Below, in pieces: positions 1 through 64,000 of a stretch of 64,000 nt of DNA. Each line of letters opens with the position of its first letter. Position 1 is the stretch's first letter. Origin of the DNA: Verrucomicrobia bacterium 12-59-8 (lineage in GTDB: Bacteria > Verrucomicrobiota > Verrucomicrobiae > Verrucomicrobiales > Verrucomicrobiaceae); the NCBI GenBank assembly GCA_002279765.1, contig NCCR01000033.1:1-64000 (forward strand). The letters run 5' to 3'. Both the position numbers and the translations under genes were made by a program. The notes beneath the pieces were generated by a model, which was not told the DNA's origin, did no database searches, and worked only from the letters and a program-made list of their open reading frames with translations.

Positions 1-1
1 G

Positions 2-3000
2 AACATCTTCAACGACGCCACCGGCATCATCGGCCCCTGGGCCACCATTGGCAGCGGCACCACGGCCCGGTATGGCATGATCGACGGCAGCAGCAACATC
101 GCCGCCTACACCAGCGGCACCGCAGCCGCCACGGCGGCAGGCATCACGGACACCACCGGACTGGTGAATTACGATGTCGCCGCCGTCGGCACCGTTGGGG
201 TGGGAGCGTCCTTCAACACGCTGCGCTACACGGGTGCGGCGGGGACCATCGCCGGGAATTTCACAGCCAATGGCATCCTGACAGCGGGCACCGGGGCGCT
301 CATCGTAAGCGGCAATGTCACCATCGGCGCGAGCCGTGAGCTGGTGTTCTTCAACGGGGACAGCAGTTCCCTCCGCAACATCACCGTGTCCGGCATCATC
401 AGCGACGGAGTGACGGGCTCCACCGTGACGAAGGGCGGGCTTGGCCTGCTCACCCTGTCAGGCAGCAACACCTACACGGGTGTGACTTCCATCTCCCGGG
501 GCAAGCTGTCCGTGGCGAACAACAACGCGCTGGGCTCCACTGCAGGCGGCACTCGTGTGGGCATCAGCGGCAGCTTGTCGCTGGCCGGCGGCATCACCAC
601 GGCGGAGTCGATCTGGCTGGATGACCTCACCAACGGCATTTCCGGCTACCTCATGATGGAAAACATCGGTACGAACACCCTTACGGGTGCCATTCGTCTG
701 AGCAACAGTGTGCGCTGGCAAAGCAACGGCACACTGAATGTGACGGGCGGCATCTCCACCACTGCCGGGAACTCCGGCACCTCCTTCGTGGTTCAGGCGG
801 CCACAACCATGAACATCACCGGCAAGCCGCTCGCACTGGGTGGCGGTGGCACCGTCTATATGGATAATCCCGGCAAAACCATCGTCCTCGGCGTGGTGGG
901 CAGCACCTATGGAGCCAACAGCCTGTATGCCGGAACTGTGCAGACGAATGTGGCCAATGCCCTGTCCACCACGGCCACCATCAACTTCAGCGTGGCCTAC
1001 AGCGCCAGCTCCGCCACGCTGGACCTGAATGGTTTTGACCAGAGTGCAGGCGCGATCAACACCAGCACCTACTCGGTGCGACCCGCCTATGACCGCGTCA
1101 TCACCAGTGCCACGGCCGCAACGCTCACCACCGGGATCAACAATGCCAACACCACCTTTGACGGCAGATTTGCGGGAGCTGTTTCAATGACCAAAGTCGG
1201 CACCGGCACCTTCAACCTCAGCGGGCTGAGCACCACGACAGGAAACTTCACGGTCAACGGAGGCACGCTGAATGTGAACTATGGCCGTGCCTCCACCTCC
1301 CAGAGCGGGGCGGGAGCCGTGAGCAACTACCTTCCCAGTGCTGCTCCGCTGACGCTGGGAGGCGGCATTTTCCAGCTCACTGGCAGAAACAATGGCACCG
1401 CCACCTCACTCACGAGCGGCAGCTGGGCGGTCGGCCAGCCTGTTATCACCGTGGCCTCCACGACCGGACTGGCACCGGGGCAGCTTGTCTCCAATGCCAA
1501 CCTGCCTGCGGGTGCCTATGTGGTCAGCATCCTGAGTTCCACCCAGTTTGTCATCAGCGCTGCGCCGACCGTGGCTGGCTCCGCCGCCACCATCACTGCC
1601 ACGGCGAACAGCTTCACCACTTCCCAGACGTTCTCCGGTCTCACCCTCAATGCCGGAGCCTCGGGTGTGACTGTCACCCTTCCTGCCAGTGGCTCAGATG
1701 GCACGGTGCTCAATCTCGGGGGCATCACCCCCAATGCTGGAGCCACGGTGAACTTCACGCTGCCAACGGGCACCCAGAGCGCCACCAACGGCATCACGAC
1801 GGACACGACCAACACCAACGGCATTCTGGGGAGCTGGGCCCGGGTGGGGAATCAATGGGCGTTCAACAGCACGAATGCGGCAGGTGGCAACATCGTGGCC
1901 CTCACCACCTACACGGACGCGTCCCGCCTCGGGGGGACGATTACCGCAAATGCCAGCGGCAATGTCCGCATCATCGACGGCGGCACCACTGGCAGCCTCA
2001 GCCCGGCTGCCGCCGGAACCACGGACATCAATACTCTGCTGCAAAGCGCCACCAGCGGCACGGCCACGTATGATCCGGGCACCACCGACATTTTGCGCCT
2101 CGGTGCGACGGGCGGCATCATGGTCGCAAGCAATGCAGGGGCACTGACCATCGGAGCCAGTGCCAATGACGGCGTTCTAACCGCCGGAGGTGCGGCTGCC
2201 ACAGCGGGCACGCTTTACCTGACCAACAATCATGCCACCAACCTGCTGACCCTGAACTCCACGATCACTGACAATGGTGCTGGAGTTGTCGGTGTCACCA
2301 CCTCGGGTGCAGGCATCATCGTCATGACAGGCACGAACACTTACACCGGACGTACTTTTGTGGGCGGCGGCACGCTGCGAATTTCGAACGAACAGGATCT
2401 CGGCGGCGGTCCTCTGAGCTTCGCCGCTGACCAGCTCACCCTTGCGGGTGGCACCCTGAACACCACAGCGGACTTCAGCATTGATGATTGGAACCGCGGC
2501 ATCACACTCGCAGCGGCTGGCGGCACTATTTCGGTCAATGGCTCCACCACGCTGACCGTGGCCAATGTCATTGCGGGCACGGGAAGCCTGATCCAGTCCG
2601 GCGCAGGAACGCTGGCCCTCACCGCAGCGAACACGTACTCCGGCCCGACCCTGGCCAATGCTGGCACGCTGGCGCTAGGTCATGTCAATGCCTTGCAAAA
2701 CAGCACGCTGACCACGGCCACCGCAGGCAATGTGACCTTCACCCTTTCCGGTGCGAACACCTACAATCTCGGCGGTCTCGCGGGCAATGACACGGTGGCC
2801 CTAGGTGCCAACACTTTGAGTGTCGGGGCCAATAACGAGACCACCGTGTTCACCGGCGTTCTGAACGGCACGGGCGGCCTGGTGAAAGTGGGCGCTGGCA
2901 CGCTCAACCTCACTGCGGCGAGCACCTACTCCGGGGACACCCGCATCGAAGGCGGTATGATCGTGCTCGCCCATGCGAACGCGCTGCAAAACAGTACGCT

Positions 3001-6000
3001 GGACACCGGCAACGCCGGCACCCAGAGCGCCAACCTCACCCTGGGCGAAGGCACGACCTACAACATTGGCGGGCTCAAAGGCAGCGCGGATTTCGATCTC
3101 GCCGTCTCCAATCTCAGTGTTGGCTCCAACAACCAGAGCACCACCTTTAACGGCGTGCTGCAAGGTGCCTTCAATAACAACGTCACCAAAGTGGGCAGCG
3201 GCACCCTGAAACTGACGGGCAACAACACTTACATCGGCACCACCACGATCAGCGCCGGGCACCTCGACATCGGTGGCACCAATCTCTCCAGCATCACGGT
3301 GATGGCCGGGGCCGAACTCGGGGGGGAAGGCAGCACCCTTGGGAACCTTGTTTTCCTGGGCAAAACCCACACCCTCGACATCGACGCCGGTACTGCGGCA
3401 GCCCTGGGCTCGACTGTGGCGGGCAACCTGGACGTCAGCGCCCTTGATGTAGGCGGCTTCACCATCAACATCACCGGCATCGGCACCGGAGCCATCAAAG
3501 TGCTCACTTATGGCAGCGGCGGGTTTATTGGAAATGTGGATCGGTTTTCTTTGGGAACCAGCACCGTCAGCGCTCACGGAGTCGGGAGTTTTATCAACAA
3601 TGGCATCGACGCGATCACCGTCGATCTGGGTTACCTCACCAACACCTGGGTCGGAGGGAATGGCACCCACCCGACCTACTGGGACATTGGCACCACGGCC
3701 AACTGGTCCAACTCCAAAGACACCGTCTTCCAAACCAGAGACGATGTGATCTTTGCCGATGGCGCCACAAGCCTCACGCCGACCCTGCAGTCCGACATCT
3801 CCGTGGGCGCAGTCACTTTCACCAACACCACCGGGACGGATTACACGGTGAGTTCAGCGGCCAGTCAGATCCTCACGACCGCGAATGGTATTGCGGTCAA
3901 CGGCTCGGGCAACGTCACTATCAACAGTTCGATCGCGGGCAACGGAACCCTGACACTGGCGGGGACAGGAACAACGACCCTCACCGCTGCCAACACCTAC
4001 ACCGGCGCCACATTCATCACAGGAGGCACGCTCCGCATCAGCGACGAGACCAACCTTGGCTCCGCGCCTGGCGTCTTCAATGCCGGTCAGATCACCCTTG
4101 ATGGAGCGGGGGCCACCCTCACGGCCGCCGCCAGCTTTAGCATCAACGACAGCAACCGTGGCATCATGCTGGGCAGCAACGGCGGCAGCCTCGGTGCGGA
4201 CGCCACCATCACGCTCACCATAGCGAATGTCATCAGCGGGGCCGGTGGTTTGACCAAAAGCGGTGCTGGCACAGTGAGTCTTGCGGCGGTCAACACCTAC
4301 ACCGGCCTGACCACCGTCAGCACCGGCACCCTGGAACTGCACAATGTGACCGGAGGCAATGCCATCGCCGGGGACGGTGTGGCGGGGAGCAACGACATCC
4401 AGGTCAACACCGGTGGCACCTTGAAACTGGCCGGTGTAAATCAGATTGCCGATGGTGCGACAGTCCTGCTCAACGGCGGCATCTGGAACCTGGGCGGATT
4501 TAACGAGACGATCCGAAGTTTGACCGGGACTTTTGCCACCACGATTCCCACCCTGACACTAGGCGGGGGAACGCTCACTCTGAACCGGCTTGATTGGGAC
4601 AATACGGGCACGGTCAGCAGCAAAGCGCTGGGTGATTCGGGCACGTTGCGATTCGTCGCAGACGGTGCCACGCAACCGGTGTTTGAGACGAATTTTCTGG
4701 GTACCCTTGGCGTGACCCCGGCGATACAGATTGACGCCCTCAGCCTGAGTTTCCGCGCCGGCACCTATGGCACCACGCTCAACGGCAAGGTGTCGGGCGC
4801 GGGCAAACTGATCTTCGATGGCACAGGTGGAGCGGGTGGTCTCACCCTTACCAATGGAGCCAACGACTACTCCGGCGGAACTCAGTGGACTGCGGATACT
4901 GGCACCAACGGTGCCTGGGATATTTTTACCGTCACTGCCAGTGGAGCGCTCAGCAGCGGCGATGTGACCCTCCAGGGCGGGAACCAGAACACCTGGGTGC
5001 CGGGATTCATCGGCACCCCGTCAGCCTTCACCTTCAGCAGCAACACCACCCAGGCCAACCATTTCATCCTGAGTGGTGATGCCACCATCTCGGTTGGCAG
5101 TCCAGCCAGCGCCTCCGCCTCAGGGGACCGAGTGACATTGTCAGGAGACTTCGATCTCGGCAGCCACACCCTTTACGTTCGCGGTCCCGGCACCGGCACC
5201 ATCAGTGGGGTGATCTCGGGCACAGGCGGCGTCACGAAAATCGACACACCCGGCACGTGGGTCCTCACAGGTGACAACACCTACAGCGGCGCGACAACGG
5301 TGAGCGCCGGGCAGTTGCAGGTCGGGAGTGGTGGCGCAGGTCAGACCGGCACCGGAGACGTCACGGTCCAGAGTGGCGGGACACTCTTTGGTACGGGGCT
5401 GATTCAAGGACCGAACTTCACGGCTGATAGCGGTTCAACGGTGCATGCGGGTGACAGCACGGCTGCGAGCTCTTTTGGCACTCTCAATTTCACTCCTGTC
5501 ACTGGTGGTGGCACAGAGAACCTGGCAGGTCAGGTCATCTTGGATATTGGCACGGCCAACAACGCCGGAAGTGTTGATCCGACCTTTGGTGGAAACGTGG
5601 TCGGCACGGCCGGCTACATCACGTACGTCAATAACATCAGCCACTCTCAGGGTCTGGGCAGCGGCAGCCACGATCTGCTTTCCTTCAACACTGCCGGAGA
5701 TGCCTCGGGCTACAATCTGACCGTCACTGGAACCTTGGAGGTCCGTAGCAGTGGCTTCAGCGCCGAGTACGGCCAGATTTTCAATCTCCTCGACTGGACC
5801 AATCTGGTGATCACTGACTTCACCGGATTTGATGTCGGAGCCAACTATCGCGATGGTTCCACCGATGATGCCAGCCAGCTCAACCTGCCCACTCTGGGAG
5901 CGGGCCTTGTCTGGGACGTGAGCCAGTTCACCACCAGCGGCATTATTGTCGTCGTGCCCGAACCGGCGCGGGCGCTGCTGCTCCTGCTCGGATTCGCAGC

Positions 6001-6046
6001 GCTGGTCTCGCGACGTGGACGTGGTCGCGTTCAAATCCCGGTGTAG
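2..6046 (+). CDS. Giant autotransporter-type beta-strand-repeat protein with PEP-CTERM signal (5' end outside window)
   Basis: The reading frame is open from base 2 with no credible start, so this is the 3' part of a larger gene; about 2,014 codons are visible. The protein is Gly/Thr/Asn/Ser-rich and almost free of Cys. It carries at least eight copies of the autotransporter-associated beta-strand repeat (pattern K-x-G-x-G-T-L-x-L-[ST]-x-x-N-T-Y-[TS]-G). Two longer units are also repeated (see the repeat entries). Such repeats form extended right-handed beta-helices in surface proteins. The C-terminus is a textbook PEP-CTERM tail: V-P-E-P at 5954-5965, a Leu/Ala-rich hydrophobic stretch, then a cluster of Arg residues. 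This marks the protein for recognition and processing by an exosortase, and one is encoded at 29-30 kb. I infer a secreted adhesin or matrix protein. No enzymatic domain is recognisable. Confidence 0.9.
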   Translation, partial: NIFNDATGIIGPWATIGSGTTARYGMIDGSSNIAAYTSGTAAATAAGITDTTGLVNYDVAAVGTVGVGASFNTLRYTGAAGTIAGNFTANGILTAGTGALIVSGNVTIGASRELVFFNGDSSSLRNITVSGIISDGVTGSTVTKGGLGLLTLSGSNTYTGVTSISRGKLSVANNNALGSTAGGTRVGISGSLSLAGGITTAESIWLDDLTNGISGYLMMENIGTNTLTGAIRLSNSVRWQSNGTLNVTGGISTTAGNSGTSFVVQAATTMNITGKPLALGGGGTVYMDNPGKTIVLGVVGSTYGANSLYAGTVQTNVANALSTTATINFSVAYSASSATLDLNGFDQSAGAINTSTYSVRPAYDRVITSATAATLTTGINNANTTFDGRFAGAVSMTKVGTGTFNLSGLSTTTGNFTVNGGTLNVNYGRASTSQSGAGAVSNYLPSAAPLTLGGGIFQLTGRNNGTATSLTSGSWAVGQPVITVASTTGLAPGQLVSNANLPAGAYVVSILSSTQFVISAAPTVAGSAATITATANSFTTSQTFSGLTLNAGASGVTVTLPASGSDGTVLNLGGITPNAGATVNFTLPTGTQSATNGITTDTTNTNGILGSWARVGNQWAFNSTNAAGGNIVALTTYTDASRLGGTITANASGNVRIIDGGTTGSLSPAAAGTTDINTLLQSATSGTATYDPGTTDILRLGATGGIMVASNAGALTIGASANDGVLTAGGAAATAGTLYLTNNHATNLLTLNSTITDNGAGVVGVTTSGAGIIVMTGTNTYTGRTFVGGGTLRISNEQDLGGGPLSFAADQLTLAGGTLNTTADFSIDDWNRGITLAAAGGTISVNGSTTLTVANVIAGTGSLIQSGAGTLALTAANTYSGPTLANAGTLALGHVNALQNSTLTTATAGNVTFTLSGANTYNLGGLAGNDTVALGANTLSVGANNETTVFTGVLNGTGGLVKVGAGTLNLTAASTYSGDTRIEGGMIVLAHANALQNSTLDTGNAGTQSANLTLGEGTTYNIGGLKGSADFDLAVSNLSVGSNNQSTTFNGVLQGAFNNNVTKVGSGTLKLTGNNTYIGTTTISAGHLDIGGTNLSSITVMAGAELGGEGSTLGNLVFLGKTHTLDIDAGTAAALGSTVAGNLDVSALDVGGFTINITGIGTGAIKVLTYGSGGFIGNVDRFSLGTSTVSAHGVGSFINNGIDAITVDLGYLTNTWVGGNGTHPTYWDIGTTANWSNSKDTVFQTRDDVIFADGATSLTPTLQSDISVGAVTFTNTTGTDYTVSSAASQILTTANGIAVNGSGNVTINSSIAGNGTLTLAGTGTTTLTAANTYTGATFITGGTLRISDETNLGSAPGVFNAGQITLDGAGATLTAAASFSINDSNRGIMLGSNGGSLGADATITLTIANVISGAGGLTKSGAGTVSLAAVNTYTGLTTVSTGTLELHNVTGGNAIAGDGVAGSNDIQVNTGGTLKLAGVNQIADGATVLLNGGIWNLGGFNETIRSLTGTFATTIPTLTLGGGTLTLNRLDWDNTGTVSSKALGDSGTLRFVADGATQPVFETNFLGTLGVTPAIQIDALSLSFRAGTYGTTLNGKVSGAGKLIFDGTGGAGGLTLTNGANDYSGGTQWTADTGTNGAWDIFTVTASGALSSGDVTLQGGNQNTWVPGFIGTPSAFTFSSNTTQANHFILSGDATISVGSPASASASGDRVTLSGDFDLGSHTLYVRGPGTGTISGVISGTGGVTKIDTPGTWVLTGDNTYSGATTVSAGQLQVGSGGAGQTGTGDVTVQSGGTLFGTGLIQGPNFTADSGSTVHAGDSTAASSFGTLNFTPVTGGGTENLAGQVILDIGTANNAGSVDPTFGGNVVGTAGYITYVNNISHSQGLGSGSHDLLSFNTAGDASGYNLTVTGTLEVRSSGFSAEYGQIFNLLDWTNLVITDFTGFDVGANYRDGSTDDASQLNLPTLGAGLVWDVSQFTTSGIIVVVPEPARALLLLLGFAALVSRRGRGRVQIPV
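2341..2667 (+). repeat. Dispersed coding repeat, copy 1 (copy 2 near 3997-4320)
   Basis: A segment of about 100 residues with the pattern G-G-T-L-R-I-S-[ND]-E, then F-S-I-[DN]-D-x-N-R-G-I, then [VI]-A-N-V-I-[AS]-G. It is found again about 1.65 kb downstream with the same order of motifs. It is a larger module built around one beta-strand repeat and shows that the gene grew by internal duplication. Confidence 0.6.
2671..3252 (+). repeat. Tandem ~97-residue coding repeat inside the PEP-CTERM protein
   Basis: Two consecutive units of about 291 bases encode matching protein segments. Each begins near H-[VA]-N-A-L-Q-N-S-T-L, continues through an N-x-G-G-L block and an N-L-S-V-G-[AS]-N-N block, and ends in a K-V-G-[AS]-G-T-L repeat. 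The shared 14-base core around AAAACAG[CT]ACGCTG occurs at 2697 and 2988. DNA identity is partial, so the duplication is not recent. Confidence 0.7.
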
Positions 6047-6196
6047 GAGTGAGCCAGGTCATCTGACAGACATTTGTGTGTGCGGGAACATCTGCATGCG
6101 GTGTTGGATCAAACCAGTGGACGCCACACAAGCCTTGGATGTTTTGAGTGCTTCCTTTGTTGATTTGGCGGCTACCCCCGCGAATCCTTGAATTGC

Positions 6197-7033
6197 ATGC
6201 GACTTAGCCTGACTCTTACCGCCTTTCTTTTCTCCAGCCTGCCAACCATTCATGGCCAGGAAACTGCCCGATCCACTGCGCGTGAGGAGGTCGTGGTGGG
6301 CGGGCAGACCATCAAGCTGCCAGCACCTGTGGGTTATGAACGCATTGATGGATTGAACCCCGAGTCTGATCGCGTGGTGGAGGAGATGCTGCCCGCCACA
6401 AACCGCTATCTCGCGCGATTTGACCCGCCCAAGGGCAGCACGCCTGACTATGGCCGCAGTTTCAATGTGCAGGTGCTGCGGACCCTTGAGAACCGGGAGA
6501 TTGGAGACCGTACTTTTGGAGAACTGAAGCAGCAGACGAAAGCGGAGATCGACAAGGCGCAGGAAACCATCCGGCTGGAGATCGCGAAAGTCAGCGGCAA
6601 GGCGGAAAAGGCTTTGCAGAATGCAACCGACGCGGACGCGGCACTCGGCCTGAGCGATGTCGCGGTACTGGGCTGCTTCGATGAATCCCCCAGCAGTCTC
6701 GGTTTCACGATGGCCCTGAAGGTTGATGCCAAAGCCGGCGACAAAACCACCAAGGCCAAGATAGTGGTGGCCGGCATGATCGTTCCCGTGAACGGACGCC
6801 TGATCTACCTCTATGCGAATACTGATTTCACTTCTGCTGCCGACCGCACGTGGGCAGAAGAGGCGGTGACTGCCTGGCGTGATGTTGTCGTCGCGGCCAA
6901 TCCACGCGTGGAGGGGCCGACGGCTGGTGGGCTAAATTTTGAGGAAATCGGCCGTACAGGGTTGAGCGGTGCGGTCATCGGCGGCGTGGTGGCACTGGTG
7001 GCGATGCTGTTTAAAAAGAAGAAGCAGGCGTGA
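6197..7033 (+). CDS. Secreted or membrane-anchored protein of unknown function
   Basis: A 278-residue protein I do not recognise. The ATG at 6197 is chosen because it opens directly into a signal peptide (M-R-L-S-L-T-L-T-A-F-L-F) with probable cleavage after the H-G-Q region. A TTG three codons upstream is possible but less likely. The middle is charged, with a lysine/glutamate-rich helical stretch near residues 110-150. The last 25 residues form a single transmembrane segment (A-V-I-G-G-V-V-A-L-V-A-M-L-F) followed by K-K-K-K. This suggests an outer domain tethered to the inner membrane by a C-terminal anchor. The tail is not PEP-CTERM because no P-E-P precedes it. The gene converges with the large cytochrome c gene, leaving only about 26 bases between stops. 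Confidence 0.75.
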   Translation: MRLSLTLTAFLFSSLPTIHGQETARSTAREEVVVGGQTIKLPAPVGYERIDGLNPESDRVVEEMLPATNRYLARFDPPKGSTPDYGRSFNVQVLRTLENREIGDRTFGELKQQTKAEIDKAQETIRLEIAKVSGKAEKALQNATDADAALGLSDVAVLGCFDESPSSLGFTMALKVDAKAGDKTTKAKIVVAGMIVPVNGRLIYLYANTDFTSAADRTWAEEAVTAWRDVVVAANPRVEGPTAGGLNFEEIGRTGLSGAVIGGVVALVAMLFKKKKQA

Positions 7034-7059
7034 TGCCGCTGGCAAGTTACTGCCTCTGC

Positions 7060-10000
7060 TCAAGAAGCCTTCAAATATGCGATCAAATCCGCCATCTGCT
7101 GTGGTGTGATGGCGGCTTCGAGGCCTTCGGGCATGAGGGAGATGCCGGGGCTGGTGAGGGACTTAATTTCGCTGCGCAGCACGGTGTCGGTGCCGCCATC
7201 GGCGCGCTTCAGCGTGAGGTTGCCGGCGGTCTCGCTGGTGATGAGGCCGGAGAGGGTGCGGCCGTCGTTGGTTTCGACGATGTAGAGGGCGAAGTTGGGC
7301 GAGACTTCGCGGTTGGGATCGAGCACGTTGGTGAGGATCTGCTCTGCCGTCCAAGATTTGATGGTGCCGAGATTGGGGCCGACGTCGTTGCCGCGATCGA
7401 GATGGCGGTGGCAGACCATGCAGAGGGTTTCGTAGATTTTGGCACCGCGTGTGGTGTCTCCGGTCATTGACAGCACGGGCTCGTACTTGGTGATGACTTC
7501 CTTGCGATTGGAAGACCCGCCATCGCCGATGAGTTTGGTGATGCGTTCGGCGAGGGCGGGAGCTTTTTGGCGACCAAGCGTGGCCTTTGTGGCGGCGCTG
7601 AGTTGGGAGGGAAGGATTTTCTTTGCTTCGATGGCATCGAGGAGTTTTGCGATGCGGTCGGTGCGTGAGAGCATGAGAGTGATGGCCTTCTCACTGAGTA
7701 TGGGGGTGAGTTTGGGCCATGCTTCGATGAGGATCTCGGCAACAACAGGTGCAGGATAAGCGCCGAGGGCTTCGAGGGCCGCAAATTGGAGTTCGGCTGG
7801 TTGGTCTGGTTTCAACCATGAAGACGCGATGACTTGCAATACATCCAGCGAGGCGACTCCGGTCAACGCCTGCAACGATCGTGCTCGTACAGGAAGGGAT
7901 CCATTTTTTTCTTCACAGGCAGTTTTAAATCTAGCGGCACATTGATCGAGGAAAGTGGTCTGCTTATCTTCGAGCTTTATGTCATGCCAGGACCAGCCTG
8001 CTTTGGACATGCGGGTGTTGAGTTGCGCAAAAATGCTGGTGATAAATTCCCAATCGGGTTGAGGACGAATCAGATTATTCAGAGCCAGTTTTAAAGCATG
8101 ATTATCTTTTCTCCCAACCACCAACTGGCAAAGATCTGCCAGCAGTTCATCGCTGATCTGGCTAGTGTGGTCCAACCGGCGTCCAATCAGGTGCGACAAC
8201 TCCACGTCTGCTATTTTGTGATTGTCCGTGGCAAGAATACGCGCCCGCGCCCATGAATTGCTACCGTCGGTGCGAAGCACCGTTCCCAACGTGTGCTGGA
8301 GCGCGTATCCACCCAACTGGAACTTGTAGTCGCCAGAAGCTTCTACAGCAGCAACGCGGACGCGGATCGCAGTATCTTTAATGCTCTCCAAAATCGCATA
8401 CCAAGCCTCCAGCGAGGGATCGATTCCGACGCCGCTAGAGCCAGCCTTTTGTGCATTTCCGTTTCGTGACTGCCGGATAATTCCTTGGGCTATGACGAGC
8501 GCCATTTCTCGAACATGAAAATCTTTGTCCTCGCGAATGGCTACGATGAGCGGGGCGCCGTCTCCAGGGGCTTGATGTTGTGAAGTCGAAGGATTGTCGA
8601 TGGAGCCACCCAACGTGCTGACGTGATCAAGCCCTAGAGCATCCCCCCCCTGCAAAGCCCACAGTGCTCCCATTCTGCCCTGCGCCGAATTCCCACTCTT
8701 TGCCATCGCCTGCAAAAGCTCTACTGCCGCTTTGTCCTGCCGCTCGAAGAGCAGGCGCTGTGCGGTTTCTCGGTGCCAGGCGTTGGGGTGATCGAGGAGG
8801 GTGACGAGGTCGGCGGTGGTGAAGGTGCTGAGCTTGGGGGTGGGGCGGGGTTTGAAGGGTGATTGCGGAGCGCTGCTCAGGGGACTGAGCGGACCACTTT
8901 GCTGCGCATCGCGGGGAGCGAGACGATAGATGCGGCCTTTGTCGCGGCCGCGGAGGAGATCGACGGCGGTGTGGATGTCGTCGGGGATGCTCCAGGGGTG
9001 TTCGATGACTTCGCGGTATATGTCGCAGACGTGGAGGCAGCCGTCGGGGGCGTTGACGAAGTTGACGGGGCGGGACCAGAGGTCGTCGCTGGTGCAGAAG
9101 TTTTTTGTTCCATCCACCTGCACGGCTTTGAAGGTGACGCCGTCGGGGACGAGCTTCATGCGGTAGAAGAGATTGCCAGCAACGTCGGCGACGAAGACGA
9201 AGTCGCGGTACTCGGGCGGGTAGGCATCGCCACGATAGACGGTGATGCCGGCGGAAGAGGTGACGACGCCGGCGCCAACGAGTTCGCTCTTGGGAAGGGT
9301 GCTGCCTTCCTGCACCCATCGTTTGGCGCGGAACTCACGCCAGGGTTCGGGCGGGCTGGTGCGATAGACGGGGAGCTGATCGCCGGCTTCGGCACAGTCG
9401 TTGAGGGCACTGGGGACGACGAGGTAAGGATTGCGTGCGAGGTAGCGGTAGGGCAGGACGACGTGCTGGCAGGGATTGCGGATGTTGCAGAGGAAGCGGT
9501 TGCCCCAGTCGTCGAAGGTATTGCCGAAGCGTGCGCCGCCGCTTTCGAGGCGGACGTCTCCGGTGCTGGGGTCGAAGCTGAAGTCGTTGCGCTTGATGGG
9601 CAGCGGTTTGAAGTCTGCGGGGAGCGCCATGACGGAGTCGCTGCCGGGGGCGCGCTGGATTTCGCCGCCGTTGCTACCGCCCGCGATGTAGATGCGGTGG
9701 TCGAGGCCCCAGATGGGGTTGTTCATCACGGCCTGGACGTTGAGCTTTTTGAAGCCGGTGAAGATTTTTTGCCGAATATCGGCCACGCCGTCGCCATTGG
9801 TGTCTTTGAGATACCAAACGTCGGGGGTGGCGGTGACAAAGATGCCGCCTTTCCAGCAGGCGGCGCCAGTGGGCCAGGAGAGGCCGTCGGCGAAGATGGT
9901 GGCTTTGTCGAAGTGGCCGTCGCCATCGGTGTCGGTGAGGAGGCGGACTTTGCCGATGGACTGATCGGTGGGGTTTTCCTGCGCGTGCTGGTGATGCTCC

Positions 10001-10251
10001 TTGTCCGTGTAGGGGTAGTCGTTCATCTCGCACACGTAGGCGCGGCCATCCTCATCGTAGGTGATGGCGACAGGATCGGTGACGAGCGGCTCGGCGGCGA
10101 TGAGCTGCATCTCAAAGCCATCGAGGACGCGGAAGGTCTTCGCGGCGTTTTGCGGTTCGGTAGGCGGTGTGGTGGGAAACTTCAGGTCCTTAGCGGACCT
10201 GCCGGTGAGAGCTACGTACAGAGCCAGGAATGCGATCAACGGACGTTGCAT
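7060..10251 (-). CDS. PVC-type membrane-bound dehydrogenase/HEAT/cytochrome c protein
   Basis: A 1,063-residue secreted protein of the kind abundant in Planctomycetes and Verrucomicrobia. The start at 10251 gives a signal peptide (M-Q-R-P-L-I-A-F-L-A-L-Y). Residues about 35-430 form a beta-propeller-like dehydrogenase N-domain with repeated D-x-[DN]-G-D-G calcium-type loops (for example D-T-D-G-D-G, D-T-N-G-D-G). Residues about 450-900 look like alpha-helical HEAT repeats. The C-terminal domain is a c-type cytochrome with the heme-binding motif C-M-V-C-H at about 944-948 and a downstream M-P-E-G that may supply the distal Met. The substrate is unknown; family members are linked to carbohydrate or alcohol oxidation. 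The central segment (about 7.83-8.65 kb) is clearly AT-richer than both flanks. Confidence 0.88.
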   Translation of the reverse strand: MQRPLIAFLALYVALTGRSAKDLKFPTTPPTEPQNAAKTFRVLDGFEMQLIAAEPLVTDPVAITYDEDGRAYVCEMNDYPYTDKEHHQHAQENPTDQSIGKVRLLTDTDGDGHFDKATIFADGLSWPTGAACWKGGIFVTATPDVWYLKDTNGDGVADIRQKIFTGFKKLNVQAVMNNPIWGLDHRIYIAGGSNGGEIQRAPGSDSVMALPADFKPLPIKRNDFSFDPSTGDVRLESGGARFGNTFDDWGNRFLCNIRNPCQHVVLPYRYLARNPYLVVPSALNDCAEAGDQLPVYRTSPPEPWREFRAKRWVQEGSTLPKSELVGAGVVTSSAGITVYRGDAYPPEYRDFVFVADVAGNLFYRMKLVPDGVTFKAVQVDGTKNFCTSDDLWSRPVNFVNAPDGCLHVCDIYREVIEHPWSIPDDIHTAVDLLRGRDKGRIYRLAPRDAQQSGPLSPLSSAPQSPFKPRPTPKLSTFTTADLVTLLDHPNAWHRETAQRLLFERQDKAAVELLQAMAKSGNSAQGRMGALWALQGGDALGLDHVSTLGGSIDNPSTSQHQAPGDGAPLIVAIREDKDFHVREMALVIAQGIIRQSRNGNAQKAGSSGVGIDPSLEAWYAILESIKDTAIRVRVAAVEASGDYKFQLGGYALQHTLGTVLRTDGSNSWARARILATDNHKIADVELSHLIGRRLDHTSQISDELLADLCQLVVGRKDNHALKLALNNLIRPQPDWEFITSIFAQLNTRMSKAGWSWHDIKLEDKQTTFLDQCAARFKTACEEKNGSLPVRARSLQALTGVASLDVLQVIASSWLKPDQPAELQFAALEALGAYPAPVVAEILIEAWPKLTPILSEKAITLMLSRTDRIAKLLDAIEAKKILPSQLSAATKATLGRQKAPALAERITKLIGDGGSSNRKEVITKYEPVLSMTGDTTRGAKIYETLCMVCHRHLDRGNDVGPNLGTIKSWTAEQILTNVLDPNREVSPNFALYIVETNDGRTLSGLITSETAGNLTLKRADGGTDTVLRSEIKSLTSPGISLMPEGLEAAITPQQMADLIAYLKAS

Positions 10252-10317
10252 ACAGTGAGCACGGCACCAAAGGACCGATTCTTGCCTTGCACCCTGCTGC
10301 CCATGCAAAAGACGCGC

Positions 10318-11001
10318 TTATTCAGCAGCGCCTGAGCTGTCCATGACGCACTGCACCCAGGTGAACACGGGGGTCTTGGGGGCGTAGAGATGCTGAAGTT
10401 GGGCGAAGCTGGCTTTGCTCGGAAGGCTGTAAGGACCGGTCTCGCTCATGGTCTGATCTTCTTCAGGGCAGTGTTGGAGGCCCAGCACGTGACCGATCTC
10501 ATGGGGGAGCCACTTGGTGATGGGATCGCCGATGAGGGCAACTGAGCCGGTGCTCCACCACTCGGAGGGGTCAAGGTAGATGTGGCCACGGTCACGGCTC
10601 CATGGAAAGGACGCATGGCCCATGCTGCCGAGCTGGCCGTCCCAGACTCTACCGGGAGGAGTGCCAAAACTGATCACGATGTCTGCAGTCTCCCCGACTG
10701 GGGCCTGGGCAAAGGTGAAGACACCGGCGGACTCCCAGCTCTTGAAGCTCACATCAATCTCGCGTTTGAGATCTTCCATGGACAGACGCTCCGGCAAGGG
10801 TGTGGTGGTATCGAGCTGCCAGGTGAGGTGGCGTTTGTTCCAGAGCTGGGGCTTGGTGTAGCTGACGGAATTGCCGGTGCCGAGGGGTTTGGCCTGGGTG
10901 CTGATCTCCTGCTTCTGCCATGCGACGTCGTGATAAGCACAGTTGCTGATCAAACAGGCAGACCATAAGCAAAGGCTTAGAGAGAATGCATTTTTCTTCA
11001 T
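10318..11001 (-). CDS. Matrixin-type (M10-like) zinc metalloprotease, secreted
   Basis: A 227-residue protein with an N-terminal signal sequence (M-K-K-N-A-F-S-L-S-L) and a Cys near residue 21 that might be a weak lipobox. The catalytic signature H-E-I-G-H-V-L-G-L-Q-H lies at about 167-177 (H167, H171 and H177 as zinc ligands, E168 as catalytic base). It is followed by an M-S-E Met-turn near 185, the combination that defines metzincins of the matrixin clan. Upstream, a G-H-I-Y-L-D motif fits the structural-metal region of matrixins. There is no obvious long propeptide with a cysteine switch. It is read divergently from dapL, and its stop lies 66 bases before the start of the cytochrome c gene on the same strand. 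The substrate is unknown. Confidence 0.85.
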   Translation of the reverse strand: MKKNAFSLSLCLWSACLISNCAYHDVAWQKQEISTQAKPLGTGNSVSYTKPQLWNKRHLTWQLDTTTPLPERLSMEDLKREIDVSFKSWESAGVFTFAQAPVGETADIVISFGTPPGRVWDGQLGSMGHASFPWSRDRGHIYLDPSEWWSTGSVALIGDPITKWLPHEIGHVLGLQHCPEEDQTMSETGPYSLPSKASFAQLQHLYAPKTPVFTWVQCVMDSSGAAE

Positions 11002-11037
11002 GGCAGGTTGGGATTCGACAATTTTGAATCTCAACCT

Positions 11038-11070
11038 TGATATGAATTCTCATATGTAAGAATTGTAAAT
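11038..11070. promoter_or_regulatory. AT-rich intergenic segment with inverted repeat between matrixin gene and dapL
   Basis: The 150 bases between the divergent starts contain a short AT-rich block. In it, AATTCT (11045-11050) and AGAATT (11059-11064) form a perfect 6-base inverted repeat with an 8-base spacer containing CATATG. The position fits an operator or promoter element for one or both genes. No convincing -35/-10 pair is visible. Confidence 0.35.
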
Positions 11071-11151
11071 GATTATTCAGGCCTTGGTCAGGGTTTCGAC
11101 TTTCTTGCATCCCCGCCACGACTCGCCACACTGCCGCCCCTTTCCCCTGCC

Positions 11152-12384
11152 ATGGCCTACATCAACGAAAACTACAGCAAGCTCAAAGCCGGTTACCTCT
11201 TCCCTGAAATCGCCCGTCGCGTGAAGGTTTTCACCGAGGCTAACACTGAGGCGGCCAAGCGCCTGATCCGGTGCGGCATTGGCGATGTGACCGAAGCGCT
11301 GCCAGAGGCAGTGCGCACGGCGATGCACAAGGCCGTGGATGAAATGGGTGACCGCTCCACCTTCCGTGGCTACGGTCCGGAGCAGGGCTACGACTTCCTG
11401 CGCAACGCCATCGCCGAAAATGATTTCAAGGCCCGTGGCATCCAGGTGGAAGCGGATGAGATTTTCATCTCCGACGGCAGCAAGTGCGACACCGGCAACA
11501 TCCTGGACATCTTCGGGGCGGGGAACAAGATCGCCATCACCGACCCGGTGTACCCTGTGTACGTGGATACCAACGTCATGGCGGGCAACACGGGCGAAGC
11601 TGACGAGAGCGGTGCCTATGCGGGCCTGCACTACCTCAAATGTACACCGGCCAACGGCTTCGTGCCTGAGATCCCCAATGAGCCGGTGGATCTGGCCTAT
11701 CTCTGCTACCCGAACAATCCGACAGGCGCTGTGGCCACACGTGCGCAGCTTGAAGCCTGGGTGAAATACGCCCTGGCCAACGGCACGACGATCCTCTACG
11801 ACGCCGCTTACGAGGCCTTCATTCGTGATCCTGAGCTGCCGCGCTCGATCTATGAAATCGAAGGTGCGCGCGATTGCGCCATCGAATTCCGCAGCTTCTC
11901 CAAGAACGGCGGCTTTACCGGCGTGCGCTGTGGCATCGTCATCATTCCGAAGGGCCTCATGGGCAAAACCCAGGCCGGAGGCAAGCAGGCGATCCATGCG
12001 CTCTGGAGCCGCCGCCACAGCACGAAGTTCAACGGGGCCTGCTACATTGTCCAGCGCGGTGCGGAGGCGATCTATTCACCCGAAGGCAAGGCGCAGGTGA
12101 AAGCGCTCATCGAGCACTACATGGGCAATGCCACCCTACTGGTCGATGCCTGTAAAAAAGCGGGCATGCAGGTCTTCGGTGGCGTGAATGCGCCCTACGT
12201 CTGGGTCGGCTGCCCGAGCGGCGTGACGAGCTGGCAGATGTTCGACAAGATGCTTAACGAGGCGAATGTGGTCATCACCCCTGGCAGCGGCTTCGGCAGC
12301 GCTGGCGAAGGCTGCTTCCGCATCAGCGCGTTCAACAGCCGCACGAATGTGGAGGAAGTGTGCCGGCGGATTGCGAAGCTGTAG
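11152..12384 (+). CDS. dapL: LL-diaminopimelate aminotransferase
   Basis: A PLP-dependent class I/II aminotransferase of 410 residues, the usual DapL length. It converts tetrahydrodipicolinate directly to LL-diaminopimelate using glutamate, bypassing the succinylase and acetylase branches of lysine and peptidoglycan precursor synthesis. Diagnostic features are the N-terminus Y-I-N-E-N-Y-x-K-L, the C-Y-P-N-N-P-T-G-A motif, D-A-A-Y-E-A-F, and the Schiff-base lysine K251 in [10 protein letters not shown]. DapL is characteristic of plants, Chlamydiae and Verrucomicrobia. lysA, the last enzyme of the same pathway, lies at about 55 kb in this window. The gene stands alone and ends at a hairpin with a T-run. 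Confidence 0.95.
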
Positions 12385-12385
12385 G

Positions 12386-12407
12386 ACGAATCTCCTGATT
12401 CGTTTTT
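12386..12407 (+). terminator. Rho-independent terminator of dapL
   Basis: ACGAATC and GATTCGT form a 7-base perfect stem with a TCCT loop, followed at once by five T residues. It begins two bases after the dapL stop codon. It also resembles the second palindrome at 12433-12452 (see findings). Confidence 0.6.
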
Positions 12408-12432
12408 CCTCCCATTGCTCAATCGTGCGTAG

Positions 12433-12452
12433 AACGAACTTGGAAGTTCGTT
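12433..12452. repeat. Second palindrome, related to the dapL terminator
   Basis: AACGAACT and AGTTCGTT form an 8-base perfect stem with a TGGA loop, flanked by GTAG on the left and TTTG on the right. Together with the hairpin about 46 bases upstream it gives two copies of the pattern GTAG-R-ACGAA...TTCGTTTT between convergent genes, a REP-like arrangement. It could also act as a terminator. Confidence 0.45.
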
Positions 12453-12458
12453 TTGCGT

Positions 12459-13730
12459 TTACACAAAATCCGTGATCGAGCCGAAGTCGGCGTCGAACAA
12501 GCGGCGGTAGGTGCGGAAGGCGAAGTGGTCGGTCATGTTGGCGATCCAATCGCAGACGAGACGGGCGCGGGCGGGTGCATCGGGAGCGGACTGGATTTCC
12601 TTTTCGATTGCGGCCGGCATCAGGTGCAGGCCCTTGGGCTGTACGGAGTCGATGTAGCGCTCACGGAGCACGCCAAAGACGCGGGTGAGGATGAAGTCGG
12701 CCTTGTGGTCGAGCTGCTGGAGCTGCGGGCTGAGGAAGACGAGTTCGAGGGCGATCTTTTTGTGAAGATCCGCCCGGCGGCGCTGCACCGGATCGATTTC
12801 CAGAGCATACTGATGTCTGCGGGTGCTCTGGCTGAGGAAATTCGCAGCAGGCACCAGTTTCGTGGCGCGAATGCATTCACCGATCAGCCGGTTCAGGCGG
12901 CCTTCGACGCGATTTTCACGCACTGCCTTGCATAGGAAGGCCACATCCGCCTTGTCGGCTTCGGAGAGATCTTGGTCCTCCGCCCAGCGTTCCAGCCGCT
13001 GCACGTTGACGAATCCGGCGTGGATGCCGTCGGCAATGTCATTGAGCGAGTAGGCGGTGTCATCCGCCCAGTCCATGATCTGGCATTCGATGCTGCGGAA
13101 GCCATTGCGCACGTTGCCGGGGGTGAGTTCCACCGGAAAAGCCTGGCCACCGAGGGTGAAATCGAGCCAGCGCTCCTGCTCATCGTAGAGGTAGTGGTTC
13201 TTGGCCTGCGGCGTCTCGGTGTGCAGCGTTTTGTATTTGAGCACGCCATCTAGCAAGGCTCGACTGGGGTTCATGCCGCTGCGGCCTTCGCTGAAGAGGG
13301 TCTGCGTCAGGATGCGGAGTGTCTGAGCATTGCCCTCAAAACCGCCAAAGGGTGCCATCAAGTGGTGCAGCGTGCGCTCGCCAGCATGGCCGAAGGGAGG
13401 ATGGCCGAGGTCGTGGCTCAGGCAGGCGCTTTCGACGAGATCCGAGTCGATGAAGCAATCATCATCCAGGTACTGGCTTTGCTGCGTGAGCCATCCGCAG
13501 ATGCTGCGCCCGATCTGCGCGACTTCGATGCTATGGGTCAGCCGCGTGCGGTAGAAATCGTACTCGCCCGACAAGAACACCTGGGTCTTGTTTTGCAGGC
13601 GACGGAAGGCGCTGCTGTGGATGATGCGGTCGCGGTCGATCTGGAACGAACTCCGATACTCACCTGCATGCGCTGGGCGTGGATCAAGCGTTTCAAAGTC
13701 GAAAGAAGTATAAAAGCGGTTCGCTGGCAT
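12459..13730 (-). CDS. dgt: Deoxyguanosinetriphosphate triphosphohydrolase (dGTPase), HD superfamily
   Basis: A 423-residue HD-domain nucleotide phosphohydrolase that cleaves dNTPs (classically dGTP) to the nucleoside and tripolyphosphate, helping to balance dNTP pools. The N-terminal motif I-I-H-S-S-A-F-R-R-L-Q-N-K-T-Q-V is the family hallmark. The metal site is assembled from H66 (R-T-R-L-T-H-S), H106-D107 (L-S-H-D-L-G-H-P-P-F-G-H) and a later Asp (W-A-D-D-T-A-Y-S). The length fits the bacterial short-form dGTPases. It converges on dapL and has no same-strand partner closer than the 64-residue gene upstream. Confidence 0.92.
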   Translation of the reverse strand: MPANRFYTSFDFETLDPRPAHAGEYRSSFQIDRDRIIHSSAFRRLQNKTQVFLSGEYDFYRTRLTHSIEVAQIGRSICGWLTQQSQYLDDDCFIDSDLVESACLSHDLGHPPFGHAGERTLHHLMAPFGGFEGNAQTLRILTQTLFSEGRSGMNPSRALLDGVLKYKTLHTETPQAKNHYLYDEQERWLDFTLGGQAFPVELTPGNVRNGFRSIECQIMDWADDTAYSLNDIADGIHAGFVNVQRLERWAEDQDLSEADKADVAFLCKAVRENRVEGRLNRLIGECIRATKLVPAANFLSQSTRRHQYALEIDPVQRRRADLHKKIALELVFLSPQLQQLDHKADFILTRVFGVLRERYIDSVQPKGLHLMPAAIEKEIQSAPDAPARARLVCDWIANMTDHFAFRTYRRLFDADFGSITDFV

Positions 13731-13783
13731 GCGGTGAGTACCGCGATGCTAGCAGGTCGTGGCGGGCGAGCAAGGCCGCTGCA

Positions 13784-13978
13784 TCAGCGCTCCCTGCGGA
13801 ACGCAAACTGACCTGTCGGCACCTGATTCTCGTCGTCCGCTTCTCTTGGCCGACGTTTACCCTCGACGAAGGCGGGTCTGAAAGGGAGATGCTGCACTTT
13901 TTCAATCTCGTCATCAGTCACGCCCTTCGCCCGCAGGCGGCTGCGTTCATAAATTCGATATTTTTGGATCTCAAGCAT
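13784..13978 (-). CDS. Small hypothetical protein (64 aa)
   Basis: A short charged reading frame starting M-L-E-I-Q-K-Y-R-I-Y, rich in Arg, Lys and Glu, with an amphipathic N-terminal half. I do not recognise a family. It is supported by its position, 38 bases downstream of the CoA-binding protein gene and on the same strand as the three genes before it, and by a helical, non-repetitive composition. A longer start at 14020 would overlap the neighbour. No Shine-Dalgarno sequence is visible, and an antisense frame covers part of it, so expression is uncertain. Confidence 0.45.
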   Translation of the reverse strand: MLEIQKYRIYERSRLRAKGVTDDEIEKVQHLPFRPAFVEGKRRPREADDENQVPTGQFAFRRER

Positions 13979-14016
13979 GGGGTTGATTTCTGAGACAGCT
14001 AGGCAAGGGGCTGTGT

Positions 14017-14385
14017 TCAAAACTGCCCCGTGTTCAGCAGCACCAAGGTACAGGCTTCCTCACAGGCAATTCCGGCTTTTTGCAAAGCATCTGCCAGTGA
14101 TGCATTTTCTGCGCCAGGATTAAAAATAATCCTACGCGGTTTCAGCGCGATCAGCTTGTCCTGCAGCCCTGACGAGATCAGCTGACCGACATACATCGTC
14201 ACGGTGTCCACCGGACCTGAGATCAAGCCCACATCCGCCACCACGGGGACGCCCTCAATCTCCGCCAGTTTGGGATGCACCGGAACGACTTCATGCTCAT
14301 GCTTGAGCAGCAGGAGCAGAGCGCGATGGCTGTAGCGCTCGGGATTGTTGCTGGCGCCAATGATGACGACTCTTTCTTTGTTCAT
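14017..14385 (-). CDS. CoA-binding domain protein (YccU-like)
   Basis: A 122-residue single-domain Rossmann-fold protein. The N-terminal V-V-I-I-G-A-S-N-N-P-E-R-Y-S and the later I-I-F-N-P-G-A-E-N match the CoA_binding_2 family, the stand-alone relative of the CoA-binding half of succinyl-CoA synthetase. Its physiological role is not established. The start codon overlaps the stop of the upstream membrane-protein gene by ATGA, so the two are probably translated together. Confidence 0.82.
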   Translation of the reverse strand: MNKERVVIIGASNNPERYSHRALLLLLKHEHEVVPVHPKLAEIEGVPVVADVGLISGPVDTVTMYVGQLISSGLQDKLIALKPRRIIFNPGAENASLADALQKAGIACEEACTLVLLNTGQF

Positions 14386-14735
14386 GGTTTTTGATCCTCC
14401 TCTTCAAGATGAAACAGATGCAGCGCACGATGCGCTGCCGGTGCGAGCACGATGCCAATGATCGAAATGAAAACCAAGCCGCTGAAGAGAGCATAGAACG
14501 AGGCGAAGACTTTGGCGGCATCTGACGGCAGGTCACCCATGGGCCCCATGCCGCCCAGAATCATCGAGGCATTCAAGAGGCTGTCGATCCAGCTGAATCT
14601 GGCGATGAAATGATAGCCCAGAATGCCGATGCTCAGCGCCACACCGATCACGATCAACGCTATGGAGGCGTACTTGATCACCCGGCGGGCAAAAACCAAG
14701 CGCGAAGCAAGAGGGTCGGTGCGTGTTTCAAACAT
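14382..14735 (-). CDS. Small two-helix membrane protein, unknown function
   Basis: A 117-residue protein with two clear transmembrane segments, about residues 20-45 (A-S-I-A-L-I-V-I-G-V-A-L-S-I-G) and 80-100 (F-Y-A-L-F-S-G-L-V-F-I-S-I-I-G). A short Gly/Met-rich loop separates them, and both ends are charged and probably cytoplasmic. I cannot assign a family. It begins 6 bases after the cytochrome c-WD40 gene and overlaps the CoA-binding gene by ATGA, so it belongs to that operon and may anchor or accompany one of those proteins. Confidence 0.65.
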   Translation of the reverse strand: MFETRTDPLASRLVFARRVIKYASIALIVIGVALSIGILGYHFIARFSWIDSLLNASMILGGMGPMGDLPSDAAKVFASFYALFSGLVFISIIGIVLAPAAHRALHLFHLEEEDQKP

Positions 14736-14741
14736 GGCGTA

Positions 14742-16070
14742 TTACCATCCCGGTGACGCCACGAATTGCAACACCGGCTCGGGCTTTCCGATTTCGTGAA
14801 TGCGGACTTTGCCATCGTGACAGCCGGTGATAACGCGTGCGGTTTTGTCGATGCGCTGCAGCAGCAGGACGTTCACGCGGTCCTCATGACGTGTGATCTT
14901 GTCCTTCGTCTTGCGGGCTTTCGCGTCCATCGAAACGACTGCTCCGCTGCCCATGGCGGCCACGGGCGTCTCGGCATCCAGAAAGTCCAGAGCCAGCATT
15001 TCGGTGCGGCCGCCGGGCTTTAGAGTGCTGTCCTTTTTCGCATCGCCATTGCGATCCCAGCGGCGGATCTCGCCCTCGACATCGCCGCTGATGGCATCCT
15101 TGCTGTCTGGCGAGAAAGCCACGCTGAGCACCGCGCAGTCATGACCGGTGAAGGTGGCCTCAATCTCACCGGTGGCGGCTTCAATGCGTTTGGCCGTGCG
15201 ATCACGGCTGGCGGTGGCGATGTGCAGACTGTCAGGCGAGAATGCCATGCCCATGATCCAGTCTGCATGTGGCTCGATCTGCCATTTCAGTTTGCCGGAG
15301 GGCAGCTCAAAGCAGCGCACCAGATTGTCCGCGCCGCCACAGGCCAGCAGTTTGCCATCCGGGCTGGAAACCATGGCCAGCACGCAGTCCCGCGCAGTCA
15401 CCAGACGCTTGCGCTCCTGCGGCTGCGACGGATTCACCAGCCACACTTCACCCGACCGCCCCGGAACACCTCCAGCGACGGCGAGTTGAGCCTCGGCGGT
15501 CCAGGCCAGTGCGAGAATGCGTTCAGGCATGCCGTCGATGCGCGCCTGGAGTTTCCCCGTCGCCGTATCCCACAGCGTTGTTTCAAAATAGCCGCTGCAT
15601 GCCAGCGGGTTCCCGGCGGGATTCAGGGCCAGGGCGGTGACAGGCAGCGGACGTGGATATTTCTCAGGCACCTGGACCTTTGGCTTGTCAGGAACAATGG
15701 CGCGCAGGGCCGCTTTTTTGTCTGCCACGTCCAGTCTGGCACCACTGACAATCCATTCGTGAATCAGCTTCATTTCTTTTTCGGGAAGTGCATCGGCCTT
15801 CTTGGGCATGCGGTCGTCTTCATCAAGCGTGGCGATCAGCCGGTATAGTTCGCTCTCAGCCGGCTTGCCTGCCAATACCGGCGCAGACTCGCTGTCACCT
15901 GCTTTGAGCATGAGTTCGACTGAGTCCAGACGGTAACCGCCCTTCGCCTTGCCAGAGCGATGACACTCCACGCACTGATCGATCAAAATCGGTGCGATCT
16001 GCCGGGAAAACGAAATCTCGGCAGAAGAGGCAAGGGCTGTCAGGGAAAGAAAAAGCAGCGTGCGAAGCAT
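14742..16070 (-). CDS. Secreted planctomycete-type cytochrome c / WD40 beta-propeller protein
   Basis: 442 residues. The start at 16070 is selected because it opens into a signal peptide (M-L-R-T-L-L-F-L-S-L-T-A-L-A). A C-type cytochrome domain follows with C-V-E-C-H at 33-37. From about residue 140 to the end, repeated W-D / F-S-P-D-x-x motifs (A-F-S-P-D-S-x-x-I-A-T-A-S, V-A-F-S-P-D-S-K) mark six to seven WD40 blades. This heme-plus-propeller architecture is common in PVC bacteria. The function is not established, but it is probably periplasmic electron transfer coupled to a protein- or ligand-binding propeller. It is first in an operon with a small membrane protein and a CoA-binding protein, and is divergent from the creatininase gene. 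Confidence 0.87.
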   Translation of the reverse strand: MLRTLLFLSLTALASSAEISFSRQIAPILIDQCVECHRSGKAKGGYRLDSVELMLKAGDSESAPVLAGKPAESELYRLIATLDEDDRMPKKADALPEKEMKLIHEWIVSGARLDVADKKAALRAIVPDKPKVQVPEKYPRPLPVTALALNPAGNPLACSGYFETTLWDTATGKLQARIDGMPERILALAWTAEAQLAVAGGVPGRSGEVWLVNPSQPQERKRLVTARDCVLAMVSSPDGKLLACGGADNLVRCFELPSGKLKWQIEPHADWIMGMAFSPDSLHIATASRDRTAKRIEAATGEIEATFTGHDCAVLSVAFSPDSKDAISGDVEGEIRRWDRNGDAKKDSTLKPGGRTEMLALDFLDAETPVAAMGSGAVVSMDAKARKTKDKITRHEDRVNVLLLQRIDKTARVITGCHDGKVRIHEIGKPEPVLQFVASPGW

Positions 16071-16146
16071 GGGGCGTAGAGAAACGCCTCTTGTGGCCGA
16101 GTTTGTCGGACGTTGCATCCATCGTTTGCCTCTTTTACATGCGGCC

Positions 16147-16923
16147 ATGAGCCCGAGACCCTGGATCATTGCCGAAACGAACTGGAAACACGTCAAAGCC
16201 ACGCGCTATGAGGCGGCGGTGCTGCCGTGGGGAGCCACGGAGGCGCACAACTGGCACCTGCCCTACGCCACCGATTCGTTGCAGAACGACGCCATCGCTG
16301 CCGAGGCGGGCCGCATCGCCTGGGAGACCGGTGCCAAGGTGGCCATCCTGCCCAACATGCCCTTTGGTGTGCAGACGGGACAGCTCGACGTACCGTTTTG
16401 CATCAACATGAACCCCACCACGCAGATGATGGTGCTCGAAGACGTCATCAGCAGTCTCGAAGGCGTGGGTGTGATGAAATTCGTCATCCTCAACGGCCAC
16501 GGTGGCAATGACTTCCGCCAGATGCTGCGAGAGCTGCAGGCAAAGCACCCTAAGATGTTTCTCTCCACGGTCTCGTGGTTCAATGCGGTGAAGGGTGACG
16601 ACATCTTCAACATCGTGGGTGATCACGCCGACGAACGTGAGACCAGCCTCATGCTGTACTTTCATCCACACCTAGTGCTGCCGAAAGCCGAATGGGGTCC
16701 CGGCACTGACAACCACTGGAAGCTGAAGGCCATCAACGAAAAGTGGGCATGGGCGCAGCGCGCGTGGAGCCAAGCCACCAACGACACTGGCTCCGGTGAT
16801 CCGCAGCACAGCACCGCCGAGAAAGGCCGACGCTACTTCGAGGCGCTGGGTGCCAAGATCGCAACGTATCTGATCGAACTCGCCGCCGCTGACATCAGCG
16901 ATCTCTACGAGAAATCGAAATGA
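16147..16923 (+). CDS. Creatininase-family amidohydrolase
   Basis: A 258-residue protein; the start at 16147 yields the canonical N-terminus, and a longer frame from 16060 would overlap the divergent gene. Metal-ligand motifs of the creatininase/MftE/FAPy-deformylase family are all present: W-G-A-T-E32-A-H34, D43, N-G-H118-G-G-N and E165-T-S. Members hydrolyse cyclic or formyl amides with a dinuclear metal centre; the substrate here is unknown. The stop overlaps the start of the first ABC permease gene by ATGA, which strongly suggests that the enzyme acts on something handled by that transporter. It is cytoplasmic, with no signal peptide. Confidence 0.87.
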   Translation: MSPRPWIIAETNWKHVKATRYEAAVLPWGATEAHNWHLPYATDSLQNDAIAAEAGRIAWETGAKVAILPNMPFGVQTGQLDVPFCINMNPTTQMMVLEDVISSLEGVGVMKFVILNGHGGNDFRQMLRELQAKHPKMFLSTVSWFNAVKGDDIFNIVGDHADERETSLMLYFHPHLVLPKAEWGPGTDNHWKLKAINEKWAWAQRAWSQATNDTGSGDPQHSTAEKGRRYFEALGAKIATYLIELAAADISDLYEKSK

Positions 16924-17840
16924 TCCGCTTCATCTTCAGCCGCATCGCGCAGGGCATCATCGTGATTTTCGCGGTGATCACCCTCACGTTTGCGCTGTCA
17001 AAAATGGTTCCTGGCGGCGCGGTGAGGAATGAGCGCTTCATCACCGAGGAAGCCCGGAAAGCGCAGGAAGAGTACTACGGTCTGAACCAACCATGGATCG
17101 TGCAGCTCGGGCTGCAGTTCAAACATTACGCCATGTTTGACCTGCCGGAATCGTACCACTACAAGGGCCGTGGAGTGGATGAGATCATCGCTTCGGGATT
17201 TCCGGTCTCAGCGACGGTGGGCGGTGCGGCACTGCTCATCGCGTTGGTTATTGGTGTACCGCTCGGAGCCTACGCGGCGCTGCGGCCCAACACATTCGAA
17301 GATCGATCAAGCACCTTGGCAGCCACACTCGGCATCTGCACTCCGAGCATGGTGCTCGGGCCGCTCATTGCGCTGCTCTTTGGCCTAAAGCTCCGCTGGT
17401 TTAATGCCTCCGGCTGGTTTGATGCAGCCGACTGGGTGCTGCCCGCGCTCACGCTGGGCATCATCTACAGCGCCTACATTGCACGACTCATGCGCGGCAG
17501 CCTGCGCGAGACGCTGGCTCAGGAGTTCATCCGCACGGCGCGTGCCAAAGGAGCCAGCGAGACTTCCGTGGTGTTTCTGCATGCCATGAAACTCGCCAGC
17601 CTGCCGGTGCTCAATTTCCTCGGGCCGGCCGCTGCGGGACTGCTCACCGGTTCGTTCATTGTGGAAACCGTGTTCCAACTGCCTGGCCTCGGCCAGTTTT
17701 TCATCGCCGCAGCCACCAATGGTGATCATCAGCTCACGATCGCCATCTCCGTATTCTACGCCGCCCTCATCGTCAGCTTCAATTTGCTGGTGGACATTCT
17801 GCAGGCCGCGCTCAATCCCCGCATCCGACTCCAGGCATGA
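16920..17840 (+). CDS. ABC transporter permease, DppB/OppB family
   Basis: A 306-residue inner-membrane permease. The first segment after M-I-R-F-I-F-S-R-I-A-Q-G and the N-terminal K-M-V-P-G-G motif are typical of the B subunit of dipeptide/oligopeptide/nickel importers. About six membrane segments are visible. The ATPase-contacting EAA loop is seen around E-F-I-R-T-A-R-A-K-G-A-S. It sits between the creatininase gene (ATGA overlap) and its partner permease (ATGA overlap), so all three are translationally coupled. No ABC ATPase gene lies in the window. Confidence 0.92.
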   Translation: MIRFIFSRIAQGIIVIFAVITLTFALSKMVPGGAVRNERFITEEARKAQEEYYGLNQPWIVQLGLQFKHYAMFDLPESYHYKGRGVDEIIASGFPVSATVGGAALLIALVIGVPLGAYAALRPNTFEDRSSTLAATLGICTPSMVLGPLIALLFGLKLRWFNASGWFDAADWVLPALTLGIIYSAYIARLMRGSLRETLAQEFIRTARAKGASETSVVFLHAMKLASLPVLNFLGPAAAGLLTGSFIVETVFQLPGLGQFFIAAATNGDHQLTIAISVFYAALIVSFNLLVDILQAALNPRIRLQA

Positions 17841-18697
17841 GCAGCACCACCCAGCCAAGTCTCTCACCGATGCGTGCTGCGTGGCGGCGGCTCATGCGGC
17901 AGCGCATGAACGCGTGGGCATTGTGGTTCCTTGTTGTGCTCGTGCTCCTGTGCGGCATCGGTCCGGAGCTGGTGCCTTACGATCAGTCGCAGCAGGATCT
18001 GGAACTCAAGGCCACGAATCCCAGCACCGCGCACTGGCTGGGTACAGACCCGCTGGGCCGTGACATGCTGACGCGCATCCTGCACGGGGGGCGTGTGTCG
18101 CTGGAGGTCGGCCTGCTCGCCACGGCAGTCGCGGCGATCATCGGGGTCTTTTATGGCATGATCTCCGGACTCGCCGGTGGCCGCATGGACGCGGCGATGA
18201 TGCGCATCGTGGACATCCTGTATGCGTTTCCCTTTATCAACTTCGTGATCCTGCTCATGGTCATCGTTGGACGTGAGTTCTGGCTCATCTTCGTAGCCAT
18301 TGGAGCGGTGGAATGGCTCACGATGGCGCGAGTGGTACGCGGGCAGGTGCTAGCGCTGAAGAACCTTGAGTTCATCATTGCAGCGCGAGCCGGTTTCTGG
18401 CACATTGTCTGGCGGCATGTGCTGCCGAATGTGATGGGCCCAGTCATCATTTATGCCAGTCTCACGGTGCCGGGTGTCATGCTGCTGGAAGCGGCGCTGA
18501 GCTTCCTCGGGCTCGGCATCCAGCCACCAGATGCGAGCTGGGGCGTGTTGATTCGTGAAGGTGCGAACTCGATGGAGAGCTATCCCTGGCTGCTGCTCTA
18601 CCCTGGTATCTTTTTCTCCACCACGCTGCTCGCACTCAATCTGCTGGGAGATGGTCTGCGCGATGCGTTCGATCCCAAGTCGATGTCACAGCAGTAA
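17837..18697 (+). CDS. ABC transporter permease, DppC/OppC family
   Basis: 286 residues, the C-type partner of the preceding permease. It has the N-terminal cytoplasmic arm followed by a first transmembrane helix, then H-W-L-G-T-D-P-L-G-R-D-M-L-T-R, the signature of OppC/DppC subunits, and an EAA loop A-A-R-A-G-F-W-H-I-V-W-R-H-V-L-P-N. The pair would form the membrane channel of a peptide- or amide-importing ABC system. The gene ends the coupled trio; 78 bases of non-coding sequence separate it from the next gene. Confidence 0.92.
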   Translation: MSSTTQPSLSPMRAAWRRLMRQRMNAWALWFLVVLVLLCGIGPELVPYDQSQQDLELKATNPSTAHWLGTDPLGRDMLTRILHGGRVSLEVGLLATAVAAIIGVFYGMISGLAGGRMDAAMMRIVDILYAFPFINFVILLMVIVGREFWLIFVAIGAVEWLTMARVVRGQVLALKNLEFIIAARAGFWHIVWRHVLPNVMGPVIIYASLTVPGVMLLEAALSFLGLGIQPPDASWGVLIREGANSMESYPWLLLYPGIFFSTTLLALNLLGDGLRDAFDPKSMSQQ

Positions 18698-18775
18698 GTG
18701 AAAAATATTTTCGTGCAGGCTGAATAGTCTCGAAGCAGTCACGTCAGAGAGTGCGGATACAAATTCCACACACTC

Positions 18776-19120
18776 ATGAAAACAATCCTCTCCGTCCTCG
18801 CTGCAGCCGCTGTTCTTGGTTTTGCAGCTCCCTCCAATGCCAAGGCCGAATGTCAGGGGCAGACCCGCGTCGTCGGCTACACCTCCTGCGGTAGCCCCAT
18901 CGTCGCCGTTTACCAGATCGTCGGTTACGACGGCTACGGACGCCCTATCGGCCAGTGGGTGACACAAGGCGCACAGGGTGGCTACGGCTACGGCGGTGTG
19001 CAGCGCCCTGTCGTTGTTCGGCCTAGCATCAGTTTTGGCTTTGGTGGCTACAACTCCGGCTGCAATACCGGCTATGGCTACCAACATGGTTCCAGCCATC
19101 ATCATGGTTTCCGCAGGTAG
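18776..19120 (+). CDS. Small secreted Gly/Tyr-rich protein
   Basis: 114 residues. It has a clear signal peptide (M-K-T-I-L-S-V-L-A-A-A-A-V-L-G) with an A-x-A-type cleavage region near 22-24. The mature part is dominated by Gly, Tyr and aromatic repeats (G-Y-D-G-Y-G-R, G-G-Y-G-Y-G-G) and ends in a His-rich stretch (S-S-H-H-H-G-F-R-R). Three Cys residues remain after cleavage. Small proteins of this type occur in Verrucomicrobia, but I know of no function; an envelope or extracellular structural role, or metal binding by the His tail, is possible. It has its own terminator and so is probably a separate transcription unit between the permeases and the binding protein. Confidence 0.7.
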   Translation: MKTILSVLAAAAVLGFAAPSNAKAECQGQTRVVGYTSCGSPIVAVYQIVGYDGYGRPIGQWVTQGAQGGYGYGGVQRPVVVRPSISFGFGGYNSGCNTGYGYQHGSSHHHGFRR

Positions 19121-19153
19121 TAGCGCGGAAACCTGACTGATAGCTGCCCTACG

Positions 19154-19184
19154 CGGCCTCGCCTGTAAACGGCGGGGCCGTTTT
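19154..19184 (+). terminator. Rho-independent terminator after the Gly/Tyr-rich gene
   Basis: CGGCCTCGCC (19154-19163) pairs with GGCGGGGCCG (19171-19180), a 10-base stem with one G-T pair and a 7-base loop, followed by TTTT. It isolates the downstream OppA-like gene from the upstream transcript. Confidence 0.8.
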
Positions 19185-19232
19185 GTTGATGCCTTCGTTG
19201 CACGAATGACGTGCTTCGTGTCATGTTTGCAC

Positions 19233-20861
19233 ATGCGCTGGCTATATCGTTTCCTCATTCTCGCCGCCTGCCTTGGCGGCATCGCGTGGTTTCATCACGT
19301 CCGCACACACAGGCCCACGCGTGTCGAGGCGGCCAATCGCGCGGGCATTCTACTGGCTGGCAACGGCAGCGAGCCCGCCACGCTTGATCCTCAGCTCGCC
19401 AGCGGTACGCCTGAACATTTGATCTTCCATTCGCTCTTCGAGGGTCTCATCGCCCCGGCACCTGAAAATCCTGATGGGGACGCGCCTGGAGCCGCCGTCT
19501 CATGGAGCGCCGAAAATTTCACTGTCTGGACCTTCAAACTTCAGCCTCAGGGCAAATGGAGCGATGGCACGCCGCTCACTGCCGCCGATTTTTTGTACGC
19601 CTACCAGCGCATACTCACAGCGCAGCTCGGCGCTGATTACGCGAGCATGCTCTACCCGATGCTCAATGCCGAAGAGTATCACACCGGCAAGATCCAGGAT
19701 TTCTCCCAGGTCGGGGTGAAAGCACTCGATCCGCTCACACTGCAGATCACACTGAAAGGACCCGCACCCTATCTGCCCAGCATGCTCAAGCACTACTCGT
19801 GGTTCCCTGTGCCAAAGCAGGCCATCGAAAAATTTGGCGTGATGACCGACCGCAACACACGCTGGACGCGCCCTGCGAACATGGTCTGCAACGGCCCCTT
19901 CAAACTCAAAAGCTGGCAGGTCAACCAGGCCCTCGAAGTCGAACGCAACCCGCATTACTGGGACGCGACCACCGTCAAACTCAACGGCATCATCTTCCTC
20001 CCCATCTCCAGCGACACCACCGAGGAGCGTGCCTTCCTAGACGGCCAGCTTCACATCACGCTGACAATGCCGCTGTCCAAGATCCCCGCCTATCGCGAAA
20101 GCAAGTCGCCGTATTATCACAACGATCCGCTGCTGAGCGTTTACATGTACCGCTGCAACACCAAGAAAAAGCCTTTCGATAATCCGCTGGTGCGGCGTGC
20201 CCTCGCTCTTGCGATCGACCGTGAGAGCATCACGCGCAATATTCTCCGCGCTGGTCAGCAGCCTGCCACAGGTCTTACTCCGCCAGGCTGCAATCCTGAC
20301 TACCATGAGCCCAACATCATGCGCTTTGATCCCGCCGAGGCACGGAGGCTCCTGGCCGAGGCAGGCTTCCCCGATGGCAAAGGCTTCCCCCTGTTCGATA
20401 TTCTCATCAACACCAGCGAGGCCCATCGTTCGCTGGCCGAGGCGGTGCAGGCCATGTGGAAGGAGCATCTCCACCTTCCTGCCGGAGTGTTGAACCAGGA
20501 CTGGGGAGTCTATCTCGAATCCCAGCGCAGGTTTGACTATCAAATCGCCCGTTTTGGCTGGGTGGGTGACTATCTCGACCCCTCGACCTTCCTGGCCATC
20601 TGGCAGACTGGCGACGGCAACAACAACACCGGCTGGGGCAACCCACGCTACGACGAACTCATCCATCAAAGCTTTCAAGAAGGTGACGCCGCCAAACGAC
20701 TGCAACTCCTCAGCGATGCTGAAACCATTCTGCTCAATGAAGCCCCCATGCTGCCAATCTACTGGTACACGCATTCGTATCTGATGCGCCCCGAGGTCAA
20801 AGGCCTGCTGCCATCCCTACTCGAACATCGCTGCTACAAGGCGGTGGAATTGAAACCGTGA
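19233..20861 (+). CDS. Oligopeptide ABC transporter substrate-binding protein (OppA-like)
   Basis: A 542-residue family 5 extracellular solute-binding protein. The ATG at 19233 starts a signal or anchor sequence (M-R-W-L-Y-R-F-L-I-L-A-A-C-L-G-G). The mature domain begins with G-x-E-P-A-T-L-D-P-Q-L-A-S-G, the conserved opening of OppA/peptide-binding proteins. It contains G-x-W-S-D-G-T-P-L-T-A-A-D-F and, in the second lobe, V-R-R-A-L-A-L-A-I-D-R-E. It probably delivers peptides or related amides to the permease pair just upstream, though a terminator separates them. A lipobox Cys is not certain; the C in A-A-C-L-G is inside the hydrophobic run. Confidence 0.9.
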   Translation: MRWLYRFLILAACLGGIAWFHHVRTHRPTRVEAANRAGILLAGNGSEPATLDPQLASGTPEHLIFHSLFEGLIAPAPENPDGDAPGAAVSWSAENFTVWTFKLQPQGKWSDGTPLTAADFLYAYQRILTAQLGADYASMLYPMLNAEEYHTGKIQDFSQVGVKALDPLTLQITLKGPAPYLPSMLKHYSWFPVPKQAIEKFGVMTDRNTRWTRPANMVCNGPFKLKSWQVNQALEVERNPHYWDATTVKLNGIIFLPISSDTTEERAFLDGQLHITLTMPLSKIPAYRESKSPYYHNDPLLSVYMYRCNTKKKPFDNPLVRRALALAIDRESITRNILRAGQQPATGLTPPGCNPDYHEPNIMRFDPAEARRLLAEAGFPDGKGFPLFDILINTSEAHRSLAEAVQAMWKEHLHLPAGVLNQDWGVYLESQRRFDYQIARFGWVGDYLDPSTFLAIWQTGDGNNNTGWGNPRYDELIHQSFQEGDAAKRLQLLSDAETILLNEAPMLPIYWYTHSYLMRPEVKGLLPSLLEHRCYKAVELKP

Positions 20862-20865
20862 GCCG

Positions 20866-20899
20866 AAAAAAAAAGGCGCGGGATCATCTCCCGCGCCTT
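20866..20899 (-). terminator. Strong hairpin terminator ending the polysaccharide operon
   Basis: An 11-base perfect stem (20873-20883 with 20889-20899, loop TCATC). On the minus strand it is followed by a run of nine T (A-run at 20866-20874). It lies between convergent genes, so it ends the long minus-strand operon and may also stop transcripts of the OppA-like gene. Confidence 0.85.
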
Positions 20900-20925
20900 G
20901 TGCGTTAATTAAATTGCTCCGTAGG

Positions 20926-22758
20926 TCACCCCGCCTTGCGCCAGATCGTCGTCAGCGTGCCGCGAAACGTGATCTTCACCGCCTGTGTCGTCGCCAGTTC
21001 ACGAAAGTGTGGCGAGGCCTCGCACTCCACGATCTCCCACTGCTCGATGGCGTCACCATTCAGTGTGGCATTCACAGGAATTGATTCCGTATGATGGCAA
21101 ACGAAGCCGCTCTTGCGCTCCCGCTCGACGCGCCAGCCGGGTGCCAGCTGCCACGTCACGACGTGCGGTTTTTCGTGGCCGACATCGTCGCAGATTTCCA
21201 CATAATCCTGCATCACATGCACGGCACGTTTGGTTTGGCCGCCTTCGCCGCCAAAGCTCATCACGCAGATGTCATGGCTGATTTCGAGTCCCGGCTTGGC
21301 ATGATGCTTCGCCCACAAAAATGCCCCCATGCGCATGGGTGACGAACGGCCTGTGACGGGCACGGGACCATTGTGGGCCTCCCATGAGGCGAGTCGCGCC
21401 CGCAATGCCGGATTGCTATAATAAGCGCCCGTTCCTGGATCAATGATGAGCGCGTGCTGCTCAAACCAAAGCGACACATGCAGTGCATCGAGATGACCAT
21501 GCGCAGCCATGCTGCCAAGACCGAGCGGGGAGGCATCCGCTCTGACAGTCCAACGCGCATCGCGCCAGATGGCCTGCCCGCTTTGCTCATGCGTCAGCCA
21601 TTTGCTGCGCATCGCCGCCTTCACGCCTTTGGGTGGTTCACCCAGCCAGAAACGCAGCACAGCGCCATCCGATCTGTTTAACAGCCAGCCACGGAATTCT
21701 GCTGCTGCGTTGGTGCGTTTCAGCGGCAGCGGCAGCACCTGCGCATCATCGGAGTCGCCGAAATCCCAGCAGTCCGGTGCTTCGACCACATCCACGAAGT
21801 ATTGTGCCGACTGGGTCAAGCGCTCCAGAACTTCCGTCTTGAAACCACCCGCCGCCATGCCTGCGTGCCAGCACATTTCCCAGGCGAACAAGTGATAATG
21901 CAAAGCCTGCTCCCTATTGCCGCCGTCTGCTGCGAACTGCAGCAAAATCTCACGCTCCAGCCGTTTCACGATGTTCTTCGCCGGACGGATCATGCGTGCC
22001 AGCGCAGGCCAGCGGGCAATCGCCATCACCAGTGCGCTCAGTTCGCCGATGAGATGATTGTTCGCGGAGGAGCCGAACGAACGGCGACTCCAGATCCACC
22101 ATGCATGCGTGGGAACGATGCGCGCGGTCAGTTCATCCTGCCTGCAGGCGAGTTCGGGATCATTGCAGCCGCGCACCAGCGCATCGAACCAGCAGAAATT
22201 CATCAGCCGCAGGCCCGCTTCGAGCGGACTCGTCCAGTTGATGCCGTGCCCTGGTGGGTTGCGTTCGCACCAGTCTTCCAGCCAGAGCTGAGAAACACGG
22301 ATCGCATGCACATCTCCATTCAGGGCGCTGTGCATCGCCATGCGCGTCATTTCGCTCCATCGATTGATCTCCCAGATGGCCCGCGCATCGGCATCGTAAT
22401 CCAGGTGGCGATGATCCAATTTTTTTGCTGGAATGTCAGGATCGATCACGACACCCAAAGTCGCATCGCGGTGCCAGCATGGTGGTGCCCCCAGTTCGAC
22501 GCTCTTCCAGCCAAACAGCTCCCACTCGCCCCGCATCAGCTTCTCCGCATCCACGGCCAGTTGTTTGCGCAACTCGGGGGGCACACGATCACGCCAGGGG
22601 AGCTTTGGCACTTCTGTGAAGGAGCCATCCCATGGAGCATGGGCGATGCGCCTTAGATTCGCGATTTCGTTTCGCCGCGCTAAGCGCTCTGCCACACGAT
22701 GAGCGATTTCACTCACGCTCATCGCACGCAAACGCTGCATGTACCAGCCCAGGCTCAT
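20926..22758 (-). CDS. Heparinase II/III-family protein (polysaccharide lyase-like)
   Basis: 610 residues. The N-terminal helical toroid starts W-Y-M-Q-R-L-R-A-M-S-V-S-E-I-A-H-R, as in the alginate-lyase/heparinase proteins found in exopolysaccharide clusters. The C-terminal half carries the H-G-H-L-D-A-L-H motif and D-P-G-T-G-A-Y-Y of the heparinase II/III beta-sandwich domain. Such enzymes cleave uronic-acid-containing polysaccharides by beta-elimination; here the likely role is trimming or release of the locus polysaccharide. There is no signal peptide, so its location is unclear. Its ATG overlaps the stop of the upstream dehydrogenase gene (TGATG). It is the last gene before the terminator. 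Confidence 0.85.
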   Translation of the reverse strand: MSLGWYMQRLRAMSVSEIAHRVAERLARRNEIANLRRIAHAPWDGSFTEVPKLPWRDRVPPELRKQLAVDAEKLMRGEWELFGWKSVELGAPPCWHRDATLGVVIDPDIPAKKLDHRHLDYDADARAIWEINRWSEMTRMAMHSALNGDVHAIRVSQLWLEDWCERNPPGHGINWTSPLEAGLRLMNFCWFDALVRGCNDPELACRQDELTARIVPTHAWWIWSRRSFGSSANNHLIGELSALVMAIARWPALARMIRPAKNIVKRLEREILLQFAADGGNREQALHYHLFAWEMCWHAGMAAGGFKTEVLERLTQSAQYFVDVVEAPDCWDFGDSDDAQVLPLPLKRTNAAAEFRGWLLNRSDGAVLRFWLGEPPKGVKAAMRSKWLTHEQSGQAIWRDARWTVRADASPLGLGSMAAHGHLDALHVSLWFEQHALIIDPGTGAYYSNPALRARLASWEAHNGPVPVTGRSSPMRMGAFLWAKHHAKPGLEISHDICVMSFGGEGGQTKRAVHVMQDYVEICDDVGHEKPHVVTWQLAPGWRVERERKSGFVCHHTESIPVNATLNGDAIEQWEIVECEASPHFRELATTQAVKITFRGTLTTIWRKAG

Positions 22759-24935
22759 CACAGTGCGATGCTTCGCCCTTCGCGAATGGATTCTAGTACA
22801 GCGAACGTCAGGTGCATGCTCTGCCGAGCCTGCTCATATGGCAGCGGATGCGCTGCCCCGTCCTTCAAGAAAGACAGCCATGCTGCCATTTCCTCCGCAT
22901 GCCCCTTTGAGGTGAATTTCTTCACGGACTCTTTGCGCTGTTTGAAAATCGATAGCTTCATGAAGTTCTCGCACTCGCATACCAGACCGCTCGCGAATAC
23001 GCGGAAGGTTTCCTTTGGGAAGGCCGAGTCGCCTTCGGCGGAATAAATCACCTGCGCAGACGAACCGTCCGCAAACTCGATTTGGGCCGCGACTGAATCC
23101 GGCACCTTGGGTCGGCCCAACGTCTGTGCGGTGACTTTCACAGGCTTGCCTAGGACATGGCAGGCGTAGTCAAAGAAGTGACAGGCTTCTCCTAGTACAC
23201 GCCCGCCGCTTTCGGCGACATTCGCGTACCAATGATCTGGCGCGAGCACGCCTGCATTCACATGGAAGACCAAGGTCTTCGGCCCTGAAACCGTTCTGAG
23301 AACCTCCATGATTGCCAGTGTCGCTGGAGCAAAGCGGCGGTTGAAGCCGACCATCACGCTGCCATTTGATGCGAGCATGGCCGTATCGATCTGTGCCAGT
23401 TCCTCAGGTGTCAGACATAGGGGCTTCTCGACAAATACCTGTTTCCCGGATTGCAGCGCCTTCAGTACGAGCGGTGCATGGAGATGATGCCGGGTGCCGA
23501 TCATTACGGCTGCGTGAGACAGGCTACCAACATGCTCCAAACCCACAGGCTGGCAGCCTGTTTCACTTCCAAACACCTTCGACGAATCCGTCTCTGCGTT
23601 CGCGAAACCAAACTTCTCTTTCACATGGCGTGCTGAGAGCCCTGTGGCATTCACAATGGCTCCGAGCGTGATCTTTCCCTTCACATGCGGCAGCAGCATC
23701 GTGCGAGCGAAATTGCCCGCGCCGATGACATCGAGGATCTCAATGTTGTGCTGTAGTTTTGAATTTAGGAGGCCCGGAAACTTGGGGGGAGTTTCGCGCA
23801 TTTCGACATCGGACCGGCTGAAGCCGGGACTACAATACTCAATCAGCACGCCTAGCTCGCTTTCGAGTTGGTCGTAAACTTCCAGGACATCGCTAAAGGC
23901 AACCCGGCGAGTGGTCACTGGTTTTAAATTCAGCTGGCCGGTGCGCATCAGTTCCAGGCAGGCTTCAAAGTTTCGGTTTTCTGTCCAGCGCACATGACCG
24001 ATGGGGTAATCCTGCCCGCCCCATTCATATTGCGGATCGTAGCGACCTGGACCATAGCTGCGTGAGTAGCGCACCTGAATGTCCTTCATGTAGGCGGTCT
24101 TCCATGACAATTCGGCATCGTAGATGCCCACGATCACCATCACGCCGCGATCACGCAAGCAGGAGATAGCGGTGTCCGCAGCGTCGCGACCTTTGCCGCC
24201 GACGCAAAGCAGCAGTGCGTCCACACCGTGGCCGTCTGTCCATGCGCGAACCTCGTCTTCGAGTTTTGATTGCAACGGATTCACCACGAGCTCCGCGCCC
24301 ATGGCGAGTGAGGTTTGCAAACGATCGGCGACAAAATCCACGCCCATCACTCGTGCACCGGAAGCCTTCAGTAAGCTTGTTGCTAGCAGGCCCACGAGCC
24401 CCTGCCCCATGACCAGCACACGCTCCCCGAGCCGTGCATCGCTTTGACGGACTGCCTCCATCGATATGGAAGCCAGCGTCGTGTAGGCAGCCTGCCAGTT
24501 TTCCACGCCTGTGGGAATACGCGCTGCCAGCAAGTCTGGAACCGCGATCATCTCCGCGTGAAACGCACACTCTGCGCCGCCGCAGACCACGCGATCGCCC
24601 ACATGGAAGCGTGAGTTCAACTCATCCACTGCCACGACGATTCCCGCAGCGGAGTAGCCCAGCGGCGTTGGCGATTCGAGCCGGTTGCGCACTTTCTGCA
24701 GTGCGGCTTTCCAGCCGAGAGTTTTCGCCGTATCGATCACTTTTTTGACCTGATCCGGCCGTGCCTTGGCCTTTTGCAGCAGCGACATCCGCGCCTGCTC
24801 CACCTTCATACGCTCCGTCCCCGGCGAGATCACCGAACAGGTCGTCTGAACCAGGATTCCACCCGGAGGTGGCACCGGTGCGGGAACCTCCTGCAGTTCA
24901 AGGCGTCCGTCTTGGTATTGGGCGAGTTGTTTCAT
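22758..24935 (-). CDS. Bi-domain oxidoreductase: Zn-type ADH fused to Gfo/Idh/MocA dehydrogenase
   Basis: 725 residues with two complete dehydrogenase modules. Residues about 1-360 are an MDR/alcohol-dehydrogenase-like unit with P-L-G-Y-S-A-A-G, F-x-V-G-D-R-V-V-C-G-G and a Rossmann V-M-G-Q-G-L-V-G-L. Residues about 395-720 are a Gfo/Idh/MocA sugar dehydrogenase beginning V-I-G-A-G-N-F-A (G405) with E-K-P-L-C-L-T as the NAD/substrate lysine motif. Such fusions recur in surface-polysaccharide loci and are thought to oxidise or epimerise sugar intermediates; the exact reaction is unknown. ATG at 24935 is preferred over a TTG one codon upstream. It is coupled to the heparinase gene. Confidence 0.88.
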   Translation of the reverse strand: MKQLAQYQDGRLELQEVPAPVPPPGGILVQTTCSVISPGTERMKVEQARMSLLQKAKARPDQVKKVIDTAKTLGWKAALQKVRNRLESPTPLGYSAAGIVVAVDELNSRFHVGDRVVCGGAECAFHAEMIAVPDLLAARIPTGVENWQAAYTTLASISMEAVRQSDARLGERVLVMGQGLVGLLATSLLKASGARVMGVDFVADRLQTSLAMGAELVVNPLQSKLEDEVRAWTDGHGVDALLLCVGGKGRDAADTAISCLRDRGVMVIVGIYDAELSWKTAYMKDIQVRYSRSYGPGRYDPQYEWGGQDYPIGHVRWTENRNFEACLELMRTGQLNLKPVTTRRVAFSDVLEVYDQLESELGVLIEYCSPGFSRSDVEMRETPPKFPGLLNSKLQHNIEILDVIGAGNFARTMLLPHVKGKITLGAIVNATGLSARHVKEKFGFANAETDSSKVFGSETGCQPVGLEHVGSLSHAAVMIGTRHHLHAPLVLKALQSGKQVFVEKPLCLTPEELAQIDTAMLASNGSVMVGFNRRFAPATLAIMEVLRTVSGPKTLVFHVNAGVLAPDHWYANVAESGGRVLGEACHFFDYACHVLGKPVKVTAQTLGRPKVPDSVAAQIEFADGSSAQVIYSAEGDSAFPKETFRVFASGLVCECENFMKLSIFKQRKESVKKFTSKGHAEEMAAWLSFLKDGAAHPLPYEQARQSMHLTFAVLESIREGRSIAL

Positions 24936-24950
24936 CAATGGGTGTTCAAT

Positions 24951-26315
24951 TCACTGTTTCAGTTTGCTCACCAGCCACTTGTGCTTTCCCGCGCTGGTCT
25001 TCTCCACTTCAGCCACCTGCCGCAAGGTGTGAGTGAAGTCATCTCCCAGTTTTTTTAACAAGCCCGCATGCATTGCCTGCTCCTGGCTGCTTTGCCATTG
25101 CGGCCCTGGTTGAAAGCGGCATTCCACCGCGCCTTCAAGTTCTTGAAAGAACTGCACGGCTAGAAGGCCATCAAAGATACGGTCATGCATGTTAATGGCG
25201 GTGAGCGAGATGCGGCGACCAGTTGAGCTGACGAGGTATTCATAATCGCGGCCCACTATTTCTGAAGCCTCGCCATCCGTGATTTTCGCAAAGTCTCCAG
25301 TGCGATACCGGATCAAGGGCATGACGTGATTGTGAAACGAGGTGCCGATGATCTCGCGGTTTCCTTCCGCGTCGGACTTGCCGAATTCGACGAAGCCGTA
25401 CGTGGGCCAGAAATGCAATTGATTGGAGGTGCGGCCCTGAGCGGCGAGGACAACGCGCTCGCTGTGGCCATACCAGTGCATGACGCGTGCTCCGAAAAAG
25501 TGCTCAAGATACTGCTGCGATTCTGTGGTGAGTTTTTCTGAGCCGCAGAGAAGTGAGGTGAGCTTGAAGTCGAGTTTCAGGCCCGTCTGCTCCAGTCCGC
25601 GCGCCAGCATGAGTGCCGCACTCGGGTAGGCATGCAGGTGCTGCGGGCGGAAGCGGTTCAATGCTGCCACATACCCGGGCAGGCGCTCCAATGTGAGATG
25701 GTAAGATGAGAGAATGAGCCAGTTCCGTGTGGCATCGTAATAGCTGATGCTGCCAGCGGCCTTGCTCGACGTGACGCCCCCTCGAATCACGGCCACTCGG
25801 TCTCCGACGCGATACCCACGCCGTGACCATTGCGCCTCCAGATAGGCCTGCTCCTTTGGTCGACTTATCCCTTTGTGCAGATAGAAGCCCACGGGTACAC
25901 CGCTTGATCCGCCGGTTGTGATGTAGAGCCGCTGCTTCGAGTCGAACTCCGGATTGACCATCTGCTCGCGCTGCAAAATCAAATCCTGCTTTGTGAGAAG
26001 CGGGTAGTCGGCCAATTGTTCCAGCGTCTCAAACTTTGATGGATCGACTCCATGAGCTGCAAACCGAACTGCATAAAACGGAGCTTTTGCAGCGGCCATC
26101 AACGAATCCTTCAGCACCGCGATTTGATAACGCCGGATTGTGTCGGCGTCCCAAGTCTCCACCTCCCGAGCTTCGTTTTGAAAACGCGTGTAGGCCGGGC
26201 CGTAGCGCAGGGAGGACGGAATTGCTCGATACGCCCGTCCCGCCAATGACTTCACGAGCTGAGGTGCTGCCTCGTAGAGTTTGAGCAGCGGATATAGAGT
26301 GTCTTCGAGAGACAT
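24951..26315 (-). CDS. CapK/PaaK-like adenylate-forming enzyme
   Basis: A 454-residue member of the phenylacetate-CoA-ligase-like (CapK) group. The P-loop-like motif T-T-G-G-S-S-G-V-P is at 133-141, followed by the central W-Y-G-H-S-E-R and Y-R-T-G-D-F motifs of the ANL-type fold. CapK proteins are frequent in capsule and exopolysaccharide loci and probably activate an acid for attachment to the polymer or a lipid; the substrate is not known. It begins 3 bases after the larB stop, with 15 bases to the next gene, so it is in the same operon. Confidence 0.87.
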   Translation of the reverse strand: MSLEDTLYPLLKLYEAAPQLVKSLAGRAYRAIPSSLRYGPAYTRFQNEAREVETWDADTIRRYQIAVLKDSLMAAAKAPFYAVRFAAHGVDPSKFETLEQLADYPLLTKQDLILQREQMVNPEFDSKQRLYITTGGSSGVPVGFYLHKGISRPKEQAYLEAQWSRRGYRVGDRVAVIRGGVTSSKAAGSISYYDATRNWLILSSYHLTLERLPGYVAALNRFRPQHLHAYPSAALMLARGLEQTGLKLDFKLTSLLCGSEKLTTESQQYLEHFFGARVMHWYGHSERVVLAAQGRTSNQLHFWPTYGFVEFGKSDAEGNREIIGTSFHNHVMPLIRYRTGDFAKITDGEASEIVGRDYEYLVSSTGRRISLTAINMHDRIFDGLLAVQFFQELEGAVECRFQPGPQWQSSQEQAMHAGLLKKLGDDFTHTLRQVAEVEKTSAGKHKWLVSKLKQ

Positions 26316-26318
26316 GAT

Positions 26319-27077
26319 TCAAGGCTTCGGCTGCATGTTCAGCATGCGCAATGCCGCCATCGCTGCGCCGAAGCCGTTGTCGATATTCACGACGGTGAGG
26401 CCGCTAGCACAGGAGTTGAGCATGCTGAGAAGGGCGGAGATGCCATGCAGATTTGTGCCATAGCCGACGCTGGTCGGAACAGCGATCACCGGAGCGGCAA
26501 CGAGTCCGCCGAGGACGCTGGGCAGCGCGCCTTCCATTCCGGCGATGGCGATGACGATGCTCGCGGCGCGTAAATCATCGAGCCGTGCCAGCAGACGATG
26601 GAGGCCCGCTACACCGACATCGGTGATGCGGTTCACGCGTGCGCCGGCAAATTCGAGGGTCTGCGCGGCTTCTTCGGCCACTGGTAAATCTGAGGTCCCA
26701 GCGCACACCACTGCGACAGGTTTCGATGGGAACGAGATACTCATCTGCTCGATGCGATACAGGCGCGAAACGATGTCGTAGCTGCCGATTGGGAAGCTCT
26801 TCTGCAGCAGCGCGGCGACTTCGGGCTTCACGCGGGTGGCGAGCGCACTACCATGGGCAGCGACGAGGGCGGTGAGGGCGTCTGTGATCTGGGCGAGCGT
26901 TTTCCCTTCGGCGTACACGGCTTCAGGAAAGCCCTGGCGGATCATGCGATGAGTGTCGGCCAGAACCTGACCGACCTCGGCAAACGGCAGCGTGCGGAGG
27001 CTTTCCAGTGCCTGGTCAGGAGGCAGTGTGCCAGCGCTGACTTGAGCGAGCAGATCACGAAGTTTTGATTCGTTCAT
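26319..27077 (-). CDS. larB: Nickel-pincer cofactor biosynthesis protein LarB
   Basis: A 252-residue homologue of LarB, the PurE-like enzyme that carboxylates and hydrolyses nicotinic acid adenine dinucleotide to pyridinium-3,5-biscarboxylate mononucleotide, the first step of the Ni-pincer nucleotide pathway. The PurE-like C-terminal half shows V-C-A-G-T-S-D-L-P-V-A-E-E-A, D-V-G-V-A-G-L-H-R, A-G-M-E-G-A-L-P-S-V-L-G-G-L and V-P-T-S-V-G-Y-G. The start overlaps the larE stop by ATGA. larC (nickel insertion) and larA (lactate racemase) are not in the window. Confidence 0.92.
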   Translation of the reverse strand: MNESKLRDLLAQVSAGTLPPDQALESLRTLPFAEVGQVLADTHRMIRQGFPEAVYAEGKTLAQITDALTALVAAHGSALATRVKPEVAALLQKSFPIGSYDIVSRLYRIEQMSISFPSKPVAVVCAGTSDLPVAEEAAQTLEFAGARVNRITDVGVAGLHRLLARLDDLRAASIVIAIAGMEGALPSVLGGLVAAPVIAVPTSVGYGTNLHGISALLSMLNSCASGLTVVNIDNGFGAAMAALRMLNMQPKP

Positions 27078-27874
27078 GCGGAGCGGGCTTTGAGCACTTC
27101 ATTCATGCTGCCCGTACGCAGTCCGACGAGATCAAGCGTGACGTAGGTGTAACCGGTGGCACGCAACGCGGCGTTGATGGCCTCACGCTGCTGCAAGGCG
27201 CGCAGCAGATCGGCCTCGGGCACTTCAAGGCGAGCGACATCACCATGATGACGCACGCGCAGCTCACGGAAGCCGAGATCAAACAATGCTGCCTCGGCGC
27301 GCTCGATCTGCGAGAGCAGTTTTGGTGTCACGCTCGTACCATAAGGCACGCGGGAGGCGAGGCAGGCGGCGGCGGGCTTGTCCCAGTTTGGCAGCCCAAG
27401 AGCTTTGGCGGCGTCACGCACGTCTTGTTTACTGAAACCGAGATCGTGCAACGGGCTGAGGATTTTTAATTCACGAGCAGCGGCGCGGCCAGGGCGAACA
27501 TCGAGCGTGTCCTCGGCATTCATGCCATCAAGCACATGCTCGATGTTGTTCTGCTCAGCAAATTGACGGAGGGCACGATAGACGTGGTCTTTGCAGAAGT
27601 AGCAGCGATTTGGCGCGTTTGCCTGATACGCGGGATCGTTCACTTCTGCGGTCGGCAGCAGTTCAAGACGTACACCAAGCTGTTGGGCGCGAGCGACGGC
27701 TTCGGCCTTTTCGCTTTGCGGCAAACTGGGGGAAACGGCGAGCAAGGCGATAACATTGTCAGCACCAAGCACATCGAGTGCAGCTTTCAGCACAAGTGTG
27801 CTATCCACACCACCCGAGTAGGCCACGGCAACGCGCTGCAATGGGCGGAGATGAGTGAGTAGGCGGTCGATCAT
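27074..27874 (-). CDS. larE: ATP-dependent sulfur transferase LarE (Ni-pincer cofactor biosynthesis)
   Basis: A 266-residue PP-loop ATPase (S-G-G-V-D-S at 20-25) that adenylates the LarB product and inserts sulfur. Three cysteines stand out: C91 and C94 in N-R-C-Y-F-C-K, and C171 in A-A-C-L-A-S-R. C171 is at the position of the sacrificial cysteine of the classical enzyme. The extra C-x-x-C is the arrangement reported for LarE forms that use an iron-sulfur cluster and so act catalytically. It is ATGA-coupled to a methyltransferase upstream and larB downstream. Its presence inside a polysaccharide operon is unusual. Confidence 0.92.
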   Translation of the reverse strand: MIDRLLTHLRPLQRVAVAYSGGVDSTLVLKAALDVLGADNVIALLAVSPSLPQSEKAEAVARAQQLGVRLELLPTAEVNDPAYQANAPNRCYFCKDHVYRALRQFAEQNNIEHVLDGMNAEDTLDVRPGRAAARELKILSPLHDLGFSKQDVRDAAKALGLPNWDKPAAACLASRVPYGTSVTPKLLSQIERAEAALFDLGFRELRVRHHGDVARLEVPEADLLRALQQREAINAALRATGYTYVTLDLVGLRTGSMNEVLKARSA

Positions 27875-28521
27875 GATTTTTTTACAGCAATGTAACTTTT
27901 GGTGAAGAGCCCCAAACAGACTTTCTCACGTAGAATCTCGCAGCTAGGGAAGAGTTTCACCATCTCAGCATGGGTGAGGAGACGAATGTCGCCAATGAAA
28001 GCAGTGACCTGCTGAGCATCGGGTCGGGTGAGCCAGCCCCAGACGCTGAAGTTGCGCGCGAGGCGGTGCTGCCAGGATTTTGGCAGCCAGTGAATAAAGG
28101 GAGTCATGAAATGCGGCTCAATCCAAAATTCCTGTGCCGGCGTCTGCACCCACAAACGCCTGCCAGTTCGAATCACTTCGGTGGCAAAGGCTTTTTGACG
28201 TTCCCAATCCCCTACATGCTCGATGACGCTGTTGCAAAAAACGATATCGAAGGACTGATCTGCAAATGGCAGGGCGCACCCGTCAGCCACCAGAAAACGA
28301 AAGTGGCCCGGATGAGCAGGCGGGGTGATTTCGTGTACATTGACGATGCAAATTTCTGCCGCGATCTGCTGATGACCATCCCAGGTGGCCGGATACCCGC
28401 CGATGTCGAGGATGCGCTCATGCGGCTGCGGCTGAATACAGTCCAGAAACTGCGCAAAGCGCTTTTTGCGGAAGGTTTTAAAAATGAGCCGCCAAATTTG
28501 ATGGACGAGCGTTTGCTTCAT
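27871..28521 (-). CDS. SAM-dependent methyltransferase
   Basis: A 216-residue class I methyltransferase. The SAM-binding motif I is slightly degenerate, R-I-L-D-I-G-G-Y-P-A-T-W at about 36-47. Later motifs are F-D-I-V-F-C-N-S-V-I-E-H-V-G (motif IV/post) and the aromatic L-W-V-Q-T-P-A-Q-E-F-W-I-E. It belongs to the broad Methyltransf_11 group; the target is unknown but is likely a polysaccharide or lipid intermediate. Its start overlaps the EpsI stop, and its stop overlaps the larE start, both by ATGA. Confidence 0.85.
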   Translation of the reverse strand: MKQTLVHQIWRLIFKTFRKKRFAQFLDCIQPQPHERILDIGGYPATWDGHQQIAAEICIVNVHEITPPAHPGHFRFLVADGCALPFADQSFDIVFCNSVIEHVGDWERQKAFATEVIRTGRRLWVQTPAQEFWIEPHFMTPFIHWLPKSWQHRLARNFSVWGWLTRPDAQQVTAFIGDIRLLTHAEMVKLFPSCEILREKVCLGLFTKSYIAVKKS

Positions 28522-29231
28522 GTTCGCGGCATGAGATTTTTCTGAAATTTCGGTGCCAAAGTACGCACGAGATTGAGCAGCATCTCGACAGTTTCTTCAT
28601 CACTGCGCATGCGCTGCCCCGTTTTCACAGATGGCAGGTCCTCTGTGACCCAGGCCATGACAGAGGGGTAGGCCCAGCGATGATTGATGTTGTGCAAAAT
28701 GTTGTCGCGGAAGCTCAGAATCTGGCGCTCCATATTGCTCGCGGTGGTGACATCCGTCCCAACAAACCAGTAGATGTAATGGGCGTGCAGCGATTGCTTT
28801 ACACCGTTGCCGAGCAGCACTTCGCGCATGATGGCGAGGTCACGCACTTGCAGCACATCCCCGGAGAGCAGTTTGACATCACGCACACGGGAATCGGTGA
28901 CCGTCCATCCCTGACCGTCGAGACAAACCTCGGGGCGGTGAATGCTGCGACTGTCATTTCCTGCAATAACGAGGGACACGTTGGCGAGATCACGGTTTTC
29001 CTTGGAGCGGCCTGGTGTGTGATACACTCGTTTGACGATGATCGTGTCACTGGGGAGTAGTTCGATTTCCTTTTGGCTCGGTGGCTCGCTCTCGCCGACA
29101 AAACCTCCTGCGACCATTGGCAATTCGGCCAGCACCCCCGCTTCATTGCCACCTTTAGTCTCAGGCGAGAACTGGCAGAGTATCAAGGTCATGATGCAGA
29201 GAGCCAGAAGAATGAAAGCGCGTGCGATCAT
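28518..29231 (-). CDS. epsI: Exosortase-associated protein EpsI (DUF3485)
   Basis: 237 residues. The start at 29231 gives an N-terminal membrane helix (M-I-A-R-A-F-I-L-L-A-L-C-I-M-T-L) followed by a periplasmic domain. The family hallmark H-R-P-E-V-C-L-D-G-Q-G-W is at about 98-109 with C103. EpsI proteins are nearly always found next to, or fused with, exosortases in exopolysaccharide clusters; the biochemical role is not settled. The ATGA overlap with the exosortase gene supports a shared function. Confidence 0.92.
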   Translation of the reverse strand: MIARAFILLALCIMTLILCQFSPETKGGNEAGVLAELPMVAGGFVGESEPPSQKEIELLPSDTIIVKRVYHTPGRSKENRDLANVSLVIAGNDSRSIHRPEVCLDGQGWTVTDSRVRDVKLLSGDVLQVRDLAIMREVLLGNGVKQSLHAHYIYWFVGTDVTTASNMERQILSFRDNILHNINHRWAYPSVMAWVTEDLPSVKTGQRMRSDEETVEMLLNLVRTLAPKFQKNLMPRT

Positions 29232-30193
29232 AAGACAGGGACAACCACCTGACGTGAGACTGTGCGCGAGCGTTTGAAACCCAGACCGCCGCACCAGCGA
29301 TCCAGCAGCCATGAGGCAAACTGCAGCAGCAGCAGGGCCACGAGGAAGACACCGATGCCGGTGAATTCATGGAAGGCAGACACTTTCTTTTCGGTGTCTC
29401 CAATGGCCCATTGCTGGCCGAAGATCATGGCCGCGAAGATCAGGACGAGAATGCGCACCATGTTTGCCACGATAGCGATGGGCAGGATTGTACTGAACAG
29501 CACGAGCCTGCGCCACATTACGCGCTGGCGAAAATAGCTGAACAACGCACCGACGACGAGCAGCGCAAACAATGAGCGCATGCCTGAACATGGAGCAGCG
29601 ATACCCACGCTGAACAACTCGCCTGCTTTACGTCCGAATTCGATGTTGGACATGGATTGCAGAGCAGTACCGGAAACAAGTGAGTCGACCCCGATCGAGT
29701 TGAGTACAAAACCTGTCGTCCTGACCATGAGGAGGCGCATCTGGTAGCCAATGCTTTCCTCCAAAAAGGGCAGCGGCCACATGAAGCCGAGCATCAGCCA
29801 GGCAAACAGCCGGGCGCGGCTGCGCTGAGCGCCTTCGAGCCACAGCGAAGCACCGGCAATCAAAGTCATGACACCCAAGTAGCCGCAGTAGAAGTTGTTG
29901 GCACGGAATCCGGCGAAATAGCAGAACAGTGCGAGCACGATGAGCACCAAACCCCACCGGTTGGATGATTCCGAGAGATGCGCAAGATCATGGCGCTGAC
30001 GCCAGATCAAATAGCCGACAATGAAGGGGATCAAGGCACCATGCTGCCAGGTGGCGTCGTGCCACCGCATGAATAATTCGGCGCAGATCGTGCGCCGGAA
30101 GTGTCCGTAACCTGCCGCATAGGGCTGCACGGCCAGCAACAGCACAAAGCTGAGGGCTAGCAAGATCAAAGAGATGATGTGCTTGCGGTTCAT
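29228..30193 (-). CDS. xrt: Exosortase (PEP-CTERM sorting transpeptidase-like membrane protein)
   Basis: A 321-residue polytopic membrane protein with about eight hydrophobic segments. The catalytic set of exosortases is complete: Cys202 in A-A-P-C-S-G-M-R-S-L, Arg247 in N-M-V-R-I-L, and His275 in S-A-F-H-E-F-T-G. These enzymes recognise PEP-CTERM tails and are thought to cleave and transfer the substrate during export. A PEP-CTERM substrate lies at the left edge of the window. The start at 30193 is chosen over upstream in-frame codons because it overlaps the previous stop by ATGA and directly precedes the first helix. The C-terminus continues past the last helix as a short basic tail. Confidence 0.95.
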   Translation of the reverse strand: MNRKHIISLILLALSFVLLLAVQPYAAGYGHFRRTICAELFMRWHDATWQHGALIPFIVGYLIWRQRHDLAHLSESSNRWGLVLIVLALFCYFAGFRANNFYCGYLGVMTLIAGASLWLEGAQRSRARLFAWLMLGFMWPLPFLEESIGYQMRLLMVRTTGFVLNSIGVDSLVSGTALQSMSNIEFGRKAGELFSVGIAAPCSGMRSLFALLVVGALFSYFRQRVMWRRLVLFSTILPIAIVANMVRILVLIFAAMIFGQQWAIGDTEKKVSAFHEFTGIGVFLVALLLLQFASWLLDRWCGGLGFKRSRTVSRQVVVPVL

Positions 30194-30984
30194 GCGGCGG
30201 ATTTGCGGAAGGAACAGCGCAGGATGTCGCCGAATCCGAACAGACACAGCATTTTCTTCAGCGGCTCCTTCCATGCCTGTGCTTCGTTGATGGCGAAAGT
30301 GCGGCGAAACTCGACTGCGCAACGTTTGAAGCCGGTTTTTTCCACCAGCGGAGTCAAACTGGCTGCGGTGAAGTGATTCACATGATGGTCGAGCACGAAC
30401 TGCCAGCGCAGGCCGTGCAAACGACGCATATAACTGCCCCAGTTCGGAACTTCGATGACCAGCCAGCCACCGGGGCGCAGTTTGCGATGAATCTGCGCCA
30501 GCGTGGTGCGCGGGTCGGGCAGATGCTCCAGCACATGAAACAAGGTCACCACGTCCAACGAGTCATTTGGAATTCTGTCCGGGATCGTTCGGCCCTCGTG
30601 CCATTCGATCTCGGGATGATGCGTTTGACCTTCGGCCACTGCTTTATGGCTGTCCTCCAGCACGATGGACTGAAAGCCCTCGGCATGAGCAGCGAGCGCG
30701 GTTTTGCCGATGCCGCCGCCGAAATCGAGCAGACGACCGGCTGGCATGAAACGGCGTACGCTCACGATGCGATCACGCTCGGTGGCGGTGATTTGCAGCG
30801 GATAGCTTTGTGCGGGCTGAAGCGCCGGATCGTAGTAGTCCGTGGCCGAATAAGGGTCACACCAAGTAGCCCGATCTGCAAAGACGAGACCGCAGGCGCA
30901 GCGCCAGAGATGGCAGACACCCGCGCGACCGATTTCGGTATCGGCCACGGCATCGCAGGCGGGGCAGGAAGGGGCCACACTCAT
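30190..30984 (-). CDS. Methyltransferase with N-terminal zinc ribbon
   Basis: 264 residues. A short zinc-ribbon-like head (C7-P-A-C10 and C29-A-C31-G-L-V-F) is joined to a class I methyltransferase domain with R-L-L-D-F-G-G-G-I-G-K at about 84-94 and D-V-V-T-L-F-H-V-L-E-H-L-P-D-P. This layout is typical of Methyltransf_23 proteins from polysaccharide and sugar-methylation clusters. It is first in the exosortase sub-operon, with its start 49 bases from the divergent glycosyltransferase gene, so a promoter should lie between them. Confidence 0.87.
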   Translation of the reverse strand: MSVAPSCPACDAVADTEIGRAGVCHLWRCACGLVFADRATWCDPYSATDYYDPALQPAQSYPLQITATERDRIVSVRRFMPAGRLLDFGGGIGKTALAAHAEGFQSIVLEDSHKAVAEGQTHHPEIEWHEGRTIPDRIPNDSLDVVTLFHVLEHLPDPRTTLAQIHRKLRPGGWLVIEVPNWGSYMRRLHGLRWQFVLDHHVNHFTAASLTPLVEKTGFKRCAVEFRRTFAINEAQAWKEPLKKMLCLFGFGDILRCSFRKSAA

Positions 30985-31033
30985 GACACTAGTCGTTGCG
31001 CGCACGTCCCGCGTGATGGTAGGGTTTGCCAGC
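30985..31033. promoter_or_regulatory. Short divergent intergenic region, probable bidirectional promoter
   Basis: Only 49 bases separate the divergent starts of the zinc-ribbon methyltransferase and the family 9 glycosyltransferase. The five genes from the methyltransferase through larB are coupled by ATGA overlaps, so their promoter is probably here or within the start of the neighbour. No consensus -35/-10 is evident. Confidence 0.3.
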
Positions 31034-32014
31034 ATGACGCTGCTCGTTTTCAAAGTGAACCAACTCGGCGACAACGTCGTGTATCTGCCTGTCGTGCAAT
31101 CGCTCGCAGCGGCGCATCCTGAATGGCGCATCGTGGTGCTAACGAGTCCGACGGCGGCGCGGTTGTATGAGGTTTGCTGCCCCCAGGTGGAACTGCGAGT
31201 GTTTGAGACGGCGCAGTTCAACGGTGCATGGCGCAAGCCGTGGGGTTTGGCACGAATGGCCGTGGCACTGCGTGCCTTGAAGCCGGATGCCTGCCTGCTC
31301 GGTGATGATCAGGGCAATGTGGCGCATCTGCTGGCACGACTGAGCGGCGCGCAGGTGTGCGTTGGACCGCAGACACCTCATGTGCGACTCAACGACCTGC
31401 TGCATCATCGTGAGGCGGTACAGGGAGAGGAAACTGTGGCGGCACATAACTGGCGCATCGCCGGATCGCAATTTGAACTGCCGGAATGCATGCCCGCGCC
31501 CGATCTGCGCGCGTTTGGCAGCGATGAATCGGGGGCGATCGTGATTCATGCGGGGGCGAGCCGTGAGTATCAGCGCTGGCCGTTGCGCCATTTTATTGAT
31601 CTGGCGAACCGGCTCGCGGAGACGCACACTGTGCGCTGGATTGTACAAGGTGAAGACGCCGGATTGAGCGAAACCGTGCAGCGGGTGAAGACGAATACGC
31701 TGGATGAACTGGTGTGCGTGATTGCGGGTGCGAAGCTGTTTGTCGGCAACAATTCGGGACCGATGCAAATCGCCGCCGCACTCGGCACGCCGGGCGTCAT
31801 TATGATCGGACCATCCTCGCCACGCTGGGATCCCGTCTGGCATGGCGAACGGCTTGAACTGCTGCGTGAGCCGCGCATGAGCTGCCAGCCCTGTGACAGC
31901 GCCACGAAGCCGGCGAATCGTTGTTTGAACACGCAGATGCCAATGGCCTGCCTGAATCGCTGGAGCGTCGATGCGGTGCATGAGCGGGTGATCAAACTTT
32001 GCAGGCCATCGTGA
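31034..32014 (+). CDS. Glycosyltransferase family 9 (heptosyltransferase-like)
   Basis: 326 residues and the only plus-strand gene in the polysaccharide locus. ATG at 31034 is preferred because it opens the canonical strand L-L-V-F-K-V-N-Q-L-G-D; earlier in-frame starts would run into the divergent promoter region. The C-terminal half shows V-I-H-A-G-A-S-R-E-Y-Q-R-W-P, and F-V-G-N-N-S-G-P-M-Q-I-A-A-A-L-G-T-P is the nucleotide-sugar binding signature of ADP-heptose:LPS heptosyltransferases. This agrees with gmhA and the heptose kinase gene in the same locus. The 3' end overlaps the convergent methyltransferase by 23 bases. Confidence 0.88.
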   Translation: MTLLVFKVNQLGDNVVYLPVVQSLAAAHPEWRIVVLTSPTAARLYEVCCPQVELRVFETAQFNGAWRKPWGLARMAVALRALKPDACLLGDDQGNVAHLLARLSGAQVCVGPQTPHVRLNDLLHHREAVQGEETVAAHNWRIAGSQFELPECMPAPDLRAFGSDESGAIVIHAGASREYQRWPLRHFIDLANRLAETHTVRWIVQGEDAGLSETVQRVKTNTLDELVCVIAGAKLFVGNNSGPMQIAAALGTPGVIMIGPSSPRWDPVWHGERLELLREPRMSCQPCDSATKPANRCLNTQMPMACLNRWSVDAVHERVIKLCRPS

Positions 32015-32726
32015 ACAGATCGGGCTGCGTGCAGTGCAGGTCGATGCCGCGTTCTTTGGCTGCATCGCCATGACGGATTTTGAGCAGGAGGCTGGCGAGG
32101 CTGAATACGACCCGACCCAGGATGCGGCGAATCCGCCCGTTGGTAGAGCCGGAGCAGTAATGACGGCCTTGGATGGAAATGTGTGTGAAACCGCAGGCGC
32201 GCAGGCACTGGGCAATGCTAGCGGGGGTGAGACCGATCTCGTGAGTGAAGTCACCGTAACGTATGGCGGATGAGAGCGGGCTCTGCGCGTTGAAGGTGAG
32301 AAGCCAGAGCTCTCCCCCGGGTTTGAGCGCACTCTTGGCGGCAATGAGAAAACGAATGAATTCGTCCTTGGTGAAGTGCTCGATGATGTCCTTGGCGTGG
32401 AGCAAGTTGAACGCAGCGTTGTGCGTTTCGAGAAAGGTGATCACGTTTTCCTGCACCCAGATGCGCGCAGGATCATTCTGGCGAGCGATGGCCAGATCGG
32501 CAGGCGAGAGATCGACACCGGTGAGATGTCGAAAACCTTTCGACGCCATCCAGGCAAGCCATTCACCTTTACCACAACCCAAATCAGCGATGGCGGCGTC
32601 GCGGTTCGATGGCAGGGCATCGTACGTCGCCTCGTAGTGGGCATACTGCACACTGGCATCCAGTGCTTTCTGGCCGCCAAAGGTGGCGGAATAATCTCGA
32701 TAAAGGATGTCACGATAACTGCTCAT
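31992..32726 (-). CDS. SAM-dependent methyltransferase
   Basis: 244 residues, class I fold. Motif I is A-D-L-G-C-G-K-G-E-W-L at about 47-57; motif II V-D-L-S-P-A-D and motif IV L-L-H-A-K-D-I-I-E-H-F follow. The C-terminal third has a basic helical segment. The target is unknown; the setting in the locus suggests sugar or lipid O-methylation. It is last in the upstream minus-strand block and overlaps the convergent glycosyltransferase by 23 bases. Confidence 0.86.
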   Translation of the reverse strand: MSSYRDILYRDYSATFGGQKALDASVQYAHYEATYDALPSNRDAAIADLGCGKGEWLAWMASKGFRHLTGVDLSPADLAIARQNDPARIWVQENVITFLETHNAAFNLLHAKDIIEHFTKDEFIRFLIAAKSALKPGGELWLLTFNAQSPLSSAIRYGDFTHEIGLTPASIAQCLRACGFTHISIQGRHYCSGSTNGRIRRILGRVVFSLASLLLKIRHGDAAKERGIDLHCTQPDLFTMACKV

Positions 32727-32802
32727 GCTGCGAACTTCTGATGAATGAACCCGGCCCTCGTGGTTGCAAAGAATACGTTCGAACTGGTTACCGTGGAGAC
32801 AC

Positions 32803-33900
32803 CTAAGCAGGGATGGTCGTTTGCCGTCTTTTCAGGAAACCGGCACGCCATGCGAGAAACCATGCCTCCAAAGGGACGCCTGCAACCACCATGCATGCCA
32901 TGACGAAACCTCCCAGGATGAAACATGCCTCTGCAAAACCCAGACTCATACCGCGCGCATGCACGACCGCGACAACGGCGTCCAGCAGCGGCTGATGCAG
33001 GATGTAAAGAGGATAGCTTAGCATGCCGAGCCAACCCGCCGCCGACGTCAGCACCCGCAGGCCCGGCCAGTGAGTGCTGCCCAGCACCAAACCCAGCCAA
33101 CCGGGCAGCCCCAGCCAACCTAGCATCACAAACACGGACACCGGCACATGACGTCCAAGCAGCCAGAGGTGGGCAACGTAAATCCCAATGATCCAGCAAA
33201 CGGACACCGACAGGAGCCAAGGGCGGACGTGAGGGACCCAAGTCTCCCAGCACTGGGCAAGCAGCGCACCTCCCAGCCACAGTGGAAACTGCGCAGCAAT
33301 CAAGGCCATGGGCAAAGCTGCAACTTGCACGTCTGCTCCCCACAAACGTTTCCATGCTGCAAACAACACCCCTGTCAGCAAAAGCGTGCCGACGAGTGAA
33401 ACCGCAAAAGCCCGCCCCGGCCGCCAGCTGCAGCCTGCAAGCACCAAAGGCCAAGCTACATAATAAGCAGCCTCGTAGGTCAGGCTCCAAGCCGGCTTGA
33501 CCGCCGGTAGTACTCCGGTGATGCCCTGCAACATGAGCAGATGGGAAAGGAGGCTCCCGAACCCCAGCCAGCCCGATACCATTATGCCTAGCATCAACGC
33601 GACCAGGTAAAGGGGATAAAGGCGCGTTACCCGTGCCAGAAAATAGGGGGCTCCAAATTCCCCGCCTTTTTTGCGCAAATTGAGAATCGCCTGATGAATG
33701 CAAAAGCCAGACAGCACAAAAAAACCGTTCACCCAAAATCCACCGTTTCCAAACACAACCTCCATCCACGGCGGCACAGTGGCATCTCTGACGATGAGCC
33801 GGGCTGATTCAATGACGTGAGAAACCAGAACCATGATGGCCAGCAGGCCACGCATGAGATCAACCGCTATTCCCTCAGGACTGGTTTTTAACCTGCTCAC
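32803..33900 (-). CDS. Acyltransferase family 3 (OafA-like) membrane protein
   Basis: A 365-residue integral membrane protein with about ten hydrophobic helices. The N-terminal D-L-M-R-G-L-L-A-I-M-V-L-V-S-H and G-F-W-V-N-G-F-F-V-L-S-G-F-C-I-H are the Acyl_transf_3 landmarks (catalytic His of the R-x-x-A-x-x-V-x-x-x-H type). Members O-acetylate or otherwise acylate surface polysaccharides. I chose the GTG at 33900 because it overlaps the preceding stop in a GTGA arrangement, like most junctions here; an ATG at 33933 is the alternative and adds 11 residues. Confidence 0.87.
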   Translation of the reverse strand: MSRLKTSPEGIAVDLMRGLLAIMVLVSHVIESARLIVRDATVPPWMEVVFGNGGFWVNGFFVLSGFCIHQAILNLRKKGGEFGAPYFLARVTRLYPLYLVALMLGIMVSGWLGFGSLLSHLLMLQGITGVLPAVKPAWSLTYEAAYYVAWPLVLAGCSWRPGRAFAVSLVGTLLLTGVLFAAWKRLWGADVQVAALPMALIAAQFPLWLGGALLAQCWETWVPHVRPWLLSVSVCWIIGIYVAHLWLLGRHVPVSVFVMLGWLGLPGWLGLVLGSTHWPGLRVLTSAAGWLGMLSYPLYILHQPLLDAVVAVVHARGMSLGFAEACFILGGFVMACMVVAGVPLEAWFLAWRAGFLKRRQTTIPA

Positions 33901-35048
33901 GCGGCGAGTTGATGTTGGATGAAAGTGGCCCACTGTGCAGCGACAGCATCATGCGTGTAGAGCATGCGAGTACGTTCGTACTGGCTCTGAGCGATTGTGG
34001 AACCACCCATCACACCACGAATGCGTTCGGCAAGTGCGTGGGCATCGCTACAAGGGAATAGGGCAGCTTTGAAGCCGATGACTTCAGGGATGGCTCCACT
34101 GGAGGACCCGAGTGTCGTGACTCCGCAGGCCATGGCCTCGATGAGGACATGGCCAAACTGTTCCTCCCAACAAATGGCCATAGTTCGCACCGGTTTACTG
34201 GCGAGGACGAAGACATTGAGGGAGCGCAGGAAAGCGGGGATTTCGAAATGCGGACGTGGCGGCAGCAGGTGCAGCCATGGCCGCGTCTGCTGCTGCTCCT
34301 TAAGCCAGGATTCGAGTCTGCCAGAACCGAGAATGGCGAGATGAACGCCCTGCAGAGCCTCACAGGCCTGAAGCAGTTCGTGGAGGCCTTTTTCTTCCGT
34401 CAATCGCCCGCAGTAACCGACGATGAATGCATCTGCAGGCAATCCGCAACCTTGGCGCAGAGCGACGCGCTCGGCAGATGAAGCGGGCTGGTGATTGGCA
34501 AGATCGACGCCGAGCTGCGGAGCGACGAGCACATCGTCAGCACGTGCGCCATGCCGCTGCACGAGTTGAGATGCGGCTTGATTGCCGGCGATGATAAAGT
34601 CGGTCGTGGCGGTCATGGCACGATAAATGGGATCGAGTATGAATCCCTTCCAACCTAGGCGCTCGACGTTCTCCCAGGTGAACTCGCCGAACAAGGCGTG
34701 ACGTTGCAGCAGTGATTTCCAAATCCGTGCCTGCCAGCAGACACAGGCCCAAGGTTCGTTTTCGACGAGAACCACATCAAAACGACGCGACCCCATGACT
34801 GCGGCGAGGCCAACGTAGAAAAAGGTGGTCGTGGTTTGACCACGACACGGCAGGCGAATGAGCCGGTAGTTGCGGGTGGGCGCGTCACTGTCGTTGTCGA
34901 AGTCGGCAGCAGGTCGTCCCATCACCATGCCTTGTTCAATGACGGAGGTGACACAGACGAGGTCGAAATGTATGGCAAGTGATTGCAACTTCTTGCGATT
35001 TTCAAGGGCCGCATAGGTATGGCTGATGAGCAGCAGACAGGGTCTCAT
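33897..35048 (-). CDS. Glycosyltransferase family 4
   Basis: 383 residues, GT-B fold. The acceptor domain begins L-L-L-I-S-H-T-Y-A-A, and the linker region V-G-Y-C-G-R-L-T-E-E-K-G-L-H-E-L-L starts the donor domain. The E-x7-E-type donor-site motif is F-G-H-V-L-I-E-A-M-A-C-G. It is cytoplasmic and likely adds a sugar to the growing repeat unit; donor and linkage are unknown. It is ATGA-coupled to the preceding glycosyltransferase gene. Confidence 0.88.
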   Translation of the reverse strand: MRPCLLLISHTYAALENRKKLQSLAIHFDLVCVTSVIEQGMVMGRPAADFDNDSDAPTRNYRLIRLPCRGQTTTTFFYVGLAAVMGSRRFDVVLVENEPWACVCWQARIWKSLLQRHALFGEFTWENVERLGWKGFILDPIYRAMTATTDFIIAGNQAASQLVQRHGARADDVLVAPQLGVDLANHQPASSAERVALRQGCGLPADAFIVGYCGRLTEEKGLHELLQACEALQGVHLAILGSGRLESWLKEQQQTRPWLHLLPPRPHFEIPAFLRSLNVFVLASKPVRTMAICWEEQFGHVLIEAMACGVTTLGSSSGAIPEVIGFKAALFPCSDAHALAERIRGVMGGSTIAQSQYERTRMLYTHDAVAAQWATFIQHQLAA

Positions 35049-36190
35049 GCAATGGAAGGCTTGGCGGCAGCAGCCTGGGTGAGCAGATCGGCAAAGCGCT
35101 TGGAATAGGTCTCGCTGTCGATGGCATGTTTCAGCGACTGCCCCTGCGGCTTCCAGAGGCCATCAACAAACTCGGCGAGCACCGAGGCGATACCGCCGGC
35201 ATCGAAGGGGATCTGGCGACCATTGACCTGGTCTTCGAGAATCATCTCGGAGCCATGGTGAGGTGTAAGGAAGAGCGGAAGCCCGCAGGCGGCGGCTTCA
35301 ATCTCGACGAGAGCAAACGCTTCCGAGTAGGAAGGAAACAGCAGGGCATCTGCCGCGGCGAGGTAACGCTCTACATCTGGCACCATGCCGGCGAAGGTGA
35401 TCCAGTCCTCTTTGGGACCCAGTTCTGCCTGGAGCGCGGCCAGCCGTTCCGGGCGGCCACCGACGACCAGAAAGCGCACCGCAGGATGGGTGGGAACGAG
35501 GCAGCGGAGAGCCTCAACCGCAAGGAAGAACCCCTTGCGGCGATAGTGCCCAGCGCTGACAAAAATAAATACATGATGGGAATTATCGTAGCCGAGGCGG
35601 CGGCGCATCTCCGCGCGAAAGGCATCCCGCACACCGAGATTGAAACGCGCGGGGTCGTAACTGTTGGGCAGGACTTGAACCGGTATGTGCGGAGCCTCGG
35701 CGCGCATGTCATCCGCCACAGATTGCGAGACACAGATGAGCTCCCTGGCGGTGGTCTGGCGCAAAAAATGGCGCGCGCGGCGGAGTCCGAGAACCGTGGC
35801 AAAGCGCTCGACCAGATCCCGCAAAGAATGGATGCCAAGGCTGCGCTGGCGCTTCTCCCAATCGAAGGGAGAGAAATGCACATGACACACATCACAAGCC
35901 TTGTAATACCAAGCGAGGGAATAAATGAGGTCGGGGCGAGGCTGTTTTTTCACTGTGAACAACCACCAGGCCCGCCAGAAGATGAGCCATCCAAACACGT
36001 AGCCGCCGAAGATGCGAACATCGCCGATGCGCGGAAGCTTGTGGATGCGGACAGGAAGGTCGGCCTCGCAACTCCAGCACCAAGCCTCAACCTCCATGCC
36101 GCGGCTTCGCAGGGTGTCGAGCGCGCGCAGCACGCCTTTCATCGACGGGCTGGCGAACGTTAGGTTGGGATCGATGATGAGGAGCCTCAT
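35045..36190 (-). CDS. Glycosyltransferase family 4
   Basis: 381 residues, GT-B fold. F-I-F-V-S-A-G-H-Y-R-R-K-G-F begins the donor domain, and S-E-A-F-A-L-V-E-I-E-A-A-A-C-G-L-P is the donor-site signature with its two glutamates. The N-terminal region carries several Trp/Phe-rich segments that may lie on the membrane. Its start overlaps the stop of the frameshifted methyltransferase (TGATG), and its stop overlaps the next glycosyltransferase (ATGA). Confidence 0.88.
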   Translation of the reverse strand: MRLLIIDPNLTFASPSMKGVLRALDTLRSRGMEVEAWCWSCEADLPVRIHKLPRIGDVRIFGGYVFGWLIFWRAWWLFTVKKQPRPDLIYSLAWYYKACDVCHVHFSPFDWEKRQRSLGIHSLRDLVERFATVLGLRRARHFLRQTTARELICVSQSVADDMRAEAPHIPVQVLPNSYDPARFNLGVRDAFRAEMRRRLGYDNSHHVFIFVSAGHYRRKGFFLAVEALRCLVPTHPAVRFLVVGGRPERLAALQAELGPKEDWITFAGMVPDVERYLAAADALLFPSYSEAFALVEIEAAACGLPLFLTPHHGSEMILEDQVNGRQIPFDAGGIASVLAEFVDGLWKPQGQSLKHAIDSETYSKRFADLLTQAAAAKPSIA

Positions 36191-36773
36191 CAGCGTGCAG
36201 CTTTTTGAGATAGCATGAGAATGCTAAAGGGGGTGTCGGTGCGGCGAGCTTCCGCGTTGAGATGAGTTTCTGCATCTACCCAGGCATCGGGCACAATGGA
36301 ACCATGCGCCGGGAGGTTTGAAGCAGAGACCATGCGGTCTGTGGTACGCCGGATGAGGAAATAGTCCGTATGGAGCGGCTTCAGGCCATGCGGAGCAAAA
36401 AGTGCGGCGAGATCGCTCTCCGTGTAGCCTTCACGAAAGCGACCGTCGTTGGGGAAGGACTCCGGCGGATGCGGCACAGTGATGAGCGCGTAGCCGCCAG
36501 GCTTGAGCACGCGACAGAGCTCTGCGGCGGCTTTTTCATGATCTTCAATGTTCTCGATGACCTGGGTGCTCATGACCATGTCCATGGACTCATCTTCCAG
36601 CGGCACATCAAGCCGGCGGTAGTTTTCTGCGTCGAACTCCAGCGCCACGACGTTTTTTGCAAAGCCGGCAGAGAGGAACGCCGCAAAAACTCTCCCGAGC
36701 CAGCGCCTCCGTCAAACAAGGTCTGCGCGCCGGGCATCTTGGCGAAGGCCTCCCGCAGACGCTCCCATTCCAC
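36190..36773 (-). pseudogene. SAM-dependent methyltransferase split by a frameshift
   Basis: Two overlapping frames together encode one methyltransferase. The upstream frame (GTG at 36773) carries the SAM motif T-L-F-D-G-G-A-G-S-G-E. The downstream frame continues with V-F-A-A-F-L-S-A-G-F-A-K-N-V-V-A-L-E-F-D and the rest of the domain (D-M-V-M-S-T-Q-V-I-E-N-I and V-L-K-P-G-G-Y-A-L-I-T-V-P). The join falls at about 36690-36693, beside a run of five T on the coding strand. One missing base there, for example a lost G in GAG-GTT, would restore a protein of about 194 residues. It may be a sequencing error or a real inactivating mutation. Methyltransferases of this type are common in the locus. 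Confidence 0.7.
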
Positions 36774-36797
36774 ACGATACCGAAGGGTGTTGGCCGT

Positions 36798-37601
36798 TTA
36801 GCAGAAGCGCCGGAGGACCAGACGAAAAATGACCTGGGGCAACCGAAGCCAAGGAGCATGTTTCCTGGCCGCCATTTTCAATGCATTGGGCAACGCATGG
36901 AAAATGCGCCGCAGTCCGAGGCCCTTGTCGTCATGGGCCAGCAGCCATTTGGCGGGATGGACGACGTTGAGTTTCACACAGTCTGCCTGCCGTGAGATCC
37001 ACTGGGCGTCCGGGATGGAGGCGGCCCAGCGGGAGTCTTTATGGACATAGAGCACCACGTTCTGCTGGTAGTAGTAGGCGCAGTCTGGCGCGCCCCAGGC
37101 ATGCCGGCGCAGCAGATCAGAAGCAAGGTAGCCACGAGCCAGGAATTTTTCCGCCCAGTAGCTCTGCCACTGCTCATTGCGGTGATCAGTGCCACCTTGG
37201 AAAGGGATGGCGGCCGAAAACGCCACCACATCCGAGCAGGAGCAGAGGAAATCAACAAACCTCTCCGCCTTGTCCGCAGTGAGATGCTCTGCCACTTCCA
37301 TGCTGATGGCCATATCAAACCTGGAGCCAGGAGACTGCGGCGGGTTTTCCAGATCGACAGGCGTGAAGCGGTGCCAGGCGAGTTTAAACTCCTTCTCCTG
37401 GACGTAGCTGCCGTCAAAACCCCGCAGGGTGGGGACGCCCAGCTCGTCAAACACACTCAACCAGGTGCCCACTCCGCAGCCGATGTCCACCGCGGAGGCG
37501 GGCTGCAGCAAGGCGACGAGCTTTGACACTATGCAGCGGGCCGAGGCCTTCGATTCATCGGCGTAGGCGCTATAAAATTCGGGATCATAGAGGATGTTCA
37601 T
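36798..37601 (-). CDS. SAM-dependent methyltransferase
   Basis: 267 residues. Motif I is A-V-D-I-G-C-G-V-G-T-W-L at about 37-48, and the acidic loop is F-D-M-A-I-S-M-E-V-A-E-H-L. The C-terminal 70 residues are basic and helical, possibly peripheral to the membrane. The target is unknown; it is one of five methyltransferase genes in this polysaccharide locus. The stop lies 24 bases before the frameshifted methyltransferase start, and the gene begins 15 bases after the preceding glycosyltransferase. Confidence 0.86.
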   Translation of the reverse strand: MNILYDPEFYSAYADESKASARCIVSKLVALLQPASAVDIGCGVGTWLSVFDELGVPTLRGFDGSYVQEKEFKLAWHRFTPVDLENPPQSPGSRFDMAISMEVAEHLTADKAERFVDFLCSCSDVVAFSAAIPFQGGTDHRNEQWQSYWAEKFLARGYLASDLLRRHAWGAPDCAYYYQQNVVLYVHKDSRWAASIPDAQWISRQADCVKLNVVHPAKWLLAHDDKGLGLRRIFHALPNALKMAARKHAPWLRLPQVIFRLVLRRFC

Positions 37602-37616
37602 GATTGATTTGCTCGC

Positions 37617-38339
37617 TCACACCACACGCAGGCCACACCTGCGCAGCGCGGCCTTGGCGAAGGCCTTGCACTGAAACAACACGCGACGTGGCACCGACCA
37701 GTGGTGATAATTTTCCAACTCGTGCAGCAGCTTGATTTTCTGACGAACAGCGTCCCCTGGCTGGATGCAGGTGGCGTGGTGCATCACCACAGGCCAGGGC
37801 ATGCGCACGCCATGGCTGCGCGCATAAAAGTGGTCGCCCAGAAGCTGCCAGTGCAAGGCTTCAGGACGGCGGAGCAGCAGGTTGATGGCGTCCTGCTCGT
37901 TGCCCTGAGTCTCAGACACCGTGGCCCTGCGGACAGCGCGAAAGAAGTCCAGGGACTCACGGCAGCACCGAATGGCATAGAAGCCCCCGCAGGCGTGGTC
38001 TGTCTTTTTGTTGAGCCGTTGCGCGACAAACTGCAGGCCAGGCTGTTCAAAGGGACCCAGGATGTCCGCGGCTAACATGCCAAAGAACTGGATGTCGATG
38101 TCCGACCAGATGATGACCTGCCCTTCGTGACGGCTGATGGAGGTGATAATCTCATCCACCTTGAACAAGATGCAGCGCTTGAAATCGTCTGCCAAAAACT
38201 CACCGTCGCCTGCCTGATCCAGTTCGAGAGCGTGAAGGTCAAACTGCGTGTGATCCAGAGAAGGCAGGAAAAAGCGGTCGTACAGAACGCGGTGTGAGGG
38301 CGTTATGACGACGTAGAGAGGGATGCGGGAGGCAGGCAT
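37617..38339 (-). CDS. Putative nucleotide-diphospho-sugar glycosyltransferase
   Basis: 240 residues. The start at 38339 gives the beta-strand I-P-L-Y-V-V-I-T-P-S-H that opens a GT-A fold. V-I-I-W-S-D-I-D-I-Q-F-F contains the metal-binding D-x-D. A-C-G-G-F-Y-A-I-R and N-E-Q-D-A-I-N resemble the acceptor part of the nucleotide-diphospho-sugar transferase family. Similarity is motif-level only, so the family call is moderate. Neighbours are a flippase gene 17 bases upstream and a methyltransferase gene downstream. Confidence 0.65.
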   Translation of the reverse strand: MPASRIPLYVVITPSHRVLYDRFFLPSLDHTQFDLHALELDQAGDGEFLADDFKRCILFKVDEIITSISRHEGQVIIWSDIDIQFFGMLAADILGPFEQPGLQFVAQRLNKKTDHACGGFYAIRCCRESLDFFRAVRRATVSETQGNEQDAINLLLRRPEALHWQLLGDHFYARSHGVRMPWPVVMHHATCIQPGDAVRQKIKLLHELENYHHWSVPRRVLFQCKAFAKAALRRCGLRVV

Positions 38340-38356
38340 GGCCGGGGAAGCAAAAG

Positions 38357-39691
38357 TCAGCGGCCAAACAAGTCTCCAGAGCGGGCGGAGACATGGATCC
38401 AGCTCTTCAGATGCCGCCGAATATTGTGCGAGAACATCCAGCCCCATAAGCCGGCCTGTTGATCGACCGCCAGTTCAGGACAACTGGTGTTGCGATAGGC
38501 GGAGAAGAACCAAAGAATCCATGTCGAGACGCAGAAAGAGCCGGCGGAAAGCCAGGCACCACCGCCGAGGGCAAGACCCGTGGCCAGAACGGCGGCCTTG
38601 GCCAGAATGAGAAGCAGAAGGGCATGGACGTTCCCCCGTGTGCCGCCGTGCACCAGAGCTGCGCGCCAGTTAAACTGCAGCAGCACTGCTGGAGGAAGGG
38701 CCAGCGCAAAGGGAACCGCCAGCATGGCGGCGCTGGCAAAGGCAGGGCCATAGAAAAAGGTGATCAACGTGGGACCCGCAAGCCCGGCACCCAGAGCCAG
38801 CGCCACACCGAGGAGGCCGAGCATTCCCAGCGCGCGTGAGATGAAGACGCGACGCTCGTCCGCATTGCGCTCTCCCTTTAAGCGCGACAATCTTGGGATG
38901 ATGGGAACCAGGAGATAGCCCGCCAACTGAATGCAGATCTCATAGAGCTTCAGCGCGACGGTGAACTCCCCGAGCGCGGTCACCAGACTCCACGCGGCCA
39001 GCAGGAGGATCTCCACTTTGAAAAAAAGAGATTCAGCCTGGCCTTGAAGTAGGCTCTTCATGGCCCAACGCACCAAGCTGCGACTGCACGCAGCCAGCCG
39101 TTGTACTGAAACAAATTTCTTCAGCCTAGGAATGAGATGAGCCCAGCCCAAAAGAGCGCCAAACAGGGTTTCCCCGGCGGTGAGCACCAGCAGAATGCCG
39201 ATGGAGACACCACTTGCCGCAGCCGCCACCCGTGCGCAGATGCCCACCACTCCTATGAAGGTACCAATGAGGGCGGCTTGGGCGGACCTGCCCTCGGCGT
39301 GAAGGTCGGCAAAAAAGAGGTTCCCTGCCTGCAGCAGCGTGGGCAGGGCAAAGGCAGGCAGAGACCACGCGATCTGCTCATAAGCCGGCGAATGGCGCAG
39401 CAACCAGGCCAGACCGCACAACAGCAACGCTCCTAGAATACCCAGGGCCGTCATGACCACGACGCCGGCCTGCAAAATAGTGGAGGAATGACGGCGCAGA
39501 CCTGCCGCTGCCATGGAATGGGCCGAAGGCATGCCAAAATCACACGCGGCGGAGACCAGCCCTGTCATGGCAAGAGCAGCGGACAAGGTGCCGAGCCCCT
39601 CGGTGCCCAGCTTTCGACTGATGTAAACCGTGGACACCAAGCCACCCAAAAGACGGACGGCATGGCACCCGATGAGAACAAACGAAGTCAT
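38357..39691 (-). CDS. Polysaccharide flippase, Wzx/MATE-like
   Basis: A 444-residue membrane protein with about 12 hydrophobic helices and short loops. The opening V-R-L-L-G-G-L-V-S-T-V-Y-I-S-R-K-L-G-T-E-G-L-G is typical of polysaccharide-exporting flippases of the oligosaccharidyl-lipid family (Wzx). It would move undecaprenyl-linked repeat units across the inner membrane. It lies directly before the polymerase/ligase-like gene in chromosomal order, and the pair forms the Wzx/Wzy core of the locus. Confidence 0.87.
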   Translation of the reverse strand: MTSFVLIGCHAVRLLGGLVSTVYISRKLGTEGLGTLSAALAMTGLVSAACDFGMPSAHSMAAAGLRRHSSTILQAGVVVMTALGILGALLLCGLAWLLRHSPAYEQIAWSLPAFALPTLLQAGNLFFADLHAEGRSAQAALIGTFIGVVGICARVAAAASGVSIGILLVLTAGETLFGALLGWAHLIPRLKKFVSVQRLAACSRSLVRWAMKSLLQGQAESLFFKVEILLLAAWSLVTALGEFTVALKLYEICIQLAGYLLVPIIPRLSRLKGERNADERRVFISRALGMLGLLGVALALGAGLAGPTLITFFYGPAFASAAMLAVPFALALPPAVLLQFNWRAALVHGGTRGNVHALLLLILAKAAVLATGLALGGGAWLSAGSFCVSTWILWFFSAYRNTSCPELAVDQQAGLWGWMFSHNIRRHLKSWIHVSARSGDLFGR

Positions 39692-39725
39692 AAGGCTGAC
39701 ACTTCATCAAATGGGATCTTCAGGC

Positions 39726-41258
39726 TCATCTACGGCGCGCCATTCGCAGGGGATAACAATGGCGTACAGATGGCGCTGACATCGGCCTGACAGGTTTTTC
39801 AGCCGCTGCGGGCACCACGCTCCGCTGCTGGTTGATGTTTGCCCACATGATCCCAACAAGCAGCCACATGAACAGATTAACAGGAAAGATGTTCATGCGG
39901 TTCCCGCTGATCATGCAAGTGGCAAGCAGGCCCAACACGACACCCAGGGACGCTGCGGAGATCCACCGTTGCCTGCTATCCCGCAGCGCCCAGATGGAAC
40001 GGTGAATACGCACGAGAAAAAAGATGCAAAACGCGATGATGAACACGACGGGGACCACGCCATGGGACAGAAGTGCGGAAGTGAGCGGATCATGACTGGC
40101 CAGGGTGCCCTTCACGTTTTCACTGGCACCAAACAACGTCCAGATCTGACCGTCAGATACTAGGTGCCTGAAACCTTCCAGCCGGTCGCTGAAAGTTTGC
40201 ACACGTGTAATCTGATCCATAAATGCTGATCCGGGAGGCAGGTAATAGGAGACAAAAGCCTGCATATTCGCCAGACGATCCTGCAGCCAGGAGGCGGCCA
40301 AGATCAGGGTAGTGTAAAATGCGAGCCCAACGCCGTAAACGAGGCAGGTGCTGGAATAACGCAAGGCAGCGACGGCTATGACACCACCGGCGAAGATGAT
40401 TAGCAAATCGCTGCGGGAGGTGGAGGCGACCACTCCTGCCAGATAACACAGGCCCAAGAGGAAGGCCCGTGTGCCAGGAAGCGAGCGGCGGCGGGCCGCC
40501 GCAGGGCCGGACAGAAAGGCCAGTAGCGCAAACATGGCGCATATGGCGCCTAGGGCAGTAGGCGAGTTCAAGGTGGAAAACGGTCGTACATCTCCCGTGA
40601 TGATCTGGCTGATCAAAATCGAAAGGCCCGTCTTCAGGTACTCCACCTCAAAGTTCGCCAGTCCAAATGCGGCCTGATACATGCCATACAGCGCCACCGG
40701 CACGAATCCGATGAGCACCGTCTTCAAAAGCTTTAGCTGGTCTTCCATTTCAGGGAAAAGCAGCGGAATGATAAAGATGAAGGCCGAGTAGGCCGCGCCA
40801 TTGGCCAGATCCTGGGCCATGCCAGTGAAACCCGACGACCCGGCAACGGTAGCAAACGCAGCCACCGAGCACATGCAGACCAGGCCGAGGGACTTCATCT
40901 GGACAGGACCAAACTTTAGAGAGCCTGCCATGCATTTGGCCAGTGTACCGATCATGATGCTCAGCATCAGCACCGGCGGCGTGGCCAGCACATAGGTCAG
41001 GTCTTCATAGCTGATCCTGTCCACAAGCACCAGCAGACGCTTCATCAGGTCGGTGTAGCCGGACATCAGAACGAGCATAAAAACGCCCACCCGGGGCTGC
41101 CACAAGCCGAACAGGGCAGCCCCCGCCAGGATCAATCGAAACAACAGGCCCAACTGATTCCCGGAGGTCATCATGAGCGAGACGATGAAATACAAGGCCG
41201 CGCACAGACCTATGCCAATGATGGCCACCGCTGGGCAACCGCGTGACTCAGAGCTCAT
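39726..41258 (-). CDS. O-antigen ligase/Wzy-like polymerase
   Basis: A 510-residue polytopic membrane protein with about 12 helices and one large external loop. After the loop, S-H-D-P-L-T-S-A-L-L-S-H-G (near residue 390) carries the conserved His region seen in O-antigen ligases and polymerases. Sequence conservation in this family is low, so the call rests on topology, this motif and the neighbouring flippase and heptose genes. Polymerase versus ligase cannot be separated here. Confidence 0.8.
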   Translation of the reverse strand: MSSESRGCPAVAIIGIGLCAALYFIVSLMMTSGNQLGLLFRLILAGAALFGLWQPRVGVFMLVLMSGYTDLMKRLLVLVDRISYEDLTYVLATPPVLMLSIMIGTLAKCMAGSLKFGPVQMKSLGLVCMCSVAAFATVAGSSGFTGMAQDLANGAAYSAFIFIIPLLFPEMEDQLKLLKTVLIGFVPVALYGMYQAAFGLANFEVEYLKTGLSILISQIITGDVRPFSTLNSPTALGAICAMFALLAFLSGPAAARRRSLPGTRAFLLGLCYLAGVVASTSRSDLLIIFAGGVIAVAALRYSSTCLVYGVGLAFYTTLILAASWLQDRLANMQAFVSYYLPPGSAFMDQITRVQTFSDRLEGFRHLVSDGQIWTLFGASENVKGTLASHDPLTSALLSHGVVPVVFIIAFCIFFLVRIHRSIWALRDSRQRWISAASLGVVLGLLATCMISGNRMNIFPVNLFMWLLVGIMWANINQQRSVVPAAAEKPVRPMSAPSVRHCYPLRMARRR

Positions 41259-41309
41259 GATGAGGCACCAGGCATCTCTGACGAGACCCCGGAGATGAAG
41301 GTTAAACGA

Positions 41310-41897
41310 CTAACTTTCCGCAACGGCAAAGCTTTGTTCAGCCACATCGCAGAGGAGATGCCCGATGAGAAGGTGGCATTCCTGAACGCGGGCGGTGATC
41401 GCGGAGGGTGCTTTGAAGCTCAGCTTGGCTTCAGCAGCGCAATCGGCACCTTTTTCGCCGGTGAAGGCGATGGTGACACAGCCGCGTGCATTGGCGGCTT
41501 GAAGACCGAGCAGCACATTTTTGCTCGTGCCTGAAGTGGAAATGCCAAGCACGACATCACCGGGCTGGGCGAGCGCTTCGATCTGGCGCGAGAAGACGGT
41601 TTCGTACCCGAAATCGTTGCTGTGCGCGGTGAGGATCGAGGTGTCGGTGGTCAAGGCAAGACCGGCGAGGGCCGGGCGGTTGATGCGGTAACGCACGACG
41701 AGTTCGGCGGCGAGATGCTGTGCATCAGCAGCGCTACCACCGTTGCCGAAGAAGATGATTTTCTTCCCGTCTCTCAATGCGGTCAGCCAAGCGGCGGCCA
41801 GCGGAGCGATCTGATCACCCATCGCATTCAGTTTGGCGATGGCGTCCTGATGCTCGCTGAGATGAGTTTTAAAGAGAGAGGCGAAATCGGTACTCAT
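41310..41897 (-). CDS. gmhA: Phosphoheptose isomerase (sedoheptulose-7-phosphate isomerase)
   Basis: A 195-residue SIS-domain protein of standard GmhA length. I-I-F-F-G-N-G-G-S-A-A-D-A-Q-H-L-A-A-E-L is the family signature; the later S-T-S-G-T-S-K-N-V-L phosphate-binding loop and a C-terminal E-C-H-L-L-I-G-H zinc/active-site motif are present. It makes D-glycero-D-manno-heptose-7-phosphate, the first heptose precursor. It overlaps the kinase gene by ATGA. Confidence 0.92.
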   Translation of the reverse strand: MSTDFASLFKTHLSEHQDAIAKLNAMGDQIAPLAAAWLTALRDGKKIIFFGNGGSAADAQHLAAELVVRYRINRPALAGLALTTDTSILTAHSNDFGYETVFSRQIEALAQPGDVVLGISTSGTSKNVLLGLQAANARGCVTIAFTGEKGADCAAEAKLSFKAPSAITARVQECHLLIGHLLCDVAEQSFAVAES

Positions 41898-42889
41898 TTG
41901 GATGAGAAGGCTGCCAGCAGTTCGTCTGGCGTCAATGTGGCGGTGCCGAGCTTGCCAACGACGATGCCGCTGGCGTGGTTTGAGATTTCAGCGGCTTCGA
42001 GCAGGCTGTGACCGCTGGCGAGAGCGAGTGTGAGCAGAGCGATGGCGGTGTCGCCAGCGCCGGAGACATCGAAGACTTCACGCGCACGCGTGGGGATGTG
42101 ATGTGGAGGCTGGCCGCGCTCAAACAGCATCATCCCCTGCTCACCAAGGGTGACGAGGACACTGGCGACATTCCATTTGGCTAGCAGCACACGGCCCACT
42201 TCGAGGAGTTCGTTGTTTTCGAGCGGAGCTTCTGACAAGAGATGGTCTTCGAGACCGGCGGCGGCAAAGGCTTCGAGGCGGTTTGGTTTCACCAGAGAAA
42301 CGCCGGCCCAGGGCAAGGGATTGCGCGGAGAAGGATCGACAGTGACGATGAGATTGTGCTCGGCGGCGATCTTCGCGACCAGTTGCATGAGCTGCTCGGT
42401 CATGAAGCCCTTGCCGTAGTCTTCGAGGATGATGGCGTCGAGATTGGGCGCCAGATCACGGAGGCGCTGCTCTACTACAACGAGCTCGGCTTCGGTCAGC
42501 GGCAGGAGTTTCTCACGGTCCACACGGACGATTTGCTGCTGGCGTGCGGACACGCGTGCTTTCGAGATCGTGGGCAGCGTGGGATGAACGAGAAGCGGGG
42601 CGGGATCGACCTTGTCTTCGATCAAGAGTTCCCGCAGCTTGTCTGCGGCCATGTCCTTGCCGACGCGGCCCATGAGATGGGTGTTCGGCGAAAAGGGCGA
42701 GATGTTGCGGGCGACATTGGCGGCACCACCGGGATAGAATTCCTCACGGGTGACTTCCACGATGGGCACGGGAGCCTCTGGGGAAATGCGGCGCACATGG
42801 CCCCAGATGAAGTGATCGAGCATGACATCTCCCACCACGAGGATGCGGCCTTGCGCGAGTCGCTGGAGATGATCGCGGTTAAAGGTCAT
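41894..42889 (-). CDS. hldA: D-glycero-beta-D-manno-heptose-7-phosphate kinase
   Basis: A 331-residue PfkB-family kinase corresponding to the first domain of HldE/RfaE. V-V-G-D-V-M-L-D-H-F-I-W-G is the N-terminal signature, P-G-G-A-A-N-V-A-R-N binds sugar, and the catalytic Asp280 sits in D-V-S-G-A-G-D-T. The adenylyltransferase domain of HldE is absent, so heptose activation needs a separate enzyme not found here. ATGA-coupled to both the DAHP synthase and gmhA genes. Confidence 0.92.
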   Translation of the reverse strand: MTFNRDHLQRLAQGRILVVGDVMLDHFIWGHVRRISPEAPVPIVEVTREEFYPGGAANVARNISPFSPNTHLMGRVGKDMAADKLRELLIEDKVDPAPLLVHPTLPTISKARVSARQQQIVRVDREKLLPLTEAELVVVEQRLRDLAPNLDAIILEDYGKGFMTEQLMQLVAKIAAEHNLIVTVDPSPRNPLPWAGVSLVKPNRLEAFAAAGLEDHLLSEAPLENNELLEVGRVLLAKWNVASVLVTLGEQGMMLFERGQPPHHIPTRAREVFDVSGAGDTAIALLTLALASGHSLLEAAEISNHASGIVVGKLGTATLTPDELLAAFSSK

Positions 42890-43950
42890 TTGCTGCGGCG
42901 TGCGCGGACGGCGGCGGCGAGTTCGTCGAGCATGGCTGCTGTCGTCTCCCAGGAGACGCAGGCATCGGTAATGCTCTGACCATAGGTGAGCGGCTGGCCG
43001 GGCTTGGTGTCCTGGCGGCCTTCGACAAGATGGCTCTCAATCATCACGCCGGTGATGGCGGTGCTGCCTGTAGCGATTTGTTCGGCTACCGAAGCGGAGG
43101 CGACGGGCTGCTTGCGGTAGTCCTTGAGGCTGTTGCCGTGGCTGCAATCAACCATGACGCTGGCGGGCAGCCCTCGAGAGGTGAGCTGGTCCGCGACGGT
43201 CTTGATGGAGACCGCATCGAAGTTTGTGCCAGCTTTGCCACCGCGTAGTATGACGTGGCAGGCGTTGTTGCCCTTGGTGTTCACGATGGCGGCGACGCCG
43301 TCCTTGGTCACAGAGAGAAAGCAGTGCTGGCCTTTGGCGGCTTCAATCGCATCCAGCGCGACTTGAATGCCGCCGTCGGTTCCGTTTTTGAAACCCACTG
43401 GCATGGACAAACCGGAAGCGAGCTGGCGGTGCACCTGGCTTTCGGTGGTGCGCGCCCCGATGGCCCCCCAGGCGACCACATCGGCGATGTACTGCGGGGT
43501 GATCACGTCGAGGAATTCCGTGCCAGCGGGAACGCCACGCTTGGTAAGCTTGATCAGAAGATCACGCGCGCCACGCAGACCACCGTTGATGTCGAAGGAG
43601 CCGTCGAGATGCGGATCGTTGATGAAGCCTTTCCAGCCGACGGTGGTGCGCGGCTTTTCAAAATAGACACGCATCACGATCTCCAGATCGGCGGCATACT
43701 TCTCCCGTGCTTGAATGATGTGCTGGGCGTATTCAAGCGCGGACTTGGTGTCGTGGATGGAGCAGGGCCCGACGACGACGAGCAGACGGTCATCCTTCAG
43801 AGTCAGGATGGCTTCAGCACGTTTGCGCGAATCTTCAATGAATGCGGATTCCAACTCTCCTAGGCGGAACTCATGCATGAGCAGAGCGGGCTGGATGAGA
43901 GGAAGGATTTCAGCGACGCGAAGGTCGTCAGTGGGATGGGTTCGGCTCAC
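42886..43950 (-). CDS. 3-deoxy-7-phosphoheptulonate (DAHP) synthase, class I
   Basis: A 354-residue enzyme of the AroF/G/H type, catalysing the condensation of phosphoenolpyruvate and erythrose-4-phosphate that opens the shikimate pathway. G-P-C-S-I-H-D at 61-67 and the K-P-R-T motif at 99-102 contact PEP. The His and Cys metal region H-G-N-S-L-K-D-Y is near the C-terminus. Feedback type (Phe, Tyr or Trp) cannot be told from sequence by eye. It is the first gene of the heptose operon and overlaps the heptose kinase gene by ATGA, an unexpected pairing because its product is not a heptose precursor. Confidence 0.92.
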   Translation of the reverse strand: MSRTHPTDDLRVAEILPLIQPALLMHEFRLGELESAFIEDSRKRAEAILTLKDDRLLVVVGPCSIHDTKSALEYAQHIIQAREKYAADLEIVMRVYFEKPRTTVGWKGFINDPHLDGSFDINGGLRGARDLLIKLTKRGVPAGTEFLDVITPQYIADVVAWGAIGARTTESQVHRQLASGLSMPVGFKNGTDGGIQVALDAIEAAKGQHCFLSVTKDGVAAIVNTKGNNACHVILRGGKAGTNFDAVSIKTVADQLTSRGLPASVMVDCSHGNSLKDYRKQPVASASVAEQIATGSTAITGVMIESHLVEGRQDTKPGQPLTYGQSITDACVSWETTAAMLDELAAAVRARRSK

Positions 43951-44269
43951 GGCAAAATGGGGACAAAAAGCGGGCGCGCAGAATGGAGGAATCTGGCGGA
44001 GGTGGAAACCGAAAGTTCAGAGAAGATGCAAAATCGCCGTCATGCGGCACGCTGCCGCCCATGGTGCCCATCTCTCAGGCACCACCGCAGGTCGATGGAT
44101 TTCGGGTGCGCACAGGACGCGGGCAAGTGAGGCCAGCCGTGGGATTCCACGCATAGCAAATATGCCAATTACGGAAATTTGCATGATTTGGGTATTTTAG
44201 CAAAGCTAAATATCTGGCAACGCGTTATGAAATACTTTGGGGAAACACCCTTTGAGCTGCTCAGTAAAC
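43951..44269. other. Intergenic region upstream of the DAHP synthase gene
   Basis: About 320 bases without a convincing gene. The part nearest the DAHP synthase start is GC-rich. The distal part (about 44150-44230) is AT-rich and contains TTTAGC-AAA-GCTAAA (44196-44210), a perfect 6-base hairpin, and GCAAAT (44156-44161) paired with ATTTGC (44177-44182). These could be operator or promoter parts for the heptose/polysaccharide operon. No -35/-10 pair or RNA gene is recognisable. Confidence 0.35.
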
Positions 44270-44298
44270 AAAAAAGGCGGTCGTTGCCGACCGCCTTT
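44270..44298 (-). terminator. Rho-independent terminator of rpsB-tsf
   Basis: An 11-base perfect stem (44273-44283 with 44288-44298, loop TTGC). On the minus strand it is followed by a T-run (A-run 44270-44275). It starts about 26 bases after the tsf stop codon. Confidence 0.9.
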
Positions 44299-44323
44299 CG
44301 TGAAGTTGTTGAACGATCAGGTT

Positions 44324-44920
44324 TTAGATGTCTTCACCCACAGCGTAACGCACAAAGCGGCGCACGATGAGGTTTTCACCCAGTTCGGTGATCTTGCCTT
44401 TGATCAGATTCGCGATGGTGAGATCGGGATCTTTAATGAAGGCTTGTTCGAGCAGGCAGTTGTCGGCATAAAATTTCTCCATTTTGCCGTCCACGATTTT
44501 GTCCACGATGTTCGCGGGCTTGCCTTTGACCAGTTCGGCACCGATCTCACGCTCCTTGGCGACGAGGTCCGCAGGGACATCTTCGCGTTGGAGGTAGCGA
44601 GGGTTCGAGGCGGCGATGTGAAGGGAGATGTCCTTCACCAGAGCCTGGAAGTTTTCATTGCGGGCGACGAAGTCGGTCTCGCAGTTCACTTCGATGAGCA
44701 CGCCAATGCGGCCGGCCATGTGGATGTAGGAGGCGATGATGCCTTCCTTCGTCTGGCGGTCAGCCTTCTTCTCGGCCTTGATGGTGCCGTTTTTGCGGAG
44801 GATGGTTTCGGCCTTCTCAAGGTCGCCAGCGGCTTCCGTGAGGGCTTTTTTACATTCCATCATGCCTGCGTTGGTCTTTTCACGCAGGGTCATGACGAGT
44901 TTAGCGGAGATTTCAGCCAT
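44324..44920 (-). CDS. tsf: Elongation factor Ts
   Basis: A 198-residue EF-Ts, the nucleotide-exchange factor for EF-Tu. The N-terminal UBA-like domain contains V-M-T-L-R-E-K-T-N-A-G-M-M-E-C-K-K-A-L. The core motif V-N-C-E-T-D-F-V-A-R-N is the invariant Tu-contacting block. It is the compact form lacking much of the coiled-coil insert of longer proteins (about 280 residues). It follows rpsB as usual, 27 bases away, with a run of nine C on the coding strand in the gap. Confidence 0.96.
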   Translation of the reverse strand: MAEISAKLVMTLREKTNAGMMECKKALTEAAGDLEKAETILRKNGTIKAEKKADRQTKEGIIASYIHMAGRIGVLIEVNCETDFVARNENFQALVKDISLHIAASNPRYLQREDVPADLVAKEREIGAELVKGKPANIVDKIVDGKMEKFYADNCLLEQAFIKDPDLTIANLIKGKITELGENLIVRRFVRYAVGEDI

Positions 44921-44947
44921 GTGTCGGTTGGGGGGGGGTGAAATGGG

Positions 44948-45640
44948 TTACTTCTTGGCTTCAGCAGTGGCGACGATGACGGGGTCAATCAGCTTCTGCA
45001 GGATGATGCGGATGGAACGGATGGCGTCGTCGTTGGCGGCGATGGGGTAGTCGATGATGTTCGGGTCGGCGTTCGTGTCCACGAGGGCTACGATCGGGAT
45101 CTTCAGACGGCGGGACTCATGGACGGCGATGTGCTCACGTGCGGAGTCAACGATGACGACGGCGTCAGGGATCTTGCCCATGTGACGGATGCCGCGAAGA
45201 TTGCGCTCCAGCTTGATACGCTCGCGGTTGAGGCCGGCGAGCTCCTTCTTGGACATGAGCTTGAACTCAGGCTTGCTCTCGATCTCTTCGAGGTAGTTGA
45301 GACGGGCGATGCTCTTTTTGATCGTCTCCATGTTGGTGAGCGTGCCGCCCAGCCAGCGATGGTTGACGTAGAACTGTCCGCAAGCTTCGGAGGCCTGCTT
45401 CACGGCTTCCTGAGCCTGGCGTTTGCAGCCCACGAACAGGATTTTTTTGCCGCGACGGGCGAGGTCGGCCAGGAATTCAGCGGCCGTGTCGATCTGCTTG
45501 ACGGTTTCCTCGATGTTGAGGATGTGAATCTGGTTTTTGGTGCCCATGATGAAGCTCTTCATCTTGGGGTTCCAGCGCTTGGTTTGATGTCCGAAATGGA
45601 CTCCGGCTTCGACGAGCTCGGCGAGGATCTGTGTTGACAT
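44948..45640 (-). CDS. rpsB: 30S ribosomal protein S2
   Basis: 230 residues, near-standard for S2. The start at 45640 gives the conserved M-S-T-Q-I-L-A-E-L-V-E-A-G-V-H-F-G-H-Q-T-K-R-W-N-P-K-M. Further landmarks are H-R-W-L-G-G-T-L-T-N and the C-terminal A-N-D-D-A-I-R-S-I. No Shine-Dalgarno is apparent. The 5' leader is highly structured (separate entry). Confidence 0.96.
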   Translation of the reverse strand: MSTQILAELVEAGVHFGHQTKRWNPKMKSFIMGTKNQIHILNIEETVKQIDTAAEFLADLARRGKKILFVGCKRQAQEAVKQASEACGQFYVNHRWLGGTLTNMETIKKSIARLNYLEEIESKPEFKLMSKKELAGLNRERIKLERNLRGIRHMGKIPDAVVIVDSAREHIAVHESRRLKIPIVALVDTNADPNIIDYPIAANDDAIRSIRIILQKLIDPVIVATAEAKK

Positions 45641-45780
45641 GTATTTGGTATCTAAGGTGCCTGTCTTCCGCACGTTTTGGGGGCAAAACGCTCAGCCACA
45701 AGGGCTGATCCGGTCGAATGGGCTTCGGTTTAAACCCCTTGGCCTGACCAACATGGCCCGACAAAAGGGGCGCGATGTTA
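45641..45780 (-). promoter_or_regulatory. Structured 5' leader of rpsB, candidate autoregulatory RNA
   Basis: Three potential hairpins lie within 110 bases upstream of the rpsB start. CGTTTTG/CAAAACG (45673-45679 with 45684-45690) is a perfect 7-base stem with a four-base loop. TCAGCC/GGCTGA is at 45692-45697 with 45703-45708. A longer imperfect hairpin pairs CCCCTTGGCC (45735-45744) with GGCC...AAGGGG (45755-45780). Ribosomal protein operons are often controlled by binding of the protein to such leaders. I infer a possible S2-responsive element; no known leader consensus was matched. Confidence 0.4.
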
Positions 45781-45899
45781 CCGGCATCCCCTGCGACGGC
45801 AAGCGGTTTTTCTCCTGCGGAATCGTCACATAAAGGTGATTCCCCACCCTGCCATGCCGAGAGTCACTCTTTGCAGTAGGCCTGAACCTATGCCTATAA
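45781..45899. other. Intergenic segment upstream of rpsB, promoter not resolved
   Basis: The rpsB-tsf promoter should lie here on the minus strand, but I cannot pick out a -35/-10 pair. A plus-strand TATAAT at 45894-45899 points into the antisense strand of the pseudouridine synthase gene and is probably chance. Confidence 0.3.
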
Positions 45900-46766
45900 T
45901 CAAATCAGCTTTGCCAGCGCGTCCGGCAACGGCAGAACAAAGTCCATTTTTTCCTCGGTATCGGGGTGGATGAAATGGAGTTCGCTGGAATGCAGACCCA
46001 GACGTCTGGCGGGGTCGGTGGTGGCGCCGTAGGGCTTATCGCCGACGATGGGGTGGCCCATGTCGGAGAGATGGACGCGGATTTGATGGCGGCGGCCGGT
46101 TTCGAGCTTCAGTTCGACGAGCGTGGTGTGATGCGTGCGCTTGAGCACTTTGAAGTGGGTGATGGCCTCGCGGGTGTCTTCATCCGGCGGGACGCTGCGG
46201 ACGCGGAGGGAAAACTCTTCATTGAGATGGCAGCGCAGGGTGCCGGAATCGCGCTTGATCACGCCTTCGGCGATGGCGAGGTAGGTTTTGTCAAAGCGAT
46301 GCCAGTTCTGCTGCAGGATGCGCTTGAAGGGCTCGGTTTTGGCGAAGACGATGAGGCCGGAGGTGTCGCGGTCAAGGCGGTGGACGATCCAGACGCGATT
46401 GCGGACATCGGTGCCGCGCACATGGTCGGTAAGTGCGGCATAGGCGGTGCGGCCGTTACCGGAATCCGTGGCCACGGTGAGCCAGCCGGCGCCTTTGTTC
46501 AGCACGATGATGGCCTCGTCTTCATACACGATGCTGAGACCGGCGGGCATGGGCTTCACGTCGGCACGTGGGGCGCGCTCCACTTTGATGGTGATCTTGT
46601 CGCCGGGCTTGAGCTTGTGGTCGTGGCGGGTGACGGCGTGGTCATTCACTCGAACGCTGCCATATTTGAGCCACTGCTTGAGGCGGGTGCGCTTCATGTC
46701 CGGCCAGCTCTCGAAGAGAAAAGGCAGAAGTTCGGCGGTGACGGTGACGGTGCGTTGCTCGGGCAT
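45900..46766 (-). CDS. RluA-family pseudouridine synthase
   Basis: 288 residues. An N-terminal S4-like RNA-binding region (K-R-T-R-L-K-Q-W-L-K-Y-G-S-V-R-V-N) is followed by the catalytic domain with the signature V-H-R-L-D-R-D-T-S-G-L-I-V-F-A-K (catalytic Asp132) and the C-terminal G-R-R-H-Q-I-R-V-H-L. It isomerises specific uridines in 23S rRNA and/or tRNA; the family member (RluA, C or D type) cannot be set without alignment. It is divergent from the small cytochrome c gene, and its promoter should lie in the roughly 85-base gap between the two. Confidence 0.93.
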   Translation of the reverse strand: MPEQRTVTVTAELLPFLFESWPDMKRTRLKQWLKYGSVRVNDHAVTRHDHKLKPGDKITIKVERAPRADVKPMPAGLSIVYEDEAIIVLNKGAGWLTVATDSGNGRTAYAALTDHVRGTDVRNRVWIVHRLDRDTSGLIVFAKTEPFKRILQQNWHRFDKTYLAIAEGVIKRDSGTLRCHLNEEFSLRVRSVPPDEDTREAITHFKVLKRTHHTTLVELKLETGRRHQIRVHLSDMGHPIVGDKPYGATTDPARRLGLHSSELHFIHPDTEEKMDFVLPLPDALAKLI

Positions 46767-46850
46767 GAGGTCTCATGCCACGGAAAAAAGATGCTGGCTA
46801 AGGAAAAGCGGGATGGCACGTTTCTGCTGGGTTCAAAAAACGCGCCCCCC

Positions 46851-47423
46851 ATGTTCCTGCTTCGCTCCTCCCTGATCGTTTCACTTCTTTCTGCCTCCTC
46901 CGCTTTTGCAGCGGATTTCAGGAAGGACATCCAGCCCATTCTGGAGCGGAACTGTTATGAGTGCCACAGCCTGAAAACCGGGAAAAAGAAGGCCGGGTTC
47001 GTGTTCGACGACTTGTCCGTTTTCAAGCAGGACATCGCCGACAACGATGTGGCGCAGATCCGGCCCGGCAAGCCGGGCGAAAGCCATTTCCTGGAAATCC
47101 TCGTCAGCGACGGCAAGAACCACATGCCGCCCAATGAAAACCTCTCGGGTCCAGAGATCAAAAAGATCACGGAATGGATCACCGAAGGGGCCAGCTTTGA
47201 AAAAGACGCGCCGAAACTGGCTCCGATGGCTGCGAAAAAATCGCTGCCACCGATCATGAGCTGGACGAATATGGACGGTAAAACGATCAAGGCGGGGTTT
47301 GTGCGGCTGGACGGTGAGAACGTGGTGCTGAAGATGCCGCTGAACGCCGCCGAGGTGCCCTACCCGCTGGCGAAGCTGTCCGAGGCCAGTCAGAAGCTGG
47401 CGCGTGATTGTGCAGCGCCTTGA
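46851..47423 (+). CDS. Small secreted planctomycete-type cytochrome c
   Basis: 190 residues. ATG at 46851 opens a signal peptide (M-F-L-L-R-S-S-L-I-V-S-L-L-S-A-S-S-A-F-A) with an A-F-A cleavage site. The heme motif C-Y-E-C-H is at 35-39, then H-M-P-P-N with a likely distal Met. A second half of about 60 residues (I-M-S-W-T-N-M-D-G-K-T-I) resembles the small SH3-like accessory region found in some PVC proteins. An in-frame extension upstream to 45966 is antisense to the pseudouridine synthase gene and is not real. It converges with the YkgJ gene, 2 bases between stops. Confidence 0.85.
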   Translation: MFLLRSSLIVSLLSASSAFAADFRKDIQPILERNCYECHSLKTGKKKAGFVFDDLSVFKQDIADNDVAQIRPGKPGESHFLEILVSDGKNHMPPNENLSGPEIKKITEWITEGASFEKDAPKLAPMAAKKSLPPIMSWTNMDGKTIKAGFVRLDGENVVLKMPLNAAEVPYPLAKLSEASQKLARDCAAP

Positions 47424-47425
47424 GG

Positions 47426-47857
47426 TCACATTTCCGCCAGCGCGTCACTCACGGCGGCTTCGAGGGGGCGTGAGCCGCTGCCGCCGAGACGTTCGTCGAG
47501 AGCTTCGAGACGCTGGATGAGATCCGCGACGTGCTTCCTTGGGTACATGCCTCCGGCCTCGGCACAAAAGTGGGTGCGACAGCCAAAGGGGCGGTTTTTA
47601 TAAATGGTGCAGCGGCCATCTCTGCCCAGCAGCGGGCAGGCACCGTCGGGATGGGGTTTGAGCGCCTTGCGCCCGCTGGCGCGGACGCCCTGGGCTGCGT
47701 ATAAGGCCTCCCCACGGGTGAGCATCGGTGTGTGGCCTGCCAGCCTGAAGTGACAGCAGCGGGTGCGCATTTCGCACTGGCGGGGCAGAGGCCGACGCTC
47801 CAGTTCGGTATAAATCGCCTCTATTTCGCGGCGGTGGTCTGGCTTCGAAGGTTTCAT
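47426..47857 (-). CDS. YkgJ-family cysteine-cluster protein
   Basis: 143 residues from the start at 47857; a longer N-terminus to 47995 is possible but not typical. Seven cysteines match the CxxCxxxxCC-type zinc/iron cluster family. The visible ones are C28, C34-C35 (M-R-T-R-C-C-H-F), C74 (D-G-A-C-P-L-L), C83 (G-R-C-T-I-Y), C93 (F-G-C-R) and C98. The family probably binds a metal or Fe-S cluster; its biochemical role is not established. Confidence 0.82.
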   Translation of the reverse strand: MKPSKPDHRREIEAIYTELERRPLPRQCEMRTRCCHFRLAGHTPMLTRGEALYAAQGVRASGRKALKPHPDGACPLLGRDGRCTIYKNRPFGCRTHFCAEAGGMYPRKHVADLIQRLEALDERLGGSGSRPLEAAVSDALAEM

Positions 47858-48036
47858 GCAGTGTGCATTCAGCATGGCTGTGCTGGCTTTTGTGGCACGC
47901 GATTTTTGCAAAGCGTCATTTTGAGATTTGAGATTTCCCATTCCGCCCCCATCGTACGAGCTCGTGATGTCGCCCCAGTCCAGTTTCCGCGTCATCCGAG
48001 GTCAACCACCATCCCCTAGAGACATCTGAAGCACGC

Positions 48037-49428
48037 ATGAGTCTGCCCGAAATTGCCGGACATGAATTGCAGGACCTGGTCGGCAGCGGGCGGTGTGGAG
48101 CCGTGTATCGGGCAGTGTCCACCAACGGCAAAGCCTGTGCGGTGAAGGTGTTCAGTTCGATGGCGATCAACCGCAAGGCGCTGGCCACCGCCTTTCGCGC
48201 CCTGCAGCAGATGCCGCATCATCGCGGCGTGCTGCCGGTGGAGAACTACAGTTTTGACAGAACACCCTACTTCTGCGTGATGCCACTGGTCGGGGTGATG
48301 ACCAAAGACAGCCATGGCCGCCGTCAATGGCAGACGCCGACGCTGGAATCCGCCTGCAACGGCCTGCCACCGGAGCAGGCCTGGCGTCACATCTATGAGG
48401 TCGCTGATGCGCTCTCCTGGCTGCACAAGCACGGCATCCCGCATGGCAACCTGCGCCCGTCGAACATCCTGCTGGAGGACGACGCGGAATCCTCGATCCG
48501 TCTCACTGACATCGCGCAAGGCTGGGTGGGAGGCATTCACCACCTGGAACTGACGGATCACTTTGTGCATCTCTGCCCGGAACAGGCGGAAAACCCGGAT
48601 GGTGTGTTCGCCGGCTATGGGCCGTCGTGGGATGTGTACAGCTTTGGTGTGCTGGCGTACCGCCTGCTTAACGGCACCCTGCCACGCGGTGCTGAGATGT
48701 GGGAGAGCGAGGTCGAACGCGCCCGGCAGCAGGCGGCCTCAGGACTGGCGGTACAGGTGGACAGCAATGCGCTGCTGGCCGCCGTGAAAGCGCAGCCGAA
48801 GATCTACTGGCCCCAGGCGGCGCAGTCCAAGTGGGAGGAGCGCCGCCGCAACATCATCGAGCGAGCCTTGGATTTAAACCCGGTCGCGCGCTGGGCGGAC
48901 ATGCGCGAGATTGTGCGTGAGTTTGAGGTGCTGGAAAGCGACTACCTGCTCGAAGAATCACGTGAACAGACCGTTCGCGAGCGTCAGAAGCAGGCAAAGA
49001 AGGTGCTGACGTGGCAGACCACCGCCATCTCTCTGCTGGTCATTTTCGTGCTCTGCTTTGTTTACGCCTTCAAAACCCAGCGAAACCTGAACAAGGCGGA
49101 GAACACCATCTCCAACATCAACGGGGTGCATCAAATGGAAAGTGATGCGCTCAACGGCCGCATCGACTCCCTGATCGGTGAGCGCGATGTGGCCCGCAGT
49201 GCCAAGGCGGTGGCGGATCAAAATCTGCAGAACTCGCAGAACGCGGTGGACCAATTCCTCACGCAACTGCTGCAGACGCCCACGGGCAATGAGATGGAGG
49301 CGGGCTTTCAGAAGGAGCAGCTCAAAGATGCGCTGGCCTACTGCATGCGGGGCCTGCCGGCGCTGCCAGTTGCACCTCAAGCTGCGGAACACGACGCAGG
49401 CGGTGGTTTACCTCACAAAGGCGCGTGA
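48037..49428 (+). CDS. Membrane-anchored Ser/Thr pseudokinase, N-terminal part (frame broken at about 49.36 kb)
   Basis: Kinase-like domain at residues 7-300. The glycine loop is V-G-S-G-R-C-G-A-V-Y and the ATP lysine is K37 (A-V-K-V-F). The catalytic loop reads P-H-G-N-L-R-P-S-N, with Asn138 in place of the catalytic Asp, and D-F-G is replaced by D158-I-A. P-E-Q (181-183) and S-W-D-V-Y-S-F-G-V (197-205) are intact. This is a probable pseudokinase. A transmembrane helix lies at about 328-346 (T-T-A-I-S-L-L-V-I-F-V-L-C-F-V-Y-A-F), then a coiled-coil stretch (I-S-N-I-N-G-V-H-Q-M). The last roughly 20 residues are out of the natural frame; the true protein should continue into the next entry. 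Confidence 0.78.
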   Translation: MSLPEIAGHELQDLVGSGRCGAVYRAVSTNGKACAVKVFSSMAINRKALATAFRALQQMPHHRGVLPVENYSFDRTPYFCVMPLVGVMTKDSHGRRQWQTPTLESACNGLPPEQAWRHIYEVADALSWLHKHGIPHGNLRPSNILLEDDAESSIRLTDIAQGWVGGIHHLELTDHFVHLCPEQAENPDGVFAGYGPSWDVYSFGVLAYRLLNGTLPRGAEMWESEVERARQQAASGLAVQVDSNALLAAVKAQPKIYWPQAAQSKWEERRRNIIERALDLNPVARWADMREIVREFEVLESDYLLEESREQTVRERQKQAKKVLTWQTTAISLLVIFVLCFVYAFKTQRNLNKAENTISNINGVHQMESDALNGRIDSLIGERDVARSAKAVADQNLQNSQNAVDQFLTQLLQTPTGNEMEAGFQKEQLKDALAYCMRGLPALPVAPQAAEHDAGGGLPHKGA

Positions 49429-50566
49429 TCAGGCTGCCGAATTGATCAGCAAGGGAGTCGGCGAAGGAGCCCAGATCGCGCTCTATCAGCAGTGGCTGGG
49501 CCGCTACAGCCTGCTCCTCTCCGACATTCGTGGACGCGAAGGCCGCCATGTGGAGTCTCTCACCCTGCTTAAGGAGGCCACGGTCAATCTCGACAAGGGC
49601 TTGGCCGCTGATCCGAAAAACCGCCTCGCGCGGAATGAATGCGCCCGTGCCTGGCTCGAATACGGCCTGCGCACGCTGCGCAACGGTGATGTGGCCGACT
49701 CCGAGCAGGCGCTGGCGCGTGTGCCGACGATTCTCGACGCCAAGCTGATCGGGCACGACTTGATCAACGACGAGAAATTCATCCTGGCACGCGCCAAGTT
49801 TGCCAAAGGCATCAGCCAGCGTGATGCGGGCAAGGTCGAGGAGGCGCTCAACACGCTGATTGATTCCGTGAAGGACATGGGCGAGCTCGTACTAGGCAGC
49901 AGCCCGCGCAATCAGGACCAGGCCCTGCTGCTGGCCGAAGCCTACACCGAGCTGGCGGAGCTGATCGGGCGTCATTTCAGCGGTTCGGATGCCAAGGAGG
50001 CGCACAACCAGGCCGTCCCGATCCTGCTCGAACTCAACCGGCTGCTGCCAGAGTGGGCCGAGGTGAAGTACCTGCTCGCCCGCAACTACGGTGCCCTTGC
50101 TTCGCTCGCGCGCGATGCAGGCAACCCGGCTGAGGCAAGCAAGAAGAAGCAGGACGCCATCGAACTGGTGAATGAAGTCCTGGCGGACAACCAGGACAAT
50201 GCACGCTATGGCTTTTTGCTTGCCAAACTGCGTGGTGAATACGCCGAACTGCTCGCTGACAGCGGCAAGACTACCGCCGCCATTCCGATTGCGAAACAAG
50301 CGGTGGAATCGCTCGAAGCACTTATTCAGGCGCAGCCTGCCAATGACAAGCTCACCCCGGAGCGACGCATGTGGGCCAGCCAGCTCGCGCAGCTTTATGG
50401 CTCGCTGGGCCACACCAGCGAGAGCGCCGGCAAGAAGGCCGAGGCCAAGGCAGCCTTTGCCAACGCCGTGGCCATCTGGGAAAAACTTGCCGCCGCCATC
50501 GCCAATGATGAGGCCATTCAGACAGGTCTCAACTGGAGCAGGGGCCGTCTCGCGAAGTTGAAATGA
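49367..50566 (+). pseudogene. C-terminal helical-repeat (TPR-like) part of the same protein, in the +1 frame
   Basis: The frame beginning Q-L-H-L-K-L-R-N-T-T-Q-A-V-V-Y-L runs without a stop to 50566 and encodes about 400 residues of amphipathic alpha-helical pairs rich in Ala/Leu/Glu, like TPR units (for example A-L-L-L-A-E-A-Y-T-E-L-A-E-L-I). It matches the expected extracytoplasmic part of the kinase protein upstream. The frame change lies between about 49345 and 49385. One extra base, or two lost, would explain it. It may be an assembly error, since both halves have normal codon use. The stop overlaps sufE by ATGA. Confidence 0.7.
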
Positions 50567-50988
50567 GCCTTGATGAAAAACAGCAGTCGCTCATCGACGA
50601 CCTGAACATCATCCACGATCCGCATGAGCGCCTGAACGCGGTCGTCTCGCGTGGGCATGTGCTGAAGCTGGAGGATGCGCACAAGGTCGAAGCGAACCTG
50701 GTGCCGGGCTGTGTGTCCCGCGTGTGGCTGCATGGTGAACTTGTCGAAAGGCGCACGCGTTTTATCTGCGATGCGGAATCGCCGATGGTCAAGGGACTCG
50801 CCGCGCTGCTGTGCGAGTTGTACAGCGATGCTGATCCTGCCGAAGCCGCCGTGGTGGAACCTCGTGTGTGGGAAGCCTGTGGATTTACTAAAATGCTTTC
50901 TCCCACGCGCTTGAATGGCCTGGCCAACATGCGCCACGGGATACGAGCCATGGCGAGCCAGTTCATCACTTCAAACTCGTCCCACTGA
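50563..50988 (+). CDS. sufE: SufE-family cysteine desulfuration protein
   Basis: A 141-residue sulfur-accepting partner of cysteine desulfurases. The active-site Cys50 is in L-V-P-G-C-V-S-R-V-W, the family hallmark. The length is standard for SufE and there is no signal peptide. No sufS or sufBCD genes are nearby. It is coupled by ATGA to the preceding pseudokinase/TPR gene and lies two bases before the GNAT gene, so the three form a transcription unit. Confidence 0.88.
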   Translation: MSLDEKQQSLIDDLNIIHDPHERLNAVVSRGHVLKLEDAHKVEANLVPGCVSRVWLHGELVERRTRFICDAESPMVKGLAALLCELYSDADPAEAAVVEPRVWEACGFTKMLSPTRLNGLANMRHGIRAMASQFITSNSSH

Positions 50989-50990
50989 TC

Positions 50991-51590
50991 ATGCTTCGTT
51001 TGCAAAACTTCCATGATTCTGAACTGGCACCGCATCTCGATGCGCTGGGAGAACTGCGTATCGCAGTGTTTCGCGAGTATCCCTATCTGTATGTCGGCAC
51101 TCTGGAAAATGAGCGCGATTACCTGGGCACCTACCTGAGATCCAACGGGAGCTTGGTGGTGCTGGTGTTTGATGATGACCGAGTGGTGGGCGCGACCACC
51201 TGCCTGCCTATGGTGGATGAAGGACCGGAATTTCAGCAGGCGTTTGTGCATGCTGGCCATGACCTAAGGAGCATTTGCTACTTCGGCGAATCGATCCTGC
51301 TGCCGGAATACCGTGGCCGGGGCATCGGCAAGGAGTTCTTTGTGCGGCGTGAAGCGCATGTTCGCAAGCTGGGCATGAAACTCAGCACCTTCTGCGCGGT
51401 GGATCGTCCAGCCGATCATCCACTGTGTCCGCAGGGTTATCGCCCACTCAATGAATTTTGGCACAGCCAGGGCTATGAGAAGCGCCCAGAACTGCAGGCC
51501 ACCTTTGTCTGGCAGGAGATTGGCGAAGAAACCGAGTCACCGAAGACGCTGACGTTTTGGACGAAGAAATGGAAAGAGGCCAAAGCTTAG
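50991..51590 (+). CDS. GNAT-family N-acetyltransferase
   Basis: 199 residues. The acetyl-CoA-binding motif A is I-L-L-P-E-Y-R-G-R-G-I-G-K-E-F-F, followed by motif-B-like elements. The substrate is unknown. It begins two bases after the sufE stop. No signal peptide. Confidence 0.85.
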   Translation: MLRLQNFHDSELAPHLDALGELRIAVFREYPYLYVGTLENERDYLGTYLRSNGSLVVLVFDDDRVVGATTCLPMVDEGPEFQQAFVHAGHDLRSICYFGESILLPEYRGRGIGKEFFVRREAHVRKLGMKLSTFCAVDRPADHPLCPQGYRPLNEFWHSQGYEKRPELQATFVWQEIGEETESPKTLTFWTKKWKEAKA

Positions 51591-51639
51591 CCGACGATCT
51601 TCGAACAATGGCTCAAGCTGCTGCAGATGCCGAGAGACC

Positions 51640-52122
51640 TTACTTCCCTTTCCACTCGCAGATGTAGCCGACAATGGGCAGGGTGGCATAGGCGTCCCAT
51701 TCTTTGGCGGAGTCCGCCCAACGACCATTGGGAGATGTCCGAAGATAATTTTCTTTACCGTTGTCATTACTCGGCTCCGCAGGCTCCCACATGGAATAGG
51801 TCATCTCCTGGCCATCCACCCAGACCCATTTACCCTCCACTTTTTCATCGGTGGCACCGAGCCATACCCGCAGCTTGGTGAGGGATTTAATGAATACAGC
51901 GGTGACTTCATCATGCGCCACAGCGAGCTGACCGCCGTGCTGTTTGCAGCGGGATTGCGCCACTGCCCAGTTCGCCTTCTCCAAGACAACCGCGTACCAC
52001 TTCCCATTGAAGTACTTCGCATCCCTCGGCAATCCGAGCGGCGGCTTGGGCGCTGCGGCGGGCTGCTGCGCGGGTGCGTACAGTGAGAGCAGAAGGGTGG
52101 CAAGAACGATTGAACGGTTCAT
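51640..52122 (-). CDS. Secreted C-type lectin domain protein
   Basis: 160 residues with an N-terminal signal peptide (M-N-R-S-I-V-L-A-T-L-L-L-S-L). The remainder is one C-type lectin fold: C-K-Q-H-G-G-Q-L-A near 60, V-W-L-G-A-T-D, G-K-W-V-W-V-D-G, W-E-P-A-E-P-S-N-D-N and Y-I-C-E-W-K-G at the end. The E-P-S and W-N-D-like positions suggest calcium or sugar binding, though some canonical ligands vary. It probably binds surface or extracellular carbohydrate. Confidence 0.83.
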   Translation of the reverse strand: MNRSIVLATLLLSLYAPAQQPAAAPKPPLGLPRDAKYFNGKWYAVVLEKANWAVAQSRCKQHGGQLAVAHDEVTAVFIKSLTKLRVWLGATDEKVEGKWVWVDGQEMTYSMWEPAEPSNDNGKENYLRTSPNGRWADSAKEWDAYATLPIVGYICEWKGK

Positions 52123-52152
52123 TGTTATGAATCAACTCTGATCATGGCCGTC

Positions 52153-52695
52153 TTACAAGCGTGGCGGAAAAGTGAACTGCCAGTTCCGCAGATCGTCGCC
52201 ATTCCCAGATTCGTCACGTTCATTGGGGCCGTCTGACCAGATCACGAAAGAGCGCTTCACGGCCATTCCTCCAGGATGCACGAAGCCGTCTCCATCGTGC
52301 TCAAAATAGAAATGATAAAGCCGGTCCCACCCGTCTCGTTGTTCACCCGCAGGAAGACTCCAAAAAACAATACCGTCAGTATTCTGGCGTCCCGTCCCAG
52401 GACTGACGCCGTGCAATTCGTGCCCCAGCGTGATGCTGAACTGATATTCACGAGCGGGACTGTTCAACGGCAGTTTTTGATAATGCTCTTGGAAGCGTTC
52501 CAGAGCTTTTGTCGCTGCAGCAAGATCGCTCTTGGTCCGTGCAATTCGGAACGTCTCAAATACAGGCCATGAGGGCAGCCGGTGGGCCGGAAACCTGCTA
52601 TAGCGCTGCGAATACCATCTCCAGGCACCTGCCAAGCAGGTGAAGATGAGAACCAAGGCAAAGAACAGACTGATTCTCCTGGTCAATGACTTCAT
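52153..52695 (-). CDS. Membrane-anchored protein with type II secretion pseudopilin-like C-terminus
   Basis: 180 residues. One N-terminal transmembrane helix (I-S-L-F-F-A-L-V-L-I-F-T-C-L-A-G-A-W) is followed by a short helical part. The C-terminal half contains D-G-W-D-R-L-Y-H-F-Y-F-E-H-D-G-D-G and ends F-V-I-W-S-D-G-P-N-E-R-D-E-S-G-N-G-D-D. The S-D-G-P-x-x-x-x-x-T/G-D-D pattern is typical of the calcium-binding C-terminus of GspG-like pseudopilins. A classic prepilin GFTLIE leader is not seen, so the processing is unclear. Its closest neighbour is the ROK gene. Confidence 0.6.
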   Translation of the reverse strand: MKSLTRRISLFFALVLIFTCLAGAWRWYSQRYSRFPAHRLPSWPVFETFRIARTKSDLAAATKALERFQEHYQKLPLNSPAREYQFSITLGHELHGVSPGTGRQNTDGIVFWSLPAGEQRDGWDRLYHFYFEHDGDGFVHPGGMAVKRSFVIWSDGPNERDESGNGDDLRNWQFTFPPRL

Positions 52696-52727
52696 TCACA
52701 CCACGGTGTCAGATCTGGGTTTCAATC

Positions 52728-53675
52728 TCAAGCCAAAGGAGCAGACGCAGCACCCTTTGTATGCCGGTCCAGCTCAATCTTGCCGAGCGCCAGTGCGCCG
52801 AGCAGCCCTGAGCGAGCGCCCAGACCGGGAGCGACGATGAAGTCGTCGAGATTGCGGCCGAGTTCGGGTACGCGGAGGTAACCGTTGTTGAGCCGATGGA
52901 GCTGGCCGCGAATAAGCGGCAGGATGTGCTCCTGACTCATGACGCCGCCGCCGAGGATGATGCGCTTGGGGGAAATGCTGAGGGTGAGATTCATGAGCGC
53001 GTGGGCCATGACATCAGCGACCTCTTCCCATGCTGGATGGTCGGGCGGCAGGGCGTCCGCCTTGACACCCCAGCGAGAGGCGAGGGAGGTGCCGCTGATG
53101 TAGCCTTCGACGCAGCTTTTATGAAACGGGCAGTGGCAGTCCTGCTGCATCGCCGAAGAGTTATGCGGTGGTGGCACCAGAAGGTGCCCAATCTCCGGGT
53201 GCAGCATGCCATGGAGGAGCTGGCCATTGATGAGGACGCCACCACCGACGCCGGTGCCGACGGTGATGTAGATGAGCGGGTCCGTATCCTGCCCGGCACC
53301 CCAGAGATATTCACCGAGCACGGCGGCATTCACATCAGTGTCCCAGGCGATGGGCACATGGTAGCGGTCGTGCAGCTTGGACACGATATTGGTGAACTGC
53401 CAGCCGGGCTTTGGCGTGGTGGTGATGTAGCCGTAGGTCTCGCTTTTTCTGTCGAGATCGATCGGGCCGAAAGAACCGATGCCAATCGCAGCGATGGAGC
53501 CGTGCTTCGACTTGGCCATCGACAGGAAGCGGGTCACTCCAGAAAGTGTTTCCTCCGGTGTCGTGGTGGCGATGCGCGTGACATCGCGCATATCGTGAGG
53601 GCCGGTGCCGACCGCGCAGACGAACTTGGTGCCGCCAGCCTCAATCGCGGCGATGAGAGGCAGTTCTTCGCTCAT
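52728..53675 (-). CDS. ROK-family sugar kinase (fructokinase-like)
   Basis: 315 residues. ATP-binding G-G-T-K at 14-17, the catalytic D-T-D-V-N-A-A region, V-G-T-G-V-G-G-G, and the zinc motif H-P-E-I-G-H followed by D-C-H-C-P-F-H-K-S-C-V-E-G. The H/C-x-C-x4-C layout is typical of fructokinase/mannokinase ROK proteins. It phosphorylates a hexose, most likely fructose, glucose or mannose. The start overlaps the metF stop by ATGA. Confidence 0.88.
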   Translation of the reverse strand: MSEELPLIAAIEAGGTKFVCAVGTGPHDMRDVTRIATTTPEETLSGVTRFLSMAKSKHGSIAAIGIGSFGPIDLDRKSETYGYITTTPKPGWQFTNIVSKLHDRYHVPIAWDTDVNAAVLGEYLWGAGQDTDPLIYITVGTGVGGGVLINGQLLHGMLHPEIGHLLVPPPHNSSAMQQDCHCPFHKSCVEGYISGTSLASRWGVKADALPPDHPAWEEVADVMAHALMNLTLSISPKRIILGGGVMSQEHILPLIRGQLHRLNNGYLRVPELGRNLDDFIVAPGLGARSGLLGALALGKIELDRHTKGAASAPLA

Positions 53676-54595
53676 GATTGCGGCCGCACAGCGGCGGAGT
53701 CACGAATGCCGAGACTGGAGTAGATCTCGCGCGTGGAGTGGGATTTGTTCAAGGTGTAAAAGTGGATGCCATCGACGCCATGATCGAGCAGGTCGTGGCA
53801 CTGCTCGGTAGCATAATGGATGCCGACCTTCTGTACGGCAGCTTCGTCGCCACCGCAGCGCTGGATGGCGCGCAGGAGCTTGGCGGGGTAACGCGCACCG
53901 GCGGCGAGTTCGGCCATGCGGCGCATGCCGGAGGCGCTGGTGATGGGCATGATGCCGGCGATGATGGGGATGTTGATCCCGGCGAGCTGGCAGCGCTCGC
54001 GGAAGTCGAAGAAGTCGTGATTGTCGAAGAACAACTGGGTGCAGATGTAGTCCGCACCGGCATCGACCTTGGCCTTGAGATGATCCATTTCCAGCACGCG
54101 GTTTGGCGTGGTTGGGTGGCCTTCGGGGAATCCGGCGACGCCGATGCCAAAGCCACGCTTGTCGGGATGCGCGCCGCTGTCGTTGAACTTCTTGATGAAG
54201 GCGACAAGGTCGGCGGCATGCTGAAAGGCATCCTTCGCACGGTCGTAGTTGGCGAGGTTCTTTGGAGGATCGCCGCCGAGGGCAAGGATGTTGCTCACGC
54301 CGGCCTTCGCGTAACGCTCCAAGATGGCGTGAATGTCGGCCTCGCTGTGGCAGACGCAGGTGAGGTGCGGCACGGCATCGAGACTGGTGGTCGTTTTGAT
54401 GCGTACCACGAGATCATGGGTGAGCTCTCGCGTGGAGCCGCCCGCGCCGTAGGTGACGCTGACAAAGGAGGGCTTGAAGGCTTCGAGTTCGCCGATGGTC
54501 TGGTAGAGCGCCTCAAACGCCTCAGCGCTCTTCGGCGGGAAGAACTCAAACGAGAGGGTGGGACGCTGGTCTTGGAGAATGTCGGCGATGTGCAT
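53672..54595 (-). CDS. metF: 5,10-methylenetetrahydrofolate reductase
   Basis: A 307-residue flavin-dependent TIM-barrel enzyme making 5-methyl-THF for methionine synthesis. Landmarks are L-S-F-E-F-F-P-P-K-S near the N-terminus (substrate Glu), V-T-Y-G-A-G-G-S, I-L-A-L-G-G-D-P-P and D-A-G-A-D-Y-I-C-T-Q-L-F-F-D. The length matches the bacterial MetF. No methionine synthase gene is nearby. It is 21 bases after the lysA stop and ATGA-coupled to the ROK gene. Confidence 0.93.
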   Translation of the reverse strand: MHIADILQDQRPTLSFEFFPPKSAEAFEALYQTIGELEAFKPSFVSVTYGAGGSTRELTHDLVVRIKTTTSLDAVPHLTCVCHSEADIHAILERYAKAGVSNILALGGDPPKNLANYDRAKDAFQHAADLVAFIKKFNDSGAHPDKRGFGIGVAGFPEGHPTTPNRVLEMDHLKAKVDAGADYICTQLFFDNHDFFDFRERCQLAGINIPIIAGIMPITSASGMRRMAELAAGARYPAKLLRAIQRCGGDEAAVQKVGIHYATEQCHDLLDHGVDGIHFYTLNKSHSTREIYSSLGIRDSAAVRPQS

Positions 54596-54616
54596 CGTGT
54601 GGTTGCGCGTTAGTGA

Positions 54617-55909
54617 TCAGGCGATGTGTTCGCCTTTGAGGACGTCTTCGAGGGTCTGGCGTTCGCGCACGACGGTGGCTTTCTCATCCTCGACGAGGAT
54701 TTCAGCCGGCATGGGGCGCGTGTTGTAGTTTGAGGCCATGGTGAAACCATAGGCTCCGGCGCTGAGTACGGCGAGATACTCGCCTTCTTTGACGAGTGGG
54801 AGTTCGCGGTTCTGGGCGAGGAAGTCGCCGGATTCACAGATCGGACCGACCACATCGACTTTCTCGACGGTGTCGTTTGCGGGCTGCTTGAGGGGCACGA
54901 TCTGATGCCAGCCTTCGTAAAGCGTCGGACGGATGAGGTCGTTCATGCCCGCATCGACGATCTTGAAAACTTTGGCGGAGCCGCGCTTCTCGTAGAGCAC
55001 CTTGGTGAGCATGACGCCGGCGTTGCCGACCATGAAGCGGCCGGGTTCGCAGAGAATGCGCAGGCCGAGCGGTTCGAGATGCGGCACCACGGCTTCGGCA
55101 TAGGCCTGAATCGTGAGCGGATGGACTTCAGCATTTTCCTGCCACCAGGCGGAGTCGCCAGAGTCGAGGCTCTGCTTGTAGTTGATACCGATGCCGCCGC
55201 CGATGCTGAAGAACTCGATGCCGTAGCTCTTTGTCACCTGAGTCACCAGCGGGATAACCTTCTGCACAGCTTCGAGGAAGGGATCAACATTGGTGAGCTG
55301 CGAACCGATGTGCATCTGCAGACCTTTGATGATCAGGTTGGGGCAGTCGGCTGCCACGCGGGCATAGACGTCGATGATCTGGTCGAAATCGATGCCGAAC
55401 TTGTTCTCGCTCTTGCCGGTGGTGATCTTGGCGTGCGTTTTCGCATCGACGTTGGGGTTCACGCGAACGGCTACGGGCGCCTGCATGCCCAGCTCTCCGG
55501 CGACCTGATTGATGTAGTGCAGTTCCGCCTCGGACTCGGCATTGAAGCAGTAGATGCCCTGCTTGAGGGCGTACTCGATTTCGTCGCGGGTTTTGCCGAC
55601 ACCGGCAAAGGTGCATTTGGCGGGATCGCCACCGGCCTTGATGACGCGGTAGAGTTCGCCAGCGGAGACGATGTCAAAGCCGCCGCCGAGTTTGGCGATG
55701 GTGTTGAGCACGGCGAGATTCGAGTTTGCCTTTACCGCGAAGCAGATCAGGTGGTCCAGCTTTGCCAGAGCGGCGTCCAAACGCGTGTAGTGGCCGGTGA
55801 TGGTGCTCTTCGAATAGACGTAGAGCGGCGTGCCGTATTTCTCGGCAAGGGACTGAAGCGGGACGTTTTCGGCGAATAACTGGCCTTGGTGGTAGCGGAA
55901 GCTGTGCAT
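54617..55909 (-). CDS. lysA: Diaminopimelate decarboxylase
   Basis: 430 residues; the start at 55909 gives the natural N-terminus. It is a PLP-dependent TIM-barrel enzyme with Schiff-base Lys60 in F-A-V-K-A-N-S-N-L. Further motifs are M-H-I-G-S-Q-L, G-G-G-I-G-I-N-Y and the C-terminal C-E-S-G-D-F-L that completes the active site at the dimer interface. It catalyses the last step of lysine synthesis, using meso-diaminopimelate derived from DapL. Confidence 0.94.
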   Translation of the reverse strand: MHSFRYHQGQLFAENVPLQSLAEKYGTPLYVYSKSTITGHYTRLDAALAKLDHLICFAVKANSNLAVLNTIAKLGGGFDIVSAGELYRVIKAGGDPAKCTFAGVGKTRDEIEYALKQGIYCFNAESEAELHYINQVAGELGMQAPVAVRVNPNVDAKTHAKITTGKSENKFGIDFDQIIDVYARVAADCPNLIIKGLQMHIGSQLTNVDPFLEAVQKVIPLVTQVTKSYGIEFFSIGGGIGINYKQSLDSGDSAWWQENAEVHPLTIQAYAEAVVPHLEPLGLRILCEPGRFMVGNAGVMLTKVLYEKRGSAKVFKIVDAGMNDLIRPTLYEGWHQIVPLKQPANDTVEKVDVVGPICESGDFLAQNRELPLVKEGEYLAVLSAGAYGFTMASNYNTRPMPAEILVEDEKATVVRERQTLEDVLKGEHIA

Positions 55910-55961
55910 AAGCGGGCGGCGTAAATAGGCGGGATTCACGCCTGCGCAACCTCGCGACGGT

Positions 55962-57212
55962 TCATCCTTGATGCATTTCCACGAGTTTCCTCCCCGAGGA
56001 AAGCATCTCCACGAGCCACTGACGCATGGCTTTGAAGCCGCGAAGGAGAGCCCCATCCATGACTTCCTGGCAGCCGAAGTGCCGGGCGATCGTGTCTTCA
56101 AGCCTGCGGTAACGTGGCAGCAGAATGAGGGTGCTGCGGACAGACGCCGGTGCTGGCGCATGGCGCTGGGCCAGCGAAGGATGCAGCAGTCCTTTGCAAA
56201 TGACCATGTCTGCATCTGCCAGAGCGATGCGGCGCTCGGGCAAAACCAGCCACGGGTGATAAGTGAGCACGGGACGGCCTGCGGGGTCCTGCTTCAGCCG
56301 GACCAGGGTGCGGGCGGGCACGCCCTCAGTGCGGCGGGCCAGAAAGCCTTTCACGCCGGTTTCCACGTCAGTGGCGGTAGCACGCTTATTGAGCAAAAAG
56401 TCACTGCCCATGAGCATGCCGAACAGCGTGAGGCGAAATGACCAGCCTGCGAGCAGCATACCCACGAAAATCAGCAGGAGTGAGACGACTGCGCCTGCAT
56501 AGGGATGAATCAAACTACTTCCAACCACCAGCGCCATGAGGCCGAGCTTGATGAGTTTGAGACCTGCATCGACAATGCCAAAGGGAGAGAGAGCGATCAG
56601 CACATTGAGGGCGTGCGAACTGAGCCAGACGACGCCAAAGGCGATGATGGCGACCGGAATGGAAATCCAGGGGGTGTGGACGCTGAAGTCGATCACGCTT
56701 GCCAGCGGCATCACGGCCAGTCCCGAGTCCGCCAGCGCATTCAGGGCCTGCGGTTGAACCTTGTTAAAGTGGGCCATGGCGAGGGCTACAAGAGGCACGA
56801 AACCGACCGTGGCAACGAGCGCACTGAGCTTGTTTTCGAACAACTCGAGGAAATCGAGCGGCTTTTTGACCAGCGGCGGGGCGGCGGTGCCGAGAAAGTC
56901 CTTCAGAAAACAGATCAAGATCAACCCCAAACCTGTGCCCCAGACACCCGGATGGCAGTACCAAGGCAGGCGATGGCGCAAATGGGGCTCAGTCTTGTAG
57001 TAAGTCCAGACGCCCATCGCACTGACACCCAGCAGAGGGCTGATGGCGACTCCGGTGATTTCAGAAATTCCTTCCGACAAAGAAACGCCGGGCAGCAGCA
57101 TGGATTCACGCAGCAGTTTTTCCGGTGCAACCTCGGCAGCTTTGAGAAGTGGGGAGCTCGTCACGGCAACGAGCACCATGGCAAACAAGCAGCGGCGAAA
57201 CAGGGTATTCAT
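55962..57212 (-). CDS. Polytopic membrane protein, unknown function
   Basis: 416 residues. A signal-like N-terminus (M-N-T-L-F-R-R-C-L-F-A-M-V-L-V-A-V) is followed by about seven hydrophobic segments between residues 55 and 300. A soluble C-terminal domain of about 110 residues follows, with R-R-I-A-L-A-D-A-D and L-I-L-L-P-R-Y-R-R-L-E-D. The middle block K-P-L-D-F-L-E-L-F-E-N-K-L-S-A-L vaguely recalls DUF4126-type membrane proteins, but I cannot confirm a family. It stands alone between lysA and the SGNH hydrolase. Confidence 0.65.
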   Translation of the reverse strand: MNTLFRRCLFAMVLVAVTSSPLLKAAEVAPEKLLRESMLLPGVSLSEGISEITGVAISPLLGVSAMGVWTYYKTEPHLRHRLPWYCHPGVWGTGLGLILICFLKDFLGTAAPPLVKKPLDFLELFENKLSALVATVGFVPLVALAMAHFNKVQPQALNALADSGLAVMPLASVIDFSVHTPWISIPVAIIAFGVVWLSSHALNVLIALSPFGIVDAGLKLIKLGLMALVVGSSLIHPYAGAVVSLLLIFVGMLLAGWSFRLTLFGMLMGSDFLLNKRATATDVETGVKGFLARRTEGVPARTLVRLKQDPAGRPVLTYHPWLVLPERRIALADADMVICKGLLHPSLAQRHAPAPASVRSTLILLPRYRRLEDTIARHFGCQEVMDGALLRGFKAMRQWLVEMLSSGRKLVEMHQG

Positions 57213-57332
57213 GAGAGGCGTTTGGTTGGTTCTGCCGCATAGCCAATGCAACCCGCCCATGATGCACTGGAATCTACCGCAGGCGCTGACAAAAAATCAC
57301 GCTGTGTGGAATGGGCAAACCACCAGCCAGCC

Positions 57333-58028
57333 TCATTTGACCAGCGCCTTGCCGATCTCTTCGGCAACCTGCTGGGCCAGATATTCGCTGCCAGCGAGGG
57401 TGTAATGTACATCACGGGGATTCTGCATCGTGGCGAGCTGAGGCGTGATGCGGGCGTTCAGATCATCCATGGCGACGCCGTTTTCCGCCATCACCCGGGC
57501 GGCGATGTCGTTGTATTCCTTCACCTGGCCGAATTTGCGAGGCGGATTGAGCTCGCCCTCAGGGATCGGCGTGGTCGAGGCCCAGATCAGCTTGGCCCCC
57601 GTCGCTTTCAGGGTAGCGACGAGACTGCGCAGATTGGCCTCGTAGTCGGCGGGCTCGACTTGGCGTTTGCCATCGGGCATGTATTTGAGGTCGTGGATGC
57701 CCCAGTTGAAGTGAATCACGTCCCATTTGCCGGTGCCAAGCCATTTGGCGATGCTGGCGACTCCGTTTTTGGTCGGGCCGCCGTTGGTGGGGATGCGATG
57801 CACGTTGGCTTTGCCCTCCAGCAGTTTCCGCACGGGCAGGGTGTAGCCGATGGAGATCGAGTCACCAATCAGCAGGACGCGTGGCAGGCCCGCGACATCC
57901 TGAATCGGCTCCATAGCCGGATTTGGGGGGCGTTTGGCCTTGGCTGGAGGCGCAGGCTGCTGAGCGGTGGCGCTCAGCAGGCCACCCAAAACGAGGAGGA
58001 GCGAAAGAACAGAAGTGCGGCGGTTCAT
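57333..58028 (-). CDS. Secreted SGNH/GDSL-type hydrolase
   Basis: 231 residues with a signal peptide (M-N-R-R-T-S-V-L-S-L-L-L-V-L-G-G). The catalytic block I L-L-I-G-D-S-I-S-I-G contains Ser57; I-H-F-N-W-G-I-H-D is block II/III-like, and the C-terminal R-D-V-H-Y (D206, H208) supplies the other catalytic residues. Such enzymes are esterases, often acting on acetylated carbohydrates; the substrate is unknown. It follows purM by about 36 bases on the same strand. Confidence 0.85.
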   Translation of the reverse strand: MNRRTSVLSLLLVLGGLLSATAQQPAPPAKAKRPPNPAMEPIQDVAGLPRVLLIGDSISIGYTLPVRKLLEGKANVHRIPTNGGPTKNGVASIAKWLGTGKWDVIHFNWGIHDLKYMPDGKRQVEPADYEANLRSLVATLKATGAKLIWASTTPIPEGELNPPRKFGQVKEYNDIAARVMAENGVAMDDLNARITPQLATMQNPRDVHYTLAGSEYLAQQVAEEIGKALVK

Positions 58029-58064
58029 GGGACTGCCATTCACTGCCTAAAAACGGTCAATCTT

Positions 58065-59066
58065 TCAGACGATCTCCACGCTGACCTGAGCGCTGGTGTC
58101 CATCTCGCCGATGATTATGGCACCCTTGCCGCAAGCGAGAGCCTTCTCGGCATCTGCCGATGAAACGATGGCGACCCAGCCGAGGCCCATGTTGAAAGTG
58201 TCGATGGCGTCTTTCTTGTCCGCATGGCGCAGCACTTTTTGCACTACATCGTTCTGCCAGAATGGAATACGGAGATTTGCACCAAGACCACGCTTCAGGA
58301 ACATGCGGCCGAGGTTTTCCGGCAGACCACCACCGGTGATGTGGGCCATGGCCTTCGGACGGATGCCCGCGGCTTTGAGAGCAGCCGGCTGCTCATGATA
58401 GAGAAGCGTAGGCAGCAGCAGAGTACGCATCTCGTCCTCGCTGAACTGGAGGTTCTCCTTTTCGATGATACGTCGAACAAGGCTGAAGCCATTTGCGTGG
58501 AAACCTGCACTGGGCCAGCCGATGAGCACATCACCGGCCGCGATGGTGCCAGGATCAAGCAAATCTTCCTTTTCGCAGGCTCCGATGGCGAAGCCGCTAA
58601 GCTCGACCATGCCCTCGGGCACCATGCCGGGCATCTCGGCAGTCTCGCCGCCGGCGAGGATGCAATTGCAAGCCTCCAGATATTCGGTCATGCCAGCGAT
58701 AATCCGGGTGATCTGCGTCTTCTGAATCTTCGGGATTCCCACGTAATCGAGGAACATGATGGGATCAGCCCCAGTCGTGAGCACGTCGTTCACATTCATG
58801 GCCACGAGGTCTTTGCCGGCGGCTTCGAGCTGATCATGTTTGATCAGCAGCTCGATCTTCGTGCCGACCCCGTCACAGCCCGTGAGAATAATGGGGTGCT
58901 TGTAGCCGCTGAGGTCGTAGGCGGCGGCGAACAGGCCAAAGGGATTTGCCAGTTTCCGCTTCTGCTGCGTGCGCCGCACCAGCACGCCGATGTCATCGAC
59001 CAGCGATGCTGCTTCGTGAATATCGACGCCGGCTTCTTTATACGTGTGTGCGGAGGGGCTGCTCAT
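58065..59066 (-). CDS. purM: Phosphoribosylformylglycinamidine cyclo-ligase (AIR synthetase)
   Basis: A 333-residue enzyme of the fifth step of purine synthesis. The N-terminal Y-K-E-A-G-V-D-I, the G-V-G-T-K-I-E-L-L nucleotide-binding loop, the G-G-E-T-A-E-M-P-G-M and the H-I-T-G-G-G-L-P-E-N motifs are all present. The length is standard. No other pur genes are adjacent. Confidence 0.95.
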   Translation of the reverse strand: MSSPSAHTYKEAGVDIHEAASLVDDIGVLVRRTQQKRKLANPFGLFAAAYDLSGYKHPIILTGCDGVGTKIELLIKHDQLEAAGKDLVAMNVNDVLTTGADPIMFLDYVGIPKIQKTQITRIIAGMTEYLEACNCILAGGETAEMPGMVPEGMVELSGFAIGACEKEDLLDPGTIAAGDVLIGWPSAGFHANGFSLVRRIIEKENLQFSEDEMRTLLLPTLLYHEQPAALKAAGIRPKAMAHITGGGLPENLGRMFLKRGLGANLRIPFWQNDVVQKVLRHADKKDAIDTFNMGLGWVAIVSSADAEKALACGKGAIIIGEMDTSAQVSVEIV

Positions 59067-59221
59067 GGAAAATAGATGGCCGGTTGCCTAGCCCGAAAGC
59101 CGGGGCGGCTCAAACGGAAACTTGGCGTGCGGAATGTTGGGATGGTCCCCTGCCCTGACGAACGCCAATTAAGAGCTGCTTCCTCAAAGGATCCCAAAAT
59201 GAGCCCAAGCTACGTCCAGCC

Positions 59222-59740
59222 CTAGGATGCTGGAGGGCGGCGGGTCTCGATCGCGCTGACCATTTGACGGATGTGGGGCTTGATCCCCTCGCGCGGCTTC
59301 ATGATCGAAAGGCTCTGGTCAAACGATCCCCATTTGAGTACTTGGATGTTGACCTGTCGCGCGCCCCACTGGTCCATGGATGCCTTGGACGGCCGGTAGA
59401 GATCTATGGTCCGAGTGCCGACGAGCGCGGAGCCGTAGTCGTCCACCTGATAAACATAAGGTTCGCCCTCAATCTTGAATTCCGTCCCCACAGGGTAAAC
59501 GGACCAGTCTGCAGCGGCGCTGCGCACAGCTCCGAACTTGAGGGTGTTGCCGACGGCGCTCTTGGCACCATACACAATGTGGTCGCTTTCGCTTTGGGTG
59601 TACGCCGTAGTCTTGACGTTGCTGATGGTTCCGACGGAACCCATACTCACAAGCTTTCGAGGTGCTACTTTGGAGACACTCTGGCATGAAGAACAACACG
59701 CGCAGAGCGCGGCCAGCAGGAACAAACGGAGGTTAGTCAT
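59222..59740 (-). CDS. 3D-domain lipoprotein
   Basis: 172 residues. An N-terminal hydrophobic helix ends in C-S-S-C-Q, consistent with a lipobox. The C-terminal half is a 3D (three-aspartate) domain: Y-Q-V-D-D-Y-G-S-A-L-V-G-T-R-T-I-D-L-Y, with W-G-A-R-Q-V-N-I-Q-V at the end. This is the double-psi beta-barrel fold related to MltA/RlpA lytic transglycosylases and cell-wall hydrolases, so a peptidoglycan-linked role is likely. It is divergent from the DUF1080 gene. Confidence 0.78.
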   Translation of the reverse strand: MTNLRLFLLAALCACCSSCQSVSKVAPRKLVSMGSVGTISNVKTTAYTQSESDHIVYGAKSAVGNTLKFGAVRSAAADWSVYPVGTEFKIEGEPYVYQVDDYGSALVGTRTIDLYRPSKASMDQWGARQVNIQVLKWGSFDQSLSIMKPREGIKPHIRQMVSAIETRRPPAS

Positions 59741-59902
59741 TTTAGTTGGGCGCGAAAGTTTGCACGCCCGGGGGTGAAGTGTGAGACAGAAATTAGTGAA
59801 CTGTGTTCGATCATATAAGCTCGATTATGCCAGAGTGAGATCGCGATCTGGTAGCTTGAATTGGTGATGTAGAAATACTCCGCGACGCCGTAAGAGTACC
59901 CC

Positions 59903-60607
59903 ATGAAACAATTGATTCTCCTGTTCATTCTTTGCACCAGCGTACTCGCAGCCGATGCGCCGCAGTGGCGCGATCTTTTCAATGGCAAGGATCTCACCGG
60001 CTGGGTGGATGTGAACACCAGTCCCGAAACATGGAGCGTCAAAGACGGCCTGCTGGTGTGCCATGGGAGGCCTATCGGAGTGATGCGCAGCGAGAAGCAG
60101 TATGAGAACTTCATCCTGCACATCGAATGGATGCACATGGAAGCAGGCGGAAACTCCGGCGTGTTTGTGTGGAGTGAAGGGACGGCAGCCCCGGGCAAAG
60201 AACTGCCCAAGGGAATGGAGGTGCAGATGCTCGAACTCGAATGGCCGAACCTGCACCCTGGCAAGGACGGCCAGCCGAACCACCCAGGGTATGTCTCAGG
60301 CGAACTCTTCGGCGCGAACGGTCTCGAAGGCATCCCGGACAATCCGCGAGGCAGACGCAGCATGTCCTTGGAAATGCGCTGCAAAGGCAAAGGCGAATGG
60401 AACACCTACGATGTCGTTTGCGTGGATGGCACCGTGAAGCTCTCGATCAACGGCAAGTTTGTGAATGGCATCAGTCAGTCCACCGTGCGCAAAGGCTACC
60501 TCTGTCTGGACTCCGAAGGAGCGGAGATTCATTTCCGCAACATTCGTATTCTGGAACTGCCCGGCGGCAGAGTGACGCCGGAGCAGACGACCCCTGTGGT
60601 GAAGTAG
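59903..60607 (+). CDS. DUF1080 secreted protein (3-keto-disaccharide hydrolase-like)
   Basis: 234 residues with a signal peptide ([16 protein letters not shown]). The conserved opening [13 protein letters not shown] is followed by the jelly-roll pattern (L-L-V-C-H, N-S-G-V-F-V-W, Q-M-L-E-L). The family is abundant in PVC bacteria and has been linked to 3-keto-glycoside hydrolysis. Its stop codon directly abuts the stop of the convergent ceramidase-like gene. Confidence 0.87.
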
Positions 60608-61957
60608 TCACTTCGTTTGCTTTATCAGCTGATCGACCTTGGTTGATATCTGCTCTTCCACGGTCTCGGTGTAGGGCGCGCGGTGACCGTATTCAAACAT
60701 GCCGGTCACACCTTCGTAGCCGCCTTCCTTCAGCACCCTCAAACTCGGCACATAGCTTGTGAGATCGTTGTTGTAGCCGCAGACCCAGGTGCTGTTCCAG
60801 CCGTAGGCGGCTTTGAACTTGAGCGAGTAATCCACCACGGTTTCACCGGTCAGCGCGATGAATTGGAAATTGGCACCCAAGCGCCAGATTTGAATCGGAT
60901 ACTTCACACGATCCGGCGGTGAGCCTAGTGTTTCGTATTGGCGGATGAAATGTTCGAACTCGCGCTTCGGCATGCCGGTGAGGTTTGGAAGACGTTGCCT
61001 CAGTTCTTCGAGCGAGATGCCGGGTTGCAGCAGGAGTTCCGTTTCGCCCATCGCGGCGTGAATGGGGCCGTTGAGTGACGGCATCTTGGTGGCGATGACC
61101 TGACGAACGGCCTCGGCCAAAACTTTGCCATACATGCTAGCGAGTTCGGTCGCTTCGAGGTCCTTGCCGCGAATGCGGGGCAGCGGATTCGCATCGCCAC
61201 CGCAGTTCTGCACAAACATCGCCACCGAGCCTGGGAAAGACTTTTCAAGCTCCAGCTGTGCGAAGCCTGCGTAATCTCCGTTGATGCTCAAGCCTCCAAG
61301 CGCCGTGGTGTGGCAGGAATAGCCGAAGACGATGGCTTTGAGATCGTTGCCGGACTTCACCGTGATCACCGGCACATCCTGATCCACCTGCCCGCCGAAT
61401 GCGCGGCTCTCCGGCCCGCGTGAACGCCGCCGATTAACCGCCATACCGGCCAGCCCCTGCTCAAACGCCAGCTCTGCGGGTGCGAGATTTGCGATAGCCG
61501 CGCCGATCACCTCTTCATACTTCGCGTAAACCCTCGCTGTGTAGCGATCCTTCACCGCTGCCTCTTCCGGCGTGAATTCATAATACAGCCACAGCACATC
61601 CGCCGTCACTGGGCAGGAGTGATTGTGCGAGGTGTTCAAGATCAGCCGTTCTCTTGGGATACCATGCTTTTCCAATGCGATCTTGGCGATGATGGCGACC
61701 ATCTTTTCGCTCAATCCCACCAAGTCCGCCGTCACGAGCACTGACGTCGCGCCCGAGTCATCCTTGAGCGCGAGCGCCTTCAACCAGATGGCATGCTCCA
61801 CCCGCTGCGACATGCGCGTCTTGCCGCCGTAGCCTGCGAGCGGCACCGATTCCGTGGGCGTGATGTCTGCTTTGGCTGTGCCTGCCTGCCACGCGGCGGA
61901 GGCAACAGCGGCATGAAGCATGAAGAGCAGCAGACCAATGAGTAGACGTGGGGTCAT
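60608..61957 (-). CDS. Neutral/alkaline ceramidase-like protein, secreted
   Basis: 449 residues with a signal peptide (M-T-P-R-L-L-I-G-L-L-L-F-M-L). W-Q-A-G-T-A-K-A-D-I-T-P-T-E and P-L-A-G-Y are typical of the neutral ceramidase N-terminal domain. L-N-T-S-H-N-H-S-C-P supplies zinc ligands, and G-Y-S-C-H-T-T-A-L-G-G is the second metal region. Bacterial relatives in PVC genomes are often not true ceramidases, so a general amidase/esterase role is all that can be claimed. It lies 9 bases after a paralogue. Confidence 0.85.
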   Translation of the reverse strand: MTPRLLIGLLLFMLHAAVASAAWQAGTAKADITPTESVPLAGYGGKTRMSQRVEHAIWLKALALKDDSGATSVLVTADLVGLSEKMVAIIAKIALEKHGIPRERLILNTSHNHSCPVTADVLWLYYEFTPEEAAVKDRYTARVYAKYEEVIGAAIANLAPAELAFEQGLAGMAVNRRRSRGPESRAFGGQVDQDVPVITVKSGNDLKAIVFGYSCHTTALGGLSINGDYAGFAQLELEKSFPGSVAMFVQNCGGDANPLPRIRGKDLEATELASMYGKVLAEAVRQVIATKMPSLNGPIHAAMGETELLLQPGISLEELRQRLPNLTGMPKREFEHFIRQYETLGSPPDRVKYPIQIWRLGANFQFIALTGETVVDYSLKFKAAYGWNSTWVCGYNNDLTSYVPSLRVLKEGGYEGVTGMFEYGHRAPYTETVEEQISTKVDQLIKQTK

Positions 61958-61966
61958 GGATGTGGG

Positions 61967-63391
61967 TTACTTCAGCTCCGCCGCCATCTCCAGCAGGGCA
62001 TCCACCATTTTCACGGAGGCCTGGGGCTCCAGGTTGTTCGTGCCGGGCCATGTTTCATAGCCGCCTAGTTCGAAGTGACGCGGGGTGGGCATGTAGCCAT
62101 AGTAGCCGTTTGCGAGCTCAACCATGAAGGATTTGGCAAAGGGGCTGCGCTTGCGGAATTCGACACCGGTTTCGGCAAAGGTCTCCGTCGGGATGGTGCC
62201 GATACAGATGTCGCCGATACGCAGAATCTGCACCGCTGCTTTGGTTTCTGGACTTGCCACCGCCAGACGCTGAATGCGTCCGGCATAGGCGAGTGGCAGA
62301 TCAGCCTTGCCTTGGATGCGCGGGGTCTTGGCCTCGGTTTCCTTGGCCCAGGCGATGAGTTCGGGATCGATTTTGCGCCAGGCGATGTCGAGTTCGCGAT
62401 AACGGGCCGCCAGCGGCGCGCTGTTTTGCCAGGTCACCTGCGTCAGAGCGGCGTTCACTTTTGCTGCCACGTCTTCGGCGACGTAGCGCATCTGCTCATA
62501 GGGCTTTTTGCGGGGCTGCGGTTTGCGGAAGTTGATGTTATTGGCGTCTCCGCTCGTGCCATTGGCCATCATCGCAACGAACGGCGGATCATCATTGCCA
62601 CCAGCTTGTAGGCGCTTCAGGGCCTCGCAGTACATGCCGTAGTAGTCGGCGGAGATGTCCGCGCCATTCACGCCGCCGACGTAATGCAGCGAGTAGGCCG
62701 AATAGACTGAGATGAGGCGACCGCCGGGCTCACGCAGCGCAATCAAGGAAACGGTGGGATCAGGCTCGCCTGCAGGCTCCACCAGCGCTGGATTGCCTGC
62801 GCCCGGGTTCATCTTCACCTTGTCGATCTTGCCGAAGGGATTGGGAGGCATTTTGCCCTCCTGAAGAAACCATCGACGGATGTGCACGTGTTCCGGCACG
62901 TCCACGGTGCCGAATGCGATCTCCGCCGGGCGCAGCAGATGGATCGCACGCCACACGCCGTCTGCGATGCGCCGCACGACGAACTTTTGATAGTCCGTCA
63001 GCTCCATGTCGGAGGTGTAGAAGCGCACGGGCCCACCGATGGCATTCACCGCCGAATGCGTGTGCGTGCCGGAGATCAGCACGTTCGACGCCGGGATGCC
63101 GGTTTCCTTTTCGATCAGCTCCCGAGCAGCGACACACAGACTGCGATGCATGCCGAGCAGATCACACACGACGAGGGCCAGCTTCGTTTTCCCGTCATCG
63201 AGCACGAGACAGCGCGCGTGCAGCTCATCATGAACGTTCGTGCATGGATAAGGCAGGAAGCCGCCCACCACCTCGCCGCCTAGCTCAGGCGTGATGTTGC
63301 TGGTGGCCGCACCGGCCATCAAAGGGGCTTTGGGAACGTCCGCCGCGTGAAGAGCAACCGTGACGAAGAGAGCGAGAAGAATTGAGCGCAT
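61967..63391 (-). CDS. Neutral/alkaline ceramidase-like protein, secreted (paralogue)
   Basis: 474 residues, signal peptide M-R-S-I-L-L-A-L-F-V-T-V-A. It shares with the next gene the order A-x-x-S-N-I-T-P, I-S-G-T-H-T-H-S-A, L-H-Y-V-G-G and N-G-T-S-G-D-A-N-N. The two are divergent in sequence, so this is an old duplication. It probably hydrolyses an amide or ester in the periplasm or outside. The start codon lies near the DUF1501 gene upstream on the same strand. Confidence 0.85.
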   Translation of the reverse strand: MRSILLALFVTVALHAADVPKAPLMAGAATSNITPELGGEVVGGFLPYPCTNVHDELHARCLVLDDGKTKLALVVCDLLGMHRSLCVAARELIEKETGIPASNVLISGTHTHSAVNAIGGPVRFYTSDMELTDYQKFVVRRIADGVWRAIHLLRPAEIAFGTVDVPEHVHIRRWFLQEGKMPPNPFGKIDKVKMNPGAGNPALVEPAGEPDPTVSLIALREPGGRLISVYSAYSLHYVGGVNGADISADYYGMYCEALKRLQAGGNDDPPFVAMMANGTSGDANNINFRKPQPRKKPYEQMRYVAEDVAAKVNAALTQVTWQNSAPLAARYRELDIAWRKIDPELIAWAKETEAKTPRIQGKADLPLAYAGRIQRLAVASPETKAAVQILRIGDICIGTIPTETFAETGVEFRKRSPFAKSFMVELANGYYGYMPTPRHFELGGYETWPGTNNLEPQASVKMVDALLEMAAELK

Positions 63392-63475
63392 GGAACCAAT
63401 ACAGCGGTTCTACAGGCATTAGGTCATGGCGTCCAATCTACCGGCAAACTCAGCGGGCACACTTCTGCCACCTTA

Positions 63476-64000
63476 TCACGCCAGCAGACTTTTCACCACC
63501 TTGGCCGGATTCACCCCTGTGAGGCGGAAGTCGAGACCCTGAAAGCGGTAGCTGAGCTTGTTGTGATCCAGGCCAAAGAGGTTCAAGATGGTGGCGTGGA
63601 AGTCGTGGATGGACACGGGATCACGCGCGACATGCCAGGCGAAGTCATCCGTCTCGCCATAGACCTGCCCGCCTTTGATGCCGCCTCCTGCCATCCAAAG
63701 ACTGAAGGCATAGGGATGGTGATCGCGGCCCGTGACCTTCTTGAAACCTTTCCGGTTCTCACCCAGGGCGGTGCGGCCAAACTCGCTGCCCCATACGACG
63801 AGCGTGGTGTCGAGCAGGCCGCGCTGCTTCAGGTCTTTCAGCAATGCAGCGATGGGCTGATCGACCATCTGGCAGTTGTGCGCGAGCTGGGGGTCGAGGG
63901 AACTGTGGTGGTCCCATGAGGCGTGGATGATGTTTACGAAGCGGACGCCACGCTCCACCATCCGCCGTGCGTTCAGGCACTGCCGAGAAAAAGTCTGGTA
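63476..64000 (-). CDS. DUF1501 (sulfatase-like) protein, C-terminal part; 5' end outside window
   Basis: The frame is open to the right edge, so only about 174 C-terminal residues are present. Q-C-L-N-A-R-R-M-V-E-R-G-V-R-F-V, S-E-F-G-R-T and the C-terminal G-R-D-H-H-P-Y-A-F-S-L-W are characteristic of DUF1501, a sulfatase-like family abundant in PVC bacteria. Often these genes pair with DUF1553/DUF1549 cytochrome c genes, which would lie outside this window. Confidence 0.88.
   Translation of the reverse strand, partial: YQTFSRQCLNARRMVERGVRFVNIIHASWDHHSSLDPQLAHNCQMVDQPIAALLKDLKQRGLLDTTLVVWGSEFGRTALGENRKGFKKVTGRDHHPYAFSLWMAGGGIKGGQVYGETDDFAWHVARDPVSIHDFHATILNLFGLDHNKLSYRFQGLDFRLTGVNPAKVVKSLLA

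Follow-up and report, generated by a model that had tools for sequence, protein, structure and literature searches.

Which protein would use the product of LarE and LarB when their genes lie inside an exosortase operon is the question raised by the window, the 64,000-nucleotide stretch of Verrucomicrobia bacterium 12-59-8 DNA analysed here. An earlier note had proposed that the cofactor, used by LarA-type racemases and epimerases, may serve a sugar or hydroxy-acid epimerase needed for this polysaccharide or its acyl decoration.

The larE-larB operon of the window

All six genes of the chain lie on the minus strand. The first, MT1, is a class I methyltransferase (30190..30984; PF13489, 91.5 bits on the longer ORF 30190-31236) with its likely ATG at 30984 and a stop that overlaps the start of the next gene as ATGA. 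It is followed by a short exosortase of EpsH type (xrt, 321 aa, 29228..30193; PF09721, 143 bits against a cut-off of 25.7; TIGR02602, 121 bits) and by the exosortase-associated protein EpsI (28518..29231), which also passes its Pfam cut-off (PF11984, 54 bits against 26.1) and reaches 35.4 bits with NCBIfam TIGR02914, under the 42.8 cut-off. A second methyltransferase, MT2 (27871..28521; PF08241, 36.7 bits), separates epsI from larE. LarE, the pincer-nucleotide sulfur insertase (27074..27874; TIGR00268, 327 bits against 150), carries the CXXC-C motif and the SGGVDS PP-loop and has 6b2o and 5udq as PDB relatives, and LarB, the NaAD carboxylase/hydrolase (26319..27077; NF033503, 282 bits against 175), completes the chain. 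In agreement with the earlier note, coordinates and tetramers place an ATGA at each of the five junctions from MT1 to larB, and a CapK/PaaK-like adenylate-forming enzyme (24951..26315, -) starts 3 bases past larB, at a junction that reads TGA-ATC-ATG. The latter has sub-cut-off matches only, to PaaK/DVU1553-type adenylate-forming enzymes (NF045666, 75 bits, cut-off 300). The conserved run continues on the same strand with a two-domain oxidoreductase (biDH, zinc dehydrogenase plus Gfo/Idh/MocA; 22758..24938; PF00107, PF01408), present in 29 of the 41 loci compared, and ends with a heparinase II/III-like protein (hepII, 20926..22761; PF07940, 63 bits; PF16889, 35 bits), present in 26 of them. 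Four-base ATGA overlaps are common within bacterial operons, so the junctions alone indicate a compact operon and no special system; the informative feature of the locus is the conservation of larE-larB within it.

Upstream, between 32803 and 43950 (-), lie genes for an acyltransferase-3 protein, two glycosyltransferases, methyltransferases and a polysaccharide synthesis protein; those for a SIS-domain protein, a PfkB kinase and a DAHP synthase lie farther upstream. Oligopeptide-type ABC transporter genes face the operon end from the plus strand (16920-20861; permeases at 16920-17840 and 17837-18697 and a binding protein at 19206-20861, by Opp models); as the oligopeptide models outscore the nickel models, this transporter was ruled out as a nickel importer. 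A six-frame search with models built in this analysis finds no larC, larA or DUF362 homologue in the window, as the earlier note had stated for the first two.

Conservation of the linkage and absence of larC and LarA

Among the best 80 loci taken from a LarB-alignment scan of the genome collection, four (L001-L004, Verrucomicrobia/Verrucomicrobiaceae records) show the order xrt-epsI-larE-larB-capK-biDH, and the exosortase model built here has no match near larB in the other 76; such models are narrow and can miss distant exosortases. We then surveyed 68 genomes in the family of G004, the genome that carries L004. LarB is over its cut-off in 35 of these and LarE in 36, and every one of the 68 has some exosortase. 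The short exosortase lies upstream of larE, on the same contig and strand, in 35 of the 36 larE genomes, with 772-1661 bases between model ends; the exception, G042, has its larE on a contig of 4.2 kb. Completeness of the surveyed genomes is not given, and absences in a single assembly are therefore weak. Protein clustering of 40 fetched loci and the window gives the order larE-larB-larC-DUF362-capK-biDH-hepII for larC-bearing loci, with extra genes between in some, so that in these relatives larC and DUF362 sit between larB and the CapK-like gene. The gene-order comparison that the note had called for among Verrucomicrobiota shows a linkage not confined to one strain; its recurrence among relatives goes beyond chance.

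The linkage might still be one of hitch-hiking, larE-larB having landed beside xrt once and been kept by descent with no functional tie to the polysaccharide. Its near confinement to one family is what such a history would leave: of 90 larE loci from other parts of the phylum (hand-picked among the matches listed), one has an exosortase nearby, and the four exosortase-bearing loci of the best 80 larB loci are all in G004's family. However, on a tree of GuaA from 40 of the 68 family genomes (18 larE-positive and 22 negative, picked for a usable coordinate in the LarE search), which as a single-gene tree with 14 forks unresolved is a modest basis, the best topology has the lar label switching 10 times, with 6 switches forced by well-supported branches, and yet the exosortase lies upstream of larE in 35 of the 36 larE genomes. 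The linkage also persists despite rearranged neighbours and a variable MT2, where the gap between xrt and larE models is either ∼770-880 or 1424-1661, the latter with room for a further gene. Hitch-hiking is given a low probability. The lone case outside the family, L221:1091-8740 (genome G113), packs DUF362, exosortase, EpsI and larE into 8 kb; larE and the DUF362 gene, whose product is of similar type, lie on the strand opposite xrt, and this association is possibly independent of the family's.

LarC (PF01969) is found in 12 of the 68 family genomes, all LarB-positive; larC lies 20-3267 bases from larB in 11 of these, and in G073 it is split over a contig break beside larB. LarA (PF09861) is found in six, all larC-positive, and always on another contig than larE. 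Both searches return nothing in 23 of the 35 LarB genomes, which are of the window's type, and with no larC match in any of these 23 relatives it is unlikely that larC merely lies outside the window. Nor did the search of relatives turn up a complete lar operon with lactate racemase that would explain larB and larE. CapK was ruled out as a LarC substitute, as it is also present alongside larC.

These counts bear on the identity of the client. A LarA-type (DUF2088) racemase or epimerase could be encoded elsewhere in the genome, the operon merely housing the cofactor genes, and the six LarA genomes all with larC, together with the characterised pincer clients, which are LarA homologues in the literature excerpts drawn on here, fit such an arrangement. 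On the other hand, the PF09861 match is absent in 29 of 35 LarB-bearing family genomes, including all 23 without larC, which makes a LarA-type client unlikely. The PF09861 model is also silent in our Corynebacterium glutamicum control, a species from which a LarA homologue is listed in the excerpted text of PMC11770544, and for this reason a divergent LarA may have been missed. We consider a LarA-type client quite improbable; what stands of the note's proposal is that larE-larB are real and are constantly tied to an exosortase/polysaccharide locus across the family.

In the larC-less type larE-larB are under purifying selection: among 21 larC-less loci including the window (18 to 21 sequences per gene, pairs with dS 0.05-1.5), median dN/dS is 0.087 for larE, 0.106 for larB, 0.095 for capK, 0.087 for biDH, 0.156 for xrt and 0.168 for epsI. 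Every one of the 34 LarE frames read has both the PP-loop and the CXXC-C cysteines. Selection on larE-larB in the face of no larC match in 23 of 23 genomes would suit a metal-free or non-nickel thiocarboxylate nucleotide that has its own use in the window's lineage, such as donating sulfur or acting as an organic cofactor when the polysaccharide is made, with no relation to DUF362. Otherwise, LarE seldom occurs without LarC: in a phylum sample of 367 genomes LarE is found in 224 and LarC in 227, with both in 215, LarC only in 12 and LarE only in 9, one of which is G004, of the larC-less type. Against this, larE and DUF362 still co-occur where larC is missing, and we know of no enzyme that uses the free nucleotide P2TMN. 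Such a nucleotide with a use unrelated to DUF362 is judged rather unlikely.

DUF362 proteins as candidate clients

A PF04015 search finds DUF362 in 36 of the 68 family genomes, a set identical to that of larE except for G071, with larE only (on a contig of 5 kb, in an assembly of 3.0 Mb), and G059, with DUF362 only. In 10 of the 12 larC genomes DUF362 lies downstream on larC's contig, and in the other two (G012, G018) larC reaches the contig end. In 20 fetched loci (19 of the 23 larC-less genomes, plus G059) DUF362 is outside the operon and without larC; the search for a hidden lar operon came back empty both for these loci and for the window. The unlinked proteins average 54% identity to the larC-linked type, with the same His, Lys and His retained. 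Because five genomes with a short xrt and no larE (G016, G020, G021, G023 and G052, among the matches listed) have no DUF362, DUF362 follows larE and not xrt. On supported branches of the GuaA tree there are six independent pairs that differ in larE; DUF362 differs the same way in all six (p 0.031, with G071 coded as without DUF362 and G059 outside the tree), whereas larC is concordant in four and the short xrt in about three. The mismatches in G059 and G071, and the unlinked position of DUF362 in the larC-less type, weaken a reading in which DUF362 is the client.

The four DUF362 proteins scanned match PF04015 only and not PF09861, and so fall outside the LarA family by that model. The predicted DUF362 model has the LarA fold, with Foldseek matches to LarA at E below 0.001 and low TM-scores of 0.25-0.36, and the Z alignments cover 220-243 of 455 residues. 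Using HMMER and hhalign, the His, Lys and His that are invariant in 68 aligned DUF362 proteins align with the catalytic His, the cofactor-tethering Lys and the nickel-ligand His of LarA, at weak scores (HMMER E-values against six proteins run from 2e-4 to 0.21, and hhalign gives a probability of 1.8%). The site region did not align in a shallow profile pair (A2/A3), and broader profiles were then used. In the hhalign alignment no DUF362 histidine stands opposite the THR segment of LarA, which we take to be H108. A straight-line mapping of LarA and DUF362 onto PF04015 was discarded, as both histidines fall at position 111 when counting runs from the match start but not when it runs from the match end. 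Searching PDB sequences with DUF362 returned nothing. Two DUF362 proteins (L138:4376-5737 and L174:9219-10919) also match NCBIfam Npun_F2552 far below its cut-off, a name presumably taken from a cyanobacterial gene. This match is noteworthy in that cyanobacteria account for many of the larA-less genomes, according to the excerpted text of PMC11796402.

Outside the family the picture of linkage and co-occurrence is weak. DUF362 of any kind is found in 184 of 224 larE genomes of the phylum sample versus 55 of 143 others (raw counts, kinship uncorrected), and in 43 of the 131 genomes that lack both larE and larC. LarA has no match in 86 of the 215 genomes with both larE and larC. DUF362 is present in 68 of these 86 versus 109 of the 129 with LarA, and 18 of the 86 have no DUF362 either; being no commoner where LarA is missing, DUF362 is no general LarA replacement. 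DUF362 in general is not upheld as a cofactor marker by the phylum counts. The close type exceeds 150 bits in 2 of the 40 lar-positive phylum genomes and in 1 of the 40 lar-negative ones; at E 1e-6 the counts rise to 8 and 2, respectively. In a Chloroflexota locus (L073), a DUF362 gene stands in line with larB-larE-larC.

A proposed pathway and its relation to known systems

Taken together, DUF362 is a better client candidate than a LarA-type racemase. We tentatively favour a scheme, possible though short of probable, in which the pincer precursor from LarB and LarE goes to a LarA-fold DUF362 protein, and not to a LarA racemase, in the service of the exosortase-linked polysaccharide pathway. 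LarB and LarE would provide the pyridinium bis-thiocarboxylate nucleotide precursor (P2TMN) of the nickel-pincer cofactor, the recipient would be the DUF362 protein, and this would most likely isomerise a hydroxylated sugar or acid unit by hydride transfer for the exosortase-linked surface polysaccharide. The arrangement xrt-epsI-larE-larB-larC-DUF362-capK-biDH-hepII is taken as ancestral, with larC finishing the cofactor. The window's lineage would have lost larC and kept larE-larB, with its DUF362 gene elsewhere in the genome. With larC gone and larE-larB kept, the metal may be loaded by another protein, or the precursor may be used with another metal or none. The scheme draws on the linkage, the co-occurrence in one family, the predicted fold, the weakly scoring residue alignment and purifying selection; from these we infer the cofactor binding, chemistry, substrate, metal and ancestral state of the DUF362 system. 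The wider proposition, that DUF362 of this type is a second pincer-nucleotide enzyme family for surface polysaccharide and that Prosthecobacter-like lineages use a LarC-free nucleotide (another loader, another metal or no metal), is somewhat unlikely on present evidence.

About 15% of the genomes analysed in mBio 2024 (PMC11796402, as excerpted) have larB, larE and larC without larA, and the same excerpt holds that unknown pincer-nucleotide proteins probably exist. For this larA-less question the locus supplies DUF362 as a named candidate, exosortase-linked polysaccharide as the pathway and a genomic rationale, and with these named the client question becomes directly testable. The natural larC-less lineages provide a setting for asking whether nickel is required in the first place. 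In the literature collection searched, no paper combines exosortase with larE, and those that mention larE and larB along with exopolysaccharide are off topic by title.

Compared with the lar system of Lactiplantibacillus plantarum and Thermotoga maritima, LarB and LarE belong to the same curated families, and LarE has CXXC-C cysteines of the type that bind a [4Fe-4S] cluster in T. maritima LarE (PMC9283937, as excerpted), whereas the genes here are inside an exosortase/polysaccharide operon and the 23 relatives that share the window's type yielded neither larA nor larC. The DUF362 model shares the LarA fold and the aligned His/Lys/His with the LarA (DUF2088) superfamily, which includes the single-histidine homologues 9q3j and 9q3k (PMC12611868, as excerpted). 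It differs in belonging to another Pfam family of the same clan, CL0471, one used as the outgroup of the LarA tree (both from excerpts of PMC11770544), in the missing histidine opposite the THR segment and in a cofactor that is putative. The locus resembles the exosortase/EpsI polysaccharide loci (EpsH, PEP-CTERM systems) in that genes for glycosyltransferases, methyltransferases, an acyltransferase and a polysaccharide synthesis protein accompany xrt-epsI; a crude scan of the window finds no PEP-CTERM-like tail, and the lar genes inside the locus set it apart.
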